Source of the DNA: Methanococcoides sp. EBM-47
GTDB lineage: Archaea > Halobacteriota > Methanosarcinia > Methanosarcinales > Methanosarcinaceae
Direction of reading: 5' to 3'
Assembly: GCA_001896725.1 (NCBI GenBank)
Contig: MPPA01000022.1
Coordinates: 62,001-126,000 of the forward strand
Length of the DNA stretch: 64,000 bases
Of the stretch, positions 1 through 64,000 are shown in pieces. The position numbers and the translations under genes were made by a program. Under the pieces are notes generated by a model. That model was not told the DNA's origin, did no database searches, and worked only from the letters and a program-made list of their open reading frames with translations. The number at the start of each line of letters is the position of its first letter. The first letter of the stretch is position 1.

Positions 1-191
1 ATTTCCTGCACTAGAGAAATCGCGTATCTCTGACCTACACCCTCCACACAAGATATGCTTGCTACATCACCGCTAAGGATTGCTTCGAGGGCATTTTGTT
101 CGGTGCCGAAGTATTCTATGAAACGTCTGGCCATTTTTTCCCCTATACGGGGAATATCGTTCAAGGAACGTATACTGTCATTGTGTTTCAT
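1..191 (-). CDS. Helix-hairpin-helix protein, N-terminal fragment (possibly MutS-like)
   Basis: Only the first 63 codons are in the window; the rest lies beyond base 1. The ATG at 191 follows a GTGAG ribosome-binding site and begins 13 bases after the stop of the preceding gene, so it is probably in the same operon. Residues 12-29 (DIPRIGEKMARRFIEYFG) and about 51-63 (VEGVGQRYAISLV) read as two helix-hairpin-helix DNA-binding motifs. Archaeal MutS-like ATPases of methanogens begin with such a segment, which would suit the DNA-repair neighbours, but the ATPase domain is not visible. The family is therefore an inference; the HhH reading itself is fairly safe. Confidence 0.6.
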   Translation of the reverse strand, partial: MKHNDSIRSLNDIPRIGEKMARRFIEYFGTEQNALEAILSGDVASISCVEGVGQRYAISLVQE

Positions 192-203
192 GCTCTCACG
201 TAC

Positions 204-1055
204 TTACATTTCAAAGAAATCTCCCAGTTTACAGGGAGATATCCCCCGTTCCACCTTGTATCTGTCCTTCATAGACATGCCACTGGCAGAAGAAGCAGAC
301 CAGGGCTGAAATTTCTTAGCCTGCTTTTTGTTTCTTCGACTGTCTATCATCTGGGAATCATAGTAAACGTCCCACAAATCCTCCACATCATCAGATTTTT
401 TCACGGTCGTCAGATCACCTAAGAATGAAGAAGTAACGACCATAAACCTGTCAAGACCAATAAAATTCCCGTTGCCGATCCATGCTTTATCTCCATGCAC
501 CACAGCAACAGGAAGGTCTGGGTTCTTCTTCGCCAGCCATCTGCAGAACATGTCTTCTACCCGATGTTCCGGTTTGATCTCGGCTGTAAGTATCCCCCTT
601 ACAAAAGAAGGTCTTGCGAACATGCAAAGTCTGTGATAGGAAAGTCTTACCTCTCGCATATAACGGTAACATTTCCTTTGCAGCTGGGTTTTTCCTGAAT
701 AAAGAGAAGTTACGCTCTCAGATGAGCTCAAATTTCTAACAAGTTCTGAAGGCTCACATTTTGCATGCCTTAGTACGAGATCGATGTAATGTATCAGGTC
801 AGGTTCTTTCCTGCAGGAATGATTTACATGGTGATACCAATGTTTACCAAATGCCTTTTCTGCCAGATGTGCTATTGCCACAGGTTCAAAGCCAACATGT
901 TCTAAATCCCTTTTCACTCCTGCAAAATCGATCTTTCTTCTAAGTTCTTCCAGATCTTTGGCATATACAAGGTGCGCATCTGGCAACTGTCTCAGTTTCA
1001 GGCAGGCAAGCAACACCCCTTCCACATTTGTCCTGAAGCCTATTATCAGGAACAT
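204..1055 (-). CDS. DUF4130-type protein, partner of radical SAM protein (TIGR03915-like)
   Basis: A 283-residue protein resembling the 'probable DNA metabolism protein' family (TIGR03915/DUF4130), which is typically encoded beside the radical SAM family TIGR03916. Its start overlaps the 3' end of the radical SAM gene by 10 bases, so the two are translationally coupled. The family C-terminal region with a WDVYYDSQMIDSRRN-like stretch (about residues 228-242) and many basic residues is visible; the N-terminal half has no motif I can assign. The biochemical role is unknown. The pairing and the downstream HhH gene point to nucleic-acid modification or repair (inference). Confidence 0.75.
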   Translation of the reverse strand: MFLIIGFRTNVEGVLLACLKLRQLPDAHLVYAKDLEELRRKIDFAGVKRDLEHVGFEPVAIAHLAEKAFGKHWYHHVNHSCRKEPDLIHYIDLVLRHAKCEPSELVRNLSSSESVTSLYSGKTQLQRKCYRYMREVRLSYHRLCMFARPSFVRGILTAEIKPEHRVEDMFCRWLAKKNPDLPVAVVHGDKAWIGNGNFIGLDRFMVVTSSFLGDLTTVKKSDDVEDLWDVYYDSQMIDSRRNKKQAKKFQPWSASSASGMSMKDRYKVERGISPCKLGDFFEM

Positions 1056-2188
1056 ACCTCCATGAATACAGAAAGATTTGTCTGGTAACGTCCTTTTATC
1101 TTGATATAAGGTCTTGCCCTTGTAATTGACACGCCCATGCGAGCAAGGTCCTGCTCGCAGTTAAAAGGTCTGGCTTGTATTATCCGACTTGCGCTCACTG
1201 GGCCGATCCCAGGGACCAGTAGCAACTCCTGTAAACTTGCATTGTTGATATCTATAGGGAACATCTCCGGATTACATTGGGCAAGCAGAACCTTGGGGTC
1301 TTGGTCTTTCAGGAAACCTGTGTCAGTATAGATCTCATCAAGGTCCTTTGCCTTCAGCCCATAGTCCTTGAGCAGGTAAGATATCTGATAAAGCCTTACC
1401 TCTCGCCATTGAGGTGAAGGATCATTATGTTCTAGAGGCGTTTCAGGCACTGGATCAAAGCTCATGAAATAAGGTCTTCTTAGATCGTATTTGTCCATGA
1501 ACTTGCCTACGGTTTGTATTATATCCCTATCAGGCTCAACAATAGCACCTACAATGAACTGGGTGTCATTTGAACCTATGACATGCCCTCCGTAGCCAGC
1601 CTCTTTCCTTTTTTCTATTATTAGCTCCTTTGTCCATTTCAGACGCTGGAGTACATCCTTGTTATAATCAAAATTTGGACATACTTCTGAATAATCGATA
1701 CTATTGATCGTCTCTGCATTGACCCCGAACTTGTTTGCCACATCAGCTATCTCTTCCAGCAGGTACTTTGGTGTCCCAGGCATGAGCCTCATATGTATGT
1801 ATCCCTGGAAACCCTGAGCACGCAGTTTTCTAGCCACTTCAAGCTGCTTCTCGGAAGTATTTTCAGCATCCCCTATTACACCAGAGGAAAGGAATAAGCC
1901 TTCTACAGCATTTCTCCTGTAGAATGACCATACGATCTTTACGATTTCATCAGGAGACAGTGATACTCGAGGTGTATCCCTTGCGCACCTATTTGGGCAG
2001 TAGGTACACTCACCTGAGCAATAATTAGTGAGCAATGTCTTGTAAAGCTGGATACATCTGCCATCAGGAGCAAAAGCATGACATACGGCACTCTGGTTAC
2101 AACTATCATATTTAGTACCTGAGGCCAGATAATGCATTCGCTCTGTGAGGGTTTTATGGGCTTCACCGGGAGTTTTCACATAGTTCAC
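1046..2188 (-). CDS. Putative DNA modification/repair radical SAM protein
   Basis: A 380-residue radical SAM enzyme. The CxxxCxxC [4Fe-4S]/SAM motif is C57, C61 and C64 (CSGECTYC), followed by a further Cys at 68. The C-terminus (about 315-365) carries a helix-hairpin-helix, with 'NNASLQELLLVPGIGPVSAS' recognisable as a DNA-binding hairpin. This arrangement matches the TIGR03916 family named as putative DNA modification/repair enzymes; the reaction is not established. It is first gene of a run that continues into the DUF4130 partner (10-base overlap) and an HhH protein. The start ATG at 2188 gives a normal family length. Family call is strong, substrate unknown. Confidence 0.85.
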   Translation of the reverse strand: MNYVKTPGEAHKTLTERMHYLASGTKYDSCNQSAVCHAFAPDGRCIQLYKTLLTNYCSGECTYCPNRCARDTPRVSLSPDEIVKIVWSFYRRNAVEGLFLSSGVIGDAENTSEKQLEVARKLRAQGFQGYIHMRLMPGTPKYLLEEIADVANKFGVNAETINSIDYSEVCPNFDYNKDVLQRLKWTKELIIEKRKEAGYGGHVIGSNDTQFIVGAIVEPDRDIIQTVGKFMDKYDLRRPYFMSFDPVPETPLEHNDPSPQWREVRLYQISYLLKDYGLKAKDLDEIYTDTGFLKDQDPKVLLAQCNPEMFPIDINNASLQELLLVPGIGPVSASRIIQARPFNCEQDLARMGVSITRARPYIKIKGRYQTNLSVFMEVCS

Positions 2189-2285
2189 AATGAAGTGACT
2201 GGTGAATGAATATAAAACAGGAATGCAAGTGTTGTGAAAGTATTATACTGATCGGAAGTATGGTCTTTCAATGTCAGAGTAATGA

Positions 2286-2843
2286 TCATTCTTCATCCTT
2301 TACTTTAATATATATCTTCAATTTAGTAACGGCTTCCAGTTTCTTCCATTCGACAATAGCATCCTTTTCAAATATACAGTTCTTAACTGTCTTATCAGGG
2401 AGTTTACCGTCGACTTCATACACAAAGAAACCGTCTTCACCATTGGTGGACACAACATTTTCAAAATCATCATCATGCCGTACCTCTACTACAGCTACCT
2501 TTTTTAAAGCTTCCAGCAGGGTTGTGCCCTTGGCTACTTCTATGGTTCTAGTTGGTGCAAGTACGTCCAGCGCAGAAATGATGTTCTTGTTATTTAATTT
2601 CAATACATGGGTTTTTCCATATACTTTCCGCTCTATCAATTGAGCGTCTTCGAGGATGGTAGCATGTTTTGCTGCAACCGGAACAGATATATCAAGTTCT
2701 CTTGCCAGTTCGGAGATATGCATTTCACGCTCACATAGCTTTTCAACCATCTTCAAGCGTGTATCGCTGCCCAAAGCGCTGAATACTTTAAGACGTTCAA
2801 TGTTGTCGAGATCTTGGGGGTCATTGTTATCAAATGTGCTCAT
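2286..2843 (-). CDS. ArsR-like winged-helix transcriptional regulator
   Basis: A winged-helix HTH occupies about residues 15-75 of the ATG-started protein: 'LKVFSALGSDTRLKMVEKL' is the usual ArsR-type opening, followed by 'HISELARELDISVPVAAKH' as the recognition helix. The remainder (about 95-185) is an uncharacterised domain, perhaps ligand-binding, with a DUF4430-like look (uncertain). I start at the ATG at 2843 (185 aa); an in-frame TTG three codons upstream is less likely. A TATA-like box lies about 20-35 bases upstream. It is monocistronic, separated from the radical SAM gene by about 100 bases. The target is not evident from context. Confidence 0.75.
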   Translation of the reverse strand: MSTFDNNDPQDLDNIERLKVFSALGSDTRLKMVEKLCEREMHISELARELDISVPVAAKHATILEDAQLIERKVYGKTHVLKLNNKNIISALDVLAPTRTIEVAKGTTLLEALKKVAVVEVRHDDDFENVVSTNGEDGFFVYEVDGKLPDKTVKNCIFEKDAIVEWKKLEAVTKLKIYIKVKDEE

Positions 2844-2859
2844 ATATATCAAAAATATC

Positions 2860-2876
2860 TTTTATACATATATAAA
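2860..2876 (-). promoter_or_regulatory. TATA-box promoter of the ArsR-like gene
   Basis: Read on the minus strand, an A/T-only CTTTTATATATGTATAAAAG-like stretch lies 17-33 bases before the ATG at 2843. It is itself almost self-complementary, so it could serve either strand, but the next plus-strand gene is far away. The spacing suggests a very short leader. Confidence 0.5.
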
Positions 2877-2985
2877 AGATTCCCCTTTAATATTCTCACT
2901 AAAGACCATATTCAAGTTAAATAGTTAATAAACGTACTATTAATATTAGTGTATAGAAGTATACAATGAATCATATAGCATATTT

Positions 2986-3963
2986 TTACTCTCTTTCCCT
3001 ACACAATGCCTGTATCTGTGTTCTAAGTTTCCGGTCCAGTTCAGGCAGGCTATTAGTTTCAAATTCATGAGTAAGGAACCTTGGTTTTACAAAGTCTACT
3101 ATCTCCTTACACCTTTCATCGGTAAACGGCATGTGCTGATCTATTTTTGATATATGTTCCATGACAGCGACAAGCCGTTCATGGAAAGGAAGTTCATGAT
3201 AACCAGCAGGTACGCCACTTTTTGCTACTTGCATCTGATAATCACCTGAAAGACTGCAATGGAAGTGCATCCCTTCCATTCTGCCAATGATATCCTCTGG
3301 ATATCTTTCCAGCACTTCAAGCACTGAATCAATTGCATGCCTTTCATCGGTACAGTTCATTATGGCATTCATCAAATGGCCTGTATCAAGTGTAAAAGCC
3401 CAATTCTCGAATTCGAGCGAGTCTACAAAATGCATTGTTGCAGCAGTATCCAGCAGGTTAAGGCCAGGCCACCAAAGATTCTCAAAAAAGAGCTTAACTG
3501 GTGGCTCCCTTCCTGAAAGGAGGGCTACTGAACTATTTAAAAACTCTGCAGTGGAATCCATAACTTCTATATCAGACACTTCGAAATTCCGTGTAAATAC
3601 ATGGTGCGGCTCTACATAAGCAACATGGAAAACTCCATATTCAGCATTTATTGAAGCAGCGTTCTCAAGCGCGTTTATGAAATTTGTGATCATGTCCTGA
3701 CGATCACGCCCTCCAAATAAGAAAAATCTCTCGTTCTCATCCATATCCTCATGAAAAGCGCTTTCATCCACCCATGCACGATGTTTTCCCATCCAGTAAG
3801 GCAAATGCACTCCTTTGACAATCCCACAAGGAAAATCAGGAAGAGGAGTGTGATCGATAAAGAGCTCCACACCATCCAGCCCATGAGTATGCAGGAAAGA
3901 TCCCACTTTGTTCCAGTCATGTTCAAATAGTGATAGATCGCAATCATGAAGGGAAAAGTTCAT
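2986..3963 (-). CDS. Sugar phosphate isomerase/epimerase-like TIM-barrel protein
   Basis: A 325-residue protein of the xylose-isomerase-like/AP-endonuclease-2 TIM-barrel superfamily. Strand-end motifs typical of the fold are visible: 'DGVELFID' (about 29-36), 'YGVFHVAYVEPHH' (about 109-121), 'KLFFENLWWPG' (about 157-167, Glu as likely metal ligand), 'WAFTLDTGHLMNA' (about 188-200, Asp and His ligands) and 'EGMHFHCS' (about 229-236). These suggest a divalent-metal enzyme. The substrate cannot be told from sequence: members range from sugar isomerases to endonuclease IV. It stands alone, with intergenic gaps on both sides. Confidence 0.7.
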   Translation of the reverse strand: MNFSLHDCDLSLFEHDWNKVGSFLHTHGLDGVELFIDHTPLPDFPCGIVKGVHLPYWMGKHRAWVDESAFHEDMDENERFFLFGGRDRQDMITNFINALENAASINAEYGVFHVAYVEPHHVFTRNFEVSDIEVMDSTAEFLNSSVALLSGREPPVKLFFENLWWPGLNLLDTAATMHFVDSLEFENWAFTLDTGHLMNAIMNCTDERHAIDSVLEVLERYPEDIIGRMEGMHFHCSLSGDYQMQVAKSGVPAGYHELPFHERLVAVMEHISKIDQHMPFTDERCKEIVDFVKPRFLTHEFETNSLPELDRKLRTQIQALCRERE

Positions 3964-4242
3964 TAATTCTTTAATAAAACCACCGAGGAATTCAATTATT
4001 GATATACTCTCGAAAAAGAAATATGGGTTTAATCTGTATTATATGTAATGTGCGAAGATCGCTGAGGACTGTCATACATTTAGAAAGTAGTACTGGATGT
4101 TGAACCTGTTTCAAAACTTTTCTCACACATTTTTTCCAGTATAGAACGAAATATGCAATATCTAATAGTCCTTAAAAACCACATTAAGGCGTTCATGGAT
4201 ATTTGACAGTTTTTCAAAATAATTGTTATTATTATTCTACCC
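3964..4242. other. Intergenic region with no convincing gene
   Basis: A 279-base gap upstream of the TIM-barrel gene. A 64-codon minus-strand open frame (4080-4274) sits here and overlaps the end of the next gene in another frame; its last 35 residues look protein-like but I recognise no family and see no ribosome-binding site. The TIM-barrel promoter should lie within 3970-4040, where T/A-rich stretches occur. Confidence 0.4.
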
Positions 4243-4707
4243 TCATAAAAACGGCTCCTTGAATTTAGATACAAACTTTACTCCACATGAGAACAATGCT
4301 AGACCAATACCAACATAAAGGAATCCTATGAAAAAAGCTGGTATAAGACTAAACCTTCGAATAGCTATTCCACATAATATCATTACTACCATAATTATGT
4401 ATGATTTTTTATCAAAAAACTCCATAATAAACATTTTCTCTCTACTATCCATTTTTATTCTTACAGTATGTTTTTCAACTAATTTAGAGAAGATAAAAAA
4501 ATAAAATATTAAAAAAACAAAAGAGGCCAATAGTATACTAAAAATAAAGCTCCTTTGGTCTATAAAAATTGGAAATCCGGCTTTTAGTACCATTAGTCCG
4601 GCAAACATCCATACAACACCTGCAACCAGGATTAAATATTTATTAGGAATTAACAGTTTATTTTTGAAATTGCTTTTCATATTAATATTAAATCTCGCAC
4701 TCATCAA
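4243..4707 (-). CDS. Conserved small integral membrane protein, four predicted helices
   Basis: A 154-residue hydrophobic protein. Predicted membrane segments are about 25-43 (ILVAGVVWMFAGLMVLKAG), 53-74 (IFSILLASFVFLIFYFFIF), 101-118 (YIIMVVMILCGIAIRR) and 122-142. The pattern 'LLIPNKYLILVAGVVWMFAGLMVLKAG' at the N-terminus is familiar from an uncharacterised membrane family in anaerobes and methanogens, from memory only. Starts are possible at 4707, 4704 or 4680; the last removes nine hydrophilic residues and is equally reasonable. No function can be assigned and no operon partner is present. Confidence 0.6.
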   Translation of the reverse strand: MMSARFNINMKSNFKNKLLIPNKYLILVAGVVWMFAGLMVLKAGFPIFIDQRSFIFSILLASFVFLIFYFFIFSKLVEKHTVRIKMDSREKMFIMEFFDKKSYIIMVVMILCGIAIRRFSLIPAFFIGFLYVGIGLALFSCGVKFVSKFKEPFL

Positions 4708-5076
4708 ATAAAAACTCTTAGCATTACAATTTTGTGATTTAGCTCATGGTAAGTGCATCTATTACAAGTTAAGGAGATAACGCCTCTAAAGACCTCTAAG
4801 AGCCTCTATATTATCGGTAAAAGGATCAGTTGGATGTTTCTTTGGCTGTTTTTCATGCCCTAAGATATTTCAGATGCGTTGCCAGCTTGAACAGATAGAT
4901 GATCTTAAAGATCAATATTTCATATATATGGGCAGAAAGGATATAGACAGATGAAACCAACATTCATAATGTTGACCTTTTGTCACCTTTTCTTGGGTTC
5001 TTATACCTTTCCAAAATCACCATATTAATACTTAAATGGTCAATCTATTAACTTATAACAAGAGGTTATTATTTCT
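4708..5076. other. Intergenic region upstream of rnhA, possible coding debris
   Basis: 369 bases. At 4772-4806 the heptamer CCTCTAA or close variants is repeated three times (cctctaaagacctctaagag). A 43-codon open frame on the plus strand ends with TGA near 4953; it includes QLEQIDDLKDQYFIY, which looks protein-like but matches nothing I know. The rnhA promoter is probably the T/A-rich stretch about 5020-5055. No RNA gene is visible. Confidence 0.35.
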
Positions 5077-5496
5077 ATGAAAATCATCCAATTTGACGGA
5101 GGTTCTGTTCCAAATCCAGGCATAAGAGGCATTGGTGTTATTCTCCTTGAAGATGATCATGTTCTTAAGGAGATATCCCGCAAGCTCGATGGTACAGGAA
5201 CAAACAATGAAGCTGAGTACTCTGCACTCATAGAAGGTCTGAAACAGGCACTTGCACTTGGATGGACAGAGATTCTAGTGCAAGGTGACAGCAGTTTGGT
5301 CATAAATCAAGTGGTAGGTTCATGGAAGGTGAACAAGGATAACCTGAAGCCATTGAATGAGGAAGCAAAGTTGCTCTTGTCCAAGTTCCGCTCTGTAAAG
5401 GTTGAATGGATCCCAAGGGAGATGAATTTCAGAGCTGATGCAGCGGCATCAAGGGCATTGGGATCTGATAGAGCAGATGTTTGCGGAGATTTGTGA
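5077..5496 (+). CDS. rnhA: Ribonuclease HI
   Basis: A 139-residue type 1 RNase H that cleaves the RNA strand of RNA-DNA hybrids. The four acidic catalytic residues are visible: D7 in 'FDGGSVPNPG', E47 in 'TNNEAEYSA', D71 in 'VQGDSSLV' and D121 in 'NFRADAAAS'. Length and lack of the basic protrusion fit the archaeal/Rv2228c-like RNase HI group. Start ATG at 5077 gives the expected N-terminus directly before the first strand. The gene stands alone between two intergenic gaps, facing the CbiZ gene convergently. Function assignment is strong. Confidence 0.92.
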   Translation: MKIIQFDGGSVPNPGIRGIGVILLEDDHVLKEISRKLDGTGTNNEAEYSALIEGLKQALALGWTEILVQGDSSLVINQVVGSWKVNKDNLKPLNEEAKLLLSKFRSVKVEWIPREMNFRADAAASRALGSDRADVCGDL

Positions 5497-5676
5497 TCAC
5501 AGGCAGTAACTACCAATTTCAAGGTACAGGTCCATTATGAACAATGGTGTTCCATGCTCAAGACTTTAAGAGTATCTTTTACCTGCATAGTGACATGTTG
5601 GTCTGTAATTCATTAAATTAACGGTGTCAAAACCCTTCATTATGTATGCATCTATAGTGTCCAAAATGGAAAAGGA

Positions 5677-6837
5677 TCATTTTTCTCCTGTGATACCATT
5701 TTTAACCATCCAAGCTGTCATGTAGACCAGATTATCTATAATACTGTCATGATCGTTCAACAAGTTCTCAGGTGGCCTTTGGTTGTTTTGCAATATGCAA
5801 GGAAGCTGCCTGATCAGCGCAAAAGCCGCCTTCCGAGCTGAAATTTCAGGCAGCAGGCCCCAGGAGACCTCATCAACGATATGTGTGATCGCAGATGTGG
5901 CTGCAACCAACAATGGGTTAACAGCTAATTCTCTCAGATCATTAAGAAAACGCATTTTTCGGTTCTCGCCTGCCATGCGTGAAGCCATGTTCCAATAATA
6001 TGCTTCATCAACCCCGAACCTTTCAAGCCTTAACAGCATATTGCGCTGGGAAATAGGAGTAAGTTCTGATTGCTTCTCAAGTGCTTTCTTGGTAGCTTCG
6101 ATCACACACCTTCCTATAAGCTCACCTAGTTTGGAATGCTTTCCTGCGTCTGTAAGCTTCAAAGGGCTATTCATCTCACTGACCACAGCTATCATATCCG
6201 TACCTGAACCTGTGGCTATACCTTCGGAATATCTACTTTGGACCATTAATTCCTGTAGAGCTGCAGCCTTTGCTTCGGTAGCAGTCATGATGACACGGGA
6301 CATTGAATATTCCGGAAGGTCTGCATTTATTACAATAATGATATTGATAGTCCCATTTAAAGGGAGATGACTCCCGTTCTCTTGGTAGTATGAAGCTGGA
6401 TCGCCTGCTCTTCCCCCATTGATCTCCACACCGCCAGTTACGATTGCAGTAACTTCAAGACCCCTGAAGTCTTTGCTTACTATAGCAACGTTCATCATGT
6501 TCGCAGCAGTCAGCATGATAGTGCTTTTTAAGGGATCAAAGCCTAATTTTGAAGCAACTTGGGAGAGATAATCAAATATGTTTTCTTCTTTTGTCTCTCC
6601 CTTCTGAACTTCACGGGATATCTGGTTATTGATAATGCATTGCAGATTCTCACGATATCCTCCGTTCATCCATGAAGTTGTAAGCGTACGCCTGCCTGCA
6701 GGGAGTTTCACAACTATGGAACAATTCTGCCTATATATTCTTTCTCCGGCCGGAAGTTCCAATAGCACTTGGGTAGTTTCTCTCTCATCATCAAGTGTTT
6801 CTGAGCATTTTTTGTCAGGAGAGCATGTATTGTACAT
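5677..6837 (-). CDS. cbiZ: Adenosylcobinamide amidohydrolase (CbiZ family), extended
   Basis: CbiZ removes the aminopropanol side chain of adenosylcobinamide to give adenosylcobyric acid, letting archaea salvage incomplete corrinoids. The family signature 'TGGVEINGGRAGDPASY' is at about residues 134-150, and 'GTGSGTDMIAVV' at about 207-218. The enzyme domain covers about 35-235. The protein has 386 residues; the C-terminal 150 (about 235-386) are an extension with no motif I recognise. Corrinoid salvage suits a methanogen using cobamide methyltransferases such as the MtaA encoded at 17.3 kb. Start ATG at 6837; no operon partner. Confidence 0.85.
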   Translation of the reverse strand: MYNTCSPDKKCSETLDDERETTQVLLELPAGERIYRQNCSIVVKLPAGRRTLTTSWMNGGYRENLQCIINNQISREVQKGETKEENIFDYLSQVASKLGFDPLKSTIMLTAANMMNVAIVSKDFRGLEVTAIVTGGVEINGGRAGDPASYYQENGSHLPLNGTINIIIVINADLPEYSMSRVIMTATEAKAAALQELMVQSRYSEGIATGSGTDMIAVVSEMNSPLKLTDAGKHSKLGELIGRCVIEATKKALEKQSELTPISQRNMLLRLERFGVDEAYYWNMASRMAGENRKMRFLNDLRELAVNPLLVAATSAITHIVDEVSWGLLPEISARKAAFALIRQLPCILQNNQRPPENLLNDHDSIIDNLVYMTAWMVKNGITGEK

Positions 6838-7162
6838 GAGTATCTACCTTATAAAATAAAATTTCATCTTTTACTGATCCTGCAAACACAACCATATATC
6901 TGTGCAGCAAAATGAGCCTGTATAAAAGTTGTGGTCACTCACTATAAATAGATAATGCATGCAGGCTTAAAATATTAAGGGAATCCAATAACATGAATGA
7001 GGAACTGAAAGGATATATGTGAAAAGATGAAATGACTACACAATTTAAAAAAAACACAGTTTAAAAAAGTTAGAAGATTAATTGAGGTAAGTAAAAAAAG
7101 CAAAAAGAATGAAAAGAAAGAAAAAAAGAAAGAAAGAAACGAAATATATTAAGGTGTTGTAT
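6838..7162. other. Intergenic region between cbiZ and the MATE gene
   Basis: 325 bases holding the cbiZ promoter region and the 3' flank of the MATE gene. A purine-only tract of mostly A with scattered G runs from about 7088 to 7140; on the transcribed minus strand it is a pyrimidine tract rich in T, so it may terminate MATE transcription. TATA-like sequences occur near 6921 and 6941. No gene or RNA is seen. Confidence 0.4.
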
Positions 7163-8593
7163 TCAAAATTCCCCATGAGCAGCAGCTTGTTTTTCAGGGA
7201 TATGTGCCTGTAGTTTGCGAACATATATAGATACCCAGCCGAAATTCATGAGGGATCCCAGCACATTTCCAAATACCAGTCCCCACCAGACACCTGTAAG
7301 TCCCATCCCTAGGTAATAGGAGAACAGGAAGGCAAATAATGGTATGAGAATAAGGGACCTGATAATTGTAGCAATTAAAGAGCTTGTACCTTTACCAGTA
7401 CCCTGGAACAATGATGTTGATAACAACCCCATGGCAGTTGTAGGGTAGAAAAGGAATACTATCTTCAGGAAGGCAGTTATGTCCTCAGTTATATGAGCGG
7501 CCGATTCAGCCTGTGTGAAAGCAGCAGCAATATAAGGTGCCGTAAAGAAGGTAAATATAGCAATTCCAGTTTCGATGATCACTCCCACTTTTATTGCATA
7601 AAGGAGTACCGACATTAGTTTTTTGTACTCATGTCCGCCATACATAAAACCTGATACGGTCATCACTGCAGTTCCAATTCCTACCAGTGGTGCTATTGCG
7701 ATCATCACCACGCGCCATCCCACAGCATAGACAGCAACACCATCTGTATTGTTCACTGCAATGATCACCAGGTTCATAATGACCATTGTAAAGGCCATAG
7801 ATAATTGCTGCATAGCTGATGGCAGGCCAACCTTTGATATTTCCTTAATGATATCCATATCCGGCCTGAAACCACGGAACTTGAAAGAAACGTAAGTATC
7901 GTTGTTCAGGAACAGCCACTTGGAGATCATAATTGCCGTTATGCCTAGTGAGAGCACAGTTGCCCATGCTGCTCCCTTTATACCTAATCCAAAAGTGTAA
8001 ATGAACAATGGATCTAAGGCAATGTTCAGAACTGCCCCAAATATCATTGCATACATAGCACGTTTAGCATCGCCTTCGCTGCGCAATATAGCACTTGCTA
8101 CATTAATGAAGAATATGAGGATACCACCGGCAAATACTATACGTCCATAGTCCATGGAAAGATCTATCGTCTTACCTGCTCCTGCAGCTTCAAAGATAGG
8201 TCTTGCAAATATGAACAAAGGTACACTCACAAGCAATGTGAGCACCAGCATAAGGACCATGCTATGGACTGCAACATTATCAGCGGCTTTTTTGTCTCCA
8301 GCGCCCAGTTTTCTGGATATGGCCGACCCTCCTCCAAGGCCAAGACCTGTGGATAGTGCGATCATGCTTGTGAAGAACGGGAACACAAAACCTATTGCTG
8401 CGAGAGCATCAGCGCCTAAGCCCGAAACCCAGAAAGTATCCACCAGGTTATAAACTGTCTGCACCGACATGGCCAGCATCATTGGCATACCCAATTTTAA
8501 GATTGCCTTTTTGGGATCGCCCGTTAGGGTTTTCATCCCTGAGGTCACATGGTCGGTTTTGTAGCTCTCGCCTGTAGCAGGGTTTTCATTCAT
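7163..8593 (-). CDS. MATE family efflux transporter
   Basis: A 476-residue multidrug and toxin extrusion protein with about 12 membrane helices arranged as two repeated halves. The N-terminal half contains 'MVQTVYNLVDTFWVSGLG'-type sequence (about residues 40-60) typical of MATE helix 1-2; the internal repeat starts about residue 245. Such carriers export cationic compounds using Na+ or H+ gradients. The start ATG overlaps the end of the MarR regulator gene by 8 bases, so the two form an operon driven from the palindromic MarR promoter. Substrate unknown; regulator and pump pairing suggests a response to a small toxic compound. Confidence 0.9.
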   Translation of the reverse strand: MNENPATGESYKTDHVTSGMKTLTGDPKKAILKLGMPMMLAMSVQTVYNLVDTFWVSGLGADALAAIGFVFPFFTSMIALSTGLGLGGGSAISRKLGAGDKKAADNVAVHSMVLMLVLTLLVSVPLFIFARPIFEAAGAGKTIDLSMDYGRIVFAGGILIFFINVASAILRSEGDAKRAMYAMIFGAVLNIALDPLFIYTFGLGIKGAAWATVLSLGITAIMISKWLFLNNDTYVSFKFRGFRPDMDIIKEISKVGLPSAMQQLSMAFTMVIMNLVIIAVNNTDGVAVYAVGWRVVMIAIAPLVGIGTAVMTVSGFMYGGHEYKKLMSVLLYAIKVGVIIETGIAIFTFFTAPYIAAAFTQAESAAHITEDITAFLKIVFLFYPTTAMGLLSTSLFQGTGKGTSSLIATIIRSLILIPLFAFLFSYYLGMGLTGVWWGLVFGNVLGSLMNFGWVSIYVRKLQAHIPEKQAAAHGEF

Positions 8594-9047
8594 CTGTGTT
8601 CTTCCTTGTCTGGTTCCGTTTTGAAATATTTGTCCCTGCTCTTTGGATCATGTTTCTGAAAGCCAGTTTTTCCTCCTCAGTGAAATCCTCCAGCAGAATA
8701 TCGTTCATGTCTTTTGAAACAGCCAATAATATATGTTCCATCTCTATTCCCTGTTCCGTTAAAAATACCTTGTATGCCCTTCTGTTATCAGGATCTATAA
8801 CTCTGTACACATATCCTGCATATTCCAGCTTGGCAATGGCCCTTGCACTGGTTGCCCGGTCGCATTTTAGAGATGTTGCGAGTTTTTCCTGGCTAATACC
8901 ATCCTCATACAGTAAAAGCATAAGGAACGGGAATTGTGCATCACTTATCCCATAAGGCTCGAGCTGTCGTCCCATGAAGTTGCGGATGGACCTGAACAGA
9001 TGGGATATATCTCTGCCAATAGATTCATGTTTTCTTAGTTTCTCCAT
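8586..9047 (-). CDS. MarR family transcriptional regulator
   Basis: A 153-residue winged-helix protein of the MarR family. 'DAQFPFLMLLLYEDGISQEKLATSLKCDRATSARAI' contains helices 2-4 with the recognition helix at about residues 62-78; 'RVIDPDNRRAYKVFLTEQG' (about 90-108) is the characteristic wing. MarR dimers bind palindromes and release on binding small phenolic or other ligands. The gene precedes and overlaps the MATE pump gene, and a 29-base near-perfect palindrome lies 19-47 bases upstream of its ATG, so auto-repression of the regulator-pump operon is the natural inference. Confidence 0.9.
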   Translation of the reverse strand: MEKLRKHESIGRDISHLFRSIRNFMGRQLEPYGISDAQFPFLMLLLYEDGISQEKLATSLKCDRATSARAIAKLEYAGYVYRVIDPDNRRAYKVFLTEQGIEMEHILLAVSKDMNDILLEDFTEEEKLAFRNMIQRAGTNISKRNQTRKNTDE

Positions 9048-9065
9048 CTCTGTGGTTTCCCGTTT

Positions 9066-9094
9066 GTTGCGTATGCAATAATTGCATAAGCAAC
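9066..9094 (-). promoter_or_regulatory. Palindromic MarR operator
   Basis: Two 13-base arms, GTTGCgTATGCAA (9066-9078) and TTGCATAaGCAAC (9082-9094), are complementary except at one position and flank a 3-base centre. It lies 19-47 bases before the MarR start. A TATA-like TTTTATTAG on the minus strand immediately upstream places the palindrome over the expected transcription start. Binding by the adjacent MarR protein is inferred from position and symmetry. Confidence 0.75.
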
Positions 9095-9400
9095 TAATAA
9101 AAGTGCCGCTGCGATATTCATAGCCCTTTTAAAATATGAACTATAAAATATGATGAAGATCAATATGGGGAGTAATTCAGCTCTCCAGACTATGAAGTAC
9201 ATAAGTCCTCATATGAAAGATCAGTTGAAGGTATATTTAAGCTAAAAAAGGATGCGGGAATGAAAAAAAGCTATATTATGATCTTTTTAGTTTCTTCAAG
9301 AACTAACTTACCGATCATATGTGGTCCAATGGTAAAAAAAGTGTGGGGTCTGTCCAGCAGAAGGGGGCTGAACAAGTCTTTTTTGCGGCTTCCAGGTATA
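9095..9400. other. Intergenic region without a supported gene
   Basis: About 300 bases between the MarR promoter and the end of the ABC ATPase gene. A TATA-like GTATATTTAAG at about 9230-9240 on the plus strand precedes an ATG at 9260, but the frame that follows runs antisense through the ATPase gene and codes for nothing recognisable. Nothing else is seen. Confidence 0.4.
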
Positions 9401-10309
9401 TCAACTATCGCTACGATTCAGGTCTGTACCCATAAGCTCGAGAAATACTTCTTCAAGCGAGGGCTCGATGGTATTCATTTCTATTATCCTGCCTCCGTTT
9501 GCAGCTATATGTCCTGTGATCTCATTGATAGCATTCATGTCTGTAGTGGCAAGCACGAACCTGTCCTCCAGACGTTCCATGTTTTCGATACATATGCCTG
9601 CAACATCTTCCAGCATGAACTCCAGCCTGTAGAGGACTTTCGAATGATCCTCCCTTATCTGTGCGACAGAACCAAGTGTAACTTGCTTTCCATCTTTGAT
9701 TATGAGGATCCGGTCACAAAGGCTTTCCATCTGGTACAGGTTATGCGCACTGAAAATAATGGTCTTGCCTTTTTCTTTAAGAGATCTTATATATTCAGTT
9801 ATGAATCTGGAGGTCATGGGGTCAAGCCCGGAACCAGGTTCATCGTAGATGATCAGTTGAGGATCATTGATGAGGGACCTTGCGATAGCAACCTTACGGC
9901 GCATACCCTTTGAAAGATCGCCTATACGTCTGCCGGCGGCATTAAGCGAAAGATCGTTAAGAAGAGTTTTTGTCCTTTGTCTGATGGTGTGCTTTTTAAT
10001 GCCATATAGTTCTCCGAAGAAGAGTAAGTAATCTTCGACATACATGCTTTCGTAGAGAGAAGATTCTTCAGGCAAAAATCCGAGGAATGATTTAATCCTT
10101 ACAGGATCCGCTGATATATCTATATCATTTATCCGTATACTGCCTGCTGTAGGACGCACCAGACCGCTAAGCATTTTTAGAGTAGTTGTCTTTCCTGCAC
10201 CATTGGGACCTACTATACCAAATATCTCACCCTTATCAACATTAAAATCTAGCCGCTCCACTGCAGCAAAGTTACCATATTCCTTTCTCAATCCATTTAC
10301 TTCTATCAT
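9401..10309 (-). CDS. ABC-2 type transporter ATP-binding protein
   Basis: A 302-residue ABC ATPase. Walker A is G34-PNGAGKTT (residues 34-42), the signature is 'LSKGMRRKVAIARSL' (about 135-149), Walker B 'LIIYDEPGSGLD' (about 155-166) and the H-loop 'IIFSAHN' about 188-194. The long C-terminal tail (about 215-302) is typical of ATPases that pair with ABC-2 permeases. I start at the ATG at 10309, where 'MIEVNGLRKEYG' begins; the open frame extends 25 codons upstream through an A/T run that is clearly promoter. It is divergent from two ABC-2 permease genes, its probable partners. Confidence 0.9.
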   Translation of the reverse strand: MIEVNGLRKEYGNFAAVERLDFNVDKGEIFGIVGPNGAGKTTTLKMLSGLVRPTAGSIRINDIDISADPVRIKSFLGFLPEESSLYESMYVEDYLLFFGELYGIKKHTIRQRTKTLLNDLSLNAAGRRIGDLSKGMRRKVAIARSLINDPQLIIYDEPGSGLDPMTSRFITEYIRSLKEKGKTIIFSAHNLYQMESLCDRILIIKDGKQVTLGSVAQIREDHSKVLYRLEFMLEDVAGICIENMERLEDRFVLATTDMNAINEITGHIAANGGRIIEMNTIEPSLEEVFLELMGTDLNRSDS

Positions 10310-10329
10310 GTGCAATAAAGAATAATATT

Positions 10330-10360
10330 TCAATTTATATATATATATATATTTATTTAA
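10330..10360. promoter_or_regulatory. Divergent AT-rich promoter between ABC ATPase and permease genes
   Basis: A run of TA dinucleotides followed by TTTATTTAA, 20-50 bases before the ATPase ATG (10309) and about 100 before the permease ATG (10458). It probably holds the TATA box of the ATPase gene. The permease gene has its own candidate, TATAATAAAAAC-like sequence at about 10430-10448. Confidence 0.45.
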
Positions 10361-10457
10361 GATTCCGGATCCAATAGCGTTCAATGGTCAATACAATATA
10401 TGGGTAGCAAGCAGGTTCCATATAGATTAATATAATAAAAACATTATATATTATTTG

Positions 10458-12230
10458 ATGTCAGGCTGGTATACAATCGCTAAATGGGAATTCCTCAGAT
10501 CAGGAATGAAGTTCAGCCGCAGGTTTGTACTGGCAGTCCTTTTCACATTAGTGCTACTTACTATAGTATCATTTGCAGTGTCTTTTACAGGTATGAACCT
10601 AGACCAAAAGATATACAGTGTTTTTTCCACCTCCCAGGAACTGAACAATATCATAGAAGGCGACGCAAGGTTCTATATATTAACTGATGATGGCAAAGAT
10701 GCGGACCTAACGATCGTAGAGGACCGTGTATACCTCTCAGGTACAAAAAAGTCAGTTTCAGCTGCTGATGCACTTGAAAAGGTTTTCATTGCTCACAGAG
10801 AAACTGTCCTTGCATCGTATAACGATATTAACAACAGTCATCCTGTATGGGTCACGATCCATGACCTTGACAGACCTGAGAGTTTTCAGATACTGGGGAC
10901 TGCTACCCAGAAAGATGGTCAGGTTTCGGATGCTGGGTATGAAAATACAGGCAGTATAGGAAATTATAAAGAGAGCACAGCCGCAACCGGACAAACTTCT
11001 CATATTTTTTCTCCGGAAGAACTAGAAGATCTGGATAATAGTAACTCTAAAACATTATTTAATAGACAGACCATTGCCACTCCTTCTTATTTTATGCCAC
11101 CCATACCTTTCACGGCAATACTTTACTCTTTCTTATTCATCTTTCCTATCTACTTTGTTTCCCAATTCTATTCTTCCAGTATATTGGAAGAGAGGGTCAA
11201 CCGCAGATGTGAGTTGTTGCTTACGGCTCCTCTTAAGAGCAGGGACATCATACTTGGAAAAAGTATCCCATATGTGCTTGTCACCATGGTCCTACTGTCA
11301 GTTATTTCCCTTTATATTGAAAAACCCTCTAATATCCATGAACTGCGAACATCCATAGAGATGATAGGAGTGATATTTCCTGTTCTTCTCCTGTTCTTCT
11401 CATTGTCTTTCATTGCAGCCATATTTTCTCGCAGCTTCAAGGAACTGACATTCGCCATGGTATTCTTCTCTGTGATCGTTTCAGGATATCTGCTCTTTCC
11501 TGCCATGTTTGCAAATATACATTCAGTGAGCTCTATTTCTCCAATGACTCTCATAGTTAACTTGATCGAAGAGGGAAGCATAAGTTTTGGAAAGTATATC
11601 TTCTCTACATTACCTTTTTATCTTGTTGCATTGAGCATCTATGGCTTTGGTACGGCAATCTTTCGGGAAGAAGATCTCTTCAGCCAGAAAACCATGAAAG
11701 AAAAGACCCTGGATTGTATGGAACTGTTCCTTGGAGCACCTTTGGGTTCTGTATTTACTCTTAGCATTGTCTCTATCCCTTTCGTTTACATGGCGCAGCT
11801 AATGCTGATAGTGATGCTCTTCAATCTTCCTCTTCCTTACTCAATTATTGTGATGATAATACTATCGGCTCTTGTGGAAGAAATTGCAAAATCCGTAGGT
11901 ATATACACCATCATGAAAAGAGGATTAAAACCCGTCAACCTGAAAACTGCAGTATTGCTTGCATTGCTTTCAGGTGGTGGTTTTTTCTTTGGGGAGAAAC
12001 TCGTATCTGTGATAACCCTTGCACCTATTGCTTCCTCGGCATTCGGATCAGTGATGACCATGGGCACATTGCTCCTGATACCTTTGTTATTACATTTGGT
12101 CACTGCCATGATCACATCCCTGGGTGTGTACTTTACAGGTCCCCGATATTATGCATTTTTCCTATTAGCTGCAACAGGGGTACATGCCATATACAATACT
12201 TACCTGCTAAGGGGGCTTTTTTTTGGATAA
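10458..12230 (+). CDS. ABC-2 permease fused to a PrsW-like membrane protease domain
   Basis: A 590-residue membrane protein. The N-terminal part (to about residue 400) is an ABC-2 permease: one helix at about 25-45, a large extracytoplasmic domain to about 210, then helices; 'SSILEERVNRRCELLLTAPL' (about 240-260) is the usual ABC-2 coupling sequence. The C-terminal 160 residues have a second set of helices with E474-E475-x-x-K478, a GGGFFFGE motif ending at E513, H546 and H576-x-x-x-N580, the pattern of PrsW-type intramembrane proteases. PrsW enzymes cleave membrane-bound regulators. Start is the ATG at 10458. The next gene overlaps by 8 bases. Permease call is strong, protease activity is inferred. 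Confidence 0.8.
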   Translation: MSGWYTIAKWEFLRSGMKFSRRFVLAVLFTLVLLTIVSFAVSFTGMNLDQKIYSVFSTSQELNNIIEGDARFYILTDDGKDADLTIVEDRVYLSGTKKSVSAADALEKVFIAHRETVLASYNDINNSHPVWVTIHDLDRPESFQILGTATQKDGQVSDAGYENTGSIGNYKESTAATGQTSHIFSPEELEDLDNSNSKTLFNRQTIATPSYFMPPIPFTAILYSFLFIFPIYFVSQFYSSSILEERVNRRCELLLTAPLKSRDIILGKSIPYVLVTMVLLSVISLYIEKPSNIHELRTSIEMIGVIFPVLLLFFSLSFIAAIFSRSFKELTFAMVFFSVIVSGYLLFPAMFANIHSVSSISPMTLIVNLIEEGSISFGKYIFSTLPFYLVALSIYGFGTAIFREEDLFSQKTMKEKTLDCMELFLGAPLGSVFTLSIVSIPFVYMAQLMLIVMLFNLPLPYSIIVMIILSALVEEIAKSVGIYTIMKRGLKPVNLKTAVLLALLSGGGFFFGEKLVSVITLAPIASSAFGSVMTMGTLLLIPLLLHLVTAMITSLGVYFTGPRYYAFFLLAATGVHAIYNTYLLRGLFFG

Positions 12231-13323
12231 GAACAAAGTGTATCCGAAAAAGGTCATGACCATTGCCAGAAAGGAGTACAGCGGATTACTACTTGAAAAG
12301 ACGTTCATTCTCTCATTGCTTGTTCAGTTGTTCATTGCTTCCTTCTCTGCCTTCCTTGTTGTAGGGCTTACATCCTTCTATGATCCCATGGCGTTGCAAG
12401 GTATGCAAATGAAGGAATCAAAGATAGGGGTTATTGGGGATACCGACGGGGAGCTCTTCAAACTGATGAAAATAAGTGATCTGGAACCGATCAAATATGA
12501 TGATTTCGGAGAAGCGTATAGTGATTTCTATGAGCGGAAAATAGATGCTATAATGAACATACCTAATGAAATGGCCGAAGGAACTGGTCTGATCAATCTG
12601 GATATATATATCCCAAGGTCCGAACTGAAAGCGACCATTGTTTCACTGCAGCTGAAAAAACCACTTGAGAAATTTGAACAAAGTGTCAGGACCATAAGAA
12701 CTGCAAGACTTGAGGGTTACACACCCCTTGACATCCAGATCATGAGATGGGATCAAGGTACATCTTCCAGCAAGCTGGAATTTATCTACGTGGCCCTTTT
12801 ACCATTGCTGATGTTCACCCCTGCTTTCATATCAGGTGGACTTGTTATTGATATGATCACCGAAGAATTTGAACGCAAAACACTGGAATTGCTGCTTGTT
12901 TCTCCTGTATCTTTGTTAGATGTGATTTACGGAAAAACGTTGGTCGCAACTGCCATCTCACCTGTACAATCTTTGGCTTGGATGTTATTGCTGGGGCTTA
13001 ATGGCATACGGATCAATAACTTTACTGGGATCCTCTTAATAGTGGTCATTGTTTCCTTAACACTTGTTATTGCAGGCAGTATTATAGCTGTCTTGTGCAA
13101 GGAAAGGGGAACATCCCAGTTGTTCTATTCACTTGTACTTATACTTCTGTTCATGTCATCTTATCTATATACCAATTCACCCCTTAACCTTGTTTCCAGG
13201 CTTGCGCTTGACAGCATAGGATATATGGAAGCTTTTACATGGATTGCAGGATACACATGCCTTGCTGTTCTGTTGTTATGGGCTCTGGCCAGTATCGTAG
13301 AAAAAGAACATATGAAGGTCTGA
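12223..13323 (+). CDS. ABC-2 type transporter permease
   Basis: A 366-residue ABC-2 permease: helix at about 25-48, an extracytoplasmic domain to about 185, then five helices, with 'MITEEFERKTLELLLVSPVSLLDVIYGKT' (about 212-240) as the conserved cytoplasmic coupling loop. It pairs with the preceding permease-PrsW gene and the divergent ATPase as a probable exporter. The start is uncertain: TTG at 12223 overlaps the upstream stop by 8 bases and follows a GGGGG stretch, while the ATG at 12256 would begin at 'MTIARKEYS', a common start for such permeases. I keep the longer form. Substrate unknown. Confidence 0.85.
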   Translation: MDKNKVYPKKVMTIARKEYSGLLLEKTFILSLLVQLFIASFSAFLVVGLTSFYDPMALQGMQMKESKIGVIGDTDGELFKLMKISDLEPIKYDDFGEAYSDFYERKIDAIMNIPNEMAEGTGLINLDIYIPRSELKATIVSLQLKKPLEKFEQSVRTIRTARLEGYTPLDIQIMRWDQGTSSSKLEFIYVALLPLLMFTPAFISGGLVIDMITEEFERKTLELLLVSPVSLLDVIYGKTLVATAISPVQSLAWMLLLGLNGIRINNFTGILLIVVIVSLTLVIAGSIIAVLCKERGTSQLFYSLVLILLFMSSYLYTNSPLNLVSRLALDSIGYMEAFTWIAGYTCLAVLLLWALASIVEKEHMKV

Positions 13324-13324
13324 T

Positions 13325-15118
13325 ATGAAAAGAAACCTACATATTTTTTTTATTTTCATTATACTGTTGTTCTCTATCATTCCCTGCAGTGCATATGATT
13401 TTCAGCATGAGGAGATCTGGGTGCATAAAGGGAGTTTTGAGCTGGGTCCAGGGGAAAAGGCTACAATTGAGCGATATACTGTGAAGGTCTATAGACTTGA
13501 TCAGGAAGCTGTAGAGTCATCGGCTGTGATCCTTGTGTATAAGAACGATGACTTCAAAAAAGTGTATTATATGGATGCTGGTCCAAACGCTCAGAGGGTA
13601 TATGACAATGACCTTAAGATCAAGGTAAATGGAATATCTTCGGGCAAGATCTCTATTGTTCTGTATGGGCATGAATTTGAGAAAGTATGGGTGCTGTCAA
13701 CGCCCAAGATCTCTTTATCAAAGGGGGATATGATATCAGATGGAGCATATGCCATATCCTTGGCAGATCTTTCCAGTAAAGAGGTAAATATTTCAGTTAC
13801 TTCCCCATCAGGGAAGCATGAGAACGTTTTTACTTTACATGATTACAAAAAATATAATAATGAACTTATGGTCAGGCTGGTTTACATCGACAAAGACCGA
13901 TCAAAAGCATTCATTGAAACATACAGGCCAGGGAAACCAGATATCGAGGTCTCTTTATCACCCTCCAGTGATATCTTTGAAGCAGATGAAGATATTTCGT
14001 GCATGCTTCGGGTAACTAATAATGGCACTTTACCTCTAAGAAAGGTCAAAGTAGAAAATAGGGCGAGTGAAGGTATATTTAACAAACAGGCACTATCACT
14101 GGGAACTCTTGCACCATTACAAACAGTAGCATTAACCATGGGTCTTGATATTCCAGTGGCAGCAAGAGGCCGATCAATATTTGTCACAACAGAAATATCG
14201 GGTGAAGACCATTCAGGCAACACATATTACGCAACGGATACACAAGATTTCTTTGTAGGGCCCTATATTCATATAACTAAAGAGATCAGAGGGGATAACG
14301 CTCTTTACGGAAAAACTATTGTTGCAACCCACGAACAAGTGAGGGTCAGCCTTAAGATAAAGAACATGAACGATCTACCTGTAGCATTGACAGTAGCCGA
14401 TAGCGTACCCGATTCTTTCGTGTTGCAGGATACAAAAAAGCTTGAGTGGAAACTGCAGGTAGCTCCTCATGCTACTGATGAGATCACTTATATTGTTAGT
14501 CCACGCATTACTGGTAATTTCACTTTAGGAAATGCCGTTGCTATCTGGGAAAGCAATGATGATGTATATGAGGTAACATCCGCCTCCCCGGAGCTAATGG
14601 TTAACGGTTCCTTTGTAGTAGCAGATAAGATCGTTAATACCGAGTATGCAATGAAAGGGGAATATATTACTGTTATCTTACAGGTGTCAAATGTTGGTGA
14701 CCAGGAAGTAGAGGTGATCATGCATGACAAGGTTCCCATAGGTGCTGATCTTGTCAACGGCATTTTAGACTGGTCTGCTAAACTTGCCCCGGGAGAAACA
14801 TCTCTGCAGAGCTACGATATAGTGTTCTCAGAGGCTGGGGATTATGTGCTGCCGGAATTAGAGGTAAAGTATACTGATAAGCAGTTGAAAGAAATAACCA
14901 TTTACTCAGAGCAGGTAGAAATGTACATTGGTAAGGAAGTTGTATCTGATGATCCTGAGGCTTTTGGTGTACCATCTGTGGTAAATGGACCACAAACAAG
15001 TGAACTTACAGATCTGCAGGCTGCAAGTTTCCTTGTGTCTTCTTTTATAGGGATTTTTTGCATTGTAACAGTGATCCCTATAGTGATATTTCTTTTAATA
15101 AGAAAAGTATATATGTGA
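13325..15118 (+). CDS. Secreted/membrane-anchored CARDB/DUF11-repeat protein
   Basis: A 597-residue exported protein: signal peptide at about 1-23 ending 'CSAYD', a large extracellular region, and a C-terminal helix at about 570-592 followed by RKVYM. Residues about 205-530 contain three immunoglobulin-like repeats of the COG1361/DUF11 type, each with 'VTNNGTLPLRKVKV', 'KNMNDLPVALTVADSVPDSF' or 'VSNVGDQEVEVIMHDKVPIG'. Such proteins sit on archaeal envelopes. It follows the permease gene after one base, so it belongs to the ABC operon and may be its cargo, a periplasmic-side partner, or a substrate of the PrsW-like domain (inference). Confidence 0.8.
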   Translation: MKRNLHIFFIFIILLFSIIPCSAYDFQHEEIWVHKGSFELGPGEKATIERYTVKVYRLDQEAVESSAVILVYKNDDFKKVYYMDAGPNAQRVYDNDLKIKVNGISSGKISIVLYGHEFEKVWVLSTPKISLSKGDMISDGAYAISLADLSSKEVNISVTSPSGKHENVFTLHDYKKYNNELMVRLVYIDKDRSKAFIETYRPGKPDIEVSLSPSSDIFEADEDISCMLRVTNNGTLPLRKVKVENRASEGIFNKQALSLGTLAPLQTVALTMGLDIPVAARGRSIFVTTEISGEDHSGNTYYATDTQDFFVGPYIHITKEIRGDNALYGKTIVATHEQVRVSLKIKNMNDLPVALTVADSVPDSFVLQDTKKLEWKLQVAPHATDEITYIVSPRITGNFTLGNAVAIWESNDDVYEVTSASPELMVNGSFVVADKIVNTEYAMKGEYITVILQVSNVGDQEVEVIMHDKVPIGADLVNGILDWSAKLAPGETSLQSYDIVFSEAGDYVLPELEVKYTDKQLKEITIYSEQVEMYIGKEVVSDDPEAFGVPSVVNGPQTSELTDLQAASFLVSSFIGIFCIVTVIPIVIFLLIRKVYM

Positions 15119-15181
15119 TATCTTATTAATATATTAATATTATATGTTTATCATTTGTGCCAAATATGCTATGGGGATACC

Positions 15182-15586
15182 ATGAACATTGCATATTCCG
15201 TTATCTCACTGATCATGTTCACGCTGCTAACATTACTGGCTATTTTGCTCATGGTGTACATATCATCAGCAGTTGCTATACTTGCCCTTTTATTGTTGCC
15301 ACTCACATGTATCTTCATTATGCCGGATACGGCATTGTCTTTCCTATCTTTCAGGCATGTAGTGCTTGCCGGAGGAAATGTACCTATCAACAACTATCAT
15401 GTCTTGTTTTTCGTCTGGTCGGCACTCGTTGGTATGATAGTTTATTCAGAGATCTTTACATGGTACTTAGGAAAAAAAGAAACTAAGAAGGCTCGGATAA
15501 GAGCTGAAGGAACAAAACCTTCAAAAAATATTCTATCTTCTTTCATGGGCATTGTTTCAAAGACCATTTCCCTCTTTCAGAGGTAA
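15182..15586 (+). CDS. Small membrane protein at the end of the ABC operon
   Basis: A 134-residue protein with three predicted helices: about 5-28 (VISLIMFTLLTLLAILLMVY), 29-47 and 72-92, then a basic cytoplasmic tail (KKETKKARIRAEGTKPSK). I start at the ATG at 15182, which has GGGGAT just upstream, rather than a TTG nine codons earlier. It lies 63 bases after the repeat protein and probably belongs to the same unit. No family is recognised. Confidence 0.6.
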   Translation: MNIAYSVISLIMFTLLTLLAILLMVYISSAVAILALLLLPLTCIFIMPDTALSFLSFRHVVLAGGNVPINNYHVLFFVWSALVGMIVYSEIFTWYLGKKETKKARIRAEGTKPSKNILSSFMGIVSKTISLFQR

Positions 15587-15600
15587 TATCAAAACATATA

Positions 15601-15656
15601 GGTCATTCAGTTTTGTGTGCTTTGCCCACAGCATGTCCAATATCGAATGACCTTTT
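15601..15656 (-). terminator. Stem-loop between convergent genes
   Basis: GGTCATTC at 15601-15608 pairs with GAATGACC at 15645-15652 across a 36-base loop that itself holds a TGTG/CACA pair, and a T-rich stretch follows on the plus strand. It lies between the ends of the small membrane protein gene and hcp, so a shared terminator is the simplest reading; the loop is long for that. Confidence 0.4.
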
Positions 15657-15671
15657 GTTCCTTTCCCAAGT

Positions 15672-17291
15672 TCATTGTAAGAGCCTTTGCATGTCCTCTT
15701 CTACAGTGCTGTTCGGCGCCATATTAAATTTCTCTACCAGGACTTTGAGTACGTTCGGTGAGACAAAAGCCGGCAGCTTTGGACCAAGAGTAATATTACG
15801 TATCTCAAGCCTCAGGAGAGTAAGCAACACAAGAACTGCTTTTTGCTCGTACCATGCAATATTGTACGAGATCGGTGCATCATTAACATCGATGAACCCA
15901 AGTCTGGACATGAGACCTTGTGCAATGACGATCAATGAAAATGAATCATTGCATTGCCCAGCGTCCAGTACTCTTGGGATACCGTCAATATCTCCAAGGT
16001 CCAGTTTATTATAACGATATTTTGCACATCCTGCTGTGAGTATGACAGTATCCTTCGGCAATGCCTTTGCAAAATCTGTATAATACTGTCTCTCCTTGTG
16101 GCGCCCGTCACATCCGGCCATAACTATGAACTTCTTTATCTTGCCTGCTTTAACAGCATTAACGATCTTTTCCGCGTTAGATAGTACGGAATTGTAAGCA
16201 AAGCCTGTCATAATAGTACCCTCTTCCAGTTGCACCGGAGGTTTGCACTGCTTTGCTTGTTCGATGATGGACGAGAAGTCCTTCTTACCATCCTTGTCCA
16301 CAATGTGTGCAACACCATCATATCCTACGGGACCTGTAGTGTACAACCTGTCAATGTAGGTCTCTTTTGGAGGAACTATACAATTGGTCGTCATCAATAT
16401 CGGACCGTTGAAGCTCTCGAATTCTTGCTGCTGGCGCCACCATGATCCGCCATAGTTGCCTATCAGGTGTTCATACTCCTTAAATACAGGATATGAATTT
16501 GCAGGTAACATCTCTCCATGGGTATATACGTCCACCCCCGTTCCCTCAGTTTGGTCCAATAATTGTTTCAAGTCCATCAGGTCATGTCCGCTGATGAGGA
16601 TGCCAGGCCTGTTCCTTGTTCCAATATTGACCGAGGTAGGTTCAGGATTTCCGAATGCTGCGGTATTTGCCCTGTCAAGTTCCGCCATCACATCAAAACC
16701 CTTCTCCCCACATTTCAAGACCAGTGAGATGAGCCTCTCATTAGTTAAGCTATCATCCGTGGTTGCCACAAGGGCTTCCTCGATAAACGAATTAACTGTT
16801 TTATTGGTATGCCCAAGTACCATTGCATGATATGCATATGCCGCAATTCCTTTGATACCATAGATCAACAGTTCTCTCAATGATCTAACATCTTCGTCCT
16901 CTGTTGCAAGTATACTTGTGTTCCTATCTTTAAGGTTTTCAGGGCCCAAAGTTGCAATCTCAGGCAGGTCTTTTTCATCGAGCAGGTTGCTATCCAGAAG
17001 TTTTTGTCTGATCTCACCTTGGAGCTTGAGCCCTTTGATGATACGGTCCTGTATCCCGCTTGCTCTGAAATCTGTATTCGTTATTGTTGAGAAAAGGGCA
17101 TCGAGCATGAACTCATCAGTGCTCTTATCAGAAATGCCAGCCTTCCTTGCTTTCTGATTATAGAATGCAATGCTCTTAAGTACATAGATGAGATCGTCCT
17201 GGAGATCTGCAACTTCCCCTTTCTTACCACAAACCCCATTTTTTGTACAGCTTTTTCCGTTCATTGTTTCTTCACATTGGTAGCAGAACAT
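15672..17291 (-). CDS. hcp: Hydroxylamine reductase / hybrid-cluster protein
   Basis: A 539-residue hybrid-cluster protein. The N-terminal cubane ligands are C3, C6, C15 and C21 (CX2CX8CX5C), the class I spacing seen in anaerobes. Hybrid-cluster ligand motifs follow downstream: '[15 protein letters not shown]' (about 396-410), '[12 protein letters not shown]' (about 422-433) and '[10 protein letters not shown]' (about 447-456). Hcp reduces hydroxylamine and, in bacteria, NO, and can nitrosylate proteins; in a methanogen it probably serves nitrosative-stress defence. It lies 45 bases downstream of the MtaA gene on the same strand and may be co-transcribed. Assignment is strong. Confidence 0.95.
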
Positions 17292-17336
17292 TTTATCACC
17301 TTCCTTTATACGTATGCAGATAATCTATTTACCTTT

Positions 17337-18356
17337 CTATTCCAAACCATAGTATTCATCTCTGGCAGCCACAAATGCCCTGATCTTCTCAATGGGAGTA
17401 TGCGGAGCAATCCCACAACCAGGGGCAAGTATGCCAACTCCATTCTCAATGCATTGTTTTGCTTCTTTTTTGATCTCTTCAGGTGTTTTTTCCAGCAATG
17501 TAAAGACAGGAGATACATTACCTATAAGGCAAGCTCTACCTGCGACTACCTGGTTTGCATAGGCAAGATTCACTTTCTCCTCTATGCTCAGTCCTTCAAA
17601 ACCAGAATCTGCCATCTTGTCCAGGATCTCTGTAGCATCTCCGCAAAGATGAAGGATCGTATGTCCTTTGAGGTCCTCTATGATAGACCTGTAATGAGGC
17701 AATATCATGGGTTCGAACAGCGGAGGGGGAAACAGATCAGGACCTGCCTCTGAATCTATTATCACCACCGCGTCCACTCCTCTGTCAAATAGGGCATTCG
17801 CATATCTTGTGCAAGCACTGGTACCCAGTACCAGTAGTTCTTCGAGAACTTCAGGCGCAGTGATGCACCACATCAGATAGTTGTTCACACCACACAGACA
17901 ACAGGCAATAGCAGCAGGGCCCAATATACCAGCAATTACAGGAACGTCATCTGAGAGCCTGCTTTTTACAATATCAGTAGCCTGTAGGATCGTCTTTATC
18001 CTTCTGCTCTCAAGCAGATCATCAGGTACTGACATGCTGGCAACATCCTTCTTTTCCTTGCATGGGAAATCGATTATTTGTGGCTGAGCATCCAGGGTTC
18101 CCTCTTTAATGGTACAACCAAGGGTCTCAGGCATCACTGTGTTGCAAAAAGGGTATCTTACTGCTTCAAGTCCTATTACCTCGTGTGCTGCAATAGCTAG
18201 GGTTGCCATCTTCTCAGGGTCATAATGTGCATCAGGCCATTTCGCACCTGTCATTTCCATGAGCTCTACAATTCCTGTCTGTGTTACAGAACAGACTGGC
18301 ACTTTATCAACATCTTTCCTTTCAAGAGAAGCAATGAAACGCTGCTTTAAAGTCAT
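17337..18356 (-). CDS. mtaA: Methylcobamide:CoM methyltransferase, MtaA type
   Basis: A 339-residue zinc enzyme of the MtaA/CmuA (UroD-like) family that moves the methyl group from a corrinoid protein to coenzyme M. Zinc ligands are H236 and C238 in 'LHLCGD' and C314 in 'APGCGIAP'. The start 'MTLKQRF' and the 'VPVCSVTQTGIVELM' stretch (about 19-33) resemble methanol-specific MtaA more than methylamine-specific MtbA, from memory; a paralogue for another methyl donor cannot be excluded. No mtaBC or mtb genes are in the window, so this copy is detached from its corrinoid partner. An inverted repeat lies just upstream. Confidence 0.85.
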   Translation of the reverse strand: MTLKQRFIASLERKDVDKVPVCSVTQTGIVELMEMTGAKWPDAHYDPEKMATLAIAAHEVIGLEAVRYPFCNTVMPETLGCTIKEGTLDAQPQIIDFPCKEKKDVASMSVPDDLLESRRIKTILQATDIVKSRLSDDVPVIAGILGPAAIACCLCGVNNYLMWCITAPEVLEELLVLGTSACTRYANALFDRGVDAVVIIDSEAGPDLFPPPLFEPMILPHYRSIIEDLKGHTILHLCGDATEILDKMADSGFEGLSIEEKVNLAYANQVVAGRACLIGNVSPVFTLLEKTPEEIKKEAKQCIENGVGILAPGCGIAPHTPIEKIRAFVAARDEYYGLE

Positions 18357-18377
18357 GTCCGACAGAATAGGTCCCCC

Positions 18378-18409
18378 ATAATGATATATGTTCTATCCTG
18401 TATCATTAT
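18378..18409 (-). promoter_or_regulatory. Inverted repeat in the mtaA leader
   Basis: ATAATGATA (18378-18386) and TATCATTAT (18401-18409) are perfectly complementary 9-base arms separated by 14 bases, 22-53 bases before the mtaA ATG. It could be a regulator site or a leader hairpin. A TTTATTAA-like TATA box lies just beyond on the minus strand (about 18415-18425). Confidence 0.5.
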
Positions 18410-18632
18410 TCTCTGATAATTAATAAAGCAATTGTATCAGCATATTTTGAGCATTCTACTTCTATGAATGTAGAGGATATCGATGCTGAATGTATGGATG
18501 CTGCTATTTTCATGCCAATACATATTGTATCCTAGCCTTGCATCTTTTCTGGACCTTTATTTGTATTCCCAGGTCAACACCGGAACAAAACAAGTGAATG
18601 GTAACGAACCTATAACTATACAACGTGGTCAA

Positions 18633-18707
18633 TGGGGCCGTGGAGATTCGAACTCCAGTCACTAGACCCCCAGTCTAGTAGGATGGTCCAGGCTACCCTA
18701 CGGCCCC
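18633..18707 (-). tRNA. tRNA-Pro (anticodon GGG)
   Basis: Read on the minus strand, 75 bases fold as a cloverleaf: acceptor GGGGCCG (18701-18707) with CGGCCCC (18634-18640) and discriminator A at 18633; D arm GGGT/ATCC; anticodon stem CTAGA/TCTAG enclosing loop CTGGGGG, so anticodon GGG; T arm TGGAG-TTCGAAT-CTCCA. CCA is not encoded. No intron is present. It lies 18 bases beyond the end of ribB. Confidence 0.95.
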
Positions 18708-18725
18708 TTTAGGGATAGGCATACA

Positions 18726-19487
18726 CTAATGTACATTGTAGTATATCTCTTTTTCCGATGGGAAAGATGTGGCTGTGGTCCAGATATTGTATGCTTCTAT
18801 GACCTCAGAGCCTTCAATGAATATCATTCCGTGCTTTTCAGCATAGGTTTTCGCATCCTCTTTTGACAAGGCCCTGCCCATGTTGTCATCCAGCATCTCA
18901 CACACCACCATAGCTGGTGTGACATTGGCTATCTTGGCAAGGGCAATTGATAGTTCGGTCTGTCCCTGCCTCTCTTTTAGCAGCCCTTTTGCTGCTCTTA
19001 GGGTTGCCACATGACCAGGAGTACGGAATTCAGAACCAAAGTTTACTTTTTTTCCGGCAAGAACATTTTCTACAATATCTCCTAGTTTCTTTATTGTAAT
19101 AGCCCTGTCATTGTCTGGAATACCTGTGCGAGTATCTCTGTGGTTCACCCAGATAGAAAAAGAAGAACGTGAGTCGTATCGAAGGTCTCCCCTCTTTTCC
19201 ACAGTAACTCCAAGGGTACTGCTACACTCATGTGCGGCACGCATCACTTCGGCTAAAAAAGGCAGGTCCAGTTCTTCACATGCCACTGGGTCCAAGGCTA
19301 CACATATCAAGCCTCCTCCGTCCTTACGCATGCGTTTCACGTCCTCTGGCCTCACTGCCTGAGCAAGGATCGTAAGGTCAGTTTCAGCTTCCCTGCCCTC
19401 TGTATCAAAAAGCAGGAACATCTTACCTTGTCTTATGGCATCTATCGCCTTTAATATGTTATTGCTGTATCCTTGCATGCCTGTCAT
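18726..19487 (-). CDS. ribB: 3,4-dihydroxy-2-butanone 4-phosphate synthase
   Basis: RibB converts ribulose 5-phosphate to the four-carbon precursor of riboflavin plus formate. Family motifs: 'FLLFDTEGREAETDL' (about 24-38, acidic metal-binding loop), 'HECSSTLGVTVEKRGD' (about 82-100 region) and 'FRTPGHVATLRA' (about 154-165). It is monofunctional, without a fused RibA, as in archaea. I start at the ATG at 19487 (253 aa), preceded by GTGAGGT; the in-frame GTG at 19499 overlaps that ribosome-binding site. It overlaps the end of the riboflavin kinase/regulator gene by 29 bases, so the two form an operon. Confidence 0.93.
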   Translation of the reverse strand: MTGMQGYSNNILKAIDAIRQGKMFLLFDTEGREAETDLTILAQAVRPEDVKRMRKDGGGLICVALDPVACEELDLPFLAEVMRAAHECSSTLGVTVEKRGDLRYDSRSSFSIWVNHRDTRTGIPDNDRAITIKKLGDIVENVLAGKKVNFGSEFRTPGHVATLRAAKGLLKERQGQTELSIALAKIANVTPAMVVCEMLDDNMGRALSKEDAKTYAEKHGMIFIEGSEVIEAYNIWTTATSFPSEKEIYYNVH

Positions 19488-20163
19488 TTTGTACCTCACA
19501 TTTGTCTTTTTTTTCTACTACAACTTTCACTTCGTCCCCATTTTCTAAATGAAGTTTTTCCCGGAGGTTTACAGGAGCTATTATCTCCAGCAGATTGGCT
19601 GGATAGTGTGTTCTTTCCGGTATAATGACTGCGCTCTTTATTCCATTTATTCTTATTGGATAGCACTTCCCTGCACCAAAGGTTCGTTCCCCATCGTTGA
19701 AACCCTCTATTATGATTGGTTCTGTGAATTCCATTGGTTGCCGCATTGCAATACTAGCCTCATCTAGTGTTATATTCAAGGTTCCCGGAAAAGGCTGAAA
19801 ACCCAGTTTTTCAGAGAACTGTGACATATATCCATGTTGTGAGATGTAATATTGTCCTTCTCCCAGGCCCGCTATGACCTTGCCCTGTAGTTCGATATTA
19901 GCATTATCCGGAGAGAAAATATGCTGATATTCAGTGTATTCCTTACGCAATAGTTCTATACCACTGCACGTGAGCGTGATCATTTGTCCGCCCCGAACAA
20001 GTTGACGTTCTATGAACTTGTCATCTTCGAGCTGCTTTAGCAACCTTGCTGTGGTCTTGGAACTTGTGGCGGTATACTGTGCAAACTCAGCAGAAGATAT
20101 TTTGATATGCTTTTTGATAGCACCAAGAAGTGCTAGTCTTTTTAAAGGCTCTACAGCATACAT
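19459..20163 (-). CDS. ribK: CTP-dependent riboflavin kinase with N-terminal HTH (RbkR)
   Basis: A 234-residue bifunctional protein. Residues about 1-85 form a winged helix ('FAQYTATSSKTTARLLKQLEDDKFIERQL'); about 95-220 form the archaeal CTP-dependent riboflavin kinase barrel, with 'GLGEGQYYISQHGY' (99-112), 'FQPFPGTLNITLD' (about 121-133) and 'FGAGKCYPIRING' (about 161-173). The kinase makes FMN; the HTH form, known as RbkR, also represses riboflavin genes. ribB overlaps its 3' end, and two identical operator-like repeats lie 15-45 bases upstream of its ATG, so auto-regulation is likely. Both activities are inferred from domain content. Confidence 0.93.
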   Translation of the reverse strand: MYAVEPLKRLALLGAIKKHIKISSAEFAQYTATSSKTTARLLKQLEDDKFIERQLVRGGQMITLTCSGIELLRKEYTEYQHIFSPDNANIELQGKVIAGLGEGQYYISQHGYMSQFSEKLGFQPFPGTLNITLDEASIAMRQPMEFTEPIIIEGFNDGERTFGAGKCYPIRINGIKSAVIIPERTHYPANLLEIIAPVNLREKLHLENGDEVKVVVEKKDKCEVQNDRHARIQQ

Positions 20164-20177
20164 GATAAAAGTCCAAT

Positions 20178-20208
20178 CTCATATTTGAGATGAAGCTCAT
20201 ATTTGAGA
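20178..20208 (-). promoter_or_regulatory. Tandem RbkR-type operator
   Basis: CTCATATTTGAGA occurs twice, at 20178-20190 and 20196-20208, 18 bases apart. Each copy is itself a CTCA-n4-TGAG palindrome. They lie between a TTTATTTA TATA box (about 20210-20220, minus strand) and the ATG at 20163. Position upstream of an HTH-riboflavin kinase gene argues for an auto-regulatory site; binding is inferred. Confidence 0.7.
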
Positions 20209-20352
20209 AGACACATAAATAAAGGTTTTGATAGAGGCCCTTCTACCTTAGCATTCTCAATGACAGCATTAATGAAAAGCGCTGCCCCGCAGAATTGATC
20301 TTGTAGAACACAGAAAGAAAAGAATAAAATATAACAGGAATGAGATAGCATC

Positions 20353-20784
20353 TCATTCATCAAAGACCATGACCTTTTTCATAACATCTTTTGGTTTTAT
20401 TTTGTTGACGACATCCATACCCTCAATGACCTGACCAAATACTGTATGAACTCCATCAAGATGAGGTTGGGGCGAGTGGGTGATAAAGAACTGGCTTCCA
20501 CCTGTGTCCTTACCAGCATGTGCCATGGAAAGGGCCCCTTTGCCATGTTTGCGGGGATTGCCTTTTGTTTCGCATTTAATGGTATAACCAGGACCACCTG
20601 TACCATCTCCTTTTGGACATCCTCCCTGGATAACGAAGTTAGGGATCACTCTGTGGAATGTCAATCCATCATAAAATCCCTGCTTTGCAAGTTTTTCAAA
20701 ATTTGCCACAGTTTTAGGAGCATCCTTTTCGAACAATTCCAGAACAATATTGCCTTTCTCGGTCTCGATGATAGCTTTTTTCAT
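20353..20784 (-). CDS. Cyclophilin-type peptidyl-prolyl cis-trans isomerase
   Basis: A compact 143-residue cyclophilin that catalyses proline isomerisation during protein folding. Active-site sequences: '[13 protein letters not shown]' (about 43-55, catalytic Arg), '[20 protein letters not shown]' (about 83-102) and '[16 protein letters not shown]' (about 108-123). There is no signal peptide, so it is cytoplasmic. It is divergent from the pilin-like operon and separated from ribK by about 190 bases; it stands alone. Confidence 0.95.
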
Positions 20785-20941
20785 TATTCCACCTTATTCC
20801 ATCTGGTTAAAGGACGGGATCGATTTAAGGGTTTCTGTACCATTTTTTCAAAACATTTCATTATAATATAAACATTTTTAATAAATCTGGGTACATTTGC
20901 AATAACGTTGAGTAAAACTCCATTAGTATTTAAGTCACAAT

Positions 20942-20953
20942 ATTTTTATAAAA
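20942..20953 (+). promoter_or_regulatory. TATA box of the pilin-like operon
   Basis: ATTTTTATAAAA lies about 21 bases before the ATG at 20974. With the usual archaeal box-to-start distance of about 25 bases, transcription would begin almost at the ATG, so the first gene is probably leaderless. Confidence 0.6.
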
Positions 20954-20973
20954 GAAATTACATAATAAATCTA

Positions 20974-21945
20974 ATGGATGATAGAGGTCAGATTGCCATG
21001 GACTTCCTGTTAGGGGTTTCATTGGTGCTCATTGCTGTAGGTTTTACAGTTCAGTTCGTTCCTAGTATTTTTCTCTCCGGTTCAGCTGGAGAGGATAAGC
21101 TTGGCTATGCTGCATATCGTACATCCTGCATCCTTGCAGAAGACCCCGGATGGTGGTCAAATAACAGTGAAAATGATACTTCCTGGGAGTACCACACCGA
21201 AAATGTGCAACGTATAGGGCTGGCAATGGATGATGATATCAAATCCAGGCTAACAGAAACCCCAAATATGATCTCAAAAGATAAACTGATCCAGTTCAAA
21301 GAACTAAGTAGATCAAATGAAAATGAATTTATACGTAAGCTTGGGCTTTTTGATAGTATCAATGGTAAACAAATGAACTATGGATATAACATCTCATTTT
21401 TACGCGATGGGCAGCCAGTGATACTAAACAATTCTACCATGGTCATAGGCGGTTCATTAGGTCTGGGCCAGAACATGGCAAAGATGACAAGGATAGTGTT
21501 GCTTGAAACAGGTAATATTTCTGTTTTTGATGGCAGATATCTTAATAGGTATGCAGGAAATGAAAATATAGCAAATATCAGCATTATCGGGCCAGTGACA
21601 GAGAATATTACCATACAGATAACCAATTTCAATACCTCAGGCCCCAATGCTGCATTCACCAGTGCTAGCCTGGATGATTCAATCTTACTTCAATCTGGAA
21701 ATTATACTATACAGAAAAGATCACTTTATGGGAACTTTGATCCATATGTGAGCCCTGATGGGATACTGGATAATGATAGCTTAATGATAGACCTTAATAG
21801 TAGTCTTATCTCTTCGAACACATCTTATCAATTGAAACTTACTTTTGAAGACATATCTTTCTCAGGTTCATCTCATTTTTCAAGCTATAATGACAACATT
21901 GAAAAGAGATACGAACCTGCTTTGCTCGTAGTGGAGGTGTGGTAA
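20974..21945 (+). CDS. Prepilin-like protein 1 (DUF7287-like)
   Basis: A 323-residue protein with a class III signal peptide: 'MDDRGQIAMDF', in which cleavage between G and Q by a FlaK/PibD-type peptidase is expected, followed by a hydrophobic helix (about 9-30). The rest is extracellular and contains many N-x-S/T sequons. It resembles the first protein of haloarchaeal pseudopilin clusters (DUF7287), judged by the N-terminus only. I start at the ATG at 20974; the frame extends upstream through the promoter. It is the first of five genes that overlap end to end. Confidence 0.75.
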   Translation: MDDRGQIAMDFLLGVSLVLIAVGFTVQFVPSIFLSGSAGEDKLGYAAYRTSCILAEDPGWWSNNSENDTSWEYHTENVQRIGLAMDDDIKSRLTETPNMISKDKLIQFKELSRSNENEFIRKLGLFDSINGKQMNYGYNISFLRDGQPVILNNSTMVIGGSLGLGQNMAKMTRIVLLETGNISVFDGRYLNRYAGNENIANISIIGPVTENITIQITNFNTSGPNAAFTSASLDDSILLQSGNYTIQKRSLYGNFDPYVSPDGILDNDSLMIDLNSSLISSNTSYQLKLTFEDISFSGSSHFSSYNDNIEKRYEPALLVVEVW

Positions 21946-22454
21946 TGGATGATAAAGCTCAACTCCAGACATTAGAGGGACTTGGAGCAGCTTTACTCAT
22001 AACAATGACAATTCTATTCATCACTCAAAGTTCTACGGTAATGACCCCTCAAAATGAGATGATGCTTGATGTCCAACTTGAGCAAATGGCATATGATGCT
22101 CTCACTTTAATGGACGTTGCTCCATCTTATGCAATAGCTGCCAATCTTACAGAATGTGTTTCAGGTTGGAATATGGAAGATGCTACAATGGGCGAAAGTA
22201 CTTTACCTCTTTTAGATAGTGAACTTTCTACATTGCTACAGGGATTATTGTACAATGTAGACATATCCTATGTACAAAATGGCAACCTTATCACTAATAA
22301 TACCATTCTGCACGGTCATCCTACAGAAGATGCGGCAGTCGCACGCAGGACCATTATGCTCACTAATCATACAGTTGCTGCAGCTAATGGGAATTGGTCA
22401 CTTGCATCTGGACTTCAGATGGTGGAGGTGAGGCTCACAGTATGGCAGATTTAA
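21945..22454 (+). CDS. Prepilin-like protein 2 (DUF7288-like)
   Basis: A 169-residue protein starting at the ATG that overlaps the previous stop by one base (TAATG), with GGAGGTG just upstream. 'MDDKAQLQTLEGLGAALLITM' is a class III prepilin-like leader: K-A/Q-L-Q-T-L-E then a hydrophobic segment (about 10-28). The following 140 residues are predicted extracellular. The 'Q-x-x-T-L-E-G' opening matches haloarchaeal DUF7288 proteins, which occupy the same second position in comparable clusters (from memory). Likely a minor pilin-like subunit. Confidence 0.7.
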   Translation: MDDKAQLQTLEGLGAALLITMTILFITQSSTVMTPQNEMMLDVQLEQMAYDALTLMDVAPSYAIAANLTECVSGWNMEDATMGESTLPLLDSELSTLLQGLLYNVDISYVQNGNLITNNTILHGHPTEDAAVARRTIMLTNHTVAAANGNWSLASGLQMVEVRLTVWQI

Positions 22455-22903
22455 CAGATAATACTTCAGGACAACTGATCATTCTTTCAGGTTTTGTGCT
22501 TTGCTTTTCACTGGTAGCTCTTGCGATGCTGGTAAATCAGACGATGATCTCAGGTTATCATTCATCTAATGCAGTGCTGGAGTTCCCTAAACACCAGATC
22601 AGGGACATCACATCACAGACAAGGGAAAGCTGTGTGTACATTACAGAACTTGCTATTGAGCTTAACCAGAGCAATAACAAGAGCATAGAGGAAAATTATC
22701 ATCTCCTTTTTAAGGACTATGCAGAGCAGATGGCAACGCTATATGCAGGCCATGGAGAAGAGGTCACTCTTTCAAGTCCTATTGACAATGGATCAATTAC
22801 AAATAATAATTTGAATATCAGTACTGTATGGGTCAATATAACATATAACAACGGTATGACGTATTATTCTTCTGAACCAGAGATCATTGAGGTGAGGGCA
22901 TGA
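22442..22903 (+). CDS. Prepilin-like protein 3 (DUF7261-like)
   Basis: A 153-residue protein. The ATG at 22442 has GGAGGTGAGG 8-17 bases upstream and overlaps the previous gene by 13 bases; a longer frame from 22394 is not needed. 'NTSGQLIILSGFVLCFSLVALAML' is a short polar leader, a G/Q junction and a hydrophobic helix (about 10-30), then a soluble region with N-x-S/T sequons. This looks like the DUF7261 type of haloarchaea. Predicted to be membrane-anchored or assembled into a pilus-like filament. Confidence 0.7.
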   Translation: MADLTDNTSGQLIILSGFVLCFSLVALAMLVNQTMISGYHSSNAVLEFPKHQIRDITSQTRESCVYITELAIELNQSNNKSIEENYHLLFKDYAEQMATLYAGHGEEVTLSSPIDNGSITNNNLNISTVWVNITYNNGMTYYSSEPEIIEVRA

Positions 22904-23340
22904 AAAATCTGTTCAGAAATGAGAATGCTGTCTCTATTACCCTGGAATATATCATGTTCTCAATGTTATTCTTAACCCTTTTTGTTCTGTTGTACATGAG
23001 TTTTGGTGATATGCTGGTGAAAGGGCCAAAAGAAACAGTGGTCCAGAACGAGTTCAGTGATATTGGTAACATGCTGAGCACTCTAGTTACGGATATGTAT
23101 CTTGTCCTTCCGGAAAACGGTGTGATCGAGTCTGATTACATGATACCTTCTCAAGTAGGCGGTGACCCTTACACCATTGATGCCACTCCTGCCAGTACAG
23201 ATCAGATATTTGAAATGAGATCTTCCTCGGGTAAGGAAACAAGTGTTACAATAAGTGGTATAGCGACTACAATTCTTATCAATGGTACGGTTTCAAGCAG
23301 TGATATTAATCACAGGATAAGCTATGACTCAAGAAAATAG
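22900..23340 (+). CDS. Prepilin-like protein 4 (DUF7266-like)
   Basis: A 146-residue protein whose ATG overlaps the previous stop (ATGA), preceded by GAGGTGAGG. 'FRNENAVSITLEYIMFSMLFLTLFVLLY' has the prepilin pattern A/V-S-x-x-x-E then a hydrophobic helix (about 12-33). The remaining 110 residues are predicted extracellular. It resembles haloarchaeal DUF7266 by position and N-terminus. Very tight spacing means it is made with its neighbours. Confidence 0.7.
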   Translation: MKNLFRNENAVSITLEYIMFSMLFLTLFVLLYMSFGDMLVKGPKETVVQNEFSDIGNMLSTLVTDMYLVLPENGVIESDYMIPSQVGGDPYTIDATPASTDQIFEMRSSSGKETSVTISGIATTILINGTVSSSDINHRISYDSRK

Positions 23341-24067
23341 AAGTGATGCTGCCGTCTCAGAGACAGTGGGATTTATATTGATGTTCTCCATCGTGATATT
23401 GTCGATGAGCATGATCTATATATTAGGATTCCCTATCCTGCAAGAACATATTGAATCCAGTGTATTTGAGAATGCTCAGCAGAGTTTCTTTGTTTTGCAA
23501 AGTGATATGAAAAGGGTTGCATTTGAACAGGTACCTGTAAAGACAATGAAGATCAAGTTGCATTCTTCAACTTTGTCCATTGATGACAGTTCCTCAATAG
23601 AGATCAAGTATAACGGTACTTACACTAATGATATTAAAAAGTATGACACAGGAAATATCGAATTTATCAAGAACGAGAACATACTGACCTATGAAAATGG
23701 CGGGCTGTGGATGAAACAACATCCATCTGGATCAATCATGGTATCTAAGCCATCTATCTATACGGGTACGGTCAATGACGAAAACATGACAACCATAGGC
23801 GTCATAAGCGTCCAGGGCCGCCGTTCAACCAGTGGGAACGGGATAGCAAGCATAAACATGGAACACAATTCAAGCGATCTGATAAGATCTTCAGAGAAAG
23901 TGGATGTCAATATAGAAATTAACAGCCCCTATTCCAAGCAGTGGTCCAGATATCTTGAGGAAAATGGTTTTGATATAATCAATTCTAATTCATCAAGTGT
24001 GTCTGCCAAAAGGCTTCAGACGTGGCTTATTGTAAGCAGTCATAAAATTGATGTTTCGCTTATATAA
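23324..24067 (+). CDS. Prepilin-like protein 5 (DUF7289-like)
   Basis: A 247-residue protein overlapping the previous gene by 17 bases. 'RSDAAVSETVGFILMFSIVIL' is close to the archaellin/halo-pilin N-terminus (A-VSE-x-V-G) with a hydrophobic helix at about 12-33. The rest is a beta-rich extracellular domain with several N-x-S/T sites; 'SFFVLQSDMKRVAFEQVP' follows the helix as in DUF7289 proteins. It is the last gene of the operon. No PilB/FlaI-type ATPase, TadC/FlaJ or prepilin peptidase is encoded nearby, so assembly must rely on machinery elsewhere. Confidence 0.72.
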   Translation: MTQENRSDAAVSETVGFILMFSIVILSMSMIYILGFPILQEHIESSVFENAQQSFFVLQSDMKRVAFEQVPVKTMKIKLHSSTLSIDDSSSIEIKYNGTYTNDIKKYDTGNIEFIKNENILTYENGGLWMKQHPSGSIMVSKPSIYTGTVNDENMTTIGVISVQGRRSTSGNGIASINMEHNSSDLIRSSEKVDVNIEINSPYSKQWSRYLEENGFDIINSNSSSVSAKRLQTWLIVSSHKIDVSLI

Positions 24068-24162
24068 TATCGATGCTGATGCTCAAAATGTATTTCAGGA
24101 ACCTCTCCTTAAGTTTCCTTGGATACCATCCGAATAACGATAGGTTTTTATCTGAGTTGGCT

Positions 24163-24197
24163 TATCGTATATTCGATAGTTGCTATATAAATAGCAA
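24163..24197 (+). promoter_or_regulatory. Ferredoxin promoter with two palindromes, one over the TATA box
   Basis: TTGCTAT-ATAA-ATAGCAA (24180-24197) is a perfect 7-base-arm palindrome whose centre is the TATA box. Immediately upstream TATCG-n6-CGATA (24163-24178) is a second one. The ferredoxin ATG is at 24229. Symmetry exactly over the TATA box suggests a repressor that blocks TBP, but no regulator is identified. Confidence 0.55.
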
Positions 24198-24228
24198 TTA
24201 TTGTAATACAAGCATGGAGAGTTAAAAT

Positions 24229-24405
24229 ATGGTTGCAATAATCAATGCTAATGAATGCGTAGGCTGTGGAGCATGTATTGACGAGTGTCCTTCAGAGGCG
24301 ATCTCATTGAATGGTGACAACATTGCAGTAGTCGATGCTGATGAATGCCTGGACTGCGGTGCATGTGTTGATGTGTGCCCGACCAGCGCTGTATCAATGG
24401 AATAA
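24229..24405 (+). CDS. 2[4Fe-4S] ferredoxin
   Basis: A 58-residue bacterial-type ferredoxin too short for routine ORF calls. Two CxxCxxCxxxCP motifs are present: C10, C13, C16, C20-P and C40, C43, C46, C50-P, each ligating one [4Fe-4S] cluster with the fourth Cys completing the partner cluster. GGAGAG lies 8 bases before the ATG. The internal twofold repeat is clear. In methanogens such ferredoxins carry low-potential electrons for CODH/ACS, hydrogenases or Rnf-like complexes. It precedes asd by 59 bases but has its own promoter. Confidence 0.95.
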
Positions 24406-24464
24406 GGTATTGATAAATCTTTACTGTTTTTCTGATCTTTTTCTTTTCTTTGAGGTTATACAAT

Positions 24465-25496
24465 ATGGCAGAGCCAATCAGAGCCGGAATATTGGGTGCT
24501 ACAGGAGCTGTCGGACAGAGGTTTATACAAGCACTTGCCGATCATCCATGGTTTGAGATCACTTCCCTTGCTGCTTCAGAAAGGAGTGCTGGGAAAAAGT
24601 ACAAGAATGCAGCTAACTGGAGGCTGGATGTTAAACTTCCGGATGAAGTTTCAGATATGGAAATTGTGCCTGTGGATCCTTCTAAGGTCGATGCAGATAT
24701 TGTTTTTTCTGCACTGCCTTCAAGTCTTGCAAAAAGCGTGGAAACAGATTTCGCAAAAGAGGGTTTTGTTGTGGCAAGCAATGCCTCTGCCCATCGTATG
24801 GATAAAGATGTTCCTCTCGTGGTCCCGGAGGTCAATGCAGATCACCTTGGACTTATAGAAGTTCAGCAGGATAAGAGGGGATGGGATGGATATATAATTA
24901 CCAATCCTAACTGCTCTACGACCATGCTGGTAACTACACTGAAACCTCTCATGAAATTCGGCATTCAGAGTGTGAATGTAGCCACAATGCAGGCCATATC
25001 CGGTGCAGGGTATGAAGGAGTGTCATCAATGGCTATCCTTGATAACGTAATACCCTATATAGGAAGTGAAGAGGAGAAATTGGAAACCGAACCTCTCAAA
25101 CTCCTGGGTGAGTTTAACGGTTCAGAGGTAGTGAATGCCAGTTTCAAACTGAGTGCTGCTTGTAACAGAGTACCTGTTATGGACGGCCACACTGAAATAG
25201 TATGGATCACCATGAAGGACGATCCAACTCCCTCGCAGGTTAGACAGGAATTCCTCAATTTCAATCCTAATTTAGGTGATCTGCCCACAGAGCCTGAAAA
25301 AGTGATCATAGTAAGGGATGAGGCCGACAGGCCGCAACCCCGCCTTGATCGCAACATGGGCAATGGAATGAGTATCAGTGTAGGACGCATAAGAGAAGGC
25401 ATACGTTATGTTCTGATGGGTCATAACACTATTCGTGGAGCAGCTGGTGCCAGTGTACTTAATGCTGAGCTTCTGCACAGACAGGGCAAACTCTGA
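24465..25496 (+). CDS. asd: Aspartate-semialdehyde dehydrogenase
   Basis: A 343-residue NADP-dependent dehydrogenase making aspartate semialdehyde from aspartyl phosphate, the branch point to lysine, threonine and methionine. '[10 protein letters not shown]' (11-20) is the nucleotide loop, C150 in 'NPNCSTT' is the catalytic Cys, and '[12 protein letters not shown]' (about 231-242) contains the substrate-binding His. It belongs to the archaeal/fungal subgroup. I start at the ATG at 24465, with GAGGTT 7 bases upstream; a frame five codons longer has no ribosome-binding site. Confidence 0.95.
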
Positions 25497-25522
25497 TAAC
25501 ATAAAAAAGGTACTGAGTGAAT

Positions 25523-26257
25523 ATGGTGCACCGCCTGCTTACATCCCTATTTGCTTTTTTTCTGTCGTTTGGAGTATTATCAGGCGCAGCGGCTTCAGAT
25601 TTAAATACTATTTTTGAACTTGAACTAGTTCCCCTATCGGATATCGTTGAAAATCCAACGGTCTATGATAGTACGATGGCTTACCGTAAGGTAAGTGTTG
25701 TGGGAAATATCTCTGCGATAGATAAGCATCTCATCACCATTAGCCAAGGCAGCTATGAACTAAAAGTGGACCATACCAATCTTCAGCAGTTCACTGGTTT
25801 TAATGTAGGTGATGGTGTCAAGCTCACAGGACAGTTTCTTTATGATCCAATTGGAACTAGTATCTTTTACCCTAATTATGTTCTGCACTATCCCATAGTA
25901 GAGATGGGCGAGGTGGACATAAGTGCCATTATTTCCAATGCATCAAACTATAATGGAAAATATATTACTGTGACGGGCAATCTCACAGGGATCAGATCGA
26001 CGATGGGGGCATATGTTGTTGATATCTCAAGTCTGGACACTGATCAAAACCTTCGTGTATCTTACTACGGGTCTACTGATCTTAAAGTTGGGGACATGGT
26101 AACCGTTAGCGGTCTTTTAAATGGTGATGTTCTGTATAGTGAACAGATGGGCAAAAAGCGTCCTCCATTATCTTTAAGCACATTAATACCCGGTTTTACG
26201 GGTCTTTGGACAATGATCATCATTGGATTACTAGTTATTTATATGAAGCATGAATGA
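25523..26257 (+). CDS. Exported protein with two OB-fold-like domains and C-terminal helix
   Basis: A 244-residue protein starting at the ATG at 25523 (a GTG two codons earlier is possible). Signal peptide about 1-24 ('LFAFFLSFGVLSGAAAS'), two similar domains at about 45-125 and 132-210, each with 'V-x-V-x-G-x-[IL]-x-x-I' and 'VGD-x-V-x-[LV]-x-G' typical of OB-fold (tOB/BOF) domains, and a C-terminal helix (about 222-240). It probably sits on the outer face of the membrane. No specific family; it lies between asd and pyrH on the same strand. Confidence 0.65.
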   Translation: MVHRLLTSLFAFFLSFGVLSGAAASDLNTIFELELVPLSDIVENPTVYDSTMAYRKVSVVGNISAIDKHLITISQGSYELKVDHTNLQQFTGFNVGDGVKLTGQFLYDPIGTSIFYPNYVLHYPIVEMGEVDISAIISNASNYNGKYITVTGNLTGIRSTMGAYVVDISSLDTDQNLRVSYYGSTDLKVGDMVTVSGLLNGDVLYSEQMGKKRPPLSLSTLIPGFTGLWTMIIIGLLVIYMKHE

Positions 26258-26277
26258 CTTAAAACCTCAAGATCATC

Positions 26278-26982
26278 ATGCTAATTGCATTATCAGTTGG
26301 TGGGTCCATTCTTGCAAAGGACCTTAGTACAGAAGGTTTTCTTGCCTACGCTGGCATGCTCAAGGAACTGTCTAAAGAACATAAGCTCATAGTTGTTGTA
26401 GGAGGAGGCGTTGCTGCCAGAGACTATATCAGAACGGCACGAAACCTGGGAGCGAACGAAGCTGAGTCTGATTATATCGGCATCTCTATTACTCGTTTGA
26501 ATGCACAGCTACTTATAACTGCGCTTGGAGAGGATGCATATCCAGTACCTCCTCTTGATTATAAAGAAGCTCAGAGGGCACTTTCTTCAGGTAAGATCGT
26601 TGTTATGGGGGGTGTGATCCCCGGGCAGACGACGGATGCTGTAACTGCCATAGTTGCTGAATATATTAAAGCTGATCTTATTGTCATTGCGACATCCGTT
26701 GATGGAGTGTATTCAGCTGATCCAAAGAAGGACCCTAATGCAATAAAGTACGAGACCCTTACCCCCAAGGAACTTGTAAAAATAGTGATCTCTACAGAGA
26801 TGAAGGCTGGTTCTCAATCACCTGTGGACCTTCTGGCAGTCAAGATCATAGAGCGCTCTAATATCAAGACTATTGTTATGCATGGGGCAGATCCTATGAA
26901 GGTGGCAGATGTCATTATGCAGGAAAACATGGGCTCTATGCCTTCGAAAAAAATTCCTCTTGGTACACGAATAGTAGGATAA
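26278..26982 (+). CDS. pyrH: Uridylate kinase (archaeal PyrH)
   Basis: A 234-residue amino-acid-kinase-fold enzyme that phosphorylates UMP. 'LSVGGSILAKD' (5-15) and 'VVVGGGVAARDYI' (about 39-51) form the nucleotide-binding strands, 'GGVIPGQTTDAV' (about 111-122) binds phosphate, and 'ATSVDGVYSADPKKDP' (about 137-152) is the ATP-binding segment. Length and 'MLIALSVGGSIL' start agree with archaeal UMP kinases. The stop lies in a 13-base tandem duplication. Strong assignment. Confidence 0.95.
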   Translation: MLIALSVGGSILAKDLSTEGFLAYAGMLKELSKEHKLIVVVGGGVAARDYIRTARNLGANEAESDYIGISITRLNAQLLITALGEDAYPVPPLDYKEAQRALSSGKIVVMGGVIPGQTTDAVTAIVAEYIKADLIVIATSVDGVYSADPKKDPNAIKYETLTPKELVKIVISTEMKAGSQSPVDLLAVKIIERSNIKTIVMHGADPMKVADVIMQENMGSMPSKKIPLGTRIVG

Positions 26983-26996
26983 GATAGTAGGATAAG
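26971..26996. repeat. 13-base tandem duplication at the pyrH stop codon
   Basis: ATAGTAGGATAAG is present twice in direct tandem, the first copy containing the pyrH TAA. It is a small slip duplication that leaves the protein unaltered. Confidence 0.8.
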
Positions 26997-27017
26997 TTTC
27001 TGTGTTTTGTTTTGGAA

Positions 27018-27034
27018 GTGGCCTCAGAGGCCAC
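27018..27034. terminator. Perfect GC-rich hairpin downstream of pyrH
   Basis: GTGGCCTC-A-GAGGCCAC is a perfect palindrome 36 bases past the pyrH stop. No T-run follows, so it may be a transcript-stabilising 3' hairpin or a protein site rather than a classical terminator. Confidence 0.45.
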
Positions 27035-27110
27035 AAGTTCTCCAGTATGAGGCGTGTTACACCCAAGGATGTTTCATCGTTAATGGTCGCATTAGGGAAG
27101 GAACATATGT

Positions 27111-27422
27111 TCAGGTATATGCTATAAGATAAGCTGTATCTTCTGCCTTCTTCCCAGTTTCCACAGACGCAACAGATTTTGCTTTAGCTCTTGATCCCTT
27201 CAATGCTTCCAGGTTCATTTCCAATTGCTGTATCTGCATCTTTGCCTTGTGTACCTTCTCGTTCTCGGTCTTCAGTTTTTCCAGCAACTCTGCCTTCCTT
27301 TCCTCACTAATGTCTGAATCTGATATTTGTTTCTGGTATTGCTGGGATACTTGAGCGTACTTTTTGAACATTTCATGGAGAGTATTAAGATTCCTTTCCA
27401 GATCCATTATAGTTTTGTTCAT
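27111..27422 (-). CDS. Small coiled-coil protein
   Basis: A 103-residue protein, mostly one long coiled coil (about residues 5-80, rich in E, K, Q, with heptad spacing of L/M/I). I start at the ATG at 27422 with GAAGGAAG about 10 bases upstream; the frame can be extended to a TTG. The C-terminal 20 residues are unstructured. No family is recognised; roles in complex scaffolding are conceivable. It is monocistronic. Confidence 0.65.
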   Translation of the reverse strand: MNKTIMDLERNLNTLHEMFKKYAQVSQQYQKQISDSDISEERKAELLEKLKTENEKVHKAKMQIQQLEMNLEALKGSRAKAKSVASVETGKKAEDTAYLIAYT

Positions 27423-27598
27423 GACGGTCGCTTCCTTCGTTTTAAACAAGTTTGATCATATGCGGCTTATGTTTGGCTCTAAGCTCTATTTAAAAAAAGA
27501 ATAATATCCCTTATATAGATTTCTATATGATAGTATATACTAATTGTCATAATAATGAGGTTTTTTTATATTAGTCCTACCACCACAATAAACAAAAG

Positions 27599-27636
27599 AA
27601 AAAAATCTGTCAATACCTGCAATTGAGCAGGTATTG
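27599..27636 (-). terminator. Intrinsic-type terminator of leuB
   Basis: On the minus strand CAATACCTGC and GCAGGTATTG (27611-27636) form a 10-base-pair stem with a 6-base loop, followed at once by a run of seven T (27599-27605). It lies just past the leuB stop. A textbook hairpin plus U-tract of this quality is less usual in archaea but fits the gene end exactly. Confidence 0.75.
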
Positions 27637-27640
27637 GACC

Positions 27641-28768
27641 TTACATAGAAGAAACTATTCTTGCGATATCGCTACCAACATCGGACGTGGTTGATGTACC
27701 GCCCATGTCGTAGGTCTTTATTTTATTGTCAAGAATGTTCTTTTCAATAGCAGCAACAATTGCATTTGCCGCATCATTTTCTCCAAGCTGTTCCAGCATA
27801 AGGGACCCTGCCCAGATCGTAGCTATAGGGTTTACCTTGTTCTGTCCTTTATACTTTGGTGCAGAACCATGTATTGGCTCGAACATACTCGTACCTTCGG
27901 GATTAATATTACCTCCAGGGGCGAGTCCCATGCCGCCCTGTAGCATTGCACCAAGGTCCGTTATTATGTCACCGAACATGTTCGGAGTAACGACCACATC
28001 GAACCATTCCGGGTTTTTGACAAACCACATGGTAATCGCATCTACATAGTTGAAGTCGGTAGTTATTTCTGGATAACCTGAAGCTATATCCTTGAATTCA
28101 TGCCTCCAGAACCCATATATGTCTGACAGTACGTTTGCCTTATCTACCGAGGATACATGCTTCTTTCTTTTCATAGCGAGATCAAAAGCATATTTTATGA
28201 CCCTACGGGTCCCTTCCTTTGAGATCATCCCTATCTGGTAAGCGATCTCATCGCTGTCCGTTTCAATATCAAGGCCGAACTTAGCGGAATAAAGTTCCCT
28301 TTCAACCTCAAGCAGATTCTTGCTGACTCCCTTTTTAGCTTTTCCACCTATGCCTATATAGAAATCTTCAGTGTTCTCTCTTACCACTGTGAAATCTATG
28401 TCCTTTGGGGTCTTGTCTTTTAGAGGTGTCCACACTCCATCCAGCAACTTAATGGGCCTGAGGTTCACATACTGGTCAAAATAGAACCTTGCTGCCAAAA
28501 GGATCCCTTTTTCCAGGATTCCAGGAGCAACCCTTGGATCTCCTATAGAACCAAGGTATATCACAGGATAATTGGAAAGCTCTTTGAGTGTATCTTGAGA
28601 GATCAATTCTCCTGTTTCAAGGTAATGATCCGCTCCATGGGGAAATTCCACCCATTCAACATCGAACCCAAATCTTTCGCCTGCAGTGTTTATAACTTTC
28701 TTACCTTCAGCAATTATCTCTGGTCCAATACCATCGCCGGGTATAACTGGAATCTTGTATTGTGTCAT
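27641..28768 (-). CDS. leuB: 3-isopropylmalate dehydrogenase (or homoisocitrate dehydrogenase)
   Basis: A 375-residue NAD(P)-dependent beta-decarboxylating dehydrogenase. '[13 protein letters not shown]' (5-17) is the nucleotide start; '[13 protein letters not shown]' (about 133-145) the substrate region; 'VDKANVLS' (about 213-220) the catalytic Lys; '[20 protein letters not shown]' (about 261-280) the metal-binding Asps. In methanogens the leucine enzyme LeuB and the coenzyme B enzyme AksF are close relatives and cannot be told apart safely. Its neighbour leuD is 35 bases upstream on the same strand and lacks the homoaconitase Arg, favouring leucine synthesis. A strong terminator follows. 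Confidence 0.85.
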
Positions 28769-28803
28769 ATTCTTCCCTTCTGAAATGATGTTTGTCTTTG
28801 TAT

Positions 28804-29286
28804 TTAACTGACCATCTTTTTGGCATACTCTATCAATCCACCGGAATCCACTATCCCTCTCACGAAATCAGGTAGTGGGATGGCATGATACTTCTCATCC
28901 TTTGAAATGTTCTGAATTATACCCGTACTAAGATCTACTTCAAGGATATCCCCATCATCTATTTTGTCCGTATCAGGGCATTCCAAAAGTGGAACTCCTA
29001 TGTTGATGGCATTTCTGAAAAAAATGCGGGCAAATGATTTTGCTATAACACAGCTTATCTTTGTTCCTTTTAACGCCAAAGGCGCATGTTCCCTTGAAGA
29101 CCCGCATCCAAAATTGCTTCCGGCAACAATCATGTCATTCTCTTTTACCATCTTTGGGAATTCAGGTCTCACTCCTTCAAAAGCATGCATAGCAAGTTCT
29201 TCGGGTGTGTTCATTATAAGATACCTGCCCGGGATCACCGCATCGGTATCAATATCATCGCCAAATTTCCAAACTTTTCCTTTCAT
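28804..29286 (-). CDS. leuD: 3-isopropylmalate dehydratase small subunit
   Basis: A 160-residue swivelling-domain subunit of isopropylmalate isomerase. '[20 protein letters not shown]' opens the protein; '[17 protein letters not shown]' (about 57-73) is the family signature. The specificity loop reads 'YLIMN' at about 23-27. In methanogen homoaconitase small subunits this loop has an Arg (YLRT), whereas leucine-type subunits are hydrophobic there, so leuD is preferred over aksE. I start at the ATG at 29286; the longer frame passes through upstream non-coding sequence. leuB follows; the large subunit gene lies far away at 55.8 kb. Confidence 0.85.
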
Positions 29287-29451
29287 TTTATCACAGCCAG
29301 ACAAACTATAATGTAGACAAATTATAATATTAATGACGGTCATCCTGTCAGGTGTCCGGCAACTAACATCAATCAATGAATACAATTCTCCTAAATAATA
29401 CTAATGTATAGCACTCAACAGTATATACATTTTATAAGTGCCATATTTATT

Positions 29452-30741
29452 TCATCTTTTCGTGGTTACATGCAGCGCATTAGGCTCATTGCCACCATGC
29501 CAGCTAAGCCGTGGGCGCATCCTAATTATATGAGCTGCCTCGGTAGTATCATCAAGTATAAACGCTACTCCCTGCTCCATTCCCATTTTTCGGATGGAAT
29601 CCCCGATATTTTCTTTCATGTAGCTTGGTCTGAAAGATTCAAGAGCATTGATATCTTCAGCAGCTGTAAGACGATGGCATATGAGTATATCTGATTGTGA
29701 AGTGACCTCAGGGTCCAGAGCTGAAGGGCGTTGGGTCGCAAGAATAAGTGAAAGTCCCGGTTGCCTTCCCTGTCTTAGCCATTCATTGGTAAGTACACCT
29801 GAAGCAAGTGTCTTGCTTTGCGTGGGTACAAAAAGATGCGCTTCATCGATGAACATCCATACCATAGGCATACCTCTGTTATCTTGTTGATATCCCATAG
29901 CCATGCGCTCTTCTGACCTGCGGGCCTCAAGGCGCTGATAATATATCTCCTTACTGATATGTCCGACTACAGCAGCCCTTACGTTCAGGTCCCTAAGGGT
30001 ACTGACATCCAGCACTGTTGTGCATCCCCTAAGCACAAGATCTTCCACATGGACGCCTTCTTTTGTGAAAACACCCCACGAAGATGCAGTTCTGATATAG
30101 TTCTCAGCAGCACTTTTTGTTAAATTGTCAGCTCTTTCATCATCCATTACCATATCCATTATATCTTCAAATGAAAAACTTTCATATGCAGATCGAAGCT
30201 CTGCAATTATTCTGATAAGAAGTACTCCTAAAGGGGACACTTCATCTATACTGAAAAGCTGACACCATGAGTAGCCATCCATCGAGGAGATGGGGACAGA
30301 AAATGGAATGGCATCTATTTGTTGTTCATCATACCTTTTTATATTTCCGGAGGGTACGAACACTTTAATATTCATCCCCTTTGGGACCAAAGACCACTGT
30401 TTTAATAAGGTTTCATGTATCTTATTAGCTTTTTTCATTGTCCAGAAGATACCCATAGTATCGATCACAAGGGAAGCAATGTTATCCCTTATTGTTTCAG
30501 GAAGCAAGGACAGTTCTTCTACTAGGGTTCCCATAGTATAGGATTTTCCATATCCTCTTTTACCACAGATCAAGATACAGTGGGGTCCAAGAGCATCCAA
30601 TCCTACATAAGAAGCGGCTGAACCGTCCAATGCCAGATATCTCCCAAGGTTAAGAAGACCCAGTTCCTCATCATTTCTTCTACCAATAACATAGCGTTTT
30701 TTAGTAACACCCGCTGCAAAAGTATCAGAGATGGAATTCAT
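29452..30741 (-). CDS. HerA-like ATPase
   Basis: A 429-residue FtsK/HerA-superfamily ATPase. Walker A is 'GKRGYGKSYT' (60-69), Walker B 'VWMFIDEAHLF' (about 285-295), followed by 'SLILATQRPSALDPEVTSQSD' (about 322-342), the sensor and arginine-finger region of HerA. HerA normally partners with nuclease NurA in DNA end resection; no nurA is adjacent here. I start at the ATG at 30741, 20-35 bases after a TATA-like AAATAAATATATATG; the frame extends 19 codons upstream into this promoter. The protein lacks an obvious N-terminal HAS barrel, so it is a HerA relative rather than certain HerA. Confidence 0.8.
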   Translation of the reverse strand: MNSISDTFAAGVTKKRYVIGRRNDEELGLLNLGRYLALDGSAASYVGLDALGPHCILICGKRGYGKSYTMGTLVEELSLLPETIRDNIASLVIDTMGIFWTMKKANKIHETLLKQWSLVPKGMNIKVFVPSGNIKRYDEQQIDAIPFSVPISSMDGYSWCQLFSIDEVSPLGVLLIRIIAELRSAYESFSFEDIMDMVMDDERADNLTKSAAENYIRTASSWGVFTKEGVHVEDLVLRGCTTVLDVSTLRDLNVRAAVVGHISKEIYYQRLEARRSEERMAMGYQQDNRGMPMVWMFIDEAHLFVPTQSKTLASGVLTNEWLRQGRQPGLSLILATQRPSALDPEVTSQSDILICHRLTAAEDINALESFRPSYMKENIGDSIRKMGMEQGVAFILDDTTEAAHIIRMRPRLSWHGGNEPNALHVTTKR

Positions 30742-31047
30742 ATATGGGAAAAATATGCAACATATATATTTATTTCCATCTGATATCTCAGTTGCCAATC
30801 ATTTAAAGCAAAATAATGTCCTTCAAGTCAAATGGTCAAGACATGTCAGGTTCTATAATAAATGACAAGGTCACAGAATCAAAACAAAAAGTATAAATTG
30901 TAAAATAATAAATTGATTTAGAGGAATCTCCTGTAAATAAAGAATCACTTCTATCGATTCATTCTGTCTAATGGATCTATTGGTTCAATGTGATACTATT
31001 CCCCGTAATTCACCCAAATTATGGGAGATTCCTCAACTTTTATATGT
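30742..31047. other. Intergenic region between HerA-like and flavoprotein genes
   Basis: 306 bases. It holds the HerA-like promoter (30762-30776) and an 11-base perfect inverted repeat spanning 30921-31034, listed separately. A 79-codon plus-strand frame from 30971 overlaps the flavoprotein gene antisense and is not convincing. Confidence 0.5.
30921..31034. repeat. 114-base element bounded by an 11-base perfect inverted repeat
   Basis: GAGGAATCTCC at 30921-30931 is the exact reverse complement of GGAGATTCCTC at 31024-31034. It lies just past the flavoprotein gene end. It could be a long 3' stem with a 92-base loop, a small RNA, or a miniature mobile element; no target duplication was seen. 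Confidence 0.55.
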
Positions 31048-32457
31048 TCAAGTTAAAGTAGAACGTATCCTAAGTATGCCTCTGGCTGCAAGTATTCCTG
31101 TGGCTGCAGAGTTAACAAGATCTCTGGAAAGACCAGTACCGTCTCCGGCAGCAAAAAGACCCTTTATGCTTGTTTGCATGTCCTTGTCCACAGATACCTC
31201 CATGGCATAAAGTTTTATCTCGGGCGCATAGAGGAGCGTAGGGTCAGAATTCACGCCGGGAATGATCATATTGAGAGTGTCCAACCCTTCTATGATATCC
31301 ATAACTATTCTGTGAGGCAGTGCCATGGAAATATCTCCGGGTGTAACATCTTTCAGAGTATTTTTTATTGAGTTCTTTGCAATCCTTGCTTCAGTTGAAC
31401 GCCGGCCCCTGCGCAAATCTCCCATTCTTTGTAATACAGGCTTTCCACCACCAATGGTGGTGGCTAGTTTTGCTACTGATTTTGCGTACTTGATCGTATT
31501 CTCCATTGGATGTGTCAGTTCCACGTGTACCAGAAAAGCGAAGTTCGTGTTATCCGAGGTCACAGTGTGCATTGAATGACCATTTGTCGCAATGAAACCG
31601 TCGTAATTTTCCTTCACGACAAATCCATGCTCATTTGTACAGAATGTCCTCACAAGATCATCATATTTGAGAGTGTGGATATGGAATTTTGGATCATGAT
31701 TTATGCGAGTGACCGGGTCCATTATTATTGCAGGAACTTCCACTCTCACTCCAATGTCTACACCACCGTAGCTCGCATTTATTGAATGTTCCGTTACCAG
31801 TTCATTTACCCACTCACAGCCTATCCTTCCAGGACAAAGTAATACATTATCAGAGGTAAGACTTTTCCCATCTTCAAGTATCACGCCTTTACATCTGTAC
31901 CCCTCGATCATCAGATCTGTAACTCTTGTCCTTAACATAAAACGTACACCCTTATTGTCAAGGTCGCGTTTGAATCGTGAAATAACTTCTTTTGCATTAT
32001 CTGAACCTATGTGCCTCTGTCTTATCTCTATGAACTTGGCACCTACTGAAGCCGCACGGCGCTGTAATATCTCAACTTCCTGTTCATCTGGCATGGATAC
32101 TTTGGTCGTTGTACCATATTCTAAAAAAACATTATCTACCTCTTCCACAAGTTTCCAAGCTGCAGTTTCATCATCTGTGAATAAGGATAGGTTACCGCCA
32201 ATATCAGGTCTGAGATTCAAGGTACCATCAGAATAGGTGCCAGCACCACCTATGCCACACATAATGTCACATGGTGAACAGTGTGCACATTTGATTTCGG
32301 GTTCCAGGGAGCAATGTCTATCCTTGACATCGCTTCCCATATCTATAACTAAAATCTGCAATTGGTGAAGTGCAAGTTCCTTTGCAGCAAACATCCCTGC
32401 AGGTCCTGCTCCTATTATGATCACATCATAGTCATGTCTTTCAAAAGAAGGTATCAT
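31048..32457 (-). CDS. FAD-dependent oxidoreductase (COG2509-like)
   Basis: A flavoprotein of about 469 residues. 'VIIIGAGPAGMFAAKELAL' near the N-terminus is the FAD-binding dinucleotide fold; 'CSPCDIMCGIGGAGTYSDGTLNL' (about 62-84) and 'LFAAGDGTGLSRDLVNSAATGILAARGI' (about 435-462) are hallmarks of the COG2509/uncharacterised FAD dehydrogenase group. Four Cys at about 54-67 (C-x2-C-x2-C-x3-C) could bind a metal or cluster. Substrate unknown. Start: I prefer the second ATG (32457), which has AAGGA nine bases upstream; the ATG at 32463 is too close to it. It follows purP by 43 bases and is probably co-transcribed. Confidence 0.8.
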   Translation of the reverse strand: MIPSFERHDYDVIIIGAGPAGMFAAKELALHQLQILVIDMGSDVKDRHCSLEPEIKCAHCSPCDIMCGIGGAGTYSDGTLNLRPDIGGNLSLFTDDETAAWKLVEEVDNVFLEYGTTTKVSMPDEQEVEILQRRAASVGAKFIEIRQRHIGSDNAKEVISRFKRDLDNKGVRFMLRTRVTDLMIEGYRCKGVILEDGKSLTSDNVLLCPGRIGCEWVNELVTEHSINASYGGVDIGVRVEVPAIIMDPVTRINHDPKFHIHTLKYDDLVRTFCTNEHGFVVKENYDGFIATNGHSMHTVTSDNTNFAFLVHVELTHPMENTIKYAKSVAKLATTIGGGKPVLQRMGDLRRGRRSTEARIAKNSIKNTLKDVTPGDISMALPHRIVMDIIEGLDTLNMIIPGVNSDPTLLYAPEIKLYAMEVSVDKDMQTSIKGLFAAGDGTGLSRDLVNSAATGILAARGILRIRSTLT

Positions 32458-32500
32458 GCACATCGTCCTTTTTAATATGAACAATATGCAATATGTTCCC

Positions 32501-33568
32501 TCAAGATAAAATCTTATCCAGTTGCTTTAGCTTTCTTGCAAGGTAAATTTCCTGGGCGATCCTCTTTCCAGTTGAGAGTCCCGGTTCAATGAAGTCCGAG
32601 TAAGGAGATCCCGCTGGATAAAGATTTGTACCTGCAACTATGCGGGCAGAGATCTCAAAAACTTTGATCTCAAGTTTGTCTGTGAATACTGTTTCAAGAC
32701 AGAAGGGGCCTATCATACCACCAAACAGTTTAAGTGACTGCTCGACCACTTTTTCACCAAGTTCAAATATCAGTGGGAGCAACGATTCCCTTGCAACAAG
32801 GGGCACGTTTCCTGTGACAACGTATGTGGGATGAATTCCCGCATCTTCCAGTTCCCGGGGAGAACCCAGCCTGAATATTTCATCGGCATTAGATTCCACG
32901 CGCCTGTCCATGCTTAGCATTTCCAGCACACCGGTGCTTAGGGTGTATCCTTCTGTCTTCAGGGGCGAATAGAAAAAATGAAGGTAGTACCTTGTACCCA
33001 CAATGAATTCTTGGATGCTGTATTTCTGAGTCTTTTCGATATTCTCAAGAAATTCCTGATAGTTCTTGGCAACGAAAAACCCACGTCCTCCTTTAGCTCC
33101 ATAATATTTTACCATTACAGGTCCATTTATCTCTTCTGGTTTCACTAATTTAGGCATGTGGATACCAGCACCTTCCAGCCATTCTCTTTCTTTGTTCCTG
33201 TCTGATTCCCACTCAAGTACATTCCGGTTGCCAAAGGTAGGTACTTGCAGTTCAATGAATTTCTCAGTGCCAAGATATTCCACAAAAGATCCATGTGGCA
33301 CAACGATGGCATTCTTCTGTACAAGCTGTTCTGCTATCAATGGAATGGCTTGGTAGTTATCTACCACTATGAAATCGTCAGGCTTTGCTCTAGGAAATGC
33401 ATCATAAAATTTAGGAGGTCTCTTGACACAGATACCAATAGTTTTGAAACCTTCCTTCCTTGCACCATCAAATATCTGAAGGCTTGAATGAGAACATACG
33501 GTTGCAATTGCAAGTTTGTCCAGATCATATGTTTCAACGATTCTCATGATTTGGTCTTTTTTTATCAT
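32501..33568 (-). CDS. purP: Formate-phosphoribosylaminoimidazolecarboxamide ligase
   Basis: PurP makes FAICAR from AICAR, formate and ATP, the archaeal replacement for the folate-dependent step of purine synthesis. The 355-residue protein is an ATP-grasp enzyme: 'IATVCSHSSLQIFDGARKEGF' (about 21-41) is the PurP N-terminal signature, 'MVKYYGAKGGRGFFVAK' (about 157-173) is the ATP-grasp loop and 'LEIKVFEISARIVAGTNLYPAGSPYS' (about 301-325) the C-terminal signature. Start ATG at 33568. It is divergent from the membrane-anchored HTH gene. Strong call. Confidence 0.95.
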   Translation of the reverse strand: MIKKDQIMRIVETYDLDKLAIATVCSHSSLQIFDGARKEGFKTIGICVKRPPKFYDAFPRAKPDDFIVVDNYQAIPLIAEQLVQKNAIVVPHGSFVEYLGTEKFIELQVPTFGNRNVLEWESDRNKEREWLEGAGIHMPKLVKPEEINGPVMVKYYGAKGGRGFFVAKNYQEFLENIEKTQKYSIQEFIVGTRYYLHFFYSPLKTEGYTLSTGVLEMLSMDRRVESNADEIFRLGSPRELEDAGIHPTYVVTGNVPLVARESLLPLIFELGEKVVEQSLKLFGGMIGPFCLETVFTDKLEIKVFEISARIVAGTNLYPAGSPYSDFIEPGLSTGKRIAQEIYLARKLKQLDKILS

Positions 33569-33697
33569 TGTTGTGCCCCAAAAAGTTACATTATATTGTT
33601 CTACCCATTTTTTAAGTTTGCGGAATCAATCCATAGCTACGAATTATTTTGAAGCTTACAGAAAAGTTATGAAGCTCGCAGTGGTTAATAGTTAAAC

Positions 33698-34597
33698 ATG
33701 CAAGAGATCGAAGATGAAGGCAATAATTCTGATAAATTATTGGTCTTGCCTCTTAATGAGGATTCGAAAAAGGTAACTCAGGCTCTCACTAACGAGAAAG
33801 CTCTCAAGATGCTGGAGGTGCTAGCAGATAAGCCCATGTCTGCAACTGCCTTGTCTGAAAAGATGGGTCTCCCTCTCACCACTATCAAATACAATCTTGA
33901 TAGTCTTATAGAAGCTGACCTTATTAAGGTAAAAGAGACAAAATGGAGCCAGAAAGGTCGTGAGATCAAAATATATGAGCCTGTACAAAAACTCATTGTG
34001 GTGGTTCCGGGTACAAAGAACGTTGATAGATCATCTATTATGGGGATGTTGAGAAAATACTTAGGTCTTTTCATAGGTGCGGTATTTGCAGCTACTGGTA
34101 TAGAATTCCTTACTCACCGGGTGGGGCTTTCTCCTTCTGTGAACTTTTATTCTGTAACTCCTGAAGGAACTGCCATGAAATCCGGAAGATATGGTGAACT
34201 TGCCGCTGAAAGCCTCGATCAGGCTTCTAGAACAGCAGTTCAGGTAAATCTTGTAGATGAAGCATCTCCTATGCTGGCGACCATGATATCCAATGATAGC
34301 TCAGAAGCTGCTTTCATGATTTCTGATGATATTATCAATACTACTTCGATGGTACCCACTGAAAGCCTGACAACATATCTGAACACTACGGGATCGAACA
34401 TTACAGACCCTAACTTAACTATCATGCCTACGTCATATCCACCGGTAGAAGACACCACATTGATCACAGGTACAAGCCCTGGTCTTATCCCGCCCGATCT
34501 TCTGGCGCATATAAGTGTGTGGTTCTTTTTTGGGTGCCTATTTGCAATATTATTTATGTTGGTGAGGGAAATATATTATAGAAATAAGGTGCTATGA
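33698..34597 (+). CDS. Membrane-anchored winged-helix protein
   Basis: A 299-residue protein: winged helix at about 25-95 ('ALKMLEVLADKPMSATALSEKMGLPLTTIKYNLDSLIEADLI' contains its core), a helix at about 118-140 (LGLFIGAVFAATGIEFL), an extracytoplasmic region rich in S/T/N and N-glycosylation sequons (about 141-265), and a second helix at about 268-290 before a short basic tail. The DNA-binding domain would face the cytoplasm, so it may be a one-component transmembrane sensor. Signal and targets unknown. It precedes truA by 15 bases. Confidence 0.75.
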   Translation: MQEIEDEGNNSDKLLVLPLNEDSKKVTQALTNEKALKMLEVLADKPMSATALSEKMGLPLTTIKYNLDSLIEADLIKVKETKWSQKGREIKIYEPVQKLIVVVPGTKNVDRSSIMGMLRKYLGLFIGAVFAATGIEFLTHRVGLSPSVNFYSVTPEGTAMKSGRYGELAAESLDQASRTAVQVNLVDEASPMLATMISNDSSEAAFMISDDIINTTSMVPTESLTTYLNTTGSNITDPNLTIMPTSYPPVEDTTLITGTSPGLIPPDLLAHISVWFFFGCLFAILFMLVREIYYRNKVL

Positions 34598-34612
34598 GAA
34601 TTAGTGAGATTG

Positions 34613-35422
34613 ATGAGGGTTGCACTTAAGATCGCATATGTAGGAACAGGCTATCATGGGTCTCAGATACAGCCGGATGTTGCTACCATTGAAGGAGAGC
34701 TCTTTAACGCTTTGAACGAGCTGGGGATAATGGACGATCCAAAAAAAGCATCTTTCCAGAGCTCAGGCAGAACAGATGCAGGTGTGCATTCAAGAGGGCA
34801 AGTGGTAGCTTTCAATACTGATAAGCTTAACCTTTCGATTCCAAGGGTCATTAATTCTAAATTACCTAATTCCATATGGGCATGGGCACATGCAGAAGTT
34901 CCAAACGACTTTGACCCAAGAAGAGATGCAAGCAGCCGAGTATATAGATATATCATAAGTGGAGAGCATTATGATATATCCATGATAAGGTCTGCTTCAA
35001 AGATATTGGTTGGAGAACATGATTTTTCGAACTTTTGCAACAAGGATGAGGATAAAGGCACAGTCCGGGAAGTGAAAAGAATAGACGTCAGAGTGAGCGG
35101 AGCACTTACAAAGATCGATGTAGAGGCAAACAGTTTCCTTTGGAACATGGTGAGGAAAATGGTGACCGCTCTTACAATGGTAGGAAGCCGTATAAGGGAC
35201 GAGGCATGGCTTAAACAAATGCTTGAACCAGAGTCGTATGAAGAAGGATTAGAACCAGCTCCATCATATGGTCTTATGTTAATGGAAGTAAAATACCCAA
35301 TGGAGATTCCCTGGACAGAAGATACATACTCCCTTCGCAGAGCCTCTGAAAAAGTACAGGAATATCTTATAAGACATCGTGTAATGGCCGAGGTTATGCA
35401 GGAACTCGTACCAAAAGAATGA
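34613..35422 (+). CDS. truA: tRNA pseudouridine(38-40) synthase
   Basis: TruA converts uridines at positions 38-40 of tRNA anticodon stems to pseudouridine. 269 residues; 'FQSSGRTDAGVHSRGQVVAF' (about 45-64) contains the catalytic Asp, and 'EANSFLWNMVRKMVTALTMVG' (about 175-195) is the C-terminal family motif. I start at the ATG at 34613, five bases after a GTGAG site; a GTG three codons upstream is possible. It follows the HTH protein by 15 bases and touches the U32 frame (ATGA), so these three may form one operon. Confidence 0.93.
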   Translation: MRVALKIAYVGTGYHGSQIQPDVATIEGELFNALNELGIMDDPKKASFQSSGRTDAGVHSRGQVVAFNTDKLNLSIPRVINSKLPNSIWAWAHAEVPNDFDPRRDASSRVYRYIISGEHYDISMIRSASKILVGEHDFSNFCNKDEDKGTVREVKRIDVRVSGALTKIDVEANSFLWNMVRKMVTALTMVGSRIRDEAWLKQMLEPESYEEGLEPAPSYGLMLMEVKYPMEIPWTEDTYSLRRASEKVQEYLIRHRVMAEVMQELVPKE

Positions 35423-35478
35423 TCAGCTCACCTTATTGCAAGAGAGCTATTAGGGAATTGCATTCCTATCAAATTCTC

Positions 35479-37929
35479 ATGTCCCATGTCCCTGAACTTT
35501 TGGCCCCTGCCGGTGATATGCTATCTCTTAAGGCAGCTGTGGAAAACGGTGCAGACGCTGTATACCTGGGTGTTAAGAAGCTCAGTGCCAGAGCTTATGC
35601 TTCTAATTTTTCTGTAGATGAGCTGGAGCAGGCCATTGATTATGCTCACCTCAGGGGTGTGAGGGTATATGTTACAGTGAACACTCTTATAAAAGATGCA
35701 GAATTTGCTGAGGCAGCCGAAACTTTGCAGACCATTGCTGCATATGGAGCAGATGCTGTGATAGTGCAGGATATCGGTTTGCTTTCATTTTTACGTGAAT
35801 TTCTTCCGGAACTTTCTGTACATGCAAGTACTCAGATGACAGTACATAACACTGAAAGTGTGCGTTTGCTCGAAGGTATGGGTGTGAAAAGGATCGTGCT
35901 TGCAAGGGAACTTTCACTTGGGGCCATCCGCTCTATCCGTAATCGTACACAAACAGAACTTGAGATATTCATCCATGGTGCTCTATGTATCTGTTACTCC
36001 GGACAATGTCTGTTCAGCAGTATGGTAGGTGGAAGAAGCGGTAACAGAGGATACTGTGCACAGCCCTGTCGCAAACAGTATGTCCTGAAGAAGAATGGAG
36101 AAGAGGTCAATGTCAAGGGAAATTTCCTGCTAAGCCCAAAGGACCTTAATACCGCTGAGATCCTACCCCAAATTATTGAAGCAGGTGTTTCATCCCTTAA
36201 GATCGAAGGAAGGATGAAACGCCCTGAATATGTAGCAGGTGTGGTGAATATCTATAGATCGCTTCTGGACCGATATGCAACAGATCCTGCAGGTTATTTT
36301 GTATCTGAGGATGAATCAAGAACACTTGAACAACTTTTTAACAGGGGTTTTACCCATGCATATCTTTCAGGGGATCCGCGTCTTGAGCTAATGGACCACG
36401 ATGTGCCTTATAACCGAGGGGTTTTGGTGGGCACCACTGTAAGCGGTCGTTCAGGAAGAGGCTATGTAAGCCTAAAATTATCAGGTCCTTTAAATATTGG
36501 GGATGGAATTGGTTTTTCATATAAAGGGATGGGTGAGAATGTAACTGATATGTTCTACAAAGGTAAATCGATCACCTCTGCCGGTAAAGGCATGGTGGTA
36601 GATCTGTTTCTTTCCAATCCCATATCTGCAGGTACACAGGTGTACAGAACCTCAGATATCTCACTTTTCAGGTCTATGGAAAGGTCATTCAATTCTCAAA
36701 AGCCTGCGCGCAGAGTGTCTGTGAGGATTGAACTTACCGCTGTAAAGGGCAAAAATCTGAAAATATGTTTAGAAGATAGCGATAACAATATAGTGAAAGT
36801 GATTTCAGGATATATTGTGCAGGCATCTCAAAAAAATCCAACAACTGAGATAAATATTAAAAAACAGCTCTTAAAGCTTGGAAATACTGTTTTCTATCCC
36901 GCTTCGCTGGAAGTCCGGTCAGACCTTGATATTTTTGTTCCTGTGAAGGAGCTGAACAATCTCCGGAACAGTGCCGTTCAGGAAATGGAAAAGGTAAGGA
37001 TCAAAAAATGGAAACGCACGTTTAAAAATTTTACTCTTTCATCTCCTCCTTATCGTGGGGAAAAAACAGGAAAGCCTTTGTTATCCGTCAGTGTGAATAC
37101 CCTGGATAACTTATTGTGTGCAGCAGATGAAGGTGCCGATCTTATTTATTTCGGAGATGAGAACTTCCGCAGCTATACAAAAGCCACATTAAAAGAAGCA
37201 TATGATATTGCAGTTGTGGCCGGTTGCAGGATATATCTTACAACACCATCTATCGTATGGGATAAAGAATTGGATGAACTGAATTCACTTATCCAAGAGG
37301 CACTGAAAATTGGTTTTTGTGGGGTGCTTGTTGGCAATCTCGGTGTTCTAAGGGAGGTTCAACAGTTAGGACACAATTTTATTATAGACCACAACCTCAA
37401 CGTTTTCAACAACAGATCGGTTTTATTTTATCACAGAGCAGGTGCAGAAGCAGTGTCCTTATCTCCTGAACTTACATTGGAGCAAGTTTCATCCCTAGGC
37501 ACATATGGAACTGTGGAATGTATGGTACATGGAAATCCCAAGCTCATGGTTATAGAGAATTGTATCGTTGGAAGTCTGCTAGGTGGGGAAAACGATACAT
37601 GCTGTATACCCTGCAGAGATGGTAAGTTTTTGATCAAGGATGAGAAAGGTTTTGAATTTCCACTGCTTATGGATGAACACTGCAGGACCCATATTTTCAA
37701 TTCCAGGGAACTATGTCTGCTGGATGATATTTCCAGCTTTATCAAAGCAGGTGTGTTCAGATTTAGGATAGAAGCAAGATATATGGATGCCCAGAAAGTT
37801 CGGTTGGTAGTAGCCTCATACAAAAACCGTATACATCAATCGATTTCCGAACAAAGGACCTCACACCTTTCCTGCAGGGACATATCTGATAGATACACAA
37901 AAGGGCACTATTTCAGAGGTGTATTATGA
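35479..37929 (+). CDS. Double-domain U32 family protein (RlhA/TrhP-like)
   Basis: An 816-residue protein of the U32 'peptidase' family, which in bacteria hydroxylates rRNA or tRNA (RlhA, TrhP) using an iron-sulfur cluster and prephenate. Domain 1 (about 1-300) has 'FIHGALCICYSGQC' with C170, C177, C193 and C197 as expected cluster ligands. About 310-520 is a barrel linker. Domain 2 (about 540-815) repeats the U32 pattern, 'CMVHGNPKLMVIENC' and 'CCIPCRDGKF', with 'DEHCRTHIFNSRELCLL'. I start at 35479 ('MSHVPELLAPAGD'); an ATG at 35419 overlapping truA would add 20 unlike residues. Target RNA unknown. Confidence 0.82.
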   Translation: MSHVPELLAPAGDMLSLKAAVENGADAVYLGVKKLSARAYASNFSVDELEQAIDYAHLRGVRVYVTVNTLIKDAEFAEAAETLQTIAAYGADAVIVQDIGLLSFLREFLPELSVHASTQMTVHNTESVRLLEGMGVKRIVLARELSLGAIRSIRNRTQTELEIFIHGALCICYSGQCLFSSMVGGRSGNRGYCAQPCRKQYVLKKNGEEVNVKGNFLLSPKDLNTAEILPQIIEAGVSSLKIEGRMKRPEYVAGVVNIYRSLLDRYATDPAGYFVSEDESRTLEQLFNRGFTHAYLSGDPRLELMDHDVPYNRGVLVGTTVSGRSGRGYVSLKLSGPLNIGDGIGFSYKGMGENVTDMFYKGKSITSAGKGMVVDLFLSNPISAGTQVYRTSDISLFRSMERSFNSQKPARRVSVRIELTAVKGKNLKICLEDSDNNIVKVISGYIVQASQKNPTTEINIKKQLLKLGNTVFYPASLEVRSDLDIFVPVKELNNLRNSAVQEMEKVRIKKWKRTFKNFTLSSPPYRGEKTGKPLLSVSVNTLDNLLCAADEGADLIYFGDENFRSYTKATLKEAYDIAVVAGCRIYLTTPSIVWDKELDELNSLIQEALKIGFCGVLVGNLGVLREVQQLGHNFIIDHNLNVFNNRSVLFYHRAGAEAVSLSPELTLEQVSSLGTYGTVECMVHGNPKLMVIENCIVGSLLGGENDTCCIPCRDGKFLIKDEKGFEFPLLMDEHCRTHIFNSRELCLLDDISSFIKAGVFRFRIEARYMDAQKVRLVVASYKNRIHQSISEQRTSHLSCRDISDRYTKGHYFRGVL

Positions 37930-38070
37930 AGATCTTCTTTTCAGGCCCATGGGATCTATGAGGCACGGAACGCAGTCCAAAGGAACATTCCAGTGATGAC
38001 CTTTCTTATCTTGCAGCAGGCAGAAATGTAGGGATAATAGTTAAATATTTATTCTGCTATATATTAAAAC

Positions 38071-38316
38071 ATGGCTACAGAGATCATAACTGTTCTGGCT
38101 GCAATAATAATTGCATATATGCTTTACCAAGTTCTAAAGACTGTAAAGAACATGGTGGTCAATGCTATTATGGGATTGCTGGTCCTTGTTATAGCTAACA
38201 TTGTTCTCGGGCTGGGAATAGCCTACTCATGGGTTGTGGTCCTTACCTGTGCCATTGCAGGTGTCGTTGGTGCCATCCTTGTCATCTTGTTGCACTATAC
38301 AGGTATCTTCTTTTGA
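38071..38316 (+). CDS. BofA-like small membrane protein
   Basis: An 81-residue protein with three hydrophobic segments (about 4-20, 27-49, 55-78). The pattern 'VLKTVKNMVVNAIMGLLVLVIANIVLG' resembles the pro-sigmaK processing inhibitor BofA family. In Bacillus BofA restrains an intramembrane protease; archaea have no sporulation, so its role here is unknown. A TTAAATATTTA box about 30 bases upstream and a short leader are visible. Its 3' end overlaps the convergent methyltransferase gene by 22 bases. Confidence 0.7.
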   Translation: MATEIITVLAAIIIAYMLYQVLKTVKNMVVNAIMGLLVLVIANIVLGLGIAYSWVVVLTCAIAGVVGAILVILLHYTGIFF

Positions 38317-38987
38317 TCATAGCGTATAACAGCACGGATCATATGCCGGATATATTTCTTTCCCCTATATCTTTTTTCCATCTGTTCATCTTTGAGTTCT
38401 AGGAATTCGGACCCTTTGAAAAGTTTCCTTATTTCTTCGGAAGTAAAGTAGTGGTAAAGGATCCCATTCTGGCGCATAAAACTAGATCCTTCTACTTCCC
38501 TCCCTCCGTATCTCATATCCTGGGAACCAAAGACCTCCAGGAATACCAATCCATTACGTTTTAAAACTCTTCTTATTTCACTGACTGCAGCATATCTACC
38601 TGCTTCGGTGAGATGCTGCAATACTCCCAGACAGACCACAGCATCAAAGGTTTCTGTCTTCAAGGGCAAGTGTGTAAGACTTGCAGTAGCAAAATATGCT
38701 TCTCTTTTCTGTTTTTCCAGGTAGTCCCTTGCTCTGCGCAAGGCCCTGGATGAAATATCCATACCTGTTATGCTGTAATGGGCAGAAAGTGGAAAAAGAT
38801 ATCTTCCACATCCGCACCCAATGTCCAGTATCTTGCTTCCGGGAGGAAGCATTTCTGTTATATGGGATATAGAGCCGGCACAGCCCCATTGTAAATGCCT
38901 GTACTCATTTTCCCATGCAAGAATGTCGTCTTTCTCTATCAATTCATTATGGCCTGTAACTAGCAGCTTCTTTGAATCTCTTTGCAA
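38295..38987 (-). CDS. Class I SAM-dependent methyltransferase
   Basis: A 230-residue methyltransferase. Motif I '[12 protein letters not shown]' (about 53-64), acidic loop '[11 protein letters not shown]' (about 73-83), motif '[15 protein letters not shown]' (about 113-127) and '[13 protein letters not shown]' (about 145-157) are clear. Substrate cannot be predicted. Its start lies inside the end of the lysS gene by 41 bases, so it is translationally linked to it; this suggests but does not prove a tRNA-related substrate. Confidence 0.85.
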
Positions 38988-40539
38988 GGAAATCCTTTTC
39001 CATGGATGAAAGGAACCATCCTGCTTTTGGACCTGATTGCTGGCCCAGCACGGCCAGATAAATGGCTTTGAACATCTCAGTGGTTCTTACTTCCAGCTCA
39101 TCGGTATCGATTCCCATTATACGTGCCATCCTGGCATTAAGAGAAGAACTCTTGTCCCGGGAAGAATAGACAAGACTGTGGTAATCCTCTCCGCTCAATT
39201 CCTTTGCAGTATCTATTTCCTCAGATAATGCCAGGAGGAAAGCCCTCTGGGTATTGTTCAAGATTGCAGCCTGCACAGGAACCTCCTCTTTTACACTGAA
39301 TTTCACCATATCAGGAGCATACATATCAAGCCATTTTCCAACATTCTCTGCAAGTTCCAGGATGCATTTCTCATTTTTTGTGCTATATCCTGATCTCTCC
39401 ACTATCTTCATCACTCTGCCAAGATCGCCATGAGCAACCTGATAAATAGTGGTCATGTGTCGGAATGGAATGTCCGTATGGCAGATACCTGCCGCATGTG
39501 ATAGTTCTTTCAGCCGCTTATCATAGCCGGACCTATCAGTATCAGCACTCAGCTTTTCATATTCATCTACCAGGTTGAGCAGGGGCAGAGCTGGGTCAAA
39601 ACGAATATGCTTCTCAGGTTTCGTTCTTATGATCAAGTATCTTAATATTTCAGGTGGAAGGACTTCCAACATATCTGATATTGATACTACCACTCCACTT
39701 GAGGATGACATTGCACCTTTTGTACCTAGCATGATCCATTCATATACTACCGGATATGGTGCTTTGTATCCATATATCTCTTCACTTATGGCCTTGCCTG
39801 TATCGTATGATCCACCTTTGGAAGCATGGTCCTTCCCAAAAGGTTCGACTGTAACTCCCAGCACGCTCCAGCGGGCAGGCCAGTCTACCCGCCATGTAAG
39901 TTTTCCCCCTCCTTTCATTGATACTGTTCCGCAATCTCCGCATGAGCAAATATAATTAACTGTCTCTGCTTCAATATCAAATCCAGTGACTTTAGTGGTT
40001 GTAAGCCGACCACATTTGTTACAGATTGGATTAAATGGGTTCCATTCGGCTGTAACATCTTTTCCGGTGTGCCCTTGTAGGATGTGTGCGATCTTGTCCC
40101 TGTTGAGGAGAGCCGTTTTAATGCTTTCCACGTACATCCCTTGTTTGTACATCTCATCAGCCCGGTATATCTTAGGATGGATGCCTAAACGATCCAAAGC
40201 TTTGTAGAATGGTTTTAGAAAATGTTCGGCATAGCTCGTACATTCACCGCATGGGCAAGGGATTTCTGAAATAGGTTTTCCTACATGAGATACAAAGCTT
40301 TCGTCCAGGAAAGGATATACTTTCCTCAGAGGATCATATGTATCTGCAACATAGATTATTTCTGCATCTGCTCCCCGATCCATCAGAGCACGGTAAACTG
40401 CATCTGCAGTGACCACTTCTCTCATGTTCCCGATGTGTATGTGCCCAGAGGGAGTGATACCGGTTGCAACAAGGTGCTTTTTTCCGCTTTCAAGGATCTC
40501 CTCTGCCATGACATCTGCCCAATGCGTTATTTCTGTCAT
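38947..40539 (-). CDS. lysS: Lysyl-tRNA synthetase, class I
   Basis: A 530-residue class I LysRS, the archaeal form of the enzyme. '[13 protein letters not shown]' (about 29-41) is the HIGH motif, and '[15 protein letters not shown]' (about 272-286) stands in place of KMSKS. Four Cys of 'CNKCG' and 'CSCGDCG' (about 172-205) form a zinc site. Start ATG at 40539. A methyltransferase gene overlaps its 3' end. The assignment is strong; note that Methanosarcinales can also carry a class II LysRS elsewhere. Confidence 0.95.
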
Positions 40540-40750
40540 ACTAGTTCACCAAGTTCATAATAATGATGCATTGTAAATTTATATACTATTATTTTAGAGC
40601 TGTGGTGTAATGAGAACCTTGTATTTATTGTGACATTAAGGGTGAACGTTACACAGAGATTGCGAGATTGTCTTTGGTTTCTTTGCATACAAAATGTTCG
40701 CACAGTTACGAATCGAAAGAGTTAATTAGTATTATATGCTCCTTTTCTCA

Positions 40751-41008
40751 ATGACTCGTATCACACCTAAAGGAGAAAGGAACAGCCTTTCAGTTATGAG
40801 GGATATATTCATGCTGTATCGGATGAGGGATCCAGCAGGTGATGAACTTGCCTCTCTCATTGAGATGCTGGGCACCCATGGTGCCATTGCATTTGCTCCG
40901 GTCCTTTATGATGAAGGAGATTATCCAGAAGATAGTGAAATGGATGCAAATGCTACTCAGGCCGTGCTTGTGTTCACTGGTGAACTCCAAAATTCAGAAG
41001 CTCGTTAA
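40751..41008 (+). CDS. Small hypothetical protein
   Basis: An 85-residue soluble protein starting at the ATG at 40751; an ATG five codons earlier (40736) is also open. 'RDIFMLYRMRDPAGDELASLIEMLGTHGAIAFAPVLYDEGDY' is compact and protein-like, followed by an acidic loop. No family is recognised. Its last 35 bases overlap the convergent TPD-nuclease gene, which is unusual and lowers confidence. Confidence 0.5.
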   Translation: MTRITPKGERNSLSVMRDIFMLYRMRDPAGDELASLIEMLGTHGAIAFAPVLYDEGDYPEDSEMDANATQAVLVFTGELQNSEAR

Positions 41009-41753
41009 CCTCATTTTCAAACCCTTTAAAGAACTGATGGCACTTTATTATATGGCCATTGCTTTCAAGCGTGTCCAGGAACCCATACCAATATACTATC
41101 AATCCATGACCAGACATCTGTTCGTAATGGGAAAACTGTTTTTTCGTATAGTGTTTATGTTCTTTCTCATCTCCGAACATTGCCTTACTTTCTATCCAGA
41201 ATATTTTCTTGCCATCGATCATTATAGGTTCAGAAAGCAGGAAGTCCGGGGTCTTGGTCATATTCTTTTCTCTTAACTGATCCTCGGTCAGGAAATCTAT
41301 TTTATGTGCCTTTAGCCATCGGAAGATTACCTCCTCGCCAAGCTTGCCTTTTTCCAGCTGTATATTGTGTGCATGTGGAGAAAAAAAATGATCTTTATCA
41401 AGAGCCTCCATAATTTCTTGTCTTAAACGTCTGTTTTGAATTCTGGCTGGGGAATTAAAAGCTATTTTTTTAGGTATGCCCAGTTCTTTTAGTATGAGAG
41501 ATGCCATCAATGTAGCAGGTACCTTCTTAGTTTTAGCCATATCGAGTATCGTTTTCCCTCTGTTCCATTGTTCCAGCTGTGCAGGTCCATTTCTTTTCAG
41601 ATTGCTGAAATTTGATTTAACTTTGAAAACGGTCTTTTGGGAAAATATCGTATATACAATACCTGGATGGATATCGAAAGCTTTGGCCACAGGTCCTATG
41701 TCCCTTATATCCTCCAACAATTCGTATACCTCCTCATACTTGCTTTTATCCAT
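40974..41753 (-). CDS. TPD-domain protein, archaeal CDIN1 (C15orf41)-like nuclease
   Basis: A 259-residue protein. The first 110 residues hold HTH-like segments ('IGPVAKAFDIHPGIVYTIFS' and 'KKVPATLMASLILKELGI'). The C-terminal half contains 'KTPDFLLSEPIMIDGKKIFWIESK': the TPD motif with D170, then E188 and K190, which matches a PD-(D/E)xK nuclease core. This is the architecture of CDIN1/C15orf41, the eukaryotic codanin-interacting protein, and its archaeal relatives. Nuclease activity is inferred from the core residues. It overlaps the end of a DNA glycosylase gene by 8 bases, suggesting a joint DNA-repair role. Confidence 0.8.
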   Translation of the reverse strand: MDKSKYEEVYELLEDIRDIGPVAKAFDIHPGIVYTIFSQKTVFKVKSNFSNLKRNGPAQLEQWNRGKTILDMAKTKKVPATLMASLILKELGIPKKIAFNSPARIQNRRLRQEIMEALDKDHFFSPHAHNIQLEKGKLGEEVIFRWLKAHKIDFLTEDQLREKNMTKTPDFLLSEPIMIDGKKIFWIESKAMFGDEKEHKHYTKKQFSHYEQMSGHGLIVYWYGFLDTLESNGHIIKCHQFFKGFENEVNELLNFGVHQ

Positions 41754-42402
41754 GTATAGCCCCTTTCCTGTGGTCCATTATCAGTATACATTCTTTACAG
41801 CGTTTTTTTCCACAATATGATTTCCCATACTCAACGATAAGTGCGTGGTACTCTTTGAACATGTTGACATCCGGCGGGAGTACACTTTCAAATAGTTCTT
41901 GTAACTTCCTATAATTGCCTTCCACCCCTATGCAGGCCATAATGCGCATAGTATATGCATCTATAACAAATTTAGGTTTACGGGCAGCATATAATAGGAT
42001 ACTATCTGCAGTTTCATTACCAACACCATCCAGGGATAGCAAAACTTTACGTAACTGATCAGTGGGAAGATCGAACAGTTCGTTAATATCGTTCTTTATC
42101 AGGAACTGTGATACATTTCTCAGCCTGGCAGCTTTTTGTCGATAGAATCCACAACATCTTATCTTTTCTTCCAGCTCGATGATATCTGCTCTGGCAAGAT
42201 CATATGGTTCAAGCAATCCTGCCTGCTTAAGGTTGTATATGGCCCTTTCTACATTAGACCATTTTGTCCGTTGTGTTAAAAAAGCTCCTACTATTACTTC
42301 AAAAGGTGTTTCCGCAGGCCACCATTTCTGGGGTCCGAGCTCTTTCAGAAGTGTTCTATATATCTCTTTGAGGTTATTTTTTTCTGTTTCTGAAGGTAAC
42401 AG
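41746..42402 (-). CDS. EndoIII-superfamily DNA glycosylase, MagIII-like, apparent CTG start
   Basis: A helix-hairpin-helix base-excision glycosylase. Continuing the frame upstream of the first TTG restores the conserved N-terminus 'KWWPAETPFEVIVGAFLTQR' (residues 26-45). There is no ATG, GTG or TTG before the stop at 42424-42426; CTG at 42400-42402 has GGAGATGA 7 bases upstream, so I take it as the start (218 aa). HhH 'LDGVGNETA' has E130 where EndoIII has its lyase Lys; D148 ('VIDAYT') is kept. Only three of four cluster Cys remain near the C-terminus. It resembles MagIII, a monofunctional 3-methyladenine glycosylase. Confidence 0.75.
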   Translation of the reverse strand: MLPSETEKNNLKEIYRTLLKELGPQKWWPAETPFEVIVGAFLTQRTKWSNVERAIYNLKQAGLLEPYDLARADIIELEEKIRCCGFYRQKAARLRNVSQFLIKNDINELFDLPTDQLRKVLLSLDGVGNETADSILLYAARKPKFVIDAYTMRIMACIGVEGNYRKLQELFESVLPPDVNMFKEYHALIVEYGKSYCGKKRCKECILIMDHRKGAIHG

Positions 42403-42417
42403 GGAATGTTCATCTCC
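42400..42417 (-). promoter_or_regulatory. Ribosome-binding site deciding a CTG start
   Basis: On the minus strand GGAGATGA (42410-42417), one mismatch from the archaeal consensus GGAGGTGA, then 7 bases, then CTG (42400-42402). The reading frame has no standard start codon upstream of essential sequence. Confidence 0.55.
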
Positions 42418-42458
42418 AAAATTCTATATCCTATAATTGTCATTGATGATTATTTAGG

Positions 42459-43307
42459 TTAGAAATTCTTTATGGAACTAGCAATAAGGGGTGCAACACT
42501 CACCGAACTCTGTGCTTTTTCCAGTGTGTCCGTAGCTATAATATCACGCACACCTGCATTAAAAAGACGCAACACTGCATTCTTTGCCAGCACGGGATGC
42601 ACACATGTAAGATAAACATTGCTTGCCCCTTGGTTCTTGAGAAGCTTTATAGATTCTGCCATTGTACCGCCTGTAGCGATCATATCATCCACCAGGACAA
42701 TATCCCTGCCACAGACATCCATATTCTTTGTTTTGATGACCACAGTATCTCCAGAGAGCCTGGTCTTTTCAAGATGATCATACTGAATGTCCATTTTATT
42801 TGCAATGTTCTCTGCCAGGTTCATAGCGCCTGCATCCGGAGCTACGATCAATGGATCATTCAGATGAAGGGAACTTATATATTTTCCAATGGTATCTGAG
42901 GCATCAAGATCAAAAGCATCAGAATTGAAATAATCTAATATACTTGGCTTGTGGATATTTACAGTAAATATTCTGTCAGCAGATATGCTCCTAGCTATAG
43001 CTCGTGCACTGATCGGTTCTCCCGATTTGAATTTCTTGTCCTGGCGTGCATATCCCATATAGGGAATAACCACATTTACCACCTGTGCATCTTCACAGGC
43101 ATCTATCATAAGCAGCAATGTCATGAGGTCAGAATCTGTTGCAGTGCTTTGTATAATGGTCACCTCATCCATAGGCTCTTCCATTATACGGGTATAGATC
43201 TCTCCATCAGGAAAACGGTTAAACTCACAAAGAGTTGGTTCAATGTTCATTTCTCTTGCCACACGGGTAGCAAGTGCCTGTGATGCCGGTCCTCCTATTA
43301 TTTTCAA
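42459..43307 (-). CDS. prs: Ribose-phosphate pyrophosphokinase
   Basis: PRPP synthase makes phosphoribosyl pyrophosphate for nucleotide and histidine synthesis. 282 residues, the short archaeal class. 'RFPDGEIYTRI' (about 26-36), 'VVIPYMGYARQDKKFKSGEPISARAIA' (about 78-104, the flexible loop), and 'RDIVLVDDMIATGGTMAESIKLL' (about 203-225, PRPP-binding) are visible. The start ATG at 43307 gives 'MKIIGGPASQALA', normal for the family. It stands alone between the glycosylase and moaC. Confidence 0.95.
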   Translation of the reverse strand: MKIIGGPASQALATRVAREMNIEPTLCEFNRFPDGEIYTRIMEEPMDEVTIIQSTATDSDLMTLLLMIDACEDAQVVNVVIPYMGYARQDKKFKSGEPISARAIARSISADRIFTVNIHKPSILDYFNSDAFDLDASDTIGKYISSLHLNDPLIVAPDAGAMNLAENIANKMDIQYDHLEKTRLSGDTVVIKTKNMDVCGRDIVLVDDMIATGGTMAESIKLLKNQGASNVYLTCVHPVLAKNAVLRLFNAGVRDIIATDTLEKAQSSVSVAPLIASSIKNF

Positions 43308-43374
43308 TTTAGGTACCTCATGAAATTGTTTACTTGATCTTATATGTGATTTTTCTACACTACTATGTCTTATG

Positions 43375-43866
43375 TTAATTAGTTTTGGTACCCTTTATCT
43401 TTTCAAGCACCCTTATGTCTTTTATGAATGTGTTAGGGTAATTGCCTGTAGCATCTTTTTCCATGGATTTGACCATGTCCCACACCGTCAGGAGTGCAAT
43501 GGAAACACCAGTGAGTGCCTCCATTTCTACCCCAGTTCTCCCAACGGACCCGACCTCTACGGTAGCAACTATTGATCCCTCTTGGAATGAAAAGCTCACA
43601 TCGACACTCGTTATAGGTATCTGATGGCACATCGGTATCAGTTCAGCAGTTCTCTTTACACTAAGTATAGCCGCTGTCCTGGCAGTTGCTAATACATTGC
43701 CCTTTTCTATCTTTCCATTTTGGATCTTTTTTATAGTTCGTTCTGAGAGCAGTATCTTACCGACTGCTGTTGCACGTCTATCAACAATATCTTTGCTGCT
43801 GATATCTACCATTATGGCTCTGTCATCTTTCAGATGACTTAATTTTCTCTCCAAAGGAACCACCAT
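43375..43866 (-). CDS. moaC: Cyclic pyranopterin monophosphate synthase
   Basis: MoaC makes cPMP from the MoaA product in molybdopterin (tungstopterin) synthesis, needed for formylmethanofuran dehydrogenase in methanogens. 163 residues; 'GNVLATARTAAILSVKRTAELIPMCHQIPIT' (about 56-86) and 'GRTGVEMEALTGVSIALLTVWDMVK' (about 108-132) with the catalytic Lys are diagnostic. I start at the ATG at 43866; the preceding TTG would touch the upstream stop. It follows a 61-residue hypothetical gene by five bases and is part of an operon with nnr. Confidence 0.95.
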   Translation of the reverse strand: MVVPLERKLSHLKDDRAIMVDISSKDIVDRRATAVGKILLSERTIKKIQNGKIEKGNVLATARTAAILSVKRTAELIPMCHQIPITSVDVSFSFQEGSIVATVEVGSVGRTGVEMEALTGVSIALLTVWDMVKSMEKDATGNYPNTFIKDIRVLEKIKGTKTN

Positions 43867-43870
43867 CAAT

Positions 43871-44056
43871 TCAATCTATGCGCAGGTTTTGCCTTTGCTG
43901 ATAGTCCTCAATTGCATTCTCTAGCTTTTTTATAAGGTCCTTAGTTTCATTGATAGTCAATTTGAGTATTTCCTCATCTTTCTCATGAGTGATCATTATT
44001 CTGACATTTTTTCTCTCAATATCAACGCTGATATTCCTGGTCCCATCTTTTGTCAT
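43871..44056 (-). CDS. Small hypothetical protein between nnr and moaC
   Basis: A 61-residue protein with a beta-rich N-terminal half ('RNISVDIERKNVRIMITHEK') and a helical, charged C-terminal half ('INETKDLIKKLENAIEDYQQ'). It lies 4 bases after nnr and 4 before moaC, so it is surely co-transcribed. No family is recognised. The tight packing supports it as a real gene. Confidence 0.65.
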   Translation of the reverse strand: MTKDGTRNISVDIERKNVRIMITHEKDEEILKLTINETKDLIKKLENAIEDYQQRQNLRID

Positions 44057-44060
44057 AAGC

Positions 44061-45533
44061 TCACTTCCTCATCACATCAGTTATCCTTTCGATCACATCG
44101 GTAGCTAGTAATCCGTATCCTTTATCTTTGAATGCAAGGTCTCCTGCAGTTCCATTTATAAAAGCTGCACAGGTAGCAGCTTTCATTGGTGAGTTCACGG
44201 CTAAAAGTGCGCCTGTGATCCCTGCAAGCACATCTCCTGTGCCACCCACGCTCATTCCTGCATTACCAGTTCTGTTGAGCATGACTTTCCTCCCATCGGA
44301 AATAATATCCACTTTTCCTTTGAGAAGAGTAACTAGATCATTTTCCTTAGAAAAAGTTATTACTTCTTCTATCCTCTTGTTCATGTCCGATGCAGTTTCA
44401 ACTTTTCTTATCCTTGAAAATTCTTTGGCATGGGGGGTGATCACTATTTTAGAGGTAGTATATTTAGTCCCTTCAACAGCAAGTAATGCATCTGCGTCAA
44501 GCACTAGTTTTTTGCACAAAGGGATTATTTTGCGCACAGTTCTCTCCACTCCTTCTTCATTCCCAAGCCCCATCCCCATAACAATTACGTCATGCTGACA
44601 AACGAGTTTTGTTATCAGGGGCAGATCATCACTGCACAGTCTTTGGCCTGATAGACAACGTACAATGAGATCTGGAGAAAACGATGCAATGGTGCTGGCC
44701 ACATTGGACGGGGCCGCTACTGTTACGATATCAGCTCCTGTTCTGAGAGCTGCGAGGGCGGCCAGGGCCGGTGCTCCCGAGTAAGCTCCTCCTCCTATTA
44801 TGAGTATTCTGCCTGCTTGTCCCTTATGGGAATCAGGTGTCCTTATACTTAGGTTTCTCAGGTTCCCTATACCTGTAAATCTTTCAGCATGAGAACAAAC
44901 ACCTATGCCTTCCACCTTTAATTCACCAGTGTAATGGGATGCTGGGAGCTTGTTCAATTCTTCTTTCATTTTATGGAAAGTAATTGTCAGATCTGCTTTG
45001 ACACATTTCGGAGCTTCGCTATTTGTGTCCATTGTTCCAGAAGGCACGTCGATCGATATCACAAACTTTCCAGATGAATTTATAAGTTCTATTGCCGAAG
45101 CTTCTGGTTCTTTGATATCACCTTTCGCACCAGTTCCAAGCATTCCGTCAACTATGATATCGGCATTATTTATCGATCTGGATAGCCTCTCATCTCCGGG
45201 ATATGTTATTTCGTTTATACTGCTGATGTCACAATATCTAAGCAGGAGAAAGTTCTTCTTTGATTCTTCAGTACGTATGGAGGCTGCATTTCCCAAAAGT
45301 ACGACATCGATCTGGAAATGTGGGAGCTGGCAAAGGTGGCGTGCGGCCACAAAAGCATCTCCCCCGTTGTTCCCTCTGCCTGCAATGAACAATACTTTTC
45401 CTCCAGAGAAACGATCACTTATCGCTTTTGATACTGCAGAGCCTGCGTTCTCCATGAGCTGGATGGGTAAAAGGCCAAGCTGGGAGCAATTTATATCAAT
45501 AGCTTTCATTTCTTCCCAGGTAATAGGATCCAT
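44061..45533 (-). CDS. nnr: Bifunctional NAD(P)HX epimerase/dehydratase
   Basis: Nnr repairs hydrated NADH and NADPH: an N-terminal epimerase and a C-terminal ADP/ATP-dependent dehydratase. 490 residues. 'VLFIAGRGNNGGDAFVAARHL' (about 46-66) and 'IVDGMLGTGAKGD' (about 130-142) belong to the epimerase; 'HKGQAGRILIIGGGAYSGAPALAALAALRTGAD' (about 220-250) and 'NAGMSVGGTGDVLAGITGALLA' (about 426-447) to the kinase-fold dehydratase. First gene of a nnr-hypothetical-moaC operon. Confidence 0.95.
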   Translation of the reverse strand: MDPITWEEMKAIDINCSQLGLLPIQLMENAGSAVSKAISDRFSGGKVLFIAGRGNNGGDAFVAARHLCQLPHFQIDVVLLGNAASIRTEESKKNFLLLRYCDISSINEITYPGDERLSRSINNADIIVDGMLGTGAKGDIKEPEASAIELINSSGKFVISIDVPSGTMDTNSEAPKCVKADLTITFHKMKEELNKLPASHYTGELKVEGIGVCSHAERFTGIGNLRNLSIRTPDSHKGQAGRILIIGGGAYSGAPALAALAALRTGADIVTVAAPSNVASTIASFSPDLIVRCLSGQRLCSDDLPLITKLVCQHDVIVMGMGLGNEEGVERTVRKIIPLCKKLVLDADALLAVEGTKYTTSKIVITPHAKEFSRIRKVETASDMNKRIEEVITFSKENDLVTLLKGKVDIISDGRKVMLNRTGNAGMSVGGTGDVLAGITGALLAVNSPMKAATCAAFINGTAGDLAFKDKGYGLLATDVIERITDVMRK

Positions 45534-45588
45534 AGTTATCTTTTAATCCATTGTTTTACATTCTATTTATTCATTGATATTCCCTGAA

Positions 45589-45623
45589 CCCAATAATTGA
45601 TCAAAGATCATGGTTTTATTGGG
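45589..45623. other. Nested hairpin in the nnr/RCK-DHH divergent region
   Basis: CCCAATAA (45589-45596) pairs with TTATTGGG (45616-45623), and inside it TGATC (45598-45602) pairs with GATCA (45606-45610) around AAA. It lies between two divergent genes, 54 bases before the ATG at 45677. It may be an operator or leader structure. Confidence 0.45.
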
Positions 45624-45676
45624 GTGAAGATTATGGAGGTCGTTCTATTAACGCCAGCACCAAAGAGACGAATGCC

Positions 45677-47119
45677 ATGGACAAGTCTAAGATAAAACCT
45701 CTTTATCTGGTCCTGGGCAGCGGTAGTTTAGGTTTCGCTCTTATTAAAGAGCTCAAAGAACGCGATAAAGAAATATTTGTTGTAGATAAGGACCCTCAAA
45801 AGGTTGAAACCTTGAGAGAAGAAGCTTATGATGCTATTGTAGGTGACATCAGCGATCCGGAGGTTTTGGAAAAGATCAACACAAAGAACCTGGCGGCTAT
45901 AATGGTCCTAAGTTCTGATCCGCTGGCTAATAAAGCTGCGCTGGAGAATATAAGGAAAAAAGTTTCACCAGATGTTTATTGCGTAGCACGGGCATCAGAT
46001 TACATCGACATGCAAGAAATGGAAACAATTGGTGCCGATCTTGTGATCATTCCTCCCAAAGTTGTAGCAAAATCCCTTGCAAGGTCTTTGGAAAGAGCAG
46101 AGTCTATGTTAAGAGGGAACAGACTTGTCCAGTGGTTCAATGGGTTGAGAGGTAAGACCTTGGCAATAGTCGTGCACAATAATCCGGACCCTGATTCTAT
46201 CTCAGGCGCTCTTGCTCTTCAGGAGATTGCTAAAAGCTTTGATGTAGCTTCAGACATCCTTTATAGTGGGGAGATAGGTCATCAGGAGAACAAAGCGTTT
46301 GTGAATTTGTTAGATATAGATCTTTTCAAGATGGAAGAACGTGATATCTCAACTTATGATAAAATAGCTCTTGTAGACTGTGCAGTTCCGGGGTCAAATA
46401 ATAGTCTGCAGCCAGGTACCCGTATAGGTGCTATCTTTGACCATCATCAGGTTGACGATGCGCATATAGATGCAGAGTTCATAGATATACGCCCGAACGT
46501 GGGTGCTTCGGCAACAATTCTTACAAAATATCTTCAGGAACTAAATATTGACATTGATAAAAAACTTGCAACCGCTTTGCTATACGGTATTCGGACCGAT
46601 ACTCTGGACTTTAAAAGGAATACAGATTCTTCCGATCTTTCTGCAGCATCGTATCTGTATCCTCTGTCAGAGCATCACATTCTTGATCAGCTTGAGCGTC
46701 CTTCTATGTCCACAGAAACTCTTGATGTATTGGGTGAGGCTATTATAAATAGGCAGGTATATAGCGGCTATCTCATTTCGAACGTTGGGAGTATCAGGGA
46801 TAGAGATACATTGCCTCAGGCAGCAGACTATCTGCTAAATCTCGAAGGGATATCGACCACTCTCGTCTTTGGTGTGTCAGAGGACACGATCTTTGTTTCA
46901 GGTAGAAGCAACGATATACGTGTGAATCTGGGAGATGTCATGAAAAAAGCATTTGGTGAAGGTTCAGCTGGAGGTCATTCCAATGCTGCAGCCGCACAGA
47001 TCCCGTTGGGTGTGTTCAGTGTTGCAAAGGACAGGCAGACTTTGCTTAAACTTGTGAACGAATCTGTTGTTAAAAGGTTCCTTAATGCGGTAGGCGTGGA
47101 AGAATCGAACAAGAACTGA
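45677..47119 (+). CDS. RCK-DHH-DHHA1 fusion, NanoRNase/phosphodiesterase-like
   Basis: A 480-residue protein. Residues about 8-145 are a TrkA-N/RCK_N Rossmann domain ('YLVLGSGSLGFALIKEL', 'VVDKDPQKV', 'GDISDPEVL'). About 160-470 are a DHH phosphoesterase: 'VVHNNPDPDSISGALAL' (166-182), 'LVDCAVPG' (232-239), 'FDHHQVDD' (254-261), and DHHA1 'GSAGGHSNAAAAQIPLG' (about 432-448). DHH enzymes of this type hydrolyse short RNAs or cyclic dinucleotides; RCK domains bind nucleotides. The substrate is unresolved. A hairpin terminator follows the stop. Confidence 0.85.
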   Translation: MDKSKIKPLYLVLGSGSLGFALIKELKERDKEIFVVDKDPQKVETLREEAYDAIVGDISDPEVLEKINTKNLAAIMVLSSDPLANKAALENIRKKVSPDVYCVARASDYIDMQEMETIGADLVIIPPKVVAKSLARSLERAESMLRGNRLVQWFNGLRGKTLAIVVHNNPDPDSISGALALQEIAKSFDVASDILYSGEIGHQENKAFVNLLDIDLFKMEERDISTYDKIALVDCAVPGSNNSLQPGTRIGAIFDHHQVDDAHIDAEFIDIRPNVGASATILTKYLQELNIDIDKKLATALLYGIRTDTLDFKRNTDSSDLSAASYLYPLSEHHILDQLERPSMSTETLDVLGEAIINRQVYSGYLISNVGSIRDRDTLPQAADYLLNLEGISTTLVFGVSEDTIFVSGRSNDIRVNLGDVMKKAFGEGSAGGHSNAAAAQIPLGVFSVAKDRQTLLKLVNESVVKRFLNAVGVEESNKN

Positions 47120-47143
47120 TCAGTTGAAAGTTAGTTCTTTTTT
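47111..47143 (+). terminator. Terminator of the RCK-DHH gene
   Basis: AAGAAC (47111-47116) pairs with GTTCTT (47134-47139) across a 17-base loop, followed by a T-run to 47143. The TGA stop at 47117-47119 lies in the loop, and the stem begins inside the last codons. Confidence 0.6.
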
Positions 47144-47448
47144 ATTTCACCTTCTTTTCACTGTTTTATCATTGCCCGCTGTAATCATTTATTGTTACTC
47201 AAGTCTTACTGTTTAAATCATATCTGCCATGTATGTATGGAATTGTCAGTTGATATATTTCTTACTTTTTCACACATATTCATACGCATACCTTTCATTC
47301 CAAATGTAGTATGTTTTTGTATGAATAGGTATGAACATGCAGCTGCAATCATTTCATACTTGTATGAAAGGATAGGCAGCGTATCTATTTTGCTGTAAAT
47401 TCTCCTATATTTTAGTAGAGTTTAGAATAGCTAGGAAGGTATAGGAAC
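47144..47448. other. Non-coding stretch with a TTCATAC/GTATGAA motif cluster
   Basis: About 300 bases with no gene. Between 47277 and 47369 the heptamer TTCATAC or its complement occurs five times: TATTCATAC 47277-47285, GTATGAATA 47319-47327, GTATGAA 47329-47335, TTTCATAC 47352-47359 and GTATGAAA 47362-47369. The last two form a tight palindrome with a 2-base spacer and the first two a 9-base inverted repeat. Role unknown. Confidence 0.5.
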
Positions 47449-47722
47449 ATGAATCTATATAACTTGTTAGAAAATTATTTTGTCGATAGTGAAGATGTTG
47501 TAAGAACACTCACAAACTGATTCTTGAGCCAGGCTATGGGATTTGAGGCATTATAGCAGTCAGGTGCAGAAAATACGAAACGAATAATAGCAGAAGGCTA
47601 CAAAGGGTGCATATTAGAAGAATAAAGCATATCATCTCTTAGCTAGGAATAAGAACACATCTACTTCCAAAGTATCAAGGATTTCTCAGGAACTGGATGA
47701 GAAGGTTAGAGAGGCTCTATAG
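47449..47722 (+). pseudogene. Decayed IS256-family transposase fragment
   Basis: ATG at 47449 opens 'NLYNLLENYFVDSEDVVRTLTN', then TGA, 'FLSQAMGFEAL', TAG, 'QSGAENTKR' and 'EGYKG', which follow the N-terminus of IS256 (mutator) transposases with stops where a Trp and a Gln would be. After an internal loss, 47640-47719 reads 'STSKVSRISQELDEKVREAL' before TAG, matching a later part of the same family. Internal stops and deletion show it is dead. No terminal repeats were found. Confidence 0.65.
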
Positions 47723-48048
47723 AAAGTCTCTTCTCTAAGCTTAGCTAAATAATTATAATTTTCGTAAAGAGTTTTGATAAACCTACTTTCTCCAGTATCA
47801 CGTTCTACTAAAATATAAATATAGCTAAATAAAACCATCCCATAGAAAGCCGCGTGAATCATACAGTTTTCTATATCTTGAATATTTTCAAATGTATTTC
47901 TATACATTGATCGTATTTGCGGAATTAAACCGAATGACAGTGATTTTACGAGCATTCCTGCAAGGCTGTTACATACATTGTTTAAATCGGATCTATTATA
48001 CAAAGCCTCTGGTGTTATATAATTAGAGTAAAGGTATTTGGACCTCAT
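47686..48048 (-). CDS. Hypothetical protein at the edge of the accessory segment
   Basis: An open frame of 120 codons from the ATG at 48048 (longer starts at 48090 and 48186 overlap the permease gene). 'PQIRSMYRNTFENIQDIENCMIHAAFYGMVLFSYIYILVERD' looks protein-like and contains one hydrophobic stretch. Its last residues overlap the transposase remnant, so the C-terminus may be recent. No family is recognised; it may be a non-functional relic. Confidence 0.4.
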   Translation of the reverse strand: MRSKYLYSNYITPEALYNRSDLNNVCNSLAGMLVKSLSFGLIPQIRSMYRNTFENIQDIENCMIHAAFYGMVLFSYIYILVERDTGESRFIKTLYENYNYLAKLREETFYRASLTFSSSS

Positions 48049-48184
48049 TAAATGGCTTTTAAGTATAATATATAAATCTAACAATATCATATATAATTTA
48101 TTAAGAAAATATTTATAAAAGTAAAGTATATATGTATTATTGATTTTACTAAAATATATGGTAAAGGCACTAATCAGCAAAAAC

Positions 48185-49135
48185 ATGAGAAAATTTCTGT
48201 TGATAAGATCTATTCATTTGATTATCGTAATGTTAGGAGCAACTTTCTTGACGTTTGCAATTACATTCATAGCACCAAGTGATCCTGCCGAAATGATGTA
48301 TTTTTCAAGAGATGTAGTTCCTACAAAAGAAATGATAGAACAGGCAAGAGAGGAAATGGGCCTGAATGATCCACTTTTAATACAATACGGCAGATGGTTA
48401 ACAGGTATAGCTAGAGGAGATTTGGGATATTCTTATAGTCTGAGAACAAATGTATCCGAAATATTACCGCAAAAGATAGAAAAAACAGTATATTTAGCAT
48501 GCTTTTCCATTGTCATCTTATTTGTTGTTTCGTTTGCTCTTGGTGTTATTGCTGCTATGTGCAAGAACAGAGTCATAGACCATATCATAAAGATACTATC
48601 GATGCTAAGTATCTCAATCCCCAGCTTCTGGTTAGGGCTCATTCTGATGTATTATTTTGTTGTTCAGCTACAATTATTCAAAATAACAGACAGTGACCAT
48701 GCAAGTAGTATTGTGCTGCCAGCCCTTACACTTGCCATTCCCCTTATCGGAAGGTATACCATGCAAATAAGAGCAGAAGTGCTGGATGAGCTTGGATGTA
48801 ATTATGTCTTAGGGGCAAGGACTAGAGGAATTAAGGAATTCCGGATTATTTGGAGTCATGTAATACCAAATACGCTTATCAATATTATAACTCTTTTTGG
48901 CATGACAATTGCTTTCCTTTTAGGTGGAACAGCAATTGTAGAAGTAATATTTTCATGGCCAGGGTTGGGGTCCATGGCCCTAGATGCAATAAATCAAAGA
49001 GATTACGTGCTGCTGCAGGCATACGTTCTGCTTATGGCCTTCATTTATGTCGGAATGAATTTTATTGTAGATGTTATAACGCAGTTAATTGATCCAAGGG
49101 TCAACATATTCGGAGGTTGCAAACATAATGAGTAA
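48185..49135 (+). CDS. Nickel/peptide-type ABC transporter permease (NikB/DppB-like)
   Basis: A 316-residue permease with six helices. 'ATFLTFAITFIAPSDPAEMM' follows the first helix as in DppB/NikB; 'QIRAEVLDELGCNYVLGARTRGIKEFRII' (about 195-224) is the EAA loop contacting the ATPase; 'FSWPGLGSMALDAINQRDY' (about 257-275) is the family C-terminal motif. I start at 'MRKFLLIRSI' (48185); in-frame starts at 48140 and 48158 are less likely. It is the first gene of a five-gene importer operon. Confidence 0.85.
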   Translation: MRKFLLIRSIHLIIVMLGATFLTFAITFIAPSDPAEMMYFSRDVVPTKEMIEQAREEMGLNDPLLIQYGRWLTGIARGDLGYSYSLRTNVSEILPQKIEKTVYLACFSIVILFVVSFALGVIAAMCKNRVIDHIIKILSMLSISIPSFWLGLILMYYFVVQLQLFKITDSDHASSIVLPALTLAIPLIGRYTMQIRAEVLDELGCNYVLGARTRGIKEFRIIWSHVIPNTLINIITLFGMTIAFLLGGTAIVEVIFSWPGLGSMALDAINQRDYVLLQAYVLLMAFIYVGMNFIVDVITQLIDPRVNIFGGCKHNE

Positions 49136-49934
49136 GCACTTAACTGTAATCATAACGACCGCACTGGCAGCAAGTATTGTATTAATTTCATTGATTGCAC
49201 CTTTTATTGCTCCAAATGACCCTTACAAAACAGATTTCAAAAGTGTCCTTGCTGAACCTAATGATGAGTATCCGTTAGGTACTGATCAGGTTGGAAGATG
49301 CATCCTATCCAGAATACTTTATGGTGCAAATGTTTCTCTGAGCATTACATTTGCACTTCTAAGCCTTGTTTTTGTTAGTGGTGTCACCATAGGTATAGTA
49401 TCAGGAATGAAAGGTGGAATAGTAGATGATATCCTAATGAGACTTGCTGATATAGTACTGGCTTTTCCCGATATTGTCCTTGTTATTGCCATCGTAGGAG
49501 TTATGGGTAGCAGTGTATCCAATATGATAATTGGTCTGTCTCTTGTCTGGTGGACAAAATATGCAAGGTTGACCCGGGTTTCTGTTATGAAGGCCAAGGG
49601 AAATATCTATGTAAGTGCAGCAAGGATGGCCGGAGCTAGTGACTTGAAGCTGATTACACACTATATTTTGCCTAATATTGCCACTGCACTAATAGTCCAG
49701 TTGGTACTGGACATAAGTGGGATGTTGCTTGCAATTTCAAGTATGTCATTTTTAGGTTTAGGGGTTCAGCCACCGACACCTGAGTGGGGAAATATGCTCA
49801 ACGAAGGGCGTAGTTATTTTCAGACAGCACCATGGCTTCTCACCTACCCAGGACTTGCGATTTTTATAACGGTTGCAGTGTTCAATTTGCTTGGTGATGG
49901 AGTACGTGAAATACTTAGTAGAGAGCAAGCATGA
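49128..49934 (+). CDS. Nickel/peptide-type ABC transporter permease (NikC/DppC-like)
   Basis: A 268-residue permease. 'FIAPNDPYKTDF', 'EYPLGTDQVGRCILSRILYGANVSLSI' (about 50-77) and the EAA loop 'TRVSVMKAKGNIYVSAARMAGASDLKLI' (about 148-175) are typical of DppC/NikC; 'SFLGLGVQPPTPEWGNMLNEG' (about 207-227) is the C-terminal signature. The ATG at 49128 follows GGAGG by 11 bases and overlaps the previous stop by 8. Together with NikB-like it forms the membrane channel. Confidence 0.9.
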   Translation: MSKHLTVIITTALAASIVLISLIAPFIAPNDPYKTDFKSVLAEPNDEYPLGTDQVGRCILSRILYGANVSLSITFALLSLVFVSGVTIGIVSGMKGGIVDDILMRLADIVLAFPDIVLVIAIVGVMGSSVSNMIIGLSLVWWTKYARLTRVSVMKAKGNIYVSAARMAGASDLKLITHYILPNIATALIVQLVLDISGMLLAISSMSFLGLGVQPPTPEWGNMLNEGRSYFQTAPWLLTYPGLAIFITVAVFNLLGDGVREILSREQA

Positions 49935-49974
49935 AGATTTCTATATATTATACAATATATCTAGGAGGGCGAAA

Positions 49975-51504
49975 ATGAAGTATTTTTTAATAGTACTGGT
50001 AATATTTTCTGTTGGTATTTCAGGATGTGTTTTAAACAATAGCGACTCTAGCGATGAAAATGTGCTGAATATGGCAATTTTCTGGCTGGACAACGATGTT
50101 GATCCAATAAACGGATGGAACGGATGGACCTTAACAAGATGTGGTATTGGTGAAAATCTTGTCCAGATGGATGAAAATATGATTTTAAGACCGTCTATTG
50201 CTGACAGTTATGAGATTGTTGATGAATATACAACAGTTTTTCATATCAGGGATGGGGTCACATTTCACAATGGAAATTCTGTAGATGCAACTGCCTGTAA
50301 AGCTTCTATAGAAAGAGCCTTGGAAAAAACAGACAGGTTTGATGTGAAATTTCCTGTGGAAAGTATAACTGCAGACGGACAAAACCTTATAATAAAGACA
50401 AGTGAACCAAGTGGAACTCTGCTTAATAAACTTGCAGATACTGTCTTTATCATCGTGGATGTCTCTGAAGCAGATGAAGAAGATTTCAAGTATAAACCAA
50501 TCTGTACAGGTACCTTCAAAATTGAAGAATTTAATGCTGATAAGGGCATGGTCCTGAGCAAACACAAAGGACACTGGTTAGGGAACACTAATGTAGATGT
50601 TGTCAATGTCAAATATATACAGGATGCCAGTGCACGCGCAATGGCACTTCAGGCCAAGGAGATAGATCTTGCGACCCAGCTTAGTAAGCACGAATTAGAA
50701 TTATTCGAAGACAATGAGGATTTTATAGTTCAGAAAGGACCAAATCTAAGAGTATTTTTACTGAGACTTAACTTTGAAAAGCCATATATGAAAGAATTAG
50801 CCTTCAGGCAGGCTTTGAGCTATGGAATGGATAAGGAAACCTACGCTTTTAAGCTAGTAGACGGTACACCGGCAAAAGGACCAATTAACGAATTATTATC
50901 TTTCGGATATAAAGGTGAGGATTATTATCAATATAATCCTAGAAAAGCCAATGAATTATTGGACGAATTAGGATATCTGGATACAGATGGTGATGGTGTT
51001 AGAGAATGCAATGGTAAAAATATAGTTCTTGAATATATTTCTAGGACAAATCATGGTGCTGATGCAAATAATATAGGGATTGCAATGCAGCAACAATATA
51101 AAGAAATAGGCATCGGGATGAAAGTATCCCAAATGGAGAACTATGCCGATTTGGCAAGCAGCGGTAATTTTGACATGCTTTGGGAAAGATGGACACCTGC
51201 TCCAACCGGTGATTGCCAGTATTTCATCGAATCTGGATATATTACAAATGCTGCCGGCAATTATGGAAAATATAGCAATGCCACACTTGATGCTATCAAT
51301 TCAGAACTGAACTCAACATTAAATAAAAATGACAGGGATGCGCTAGGACTTAAAGCTACTGAGCTTGTGATGGAAGATGTAGCTTCCCTCTTTATTTATT
51401 ATCAGGAGGGCAACATTGTTACCAGCAAAAAGGTCGAAGGGGTGGAACGTTTCATTTCCGAAGTATACTATGTTGATGATAGAGTAAGACTGGTAGATGC
51501 TTGA
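49975..51504 (+). CDS. Extracellular solute-binding lipoprotein (NikA/OppA-like)
   Basis: A 509-residue family 5 binding protein. The ATG at 49975 follows AGGAGG by 7 bases; the frame extends upstream in the previous gene. 'MKYFLIVLVIFSVGISGCVLN' is a lipoprotein-type leader with C18. 'DPINGWNGWTLTRCGIGENLVQMDENMILRPSIADSYE' (about 42-79) resembles nickel/metallophore-binding members rather than plain peptide binders. It would deliver ligand to the two permeases. Nickel is plausible because methanogens need it for F430 and hydrogenases, but ligand is inferred. Confidence 0.85.
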   Translation: MKYFLIVLVIFSVGISGCVLNNSDSSDENVLNMAIFWLDNDVDPINGWNGWTLTRCGIGENLVQMDENMILRPSIADSYEIVDEYTTVFHIRDGVTFHNGNSVDATACKASIERALEKTDRFDVKFPVESITADGQNLIIKTSEPSGTLLNKLADTVFIIVDVSEADEEDFKYKPICTGTFKIEEFNADKGMVLSKHKGHWLGNTNVDVVNVKYIQDASARAMALQAKEIDLATQLSKHELELFEDNEDFIVQKGPNLRVFLLRLNFEKPYMKELAFRQALSYGMDKETYAFKLVDGTPAKGPINELLSFGYKGEDYYQYNPRKANELLDELGYLDTDGDGVRECNGKNIVLEYISRTNHGADANNIGIAMQQQYKEIGIGMKVSQMENYADLASSGNFDMLWERWTPAPTGDCQYFIESGYITNAAGNYGKYSNATLDAINSELNSTLNKNDRDALGLKATELVMEDVASLFIYYQEGNIVTSKKVEGVERFISEVYYVDDRVRLVDA

Positions 51505-51560
51505 AATATAGGAAAGGAACTTTCCTTTTCTTTTTCCTTTTATTCATTGGAGTGATGTAA

Positions 51561-52346
51561 ATGTCTAAAATTCTTGAAGTCAGTGATCTAACTGTGAGCT
51601 ATGGTGGAAAAGGGATACTGAGCAATATAAATATAGATCTTGAGCAGGGCGAAATCCTTGGTATCGTAGGAGAAAGTGGAAGCGGAAAAACTACATTACT
51701 CAAGGCTATACTGGGTATTTTACCAGATAGTGGAACAATTGAATGTGGAAATATAACATTGTTTAAAAAAAGTATTAAAAAATTAAACAAAAAGGAATTA
51801 CGAAATCTTCGGGGTAAAGATATTGCAATAATTTTTCAAAATCCAGGAACTTATCTCAACTCTATAAAAATAATATCTACCCAATTCGTAGAAACAATAA
51901 TGAATCACAAATATATAAGTAAATCAGAGGCAAACGAATTAATAAGATCGACTATTTTGAAAATGAATTTACCTAATCCCGATAGAATTATGAAAAGCTA
52001 TCCATTTGAATTAAGTGGAGGCATGTTGCAAAGGGTTTACATTGCAATGGCTATGGCACTTCATCCAAAGATTATATTAGCAGATGAACCGACAAGCGCG
52101 CTCGACGTTTCAATTAGTAGAGTAATAGTTGAAGAAATGATGAAGCTTAGGGACACAGAAGGAACCAGTTTCATTGTGGTCACACACGATATAGGCATAG
52201 CTGCTCATATTGCTGACAGGATTATTGTAATGAAAAACGGGAAAATCGTTGAGATGGGTAAACCAAATGATGTTGTGACAGACCCTAAAGATGACTACAC
52301 AAAATTGTTAATTGGTGCAATACCTTTACTTGGGGGATTGCATTAA
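51561..52346 (+). CDS. ABC transporter ATP-binding protein (NikD/DppD-like)
   Basis: A 261-residue ATPase. Walker A 'GESGSGKTT' (about 36-44), 'IAIIFQNPGTYLNSI' (about 87-101) as Q-loop, signature 'ELSGGMLQRVYIAMAMAL' (about 150-167) and Walker B 'IILADEPTSALD' (about 170-181). The gene has GGAGTGATG upstream of ATG. It lies 56 bases after the lipoprotein gene and overlaps the second ATPase by one base (TAATG). It powers the importer. Confidence 0.9.
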   Translation: MSKILEVSDLTVSYGGKGILSNINIDLEQGEILGIVGESGSGKTTLLKAILGILPDSGTIECGNITLFKKSIKKLNKKELRNLRGKDIAIIFQNPGTYLNSIKIISTQFVETIMNHKYISKSEANELIRSTILKMNLPNPDRIMKSYPFELSGGMLQRVYIAMAMALHPKIILADEPTSALDVSISRVIVEEMMKLRDTEGTSFIVVTHDIGIAAHIADRIIVMKNGKIVEMGKPNDVVTDPKDDYTKLLIGAIPLLGGLH

Positions 52347-53131
52347 TGATCATTCTGGAAACAAAAGATCTCTGTAAGGTCTTTGTGGATGGTGCAGGTA
52401 ATCGCTTTCATGCTTTAAAGAATGTCAACATATATGCAGAAGATGGAGAAATTGTAGGTATAGTTGGTGAAAGTGGCTGTGGGAAAAGTACATTTGCAAA
52501 TGTTATAGCTTCTATTGTGAAAAGTACATCAGGTACAGTTATGTTCAACAACGTCAATATAACAGATTTAAATAACAAAGAACGTAAAGAATATTATAAA
52601 AACTTTCAAATGGTGTTTCAGAGTCCTCTTGGGACCTTTAGCCCTAAAATGACAGTTGGGCGCTATATGATAGAGCCAAGTCTTAATTTTAAACTTATGG
52701 ATAAAGAAAGTGCTAAACACTATGCTAAAAAGTTACTTGCTGCTGTAAGACTGGATGAGGCATACATGAAGAAATATCCCTCGGAGTTAAGTGGTGGGGA
52801 ACTTCAAAGAGTAGTCATAGCGCGTGCCATTGGGCTAAAACCTAAACTTATGGTTTTTGATGAATGCACTTCATCGCTTGATGTTTCCATACAGCAAGAA
52901 ATAGTGAATTTAATAATGGAATTGCAAAAAAAAAGAGGTTTCACTATTATATTCATAACTCACAATCTTGTTTTGGCAGAAAATATTTGTGATAGAATAT
53001 ATGTGATGTTAAATGGAGAAGTTGTAGATGTGTTGAATAAAGGCAATTTCCAATGTCCTTCTCATCCTTATACAAAAGATCTTATTGGTTCTATATTTAC
53101 AATTCAAGCACAGCAGAAAGAAGAGCTGTAG
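52346..53131 (+). CDS. ABC transporter ATP-binding protein (NikE/DppF-like)
   Basis: A 261-residue ATPase. Walker A 'GESGCGKSTF' (about 37-46), Q-loop 'FQMVFQSPLGTFSPKMTVG' (about 90-108), signature 'ELSGGELQRVVIARAIGL' (about 147-164) and Walker B 'LMVFDECTSSLD' (about 167-178, Cys in place of the usual Pro). It is the second ATPase of the importer; 'CPSHPYTKDLIGSI' near the end is the family's C-terminal zinc-finger-like tail. Confidence 0.9.
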   Translation: MIILETKDLCKVFVDGAGNRFHALKNVNIYAEDGEIVGIVGESGCGKSTFANVIASIVKSTSGTVMFNNVNITDLNNKERKEYYKNFQMVFQSPLGTFSPKMTVGRYMIEPSLNFKLMDKESAKHYAKKLLAAVRLDEAYMKKYPSELSGGELQRVVIARAIGLKPKLMVFDECTSSLDVSIQQEIVNLIMELQKKRGFTIIFITHNLVLAENICDRIYVMLNGEVVDVLNKGNFQCPSHPYTKDLIGSIFTIQAQQKEEL

Positions 53132-53220
53132 TTTATTAGAAAATTGTTATATCAACAAAATTTTTACAAAATTTGTAGTATTTGAAAAATATCTTCTAAA
53201 GATATATAAGCAATCGATTG

Positions 53221-53303
53221 AAAATGAAGGTTTGTCGAAGTCCTCTAACACTGTTGAAGGTGCTTTATTTGGACATCTGGACCGATTTCATCCGAATTTC
53301 TAA
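53221..53303 (+). pseudogene. Possible transposase C-terminal scrap
   Basis: An in-frame stretch 'GLSKSSNTVEGALFGHLDRF' ending at a stop at 53303 has the 'N-x-x-EG-x-x-x-x-L' pattern seen near the C-terminus of several DDE transposases. It has no start or rest of gene. Too short to name a family; read as debris between nikE and the MATE gene. Confidence 0.3.
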
Positions 53304-53331
53304 AAGTGTAAAAAATCATAGGGGATAACAT

Positions 53332-54621
53332 TTGGAAAATAGTATATTGAAAATAAAAGATTATCTTGCCGTAGCAATACCCTTTATAATAGCAACTATT
53401 ACACAACCACTTCTTAGTGCAGTGGATACTGCAGTTGTAGGTCACTTGTCAAATGTTGGATATATTGCAGGAATCACCTTAGGAGCGGTTATTTTCAATA
53501 CACTTTATTGGTTGTTCGGATTTTTCAGAGTTAATACAACAGGATTTGCTGCTCAATCTACTACAAATAAGGATAATACTATTGTAATAATAAGACCCTT
53601 GATTATAGCAGTCAGCTTTGGCCTGCTGTTCATCCTGTTAAGAGATGGAATATTTGAACTAGCAATGGATGTCTACGCTTCTGATAACGGTGCAGAAACC
53701 TATGCAAAAATGTACTTTGATATACTCATATTTGGAGCTCCACTGGTATTGATCAACTATGTGCTTCTGGGTTTCCTGATGGGTAAAAGCAGGATAAAAG
53801 AAGTACTTATAATGCAAGTTACAGGCAATATTCTTAATATATTTCTTGATCTGTTTTTTGTACTAGTCTTTAAACTTAACATACAGGGGGTTGCAATTGC
53901 AACCTTAATATCAATATTAGTGTCAACTCTAATTGGAACATACTTCATAGTGAAATATGGCGCATTTGAAAGAGTGGATTTAGCTACTATATTTGAAAGA
54001 AATGGTATCAATCAAATGCTTTCAAACAATTTGGATCTGATAATCAGAACCGCATGTCTTTTAATACAGATCAATATATTTACTTCGAGAAGTGCTGCAT
54101 TGGGTATTGTTATCCTGTCGGCGAATGGAATTCTATTGCAAATCCAGGGAATCATGGCATACATGTTTGATGGAATTGCTAACGCATCCAGTATCTATAG
54201 CGGCAGAGCAAAAGGAACAAATAATTCTATTTTGCTGAAATCTGTTATCAGTGTTACAAATAAGTGTACAATAGGTCTAATTGCAGCATTAACGTTACTA
54301 TATGTTTCTTTTAATGAGTACTTTATCGCTGTGTTTACCAATGTTAACGAAGTTATAGCAGTGGCAGGAGAATATAGTTTATGGCTAAGTTTATATCCTC
54401 TGTTTGGCGGTTTTGCTCTTACGTATTATGGTATTTTTTCAGGAATGGGGGCAACAAAATATATAAGAAATTCAACAATAATGGCTTTAATATTGTTCCT
54501 TGCAGTTTTCATGTTAACTTTGGATTACAATAACAATGGACTTTGGATGGCATTTCTTTCATTCTGCATAGGGAGGACTGTGTTTTTAGTAATGTATACT
54601 AAAAAAATATATGAAGATTAA
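53332..54621 (+). CDS. MATE family transporter (DinF-like), TTG start
   Basis: A 429-residue efflux transporter with about 12 helices in two halves. 'ITQPLLSAVDTAVVGHLSNVGYIAGITLGAVIFN' (about 22-55) is typical of the DinF/MATE branch. No ATG is available before conserved sequence; TTG at 53332 with GGGGAT six bases upstream is taken. It lies 200 bases after the nickel-type importer on the same strand. Its proximity suggests it might export a metal ligand or toxin linked to that importer; this is inference only. Confidence 0.85.
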   Translation: MENSILKIKDYLAVAIPFIIATITQPLLSAVDTAVVGHLSNVGYIAGITLGAVIFNTLYWLFGFFRVNTTGFAAQSTTNKDNTIVIIRPLIIAVSFGLLFILLRDGIFELAMDVYASDNGAETYAKMYFDILIFGAPLVLINYVLLGFLMGKSRIKEVLIMQVTGNILNIFLDLFFVLVFKLNIQGVAIATLISILVSTLIGTYFIVKYGAFERVDLATIFERNGINQMLSNNLDLIIRTACLLIQINIFTSRSAALGIVILSANGILLQIQGIMAYMFDGIANASSIYSGRAKGTNNSILLKSVISVTNKCTIGLIAALTLLYVSFNEYFIAVFTNVNEVIAVAGEYSLWLSLYPLFGGFALTYYGIFSGMGATKYIRNSTIMALILFLAVFMLTLDYNNNGLWMAFLSFCIGRTVFLVMYTKKIYED

Positions 54622-54993
54622 CAAATAGGTTATATAGAAATCTTACTTCAGATTTATTGAAATCTCCTAATGCGTCTATTTCAAAACGTCCCTTACACTT
54701 TTTCAGTCTTCTCCAAGCAATTGCTTAGGAACCATAAGTAATTGATATAACCCGCCATCTGCACCTAAATATCAAAACAAAGAGAATGCTTATTTCAAAG
54801 AAATTTGTCGAATGTGCATGTGAAATATTCTCAAGAACCTAGGGTGTATTACTCAATCAGCAAAGCATGTATCAAGGATGGTATCGGTGGCCATACAAAT
54901 TTAATAAAATATAAAAGTCTTCATCTTCCTGATTTTCATTCAATACCAGGTATAATTAATGTGTAAGAGCATATATTAGAATTAAGGATCTCA
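54622..54993. other. Intergenic region at the right end of the accessory segment
   Basis: 372 bases. A plus-strand frame from 54769 to the stop at 54964-54966 (about 65 codons, no good start) reads 'RVYYSISKACIKDGIGGHTN' and more; it looks like a former protein, possibly a transposase, but I cannot name it. No RNA gene is visible. Confidence 0.35.
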
Positions 54994-55716
54994 ATGCCAG
55001 TTTCAGAGCAATACAAAGACCTTCTCATCCAAGGTACCAGGAAAGAACTATATCGAGCACTCGAACTGAAAGTTGGGGATATAGCTTCAATACTAAGAAA
55101 AACAGGCTTCTCATGCACTCAATGTGGGAATTGTTGCAGAGATCATCATGGTGATAACCGTGTAATGCTTCTGCAACAGGATATTTTGCGCATATCTGAA
55201 CATACTGGTCTATATGCTACAGAGTTTTCATTGCCTTTTATCCCCATTGAAGTCGAGAATGTTCTAAAAGGGATCTCTGACCCATCAGATATGATCCCAT
55301 TCACTGATAGTAAAGGAAATATTCACAGCTTTGGCTGGATGCTCAGGCGTAAAAAAAATGGTGATTGTATTTTTCTTGAAGCTGTAGGTCCATCCTTCAG
55401 GTGTTCTATCTATGATCATCGTCCTGCCCTATGTCAGACATATCCTTTTTTTTTGGAGGACTGTATGCTTCATATCTCGGACTGTAAGGGACTGGGATCG
55501 GATATATCCTACGCTGGCAGTCTTGCACTTTCAAGGCTGGTACTAGATAGATATATATGCGAACTAAAAGAGAGTATTCTGGTATATCAGCACTATGAAC
55601 ATTTTGAGCCATTGGGAGCAAACGTTGGCTTTTCTCTGGAAAGGTTCAAAAAGGGGCACGTATTCTATATAGTGCATGATAGTGAAGGGGCCCATCGCAG
55701 ATGTGAGCGTATGTGA
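54994..55716 (+). CDS. YkgJ-type cysteine-cluster protein
   Basis: A 240-residue protein with an N-terminal 'CTQCGNCCRDH' motif (C44, C47, C50, C51) and later 'FRCSIYDHRPALCQTYPFF' (about 136-154) and 'CMLHISDCKGLG', the pattern of the zinc/iron-chelating YkgJ family (UPF0153). A role in metal handling or as a methylated or metallated factor has been proposed for the family, not settled. Start ATG at 54994 with AAGGATCT upstream. It stands alone before leuC. Confidence 0.82.
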   Translation: MPVSEQYKDLLIQGTRKELYRALELKVGDIASILRKTGFSCTQCGNCCRDHHGDNRVMLLQQDILRISEHTGLYATEFSLPFIPIEVENVLKGISDPSDMIPFTDSKGNIHSFGWMLRRKKNGDCIFLEAVGPSFRCSIYDHRPALCQTYPFFLEDCMLHISDCKGLGSDISYAGSLALSRLVLDRYICELKESILVYQHYEHFEPLGANVGFSLERFKKGHVFYIVHDSEGAHRRCERM

Positions 55717-55734
55717 TCCTTGTGTATATACAAT

Positions 55735-55750
55735 TACATATGCATATGTA
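55735..55750 (+). promoter_or_regulatory. 16-base perfect palindrome upstream of leuC
   Basis: TACATATG/CATATGTA is fully self-complementary and lies about 11 bases upstream of a TTTATAAG TATA box (55763-55770), itself about 30 bases before the leuC start. Position upstream of the box suits an activator or repressor site. The bound factor is unknown. Confidence 0.5.
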
Positions 55751-55798
55751 TGTACATATCACTTTATAAGTTAATTAAAAATTAGAATGTTGGTCACC

Positions 55799-57085
55799 AT
55801 GTCTGAGAATATCAACTATCCAATGACTATTGCTGAGAAGATCTTCTCTAAAGCATCAGGAAAAGCTGTGAAGGCAGGGGAATTTGTACTTGCAGATATT
55901 GACTGTGCAATGACCCATGACATCACTGGCCCTCTTGCAATAGATGGCTTTTATGAGATCATGGCAAACAAACAAGAGAAAAAAGTGTGGGACCCAAGCA
56001 AGATAGTGATCATTTTTGATCATCAGGTGCCGGCAGATTCTCTAAATGCTGCAGCAAACCATATAAAACTTCGGAGGTTCTCCCAGGAGCAAGGCATATT
56101 GAACTATGATATATATGAAGGTATATGCCATCAGGTCATGCCTGAAAAAGGACATGTCAGGCCTGGAGATCTTGTAGTAGGTTCAGATTCCCATACATGT
56201 GCATATGGTGCAATTGGTGCATTTTCGACCGGTATAGGCTCAACGGACATGGCAGCTGTCTTTGCCACAGGTAAGCTGTGGTTCAAGGTACCTGAGACCA
56301 TCAGGTTCGAAGTGGAAGGTAAGTTGCCAAAAATGGTCTACTCTAAAGATCTTATATTGCACCTTATTGGGGATGTGGGTGTAGAAGGAGCACGTTATCA
56401 GGCTGCAGAGTATGCAGGACCGACCATCCACAATATGTCAGTACCTGAGAGAATGACCATTTCAAATATGGCCATAGAGATGGGTGGCAAGGCTGGTATG
56501 ATCGAAGCGGATGAAATTACCGCCGCTTACCTTGAGGAACGCATTTCTGATTATAAATTTGATCCATACTGGAAACCCGACGAAGGTGCAAAATATATCG
56601 GGATCAGAAAATATGATGTTTCCAAACTCGAACCACAGGTAGCCTGTCCGCACAATGTTGACAATGTGAAGCCTGTTACAGAAGTGGAAGGCATAAAACT
56701 TGATCAGATATTTGTAGGCTCTTGCACCAATGGCAGGTTTGAGGATATTGAGATAGTAGCAAAGATGATGGGAGATGAGCCTGTTGCCAAGGGTGTCAGA
56801 TTACTTATCATTCCCGCTTCCAGAACAGAATATCTGAAGGTTCTCAAAGCTGGTTATGTAGAGCAGTTCATGGAGGCAGGAGCCATTGTGGAAGCCCCAT
56901 GCTGTGGTCCATGTATGGGTGGCTCTTTTGGATTGTTAGGGGATGGTGAAGTAGGGCTTGCAACATCCAACCGCAACTTCAAGGGCAGGGAAGGAAGCCC
57001 GGCTTCGTTTGTCTATCTTAGTTCTCCAGCAACTGCTGCTGCATCAGCTCTTACCGGTGAAATAACTGATCCAAGGAAGATCTGA
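55799..57085 (+). CDS. leuC: 3-isopropylmalate dehydratase large subunit
   Basis: A 428-residue aconitase-family subunit. '[27 protein letters not shown]' (about 125-151), '[14 protein letters not shown]' (about 307-320) and '[19 protein letters not shown]' (about 363-381) carry the three cluster Cys (about 128-131, 310, 366/369). In methanogens it could equally be homoaconitase large subunit HacA/AksD; the small subunit in this window is leucine-like. I use ATG 55799; ATG 55787 adds four residues. It is unlinked to leuD and leuB. Confidence 0.85.
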
Positions 57086-57135
57086 GATACTGGGACCAAA
57101 AGAGATAAATACATTTCTTCAGTGATAAATTGAAT

Positions 57136-57190
57136 AAGACGTTGGTTCTACCAATACCCGTCATATTGGATGGATGCATTCCAACGTCTT
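57136..57190. other. Nested stem-loop between leuC and hisE
   Basis: AAGACGTTGG (57136-57145) pairs perfectly with CCAACGTCTT (57181-57190); inside, CCAAT (57151-57155) pairs with ATTGG (57165-57169). It lies 51 bases after the leuC stop and about 100 bases before hisE. It could be a leuC terminator or stabiliser, or part of a regulatory RNA; T-rich sequence follows after 57190. Confidence 0.55.
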
Positions 57191-57293
57191 CACATTAAAT
57201 TCTATTTATTCTATTTTTGATCAACAGGGAAAGGTCTTTACATGAAGACCACTTCATTGCATTCGTTTTGTACTCTTTGAGCAGAGGTGAACT

Positions 57294-57593
57294 ATGTCCA
57301 ATACTGATCTATCTATATTAAATGAAGTTTATGATGTTATCTACGATCGCAAGTCGAATCCTATAGAAGGGTCCTATGTCTGTTCCTTGCTTAGCCATAG
57401 GAAAGGCATCAACAAGATACTCGAGAAGATCGGAGAGGAGACAATTGAAACAATTCTAGCAGTTAAAGAAAAAGAAAAAGGCCAGATCGTATCTGAATCC
57501 TCCGATCTGATATTCCACTTGTTGGTTATGTTTGCTGCACTTGATATTTCCCTGGAGGACATTACCCAGGAAATGAGACAAAGAAGAAAATGA
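57294..57593 (+). CDS. hisE: Phosphoribosyl-ATP pyrophosphatase
   Basis: HisE hydrolyses phosphoribosyl-ATP in the second step of histidine synthesis. 99 residues, all-alpha MazG-like fold; '[44 protein letters not shown]' (about 39-82) carries the EExxE and ExxDLIFH metal-binding motifs. GAGGTGA lies just before the ATG. It is monocistronic and followed by the end of a convergent regulator gene. Confidence 0.93.
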
Positions 57594-57641
57594 TTCTCTT
57601 TACAACTTTTATAAATCCTTTTTCTTTATATACTATCTATA

Positions 57642-58517
57642 TCAGTACACTGCAAGTTCATGCAATACATCTGTCTTTGACAGTACACTTTTTGGAACTC
57701 CACCATAGGTCACTATAATGAATCCAACTGCATAAGCATTGAACAATTTGACAGCATCTATCAAGGAAGCCTCTGAGTCAATAGTTATCAGGTCCACTGC
57801 CATTATGTCTTTAACTTTTGCATCTATGCTTCCCTTTGCAAGAGCTTGCCCAATATCTTTAAAGGTAATTACTCCTACTATATTCCCATTGTCTTCTACG
57901 GGAGCACCATGTATATTGTTCTGAGAGAGCATTGCAGCAGCATCTCTTATACTGACGTTCAAGTTAACTGCGATGAAGTTTTTACTGGAATAATATCTCA
58001 CGGGCTTTTTAGGCAGGGATATCATCTCGTTTATTGAGAACACAAGTGTGTTCTCGGTATCGTCCCTGCCCACTATCTCTCCCCTTACTATGAGCCTATT
58101 GACAGGAGTTGGCCCCATCTGTACAAGGTCTCCCTGCTCAAAAGTCCTTATGTTGCCAAGTACCTTTATCATTCCATGGCAAAGGTCTGGGTGACGTACG
58201 GTGGTAAAATTGATCTCTGCCACAGTTGCTCCTTCTACCACTTCTCCATTTCTGTAGATGGGAACTATCGCTTCATTTTCCATCATAGTGACATTTAATG
58301 CCTCGTAAGCCTCTCCTGTTGCTTTATAACCGCCTTTTGGACCAGGTACTCCTTCCACAAGTCCAAGTACCTTTAAGGATTGCATCTGGTTTCTGACCGT
58401 ACCTGGGTTCCTGTTGATTATTTCTGCAATTTCTTCACCTTTTACAGCACGGTCCTTTTCTCTCTGAAGATTGATCAAAGCAATAAGTATGTCTTTTTGA
58501 ATAGGTGTGAGCTCCAT
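57642..58517 (-). CDS. HTH-CBS domain transcriptional regulator
   Basis: A 291-residue protein. A winged helix at about 1-75 ('MELTPIQKDILIALINL' then 'EIINRNPGTVRNQMQSL') is followed by a middle domain (about 80-165) and two CBS repeats (about 175-285: 'SSKNFIAVNLNVSIRDAAAMLSQNNIHGAPVED' and 'MAVDLITIDSEASLIDAVKLFNAYAVGFIIV'). CBS pairs sense adenine nucleotides or SAM. I start at the ATG at 58517, 11 bases after GAGGTGA; the GTG at 58532 overlaps that site. Targets unknown; it is divergent from the NOG1-like gene. Confidence 0.85.
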   Translation of the reverse strand: MELTPIQKDILIALINLQREKDRAVKGEEIAEIINRNPGTVRNQMQSLKVLGLVEGVPGPKGGYKATGEAYEALNVTMMENEAIVPIYRNGEVVEGATVAEINFTTVRHPDLCHGMIKVLGNIRTFEQGDLVQMGPTPVNRLIVRGEIVGRDDTENTLVFSINEMISLPKKPVRYYSSKNFIAVNLNVSIRDAAAMLSQNNIHGAPVEDNGNIVGVITFKDIGQALAKGSIDAKVKDIMAVDLITIDSEASLIDAVKLFNAYAVGFIIVTYGGVPKSVLSKTDVLHELAVY

Positions 58518-58668
58518 ATGATCACCATTCACCTCTTATATACTAAAATATAGTACTCCACCTATACATATATAATTGAGTATTTTTTATCAGTGTTATT
58601 TATATTCTCTCCACAGAACAACAAATATATACGTCATATACCTTGAACTTCATGCAGGTAAAGAAACA

Positions 58669-59652
58669 ATGATATTCGAAAAGATTCCTACTATCCGCAC
58701 TTCTGATGAACTCTTAGATAAAGCTTTCAAAAGGGGTGTAAGGGCTGCATCTGGGAAGAAATCAAGTAGTAGGGCAAGCTTCCTTGAGTCACAGGAGTCT
58801 ATGCTGTTAACTTCAGCTAATATATTGACCGATAATTTGGCCAATATCAGCAAAAAATTCCCAAACTTTGATGAGCTGCCTGATTTCTATTATGAATTAA
58901 CGGACATACTTATAGGTGTAGACAGATTGCGTACTTCCCTTTCTAGAGTGGCATGGACAAGCGAAAAGATACATGATCTCACCAGAGAATATTTAGGTAA
59001 GATGCGTGGTAGCCCAACACCAGAGAACTTGCGTAAACAATGTTTTGGACGCATAGGGTCATTGATGGGTTCCATAGATAAAGACCTTTTATTCCTGAAC
59101 GAAGCCCGTAATATCCTGCGCAAACTTCCGGATGTTCATGAAGAACCAACGATTGTTGTAGCGGGGTATCCCAATACCGGTAAGTCCAGTTTTGTAACAG
59201 CAGCAACGAAAGCAACTCCCGAGGTTGCACCTTATCCCTTTACTACTAAAGGGATATCAATTGGACACTTTTCTATAGCCGGTCAAAGATATCAGGTTGT
59301 TGATACACCCGGTCTTCTGGACAGGCCAATGTCCAAGAGGAATGATATTGAACTGCAGGCCATCACTGCTTTAAAATATCTGGATGCGGTGGTGCTTTTC
59401 CTTATTGATGCAAGTGAGAGCTGTGGTTATACCATTGAAGAGCAAAAGAACCTATTGCAGGAAGTCAGAGGTCAGTTCGATGTGCCTATACTTGTTGTAT
59501 TCAGTAAATCCGATCTTCCCTATTCCCAGGACCTGGGTCTTACGGACATATGTATGTCCATGGCTACCGGGGAAGGCATTGAAGAAGTGTTATCTGTTCT
59601 TGTGGAAATGGTCGCAGGAAAAAAGGATGATAGTATCGGTGTTCAAACTTGA
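58669..59652 (+). CDS. NOG1-like GTPase
   Basis: A 327-residue archaeal NOG1/OBG-type GTPase, in eukaryotes a ribosome-assembly factor for the large subunit. A helical N-terminal domain (about 1-155) precedes the G domain: G1 'GYPNTGKSS' (166-174), G3 'VVDTPGLLDRP' (about 211-221), G4 'FSKSD' (about 275-279). I start at 'MIFEKIPTIRTSDELLDKAF'; the frame extends upstream without support. It overlaps the convergent aminotransferase gene by 10 bases. Confidence 0.9.
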   Translation: MIFEKIPTIRTSDELLDKAFKRGVRAASGKKSSSRASFLESQESMLLTSANILTDNLANISKKFPNFDELPDFYYELTDILIGVDRLRTSLSRVAWTSEKIHDLTREYLGKMRGSPTPENLRKQCFGRIGSLMGSIDKDLLFLNEARNILRKLPDVHEEPTIVVAGYPNTGKSSFVTAATKATPEVAPYPFTTKGISIGHFSIAGQRYQVVDTPGLLDRPMSKRNDIELQAITALKYLDAVVLFLIDASESCGYTIEEQKNLLQEVRGQFDVPILVVFSKSDLPYSQDLGLTDICMSMATGEGIEEVLSVLVEMVAGKKDDSIGVQT

Positions 59653-60764
59653 GCGATCACATTTTCCATTATTTTCAATGCTTTCTGAATGTTTGGCATG
59701 GAAGATGCATAGGATATCCTTATATGCCCATCTCCCATTTCTCCAAAAGCCGTGCCTGGTACCACAATCACTCCATTGGATATGAGATCACTAGCTACTT
59801 TAGTAGGATCATCCACTTCAGGGAATGCATAAAAAGCTCCTTTTGGAACCACGCATTTAAGCCCCATGGACCTCAGCCCGTCCATCAATACATTTCTACG
59901 TCTTAGGAACTCATCTCTCATAAGGACCACAGAATCCTGGGGCCCAGATATGGCTGCAAAAGCTGCTTTCTGTGCAATGGAATTTGCACATGCCTGCACG
60001 TACTGGTGAACTTTGAGCATCTGTTCCGTATATTCATCCTTAGCCGCTACGTATCCTATTCTCCACCCGGTCATGGCATAGGTTTTGGAAACAGAATTTA
60101 TAGTTATCACATTATCTGTAAATTGGGCAGGGCTAACGTGTTCTCCTTCGTAGATGAAATGCTCATAAACTTCATCAGAGATGATAGTAATATTTTCATC
60201 ATCTGCTATCTCTGCAAAGGCCCTCATATCCTTCTTGCTTTGTACAGCACCAGTGGGGTTAGCAGGAGAATTGATTATCATTGCCTTTGTTTTCGAGCTA
60301 AGTTCTTCCATTATCGTTTCAGGGCGAATGGTAAGTTCATCGTCCAAGGGGATACTGGATACTTTGCCTCCCATCATGCTGACCAAAGAATTATAGGAAA
60401 CAAACCCCGGATTTGCTATCATGACCTCATCACCCGGGTTCACAAGAGAGGCAATGGCGAGCTCAAGTGCTTCTGAGGCTCCAGAAGTGATAATGATCTG
60501 CGAAGGGTCAATGTCAAAAGAATTATCCCTTTTAAATTTCCTGCTCAGTTCTTCTCGAAGCTCTATTATTCCAGGACTAGCTGTATATGCGGTGAATCCT
60601 GAGTTTATGGCATCGATAGCAGCTTGTTTGATGTGTTGCGGCGTATCAAAATCAGGTTGCCCAAGTCCAAGATTCACTGCATCTGAACCTGCAGCTTCGA
60701 ACATTTTCCTGATCCCCGATATGTTCATATTGAGGACCCTATCAGCAAACTTTGACCCGGACAT
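59643..60764 (-). CDS. Class I aminotransferase (aspartate aminotransferase-like)
   Basis: A 373-residue PLP-dependent transaminase of fold type I. 'LGLGQPDFDTPQHI' (about 32-45), 'ITSGASEALELAIASLVNPGDEV' (about 92-114), 'NSPANPTGAV' (about 165-174) and 'ITINSVSKTYAMTGWRIGYV' (about 217-236, with the PLP Lys) are clear. Archaeal members of this subgroup act on aspartate, aromatic or branched amino acids; substrate not decided. Start ATG at 60764 ('MSGSKFADRV'). Confidence 0.9.
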   Translation of the reverse strand: MSGSKFADRVLNMNISGIRKMFEAAGSDAVNLGLGQPDFDTPQHIKQAAIDAINSGFTAYTASPGIIELREELSRKFKRDNSFDIDPSQIIITSGASEALELAIASLVNPGDEVMIANPGFVSYNSLVSMMGGKVSSIPLDDELTIRPETIMEELSSKTKAMIINSPANPTGAVQSKKDMRAFAEIADDENITIISDEVYEHFIYEGEHVSPAQFTDNVITINSVSKTYAMTGWRIGYVAAKDEYTEQMLKVHQYVQACANSIAQKAAFAAISGPQDSVVLMRDEFLRRRNVLMDGLRSMGLKCVVPKGAFYAFPEVDDPTKVASDLISNGVIVVPGTAFGEMGDGHIRISYASSMPNIQKALKIMENVIAQV

Positions 60765-60778
60765 ACCTTATGCACCCT

Positions 60779-61393
60779 TTATTCCAATTTATTGTGCCTT
60801 GATTTAATATCCTCCTCAGAAGCACCTGTGATGTAGATCAGTTCTGCTATTACCCCATCAAGAAAAACAGTTGCGGATGTCTCAAAAGATGTACCAAGTG
60901 GTGTAAGATATGCGTACTCTCCTCTAAGGTGTCTCTCAACATATTCGCCTGCATCTTCCTTTGATTTTCCCGCAATTTTTACAACAGTGTTGGATATTTT
61001 CCCTAATCCAGAATCTTCATTAGAAGTGATGGTTATAAGTTTAGCACCTATCTCTTTTGTGATCATTCCCAGGTTTGCCACAGAACGTGTCTGTCCAGAG
61101 CCGGATATAGCAACTACTGCATCTTCCTTTGTCACAGCGGGTGTTGTTGACTCTCCTACTACATAAGCTGTGAATCCCAGGTGCATCAGCCTCATGGCAA
61201 AAGCTCTTCCAACAAGTCCAGACCTTCCAGCCCCCATAACAAATACTGCCCGCGCATTAATAATGTGCTCAAGCATTTCTATGATACTCTGACGATCGAG
61301 TTCAGCAATTACTTTCTGAAGGTGTTTTACCATAAGCTCCATTGATGATATTAAATACTTGCATTCGGTTACTTCTACTTCTTTTTGTACCAT
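60779..61393 (-). CDS. hxlB: 6-phospho-3-hexuloisomerase
   Basis: A 204-residue sugar isomerase (SIS) domain enzyme that interconverts hexulose 6-phosphate and fructose 6-phosphate in the archaeal ribulose monophosphate pathway, giving pentoses for nucleotide synthesis. 'VFVMGAGRSGLVGRAFAMRLMHLGF' (about 50-74) and 'VVAISGSGQTRSVANLG' (about 91-107) are diagnostic; the C-terminal Glu/His of the active site are present. ATG at 61393 with GTGAG upstream is chosen over a longer frame. hps (hxlA) is not adjacent. Confidence 0.92.
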   Translation of the reverse strand: MVQKEVEVTECKYLISSMELMVKHLQKVIAELDRQSIIEMLEHIINARAVFVMGAGRSGLVGRAFAMRLMHLGFTAYVVGESTTPAVTKEDAVVAISGSGQTRSVANLGMITKEIGAKLITITSNEDSGLGKISNTVVKIAGKSKEDAGEYVERHLRGEYAYLTPLGTSFETSATVFLDGVIAELIYITGASEEDIKSRHNKLE

Positions 61394-61412
61394 TTTCTCA
61401 CTACCTTTGCAT

Positions 61413-61922
61413 TTAGAAATCCGATGTACCTCTGCTCTCATCCTTATAGGTTATATTTTTCAATTTCCATTGTTCGATGATGCTCAATTCCCGATGCAAT
61501 CTTATAATATTTGCATAACCACCCGTCCAATATATATCAATGAGCACATTTTTTTCTTTAAGTTCTTTAAATATGGAATCCGCCAAATATATAAGGGCTT
61601 TATTGTTTAAGAAGGGTACATTAAATGTTGCCCTATAACCCCCTTCAAATTTAGCATAAGATATCAGTACAAACCCGTATCCTTCGTAAAGGGTGATATC
61701 ATCAAAGCAGCAAGTTATTTCCTTTTCATGAACTGCTAACTTGTCTACATTGGATATGCAGGTGAGAACCTTCCATATTAATGTTGCAGGCACGGTTCTG
61801 CCAAACCATACTGATATTTTTCCATGGCTACACACTACATTAACGTCATCTCTGCCCATTTCCATGGTACAAAGGTATTGAGTAGGTGATATCGTTAATC
61901 CAATATTGTCAGCAGGTTCCAT
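61413..61922 (-). CDS. Hypothetical protein upstream of hxlB
   Basis: A 169-residue soluble protein, start ATG at 61922 (a GTG three codons earlier is possible). It is beta-rich with a pair of Cys ('ITCCFDDI', about 68-75) and no motif I recognise. It lies 19 bases before hxlB and 35 after the DUF2073 gene on the same strand, so it is probably part of that run of genes. Function unknown. Confidence 0.65.
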   Translation of the reverse strand: MEPADNIGLTISPTQYLCTMEMGRDDVNVVCSHGKISVWFGRTVPATLIWKVLTCISNVDKLAVHEKEITCCFDDITLYEGYGFVLISYAKFEGGYRATFNVPFLNNKALIYLADSIFKELKEKNVLIDIYWTGGYANIIRLHRELSIIEQWKLKNITYKDESRGTSDF

Positions 61923-61957
61923 CTTACTCACAGTTTATGCATGGTATCTCACATATC

Positions 61958-62329
61958 TCATTTATGAGTTGATAGGAGCGCACTTATCATATTTCTATCT
62001 TTTTTCAGGGTTTTGAGCTGGTCTGCAGGTCCCACCACTGTAAGCCTTGTGCGAACAGTGTGTTTCTTAAGTAACTTTCCAATTATTGATGTATCATCTT
62101 TTGAGGGATAGCTCTCCATCTCTATCCCTGAGAACCCGTCAGGATCGATCAGGGTCATAGTCATCTCTATAAGGCTTGCCTCTTCTTCGGGTGTAAGACC
62201 TTTTTCCAGGACAAGGATTTTGCCGCTCCTAACCTCATCGATAATGAATCTTACCTTTTCAACAGGAGCCATTTCAGCAAGTTTTTCTTCGGATATGAGG
62301 TCCATCTGGATTCCTTGCATTTTCATCAC
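61958..62329 (-). CDS. DUF2073 protein
   Basis: A 123-residue archaeal protein of family DUF2073. 'IQMDLISEEKLAEMAPVEKVRFIIDEVRSGKILVLEKGLTPEEE' (about 7-50) is typical. These proteins are encoded beside an Era-like GTPase; here the two overlap by 4 bases (ATGA). A joint role with the GTPase, perhaps in ribosome work or membrane association, is inferred from that pairing only. Confidence 0.85.
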   Translation of the reverse strand: MMKMQGIQMDLISEEKLAEMAPVEKVRFIIDEVRSGKILVLEKGLTPEEEASLIEMTMTLIDPDGFSGIEMESYPSKDDTSIIGKLLKKHTVRTRLTVVGPADQLKTLKKDRNMISALLSTHK

Positions 62330-62961
62330 CCAAACCTTTTTGCGATTTCTTCGTATAGCGTATCTATGTTCTTTCCTTCAAGCGCTGATATAGCTACCAT
62401 AGGGTGCTGAGGAAACGCATCTCTTATAGTAGAAGGCGACGATTCAGGAAGGTCTATCTTATTGGCAGCTATTAAAAGAGGTAGCTTTCTTGCTTCCATG
62501 TTGCCTATGACAGTGACGTTAACCTGCGTGTATGGGTCTTCCGTAGCATCCATCACCAGTATCACTCCATCAAGGTTATCAAGCCATTTGACAGCTTCAA
62601 TGACCCCTTCAGTTGCTTCTTTTGCTCTCCTCTTTGCTTCGCTCTCTTCCATTCCATGTTCCATAAACTCATGAAAATCTATTTTTGTAGCAAGGCCTGG
62701 TGTGTCTATTATGTCGAGGGTTATAGAATGTCCGTTTGCTTTAATTGTCACACCTTCGCGCCGTCTTGCACGACGGGTTTCGTGTGCTATATGAGAGACA
62801 GATCCCATTGCATCACCTGTCCAGTCGCGTAGGATACGGTTTGCAAGTGTGGTCTTGCCTGCATTAGGCGGACCATAGATACCTATGCGTGCGTTCTTTT
62901 TTCTAAAAAGCTTTTTTAGAAAATCAGAGAAATTCTGCTTGAATGATGTAATTATGCCCAT
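62326..62961 (-). CDS. Era-like small GTPase
   Basis: A 211-residue TrmE-Era-family GTPase. G1 'GPPNAGKTT' (30-38), G3 'DIIDTPGLATK' (about 79-89), G4 'AANKIDL' (about 150-156), G5 'VAISALEGKN' (about 182-191). The first 20 residues ('FKQNFSDFLKKLFRKKN') are amphipathic and basic, which could bind membrane or RNA. There is no KH domain, unlike bacterial Era. It overlaps the DUF2073 gene. Confidence 0.88.
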   Translation of the reverse strand: MGIITSFKQNFSDFLKKLFRKKNARIGIYGPPNAGKTTLANRILRDWTGDAMGSVSHIAHETRRARRREGVTIKANGHSITLDIIDTPGLATKIDFHEFMEHGMEESEAKRRAKEATEGVIEAVKWLDNLDGVILVMDATEDPYTQVNVTVIGNMEARKLPLLIAANKIDLPESSPSTIRDAFPQHPMVAISALEGKNIDTLYEEIAKRFG

Positions 62962-63070
62962 TTATTCCCTCCTAAAGATCCAGCTTATGGAACGTGAAAT
63001 GTTATTTTTCTATAATAATCCTTTGATTTATAATATAGCTACGTATACTTCTTTTTCTCTTTTATGTTTT

Positions 63071-64000
63071 TTATCCATGTGTGGCCGACATTGCCGAATT
63101 AATAGCTATCTCAGCAATGTTAGCTCCATAATCTCCAGTCCTTTCTATACTGTCCATTACAATACCCAATGCTACTATTGCTTCGTGGGGTTCTATCTTT
63201 AAAATGTACGGATCAAGTCTATTTATTTTTGGTTTGAGGGCACGTTCTCTTTCTATAACTTCATTTGCAAGTTCAGCATCATGGTTGTACAAGGATTCTA
63301 CTGCATCTTCAACTATCTGACAGTTTGCCTCGCTAGCTCTTTCTATCATTTCCATTATATTAACCGGTATCGTATAATCCATATGTATGGCCATATTAGC
63401 GATCTTCTGCGCATGGTCTGCGATACGCTCAAGCGGGCCTGCAGCCATACGAAGGTCATGGTACTCGTCTATTGATGTTTCCGACGTGTCTGGAAGCTTG
63501 GTACCCTTGAGAACCGCACGGAATTGTTTTGATGTCAGAAGGAATAATCTGTCGACATCATCATCTCTCTGGATGACATCAAGTGCCAGATCTTTGTCAT
63601 TTGTCTTAAGTGCCCTGATAGCATCTTTTTGCATAGTGTTTGATAATAGGAACATCCTTCTTACACTTTTTTTAATTGATATCTCTTTAGGATTGAGAAG
63701 ATCCTTTATAATGACCTTTTTTCCAGTTTCTTCTATTATTTCTGGTCCGATCAGTTTATAGCACATCTCTCTTATGATATTCTTCTGCTCAGCAAGTATT
63801 CTCTCTGACTTTATCTCTAATATATCTGCACCTACGAGATAGGCTGCTATGATATCTCTTATCAGGACCTCGCCCATGCGATCAGTGACATCAAGCTGTG
63901 TCTTTCTTATTGGTGGGCTCTCCTGGATAGGGTCTATCACGAGCTTACCATCCGGCTGTGGTGAAAGTGAGAGACGGCTGCCGGTCTTTATTCCCACTTT
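63071..64000 (-). CDS. PhoU-type phosphate uptake regulator, 5' end cut off
   Basis: At least 310 codons are present; the frame is open at the window end, and the visible 'VGIKTGSRLSLSPQPDGKLVI' is the middle of a SpoVT-AbrB-like N-terminal DNA-binding domain, so the true start lies beyond base 64000. The rest holds PhoU three-helix repeats, each with 'E-x-x-x-D' metal-binding helices ('MAAGPLERIADHAQKIANMAIHM', 'GIVMDSIERTGDYGANIAEIAI'). Such AbrB-PhoU fusions are archaeal phosphate-response regulators. Confidence 0.85.
   Translation of the reverse strand, partial: KVGIKTGSRLSLSPQPDGKLVIDPIQESPPIRKTQLDVTDRMGEVLIRDIIAAYLVGADILEIKSERILAEQKNIIREMCYKLIGPEIIEETGKKVIIKDLLNPKEISIKKSVRRMFLLSNTMQKDAIRALKTNDKDLALDVIQRDDDVDRLFLLTSKQFRAVLKGTKLPDTSETSIDEYHDLRMAAGPLERIADHAQKIANMAIHMDYTIPVNIMEMIERASEANCQIVEDAVESLYNHDAELANEVIERERALKPKINRLDPYILKIEPHEAIVALGIVMDSIERTGDYGANIAEIAINSAMSATHG

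Follow-up and report, generated by a model that had tools for sequence, protein, structure and literature searches.

A predicted PrsW-type intramembrane protease domain fused to an ABC-2 permease in Methanococcoides and other Halobacteriota

Little is understood of how membranes are cleared of used signal peptides and of the transmembrane fragments left by cleavage, a question hardly studied in archaea, and we know of no function assigned to PrsW in archaea. ABC transport is tied to intramembrane proteolysis and the export of cleaved peptides in EcsAB, which is required for intramembrane proteolysis by RasP and has been proposed to clean peptides from the membrane (PMC2996298); in S. aureus, Eep and EcsAB jointly make exported linear peptides (PMC7157817). 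Both pairs are evidence that ABC transport and intramembrane proteolysis can operate as a single pathway. A protease and an ABC exporter share one chain in the PCAT1-type peptidase-containing exporters with their C39 leader peptidase. The NCBIfam family NF041647 (bacterial ABC permease subunit/CPBP intramembrane protease) has an intramembrane protease at the C-terminus of an ABC-2 permease, and this protease shares its superfamily with the domain described here. PrsW itself (PF13367) is the site-1 protease of RsiW in B. subtilis, with a predicted active site of EExxK, a His in the fifth helix and HxxxD in the sixth; across the family these appear as EExxK, a His in the penultimate helix and HxxxN/D in the last (PMC4602095), as in the present domain. 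In PrsW-dependent polymorphic-toxin systems, PrsW has been proposed both to extrude and to process the protein fused to it (PMC3482391). Here, we describe a locus of Methanococcoides sp. EBM-47 in which an ABC-2 permease carries a predicted PrsW-type domain, found in a window of 64,000 nucleotides, by which we mean the whole stretch of DNA that was analysed.

An earlier note, made from the letters alone, had listed the genes of this locus and the motifs of the fused domain; the genes are all in the ORF list at their coordinates, and the motif positions hold with numbering from the ATG (Table 1). With ABC-2 permease domains in both permeases (PF12698) and a CcmA/DrrA-type ATPase, the exporter belongs to the ABC-2 (type V) class. 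The same note had drawn a single export operon: the permeases, the surface protein and the small membrane protein do form a plus-strand run, but the ATPase lies on the minus strand, in another transcription unit. Its probable start is an internal ATG near 10309, which would give a protein of ~302 aa, like the ATPases of close relatives (~300 aa). The three Ig-like domains attributed to the surface protein have marginal DUF7507, BatD and CARDB matches in Pfam behind them. Next to the ATPase lie a MATE transporter and a MarR regulator; several loci of Methanomethylovorans and Methanolobus conserve the two beside the cassette, a hint that the setting is one of efflux or stress.

Table 1. Features of the locus in window coordinates, with domain matches from Pfam.
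Feature	Residues	Position	Strand	Remarks
MATE transporter and MarR regulator		7163-9047	-	neighbours of the cassette
ABC ATPase, CcmA/DrrA type		9401..10384	-	PF00005 and DrrA1-3_C; divergent from the permeases
Fusion permease, 590 aa from ATG		10458..12230	+	ORF opens at TTG 10455
Fusion permease, ABC-2 half	1-401			PF12698 match at residues 24-396
Fusion permease, predicted PrsW-type protease domain	432-589
Predicted PrsW-type domain, as modelled alone	424-590	11727..12227	+	PF13367, profile comparison, invariance, AF2
Motifs of the predicted PrsW-type domain	474-478; 508-514; 542; 546; 576-580			EExxK; GFFFGEK; P542; H546; HxxYN
Second ABC-2 permease, 366 aa		12223..13323	+	PF12698, 72 bits; overlaps 3' end of the fusion gene
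Surface protein		13325..15118	+	signal peptide, N-terminal beta-type region, Ig-like DUF7507/BatD/CARDB-type domains, C-terminal transmembrane anchor
Small membrane protein, 143-aa ORF		15155..15586	+	start in homologues at ATG 15182
Two-gene module of surface and small membrane protein		13325-15586	+

The HMM search that had been proposed as a check places the C-terminal part of the fusion at 26.1-26.9 bits against PF13367 (PrsW-protease), above the cut-off of 23.5, the highest score being reached with the domain cut as residues 424-590. PF13367 is absent from the full-length Pfam scan of the fusion, probably owing to the HMMER filters, and a slightly longer domain cut also gave no match, but the domain was hit in the genome search as well as when scanned alone. 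Because the single-sequence match is marginal, modest in score and dependent on the domain cut, we place the weight of the identification on a profile comparison. Aligned with hhalign, 67 fused domains match 26 stand-alone PrsW proteins of the same phylum with a probability of 94.5 (E 7e-8) and in the expected register, EExxK on EExxK, GFFFGE on GFxxxE, His on His and HxxYN on HxxYN. PF13367 in turn matches 27 of the 67 fused domains at E <= 0.01. CPBP/Rce1 was considered as an identity and rejected, given an hhalign probability of 5.6 against archaeal CPBP domains; one fused domain in the 67 gave a weak Rce1-like match. By motif comparison the predicted PrsW active site is complete, and assignment to the glutamic, APH-1/CPBP superfamily of intramembrane proteases is the best explanation of the sequence. 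The fused clade is a divergent PrsW subfamily: it carries GFFxGEK and has no FD...DG, whereas the 26 stand-alone archaeal proteins have GF..EN and FD...DG, two features conserved among those 26 and not known to define the family. Since EK stands in place of EN after the second glutamate and FD...DG is absent, specificity and even chemistry may differ.

The earlier note had made its proposal depend on conservation of the active-site residues in homologues, and all six signature residues are invariant in the 67 aligned fusions, whose identity to the window protein falls as low as 26%. E474, E475, K478, E513, K514, P542, H546 and H576 do not vary in any of the 67, and position 580 is N in 63 and Asp in the other 4. 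Only 8 positions of the 167-residue C-terminal alignment are invariant and all six signature residues are among them, for which a crude hypergeometric estimate gives a chance of about 1e-9. The same motifs are present in 9 more distant fusions, and a search for active-site loss in the most divergent members revealed none. Invariance in 67 fusions, with the same motifs in 9 distant ones, argues for a working enzyme, as predicted from sequence. A PrsW-like protease fused to an ABC-2 permease, the core of the earlier proposal, is thus supported by the PF13367 match, the profile comparison and residue invariance alike.

The AF2 model of the fusion is confident (mean pLDDT 80, pTM 0.74; pLDDT 87.8 for the PrsW-type domain alone) and shows a six-helix ABC-2 fold followed by a five-helix domain, with 11 predicted transmembrane helices in all. 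The modelled permease half consists of an elbow helix, TM1, a large and partly disordered outside region (136-207) and TM2-TM6; a coupling helix (251-256) is present, as is the re-entrant segment that ABC-2 exporters typically have. Between the halves runs an amphipathic helix (413-426), and the five further helices come after it. Positive charges sit on the loops predicted to be inside. From where they fall on their helices, the active-site residues would be at mid-membrane or in the outer half. In Foldseek the whole fusion retrieves ABC-2-type pumps, none at E <= 0.001; for the domain, the top PDB entries are a chain of gamma-secretase (APH-1), ranked first, and a subunit of the BOS complex, both weak matches and neither at E <= 0.001. 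No sequence relatives were found in the PDB.

The survey of other archaea suggested in the earlier note was made in depth in 295 sampled Halobacteriota genomes, and the fused domain was found in 137 of them, nearly always in frames of > 500 aa. A search with the permease half returned the same long frames, and the few leftovers were weak matches to ordinary permeases. Searches with each half found no clear split or unfused homologues, save for cut contigs and likely frameshifts; two copies of the gene (L068, L094) appear to be split or frameshifted. Trees built from either half agree in 28 well-supported splits, with 0 supported conflicts, so the protease and the pump have been inherited as one unit and the fusion is old. 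At the level of gene sequence, the linkage of the permease half and the PrsW domain is obligate and ancient, and the fusion combines a complete permease half with a complete PrsW active-site signature. The second permease adjoins the fusion in essentially all loci, with a median overlap of 7 bp; the exception flagged by script (L079) also has it, with an over-long predicted start. An ATPase lies <= 1.5 kb away in 56 of 67 distinct loci (42 divergent, 14 co-directional), and several of the 11 loci without one within 1.5 kb end at contig edges. Among 72,556 plasmids, mostly bacterial, the only match is haloarchaeal: a cassette of ATPase, fusion and permease, all co-directional, on a 540-kb plasmid of Haladaptatus salinisoli (L140:5093-8872). 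Its fusion, WP_227356692.1, is annotated 'ABC transporter permease subunit', and public annotation obscures the fusion. Another genome of the phylum has a different PrsW fusion of 586 aa, with three FHA domains behind the PrsW domain (L150:3145-4905).

The best explanation of the locus, in which we have about even confidence, is a "cut and clear" exporter of two unlike permeases with a shared ATPase, one permease carrying an intact PrsW-type intramembrane protease. The PrsW-type domain would cleave hydrophobic substrates embedded in the membrane, be they remnants of signal peptides, transmembrane anchors or small membrane peptides, inside the bilayer, near its outer half, and the ABC part would then spend ATP to expel the fragments, so that cutting and clearing would take place in one machine. 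Protease activity, substrate, transport direction and the coupling of the two parts are what we infer, and the simplest view is that one and the same substrate in the membrane is both cut and exported. Since the core has no conserved cargo gene next to it, that substrate is probably general, a class such as peptide remnants or anchors rather than a single dedicated cargo. A conserved alternative cargo gene downstream was not found in other families, in which the neighbours are ProRS, LysRS, NikR, a chaperonin, transporters and others. If the explanation is true, the covalent fusion of protease and exporter would allow a direct test of the coupling between intramembrane cleavage and ABC export in a group amenable to genetics, and there would be a general reason for the recurrent meeting of ABC-2 exporters and intramembrane proteases. 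The fusion is present in about half of the Halobacteriota, haloarchaea included, as the Haladaptatus plasmid homologue illustrates.

An unlikely alternative is a sensor: a compound active on the envelope would be transported or sensed by the ABC part, and the PrsW domain would make the site-1 cut in a membrane-bound regulator, much as B. subtilis PrsW acts on RsiW. No membrane-bound regulator is conserved adjoining the core, and we know of no sigma/anti-sigma pair of the RsiW type in Archaea. The MATE and MarR genes beside the cassette in several Methanosarcinaceae, which suggest a stress or efflux setting, would suit such a sensor, as would the anti-sigma factor that the best-studied PrsW cleaves (PMC4602095).

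Rather doubtful is a dedicated maturation exporter, comparable to the C39-peptidase ABC exporters, in which the fused protease would strip the leader or anchor of one secreted peptide or protein. The cargo could here be the surface protein, which has both a signal peptide and a C-terminal anchor and is encoded 3' of the permeases in 13 distinct Methanosarcinaceae loci. However, relatives of the surface protein occur in eight genomes without the fusion (G007, G010, G011, G020, G023, G026, G031, G036) and away from it in five fusion-bearing genomes (G008, G021, G024, G038, G042); they are full-length there and usually accompanied by the small membrane protein. Conversely, the core of ATPase, fusion and second permease occurs without the surface and small membrane proteins in most families of the phylum. 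The surface protein was accordingly rejected as an obligate partner and is an accessory neighbour in Methanosarcinaceae, no defining part of the core. This independence of the module from the fusion weakens the earlier suggestion that the surface repeat protein next door is processed by the fused protease; the exporter may cleave its cargo during export. Surface and small membrane protein form a two-gene Methanosarcinales module in varied surroundings, which include a protein with an Arch_fla_DE (archaellum) domain and cobalt-transport ABC genes.

It is improbable that the PrsW-type domain is a non-cleaving, structural part of the transporter like APH-1 in gamma-secretase, which is the closest solved fold (a weak Foldseek match) and shows that the fold can act as a non-proteolytic scaffold: the motifs round the active site do differ from those of stand-alone PrsW, but APH-1 has lost the glutamates, and the fusions, in a domain that otherwise varies, never depart from the glutamate pair, the lysine, the Glu of the second helix or the two histidines, which makes a scaffold less likely.

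The earlier note knew of no described system of this design. Nothing relevant on PrsW- or CPBP-permease fusions was found in the open-access papers searched, but NF041647 is a named bacterial counterpart. Its permease half matches the second (partner) permease of the window, at 52.8 bits over that half only against a cut-off of 435; the window proteins are far below this cut-off, which none of 60 Halobacteriota genomes passes either. The protease in NF041647 is CPBP, whereas here the other type of permease carries it and it is of the PrsW kind. Hence, the fusion of exporter and protease has probably happened more than once. A search with PADLOC gave no match, leaving membership of a defence system unsupported. 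PCAT1-type exporters differ in having a cytosolic cysteine peptidase and a different exporter type, and no protein of the locus has a C39 match in Pfam. PrsW in the polymorphic-toxin systems is fused to toxins or signalling domains, and the text consulted on them does not mention permease fusions (PMC3482391). Compared with PF13367 PrsW, the present domain is fused behind an ABC-2 permease and has the five-helix core only; compared with stand-alone archaeal PrsW, it has GEK in place of GF..EN and is without FD...DG. No EcsB-type permease family is among the Pfam matches of the window proteins, and EcsAB with RasP or Eep are separate proteins of Firmicutes, with a metalloprotease of another family, where here a single polypeptide would hold both functions. 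Somewhat short of even confidence, we propose that archaea possess an ancient machine whose intramembrane proteolysis is coupled, within one polypeptide, to removal of the fragments with energy from ATP, a membrane-cleaning or peptide-releasing exporter that would have evolved separately from both EcsAB with RasP and the CPBP-permease fusions.
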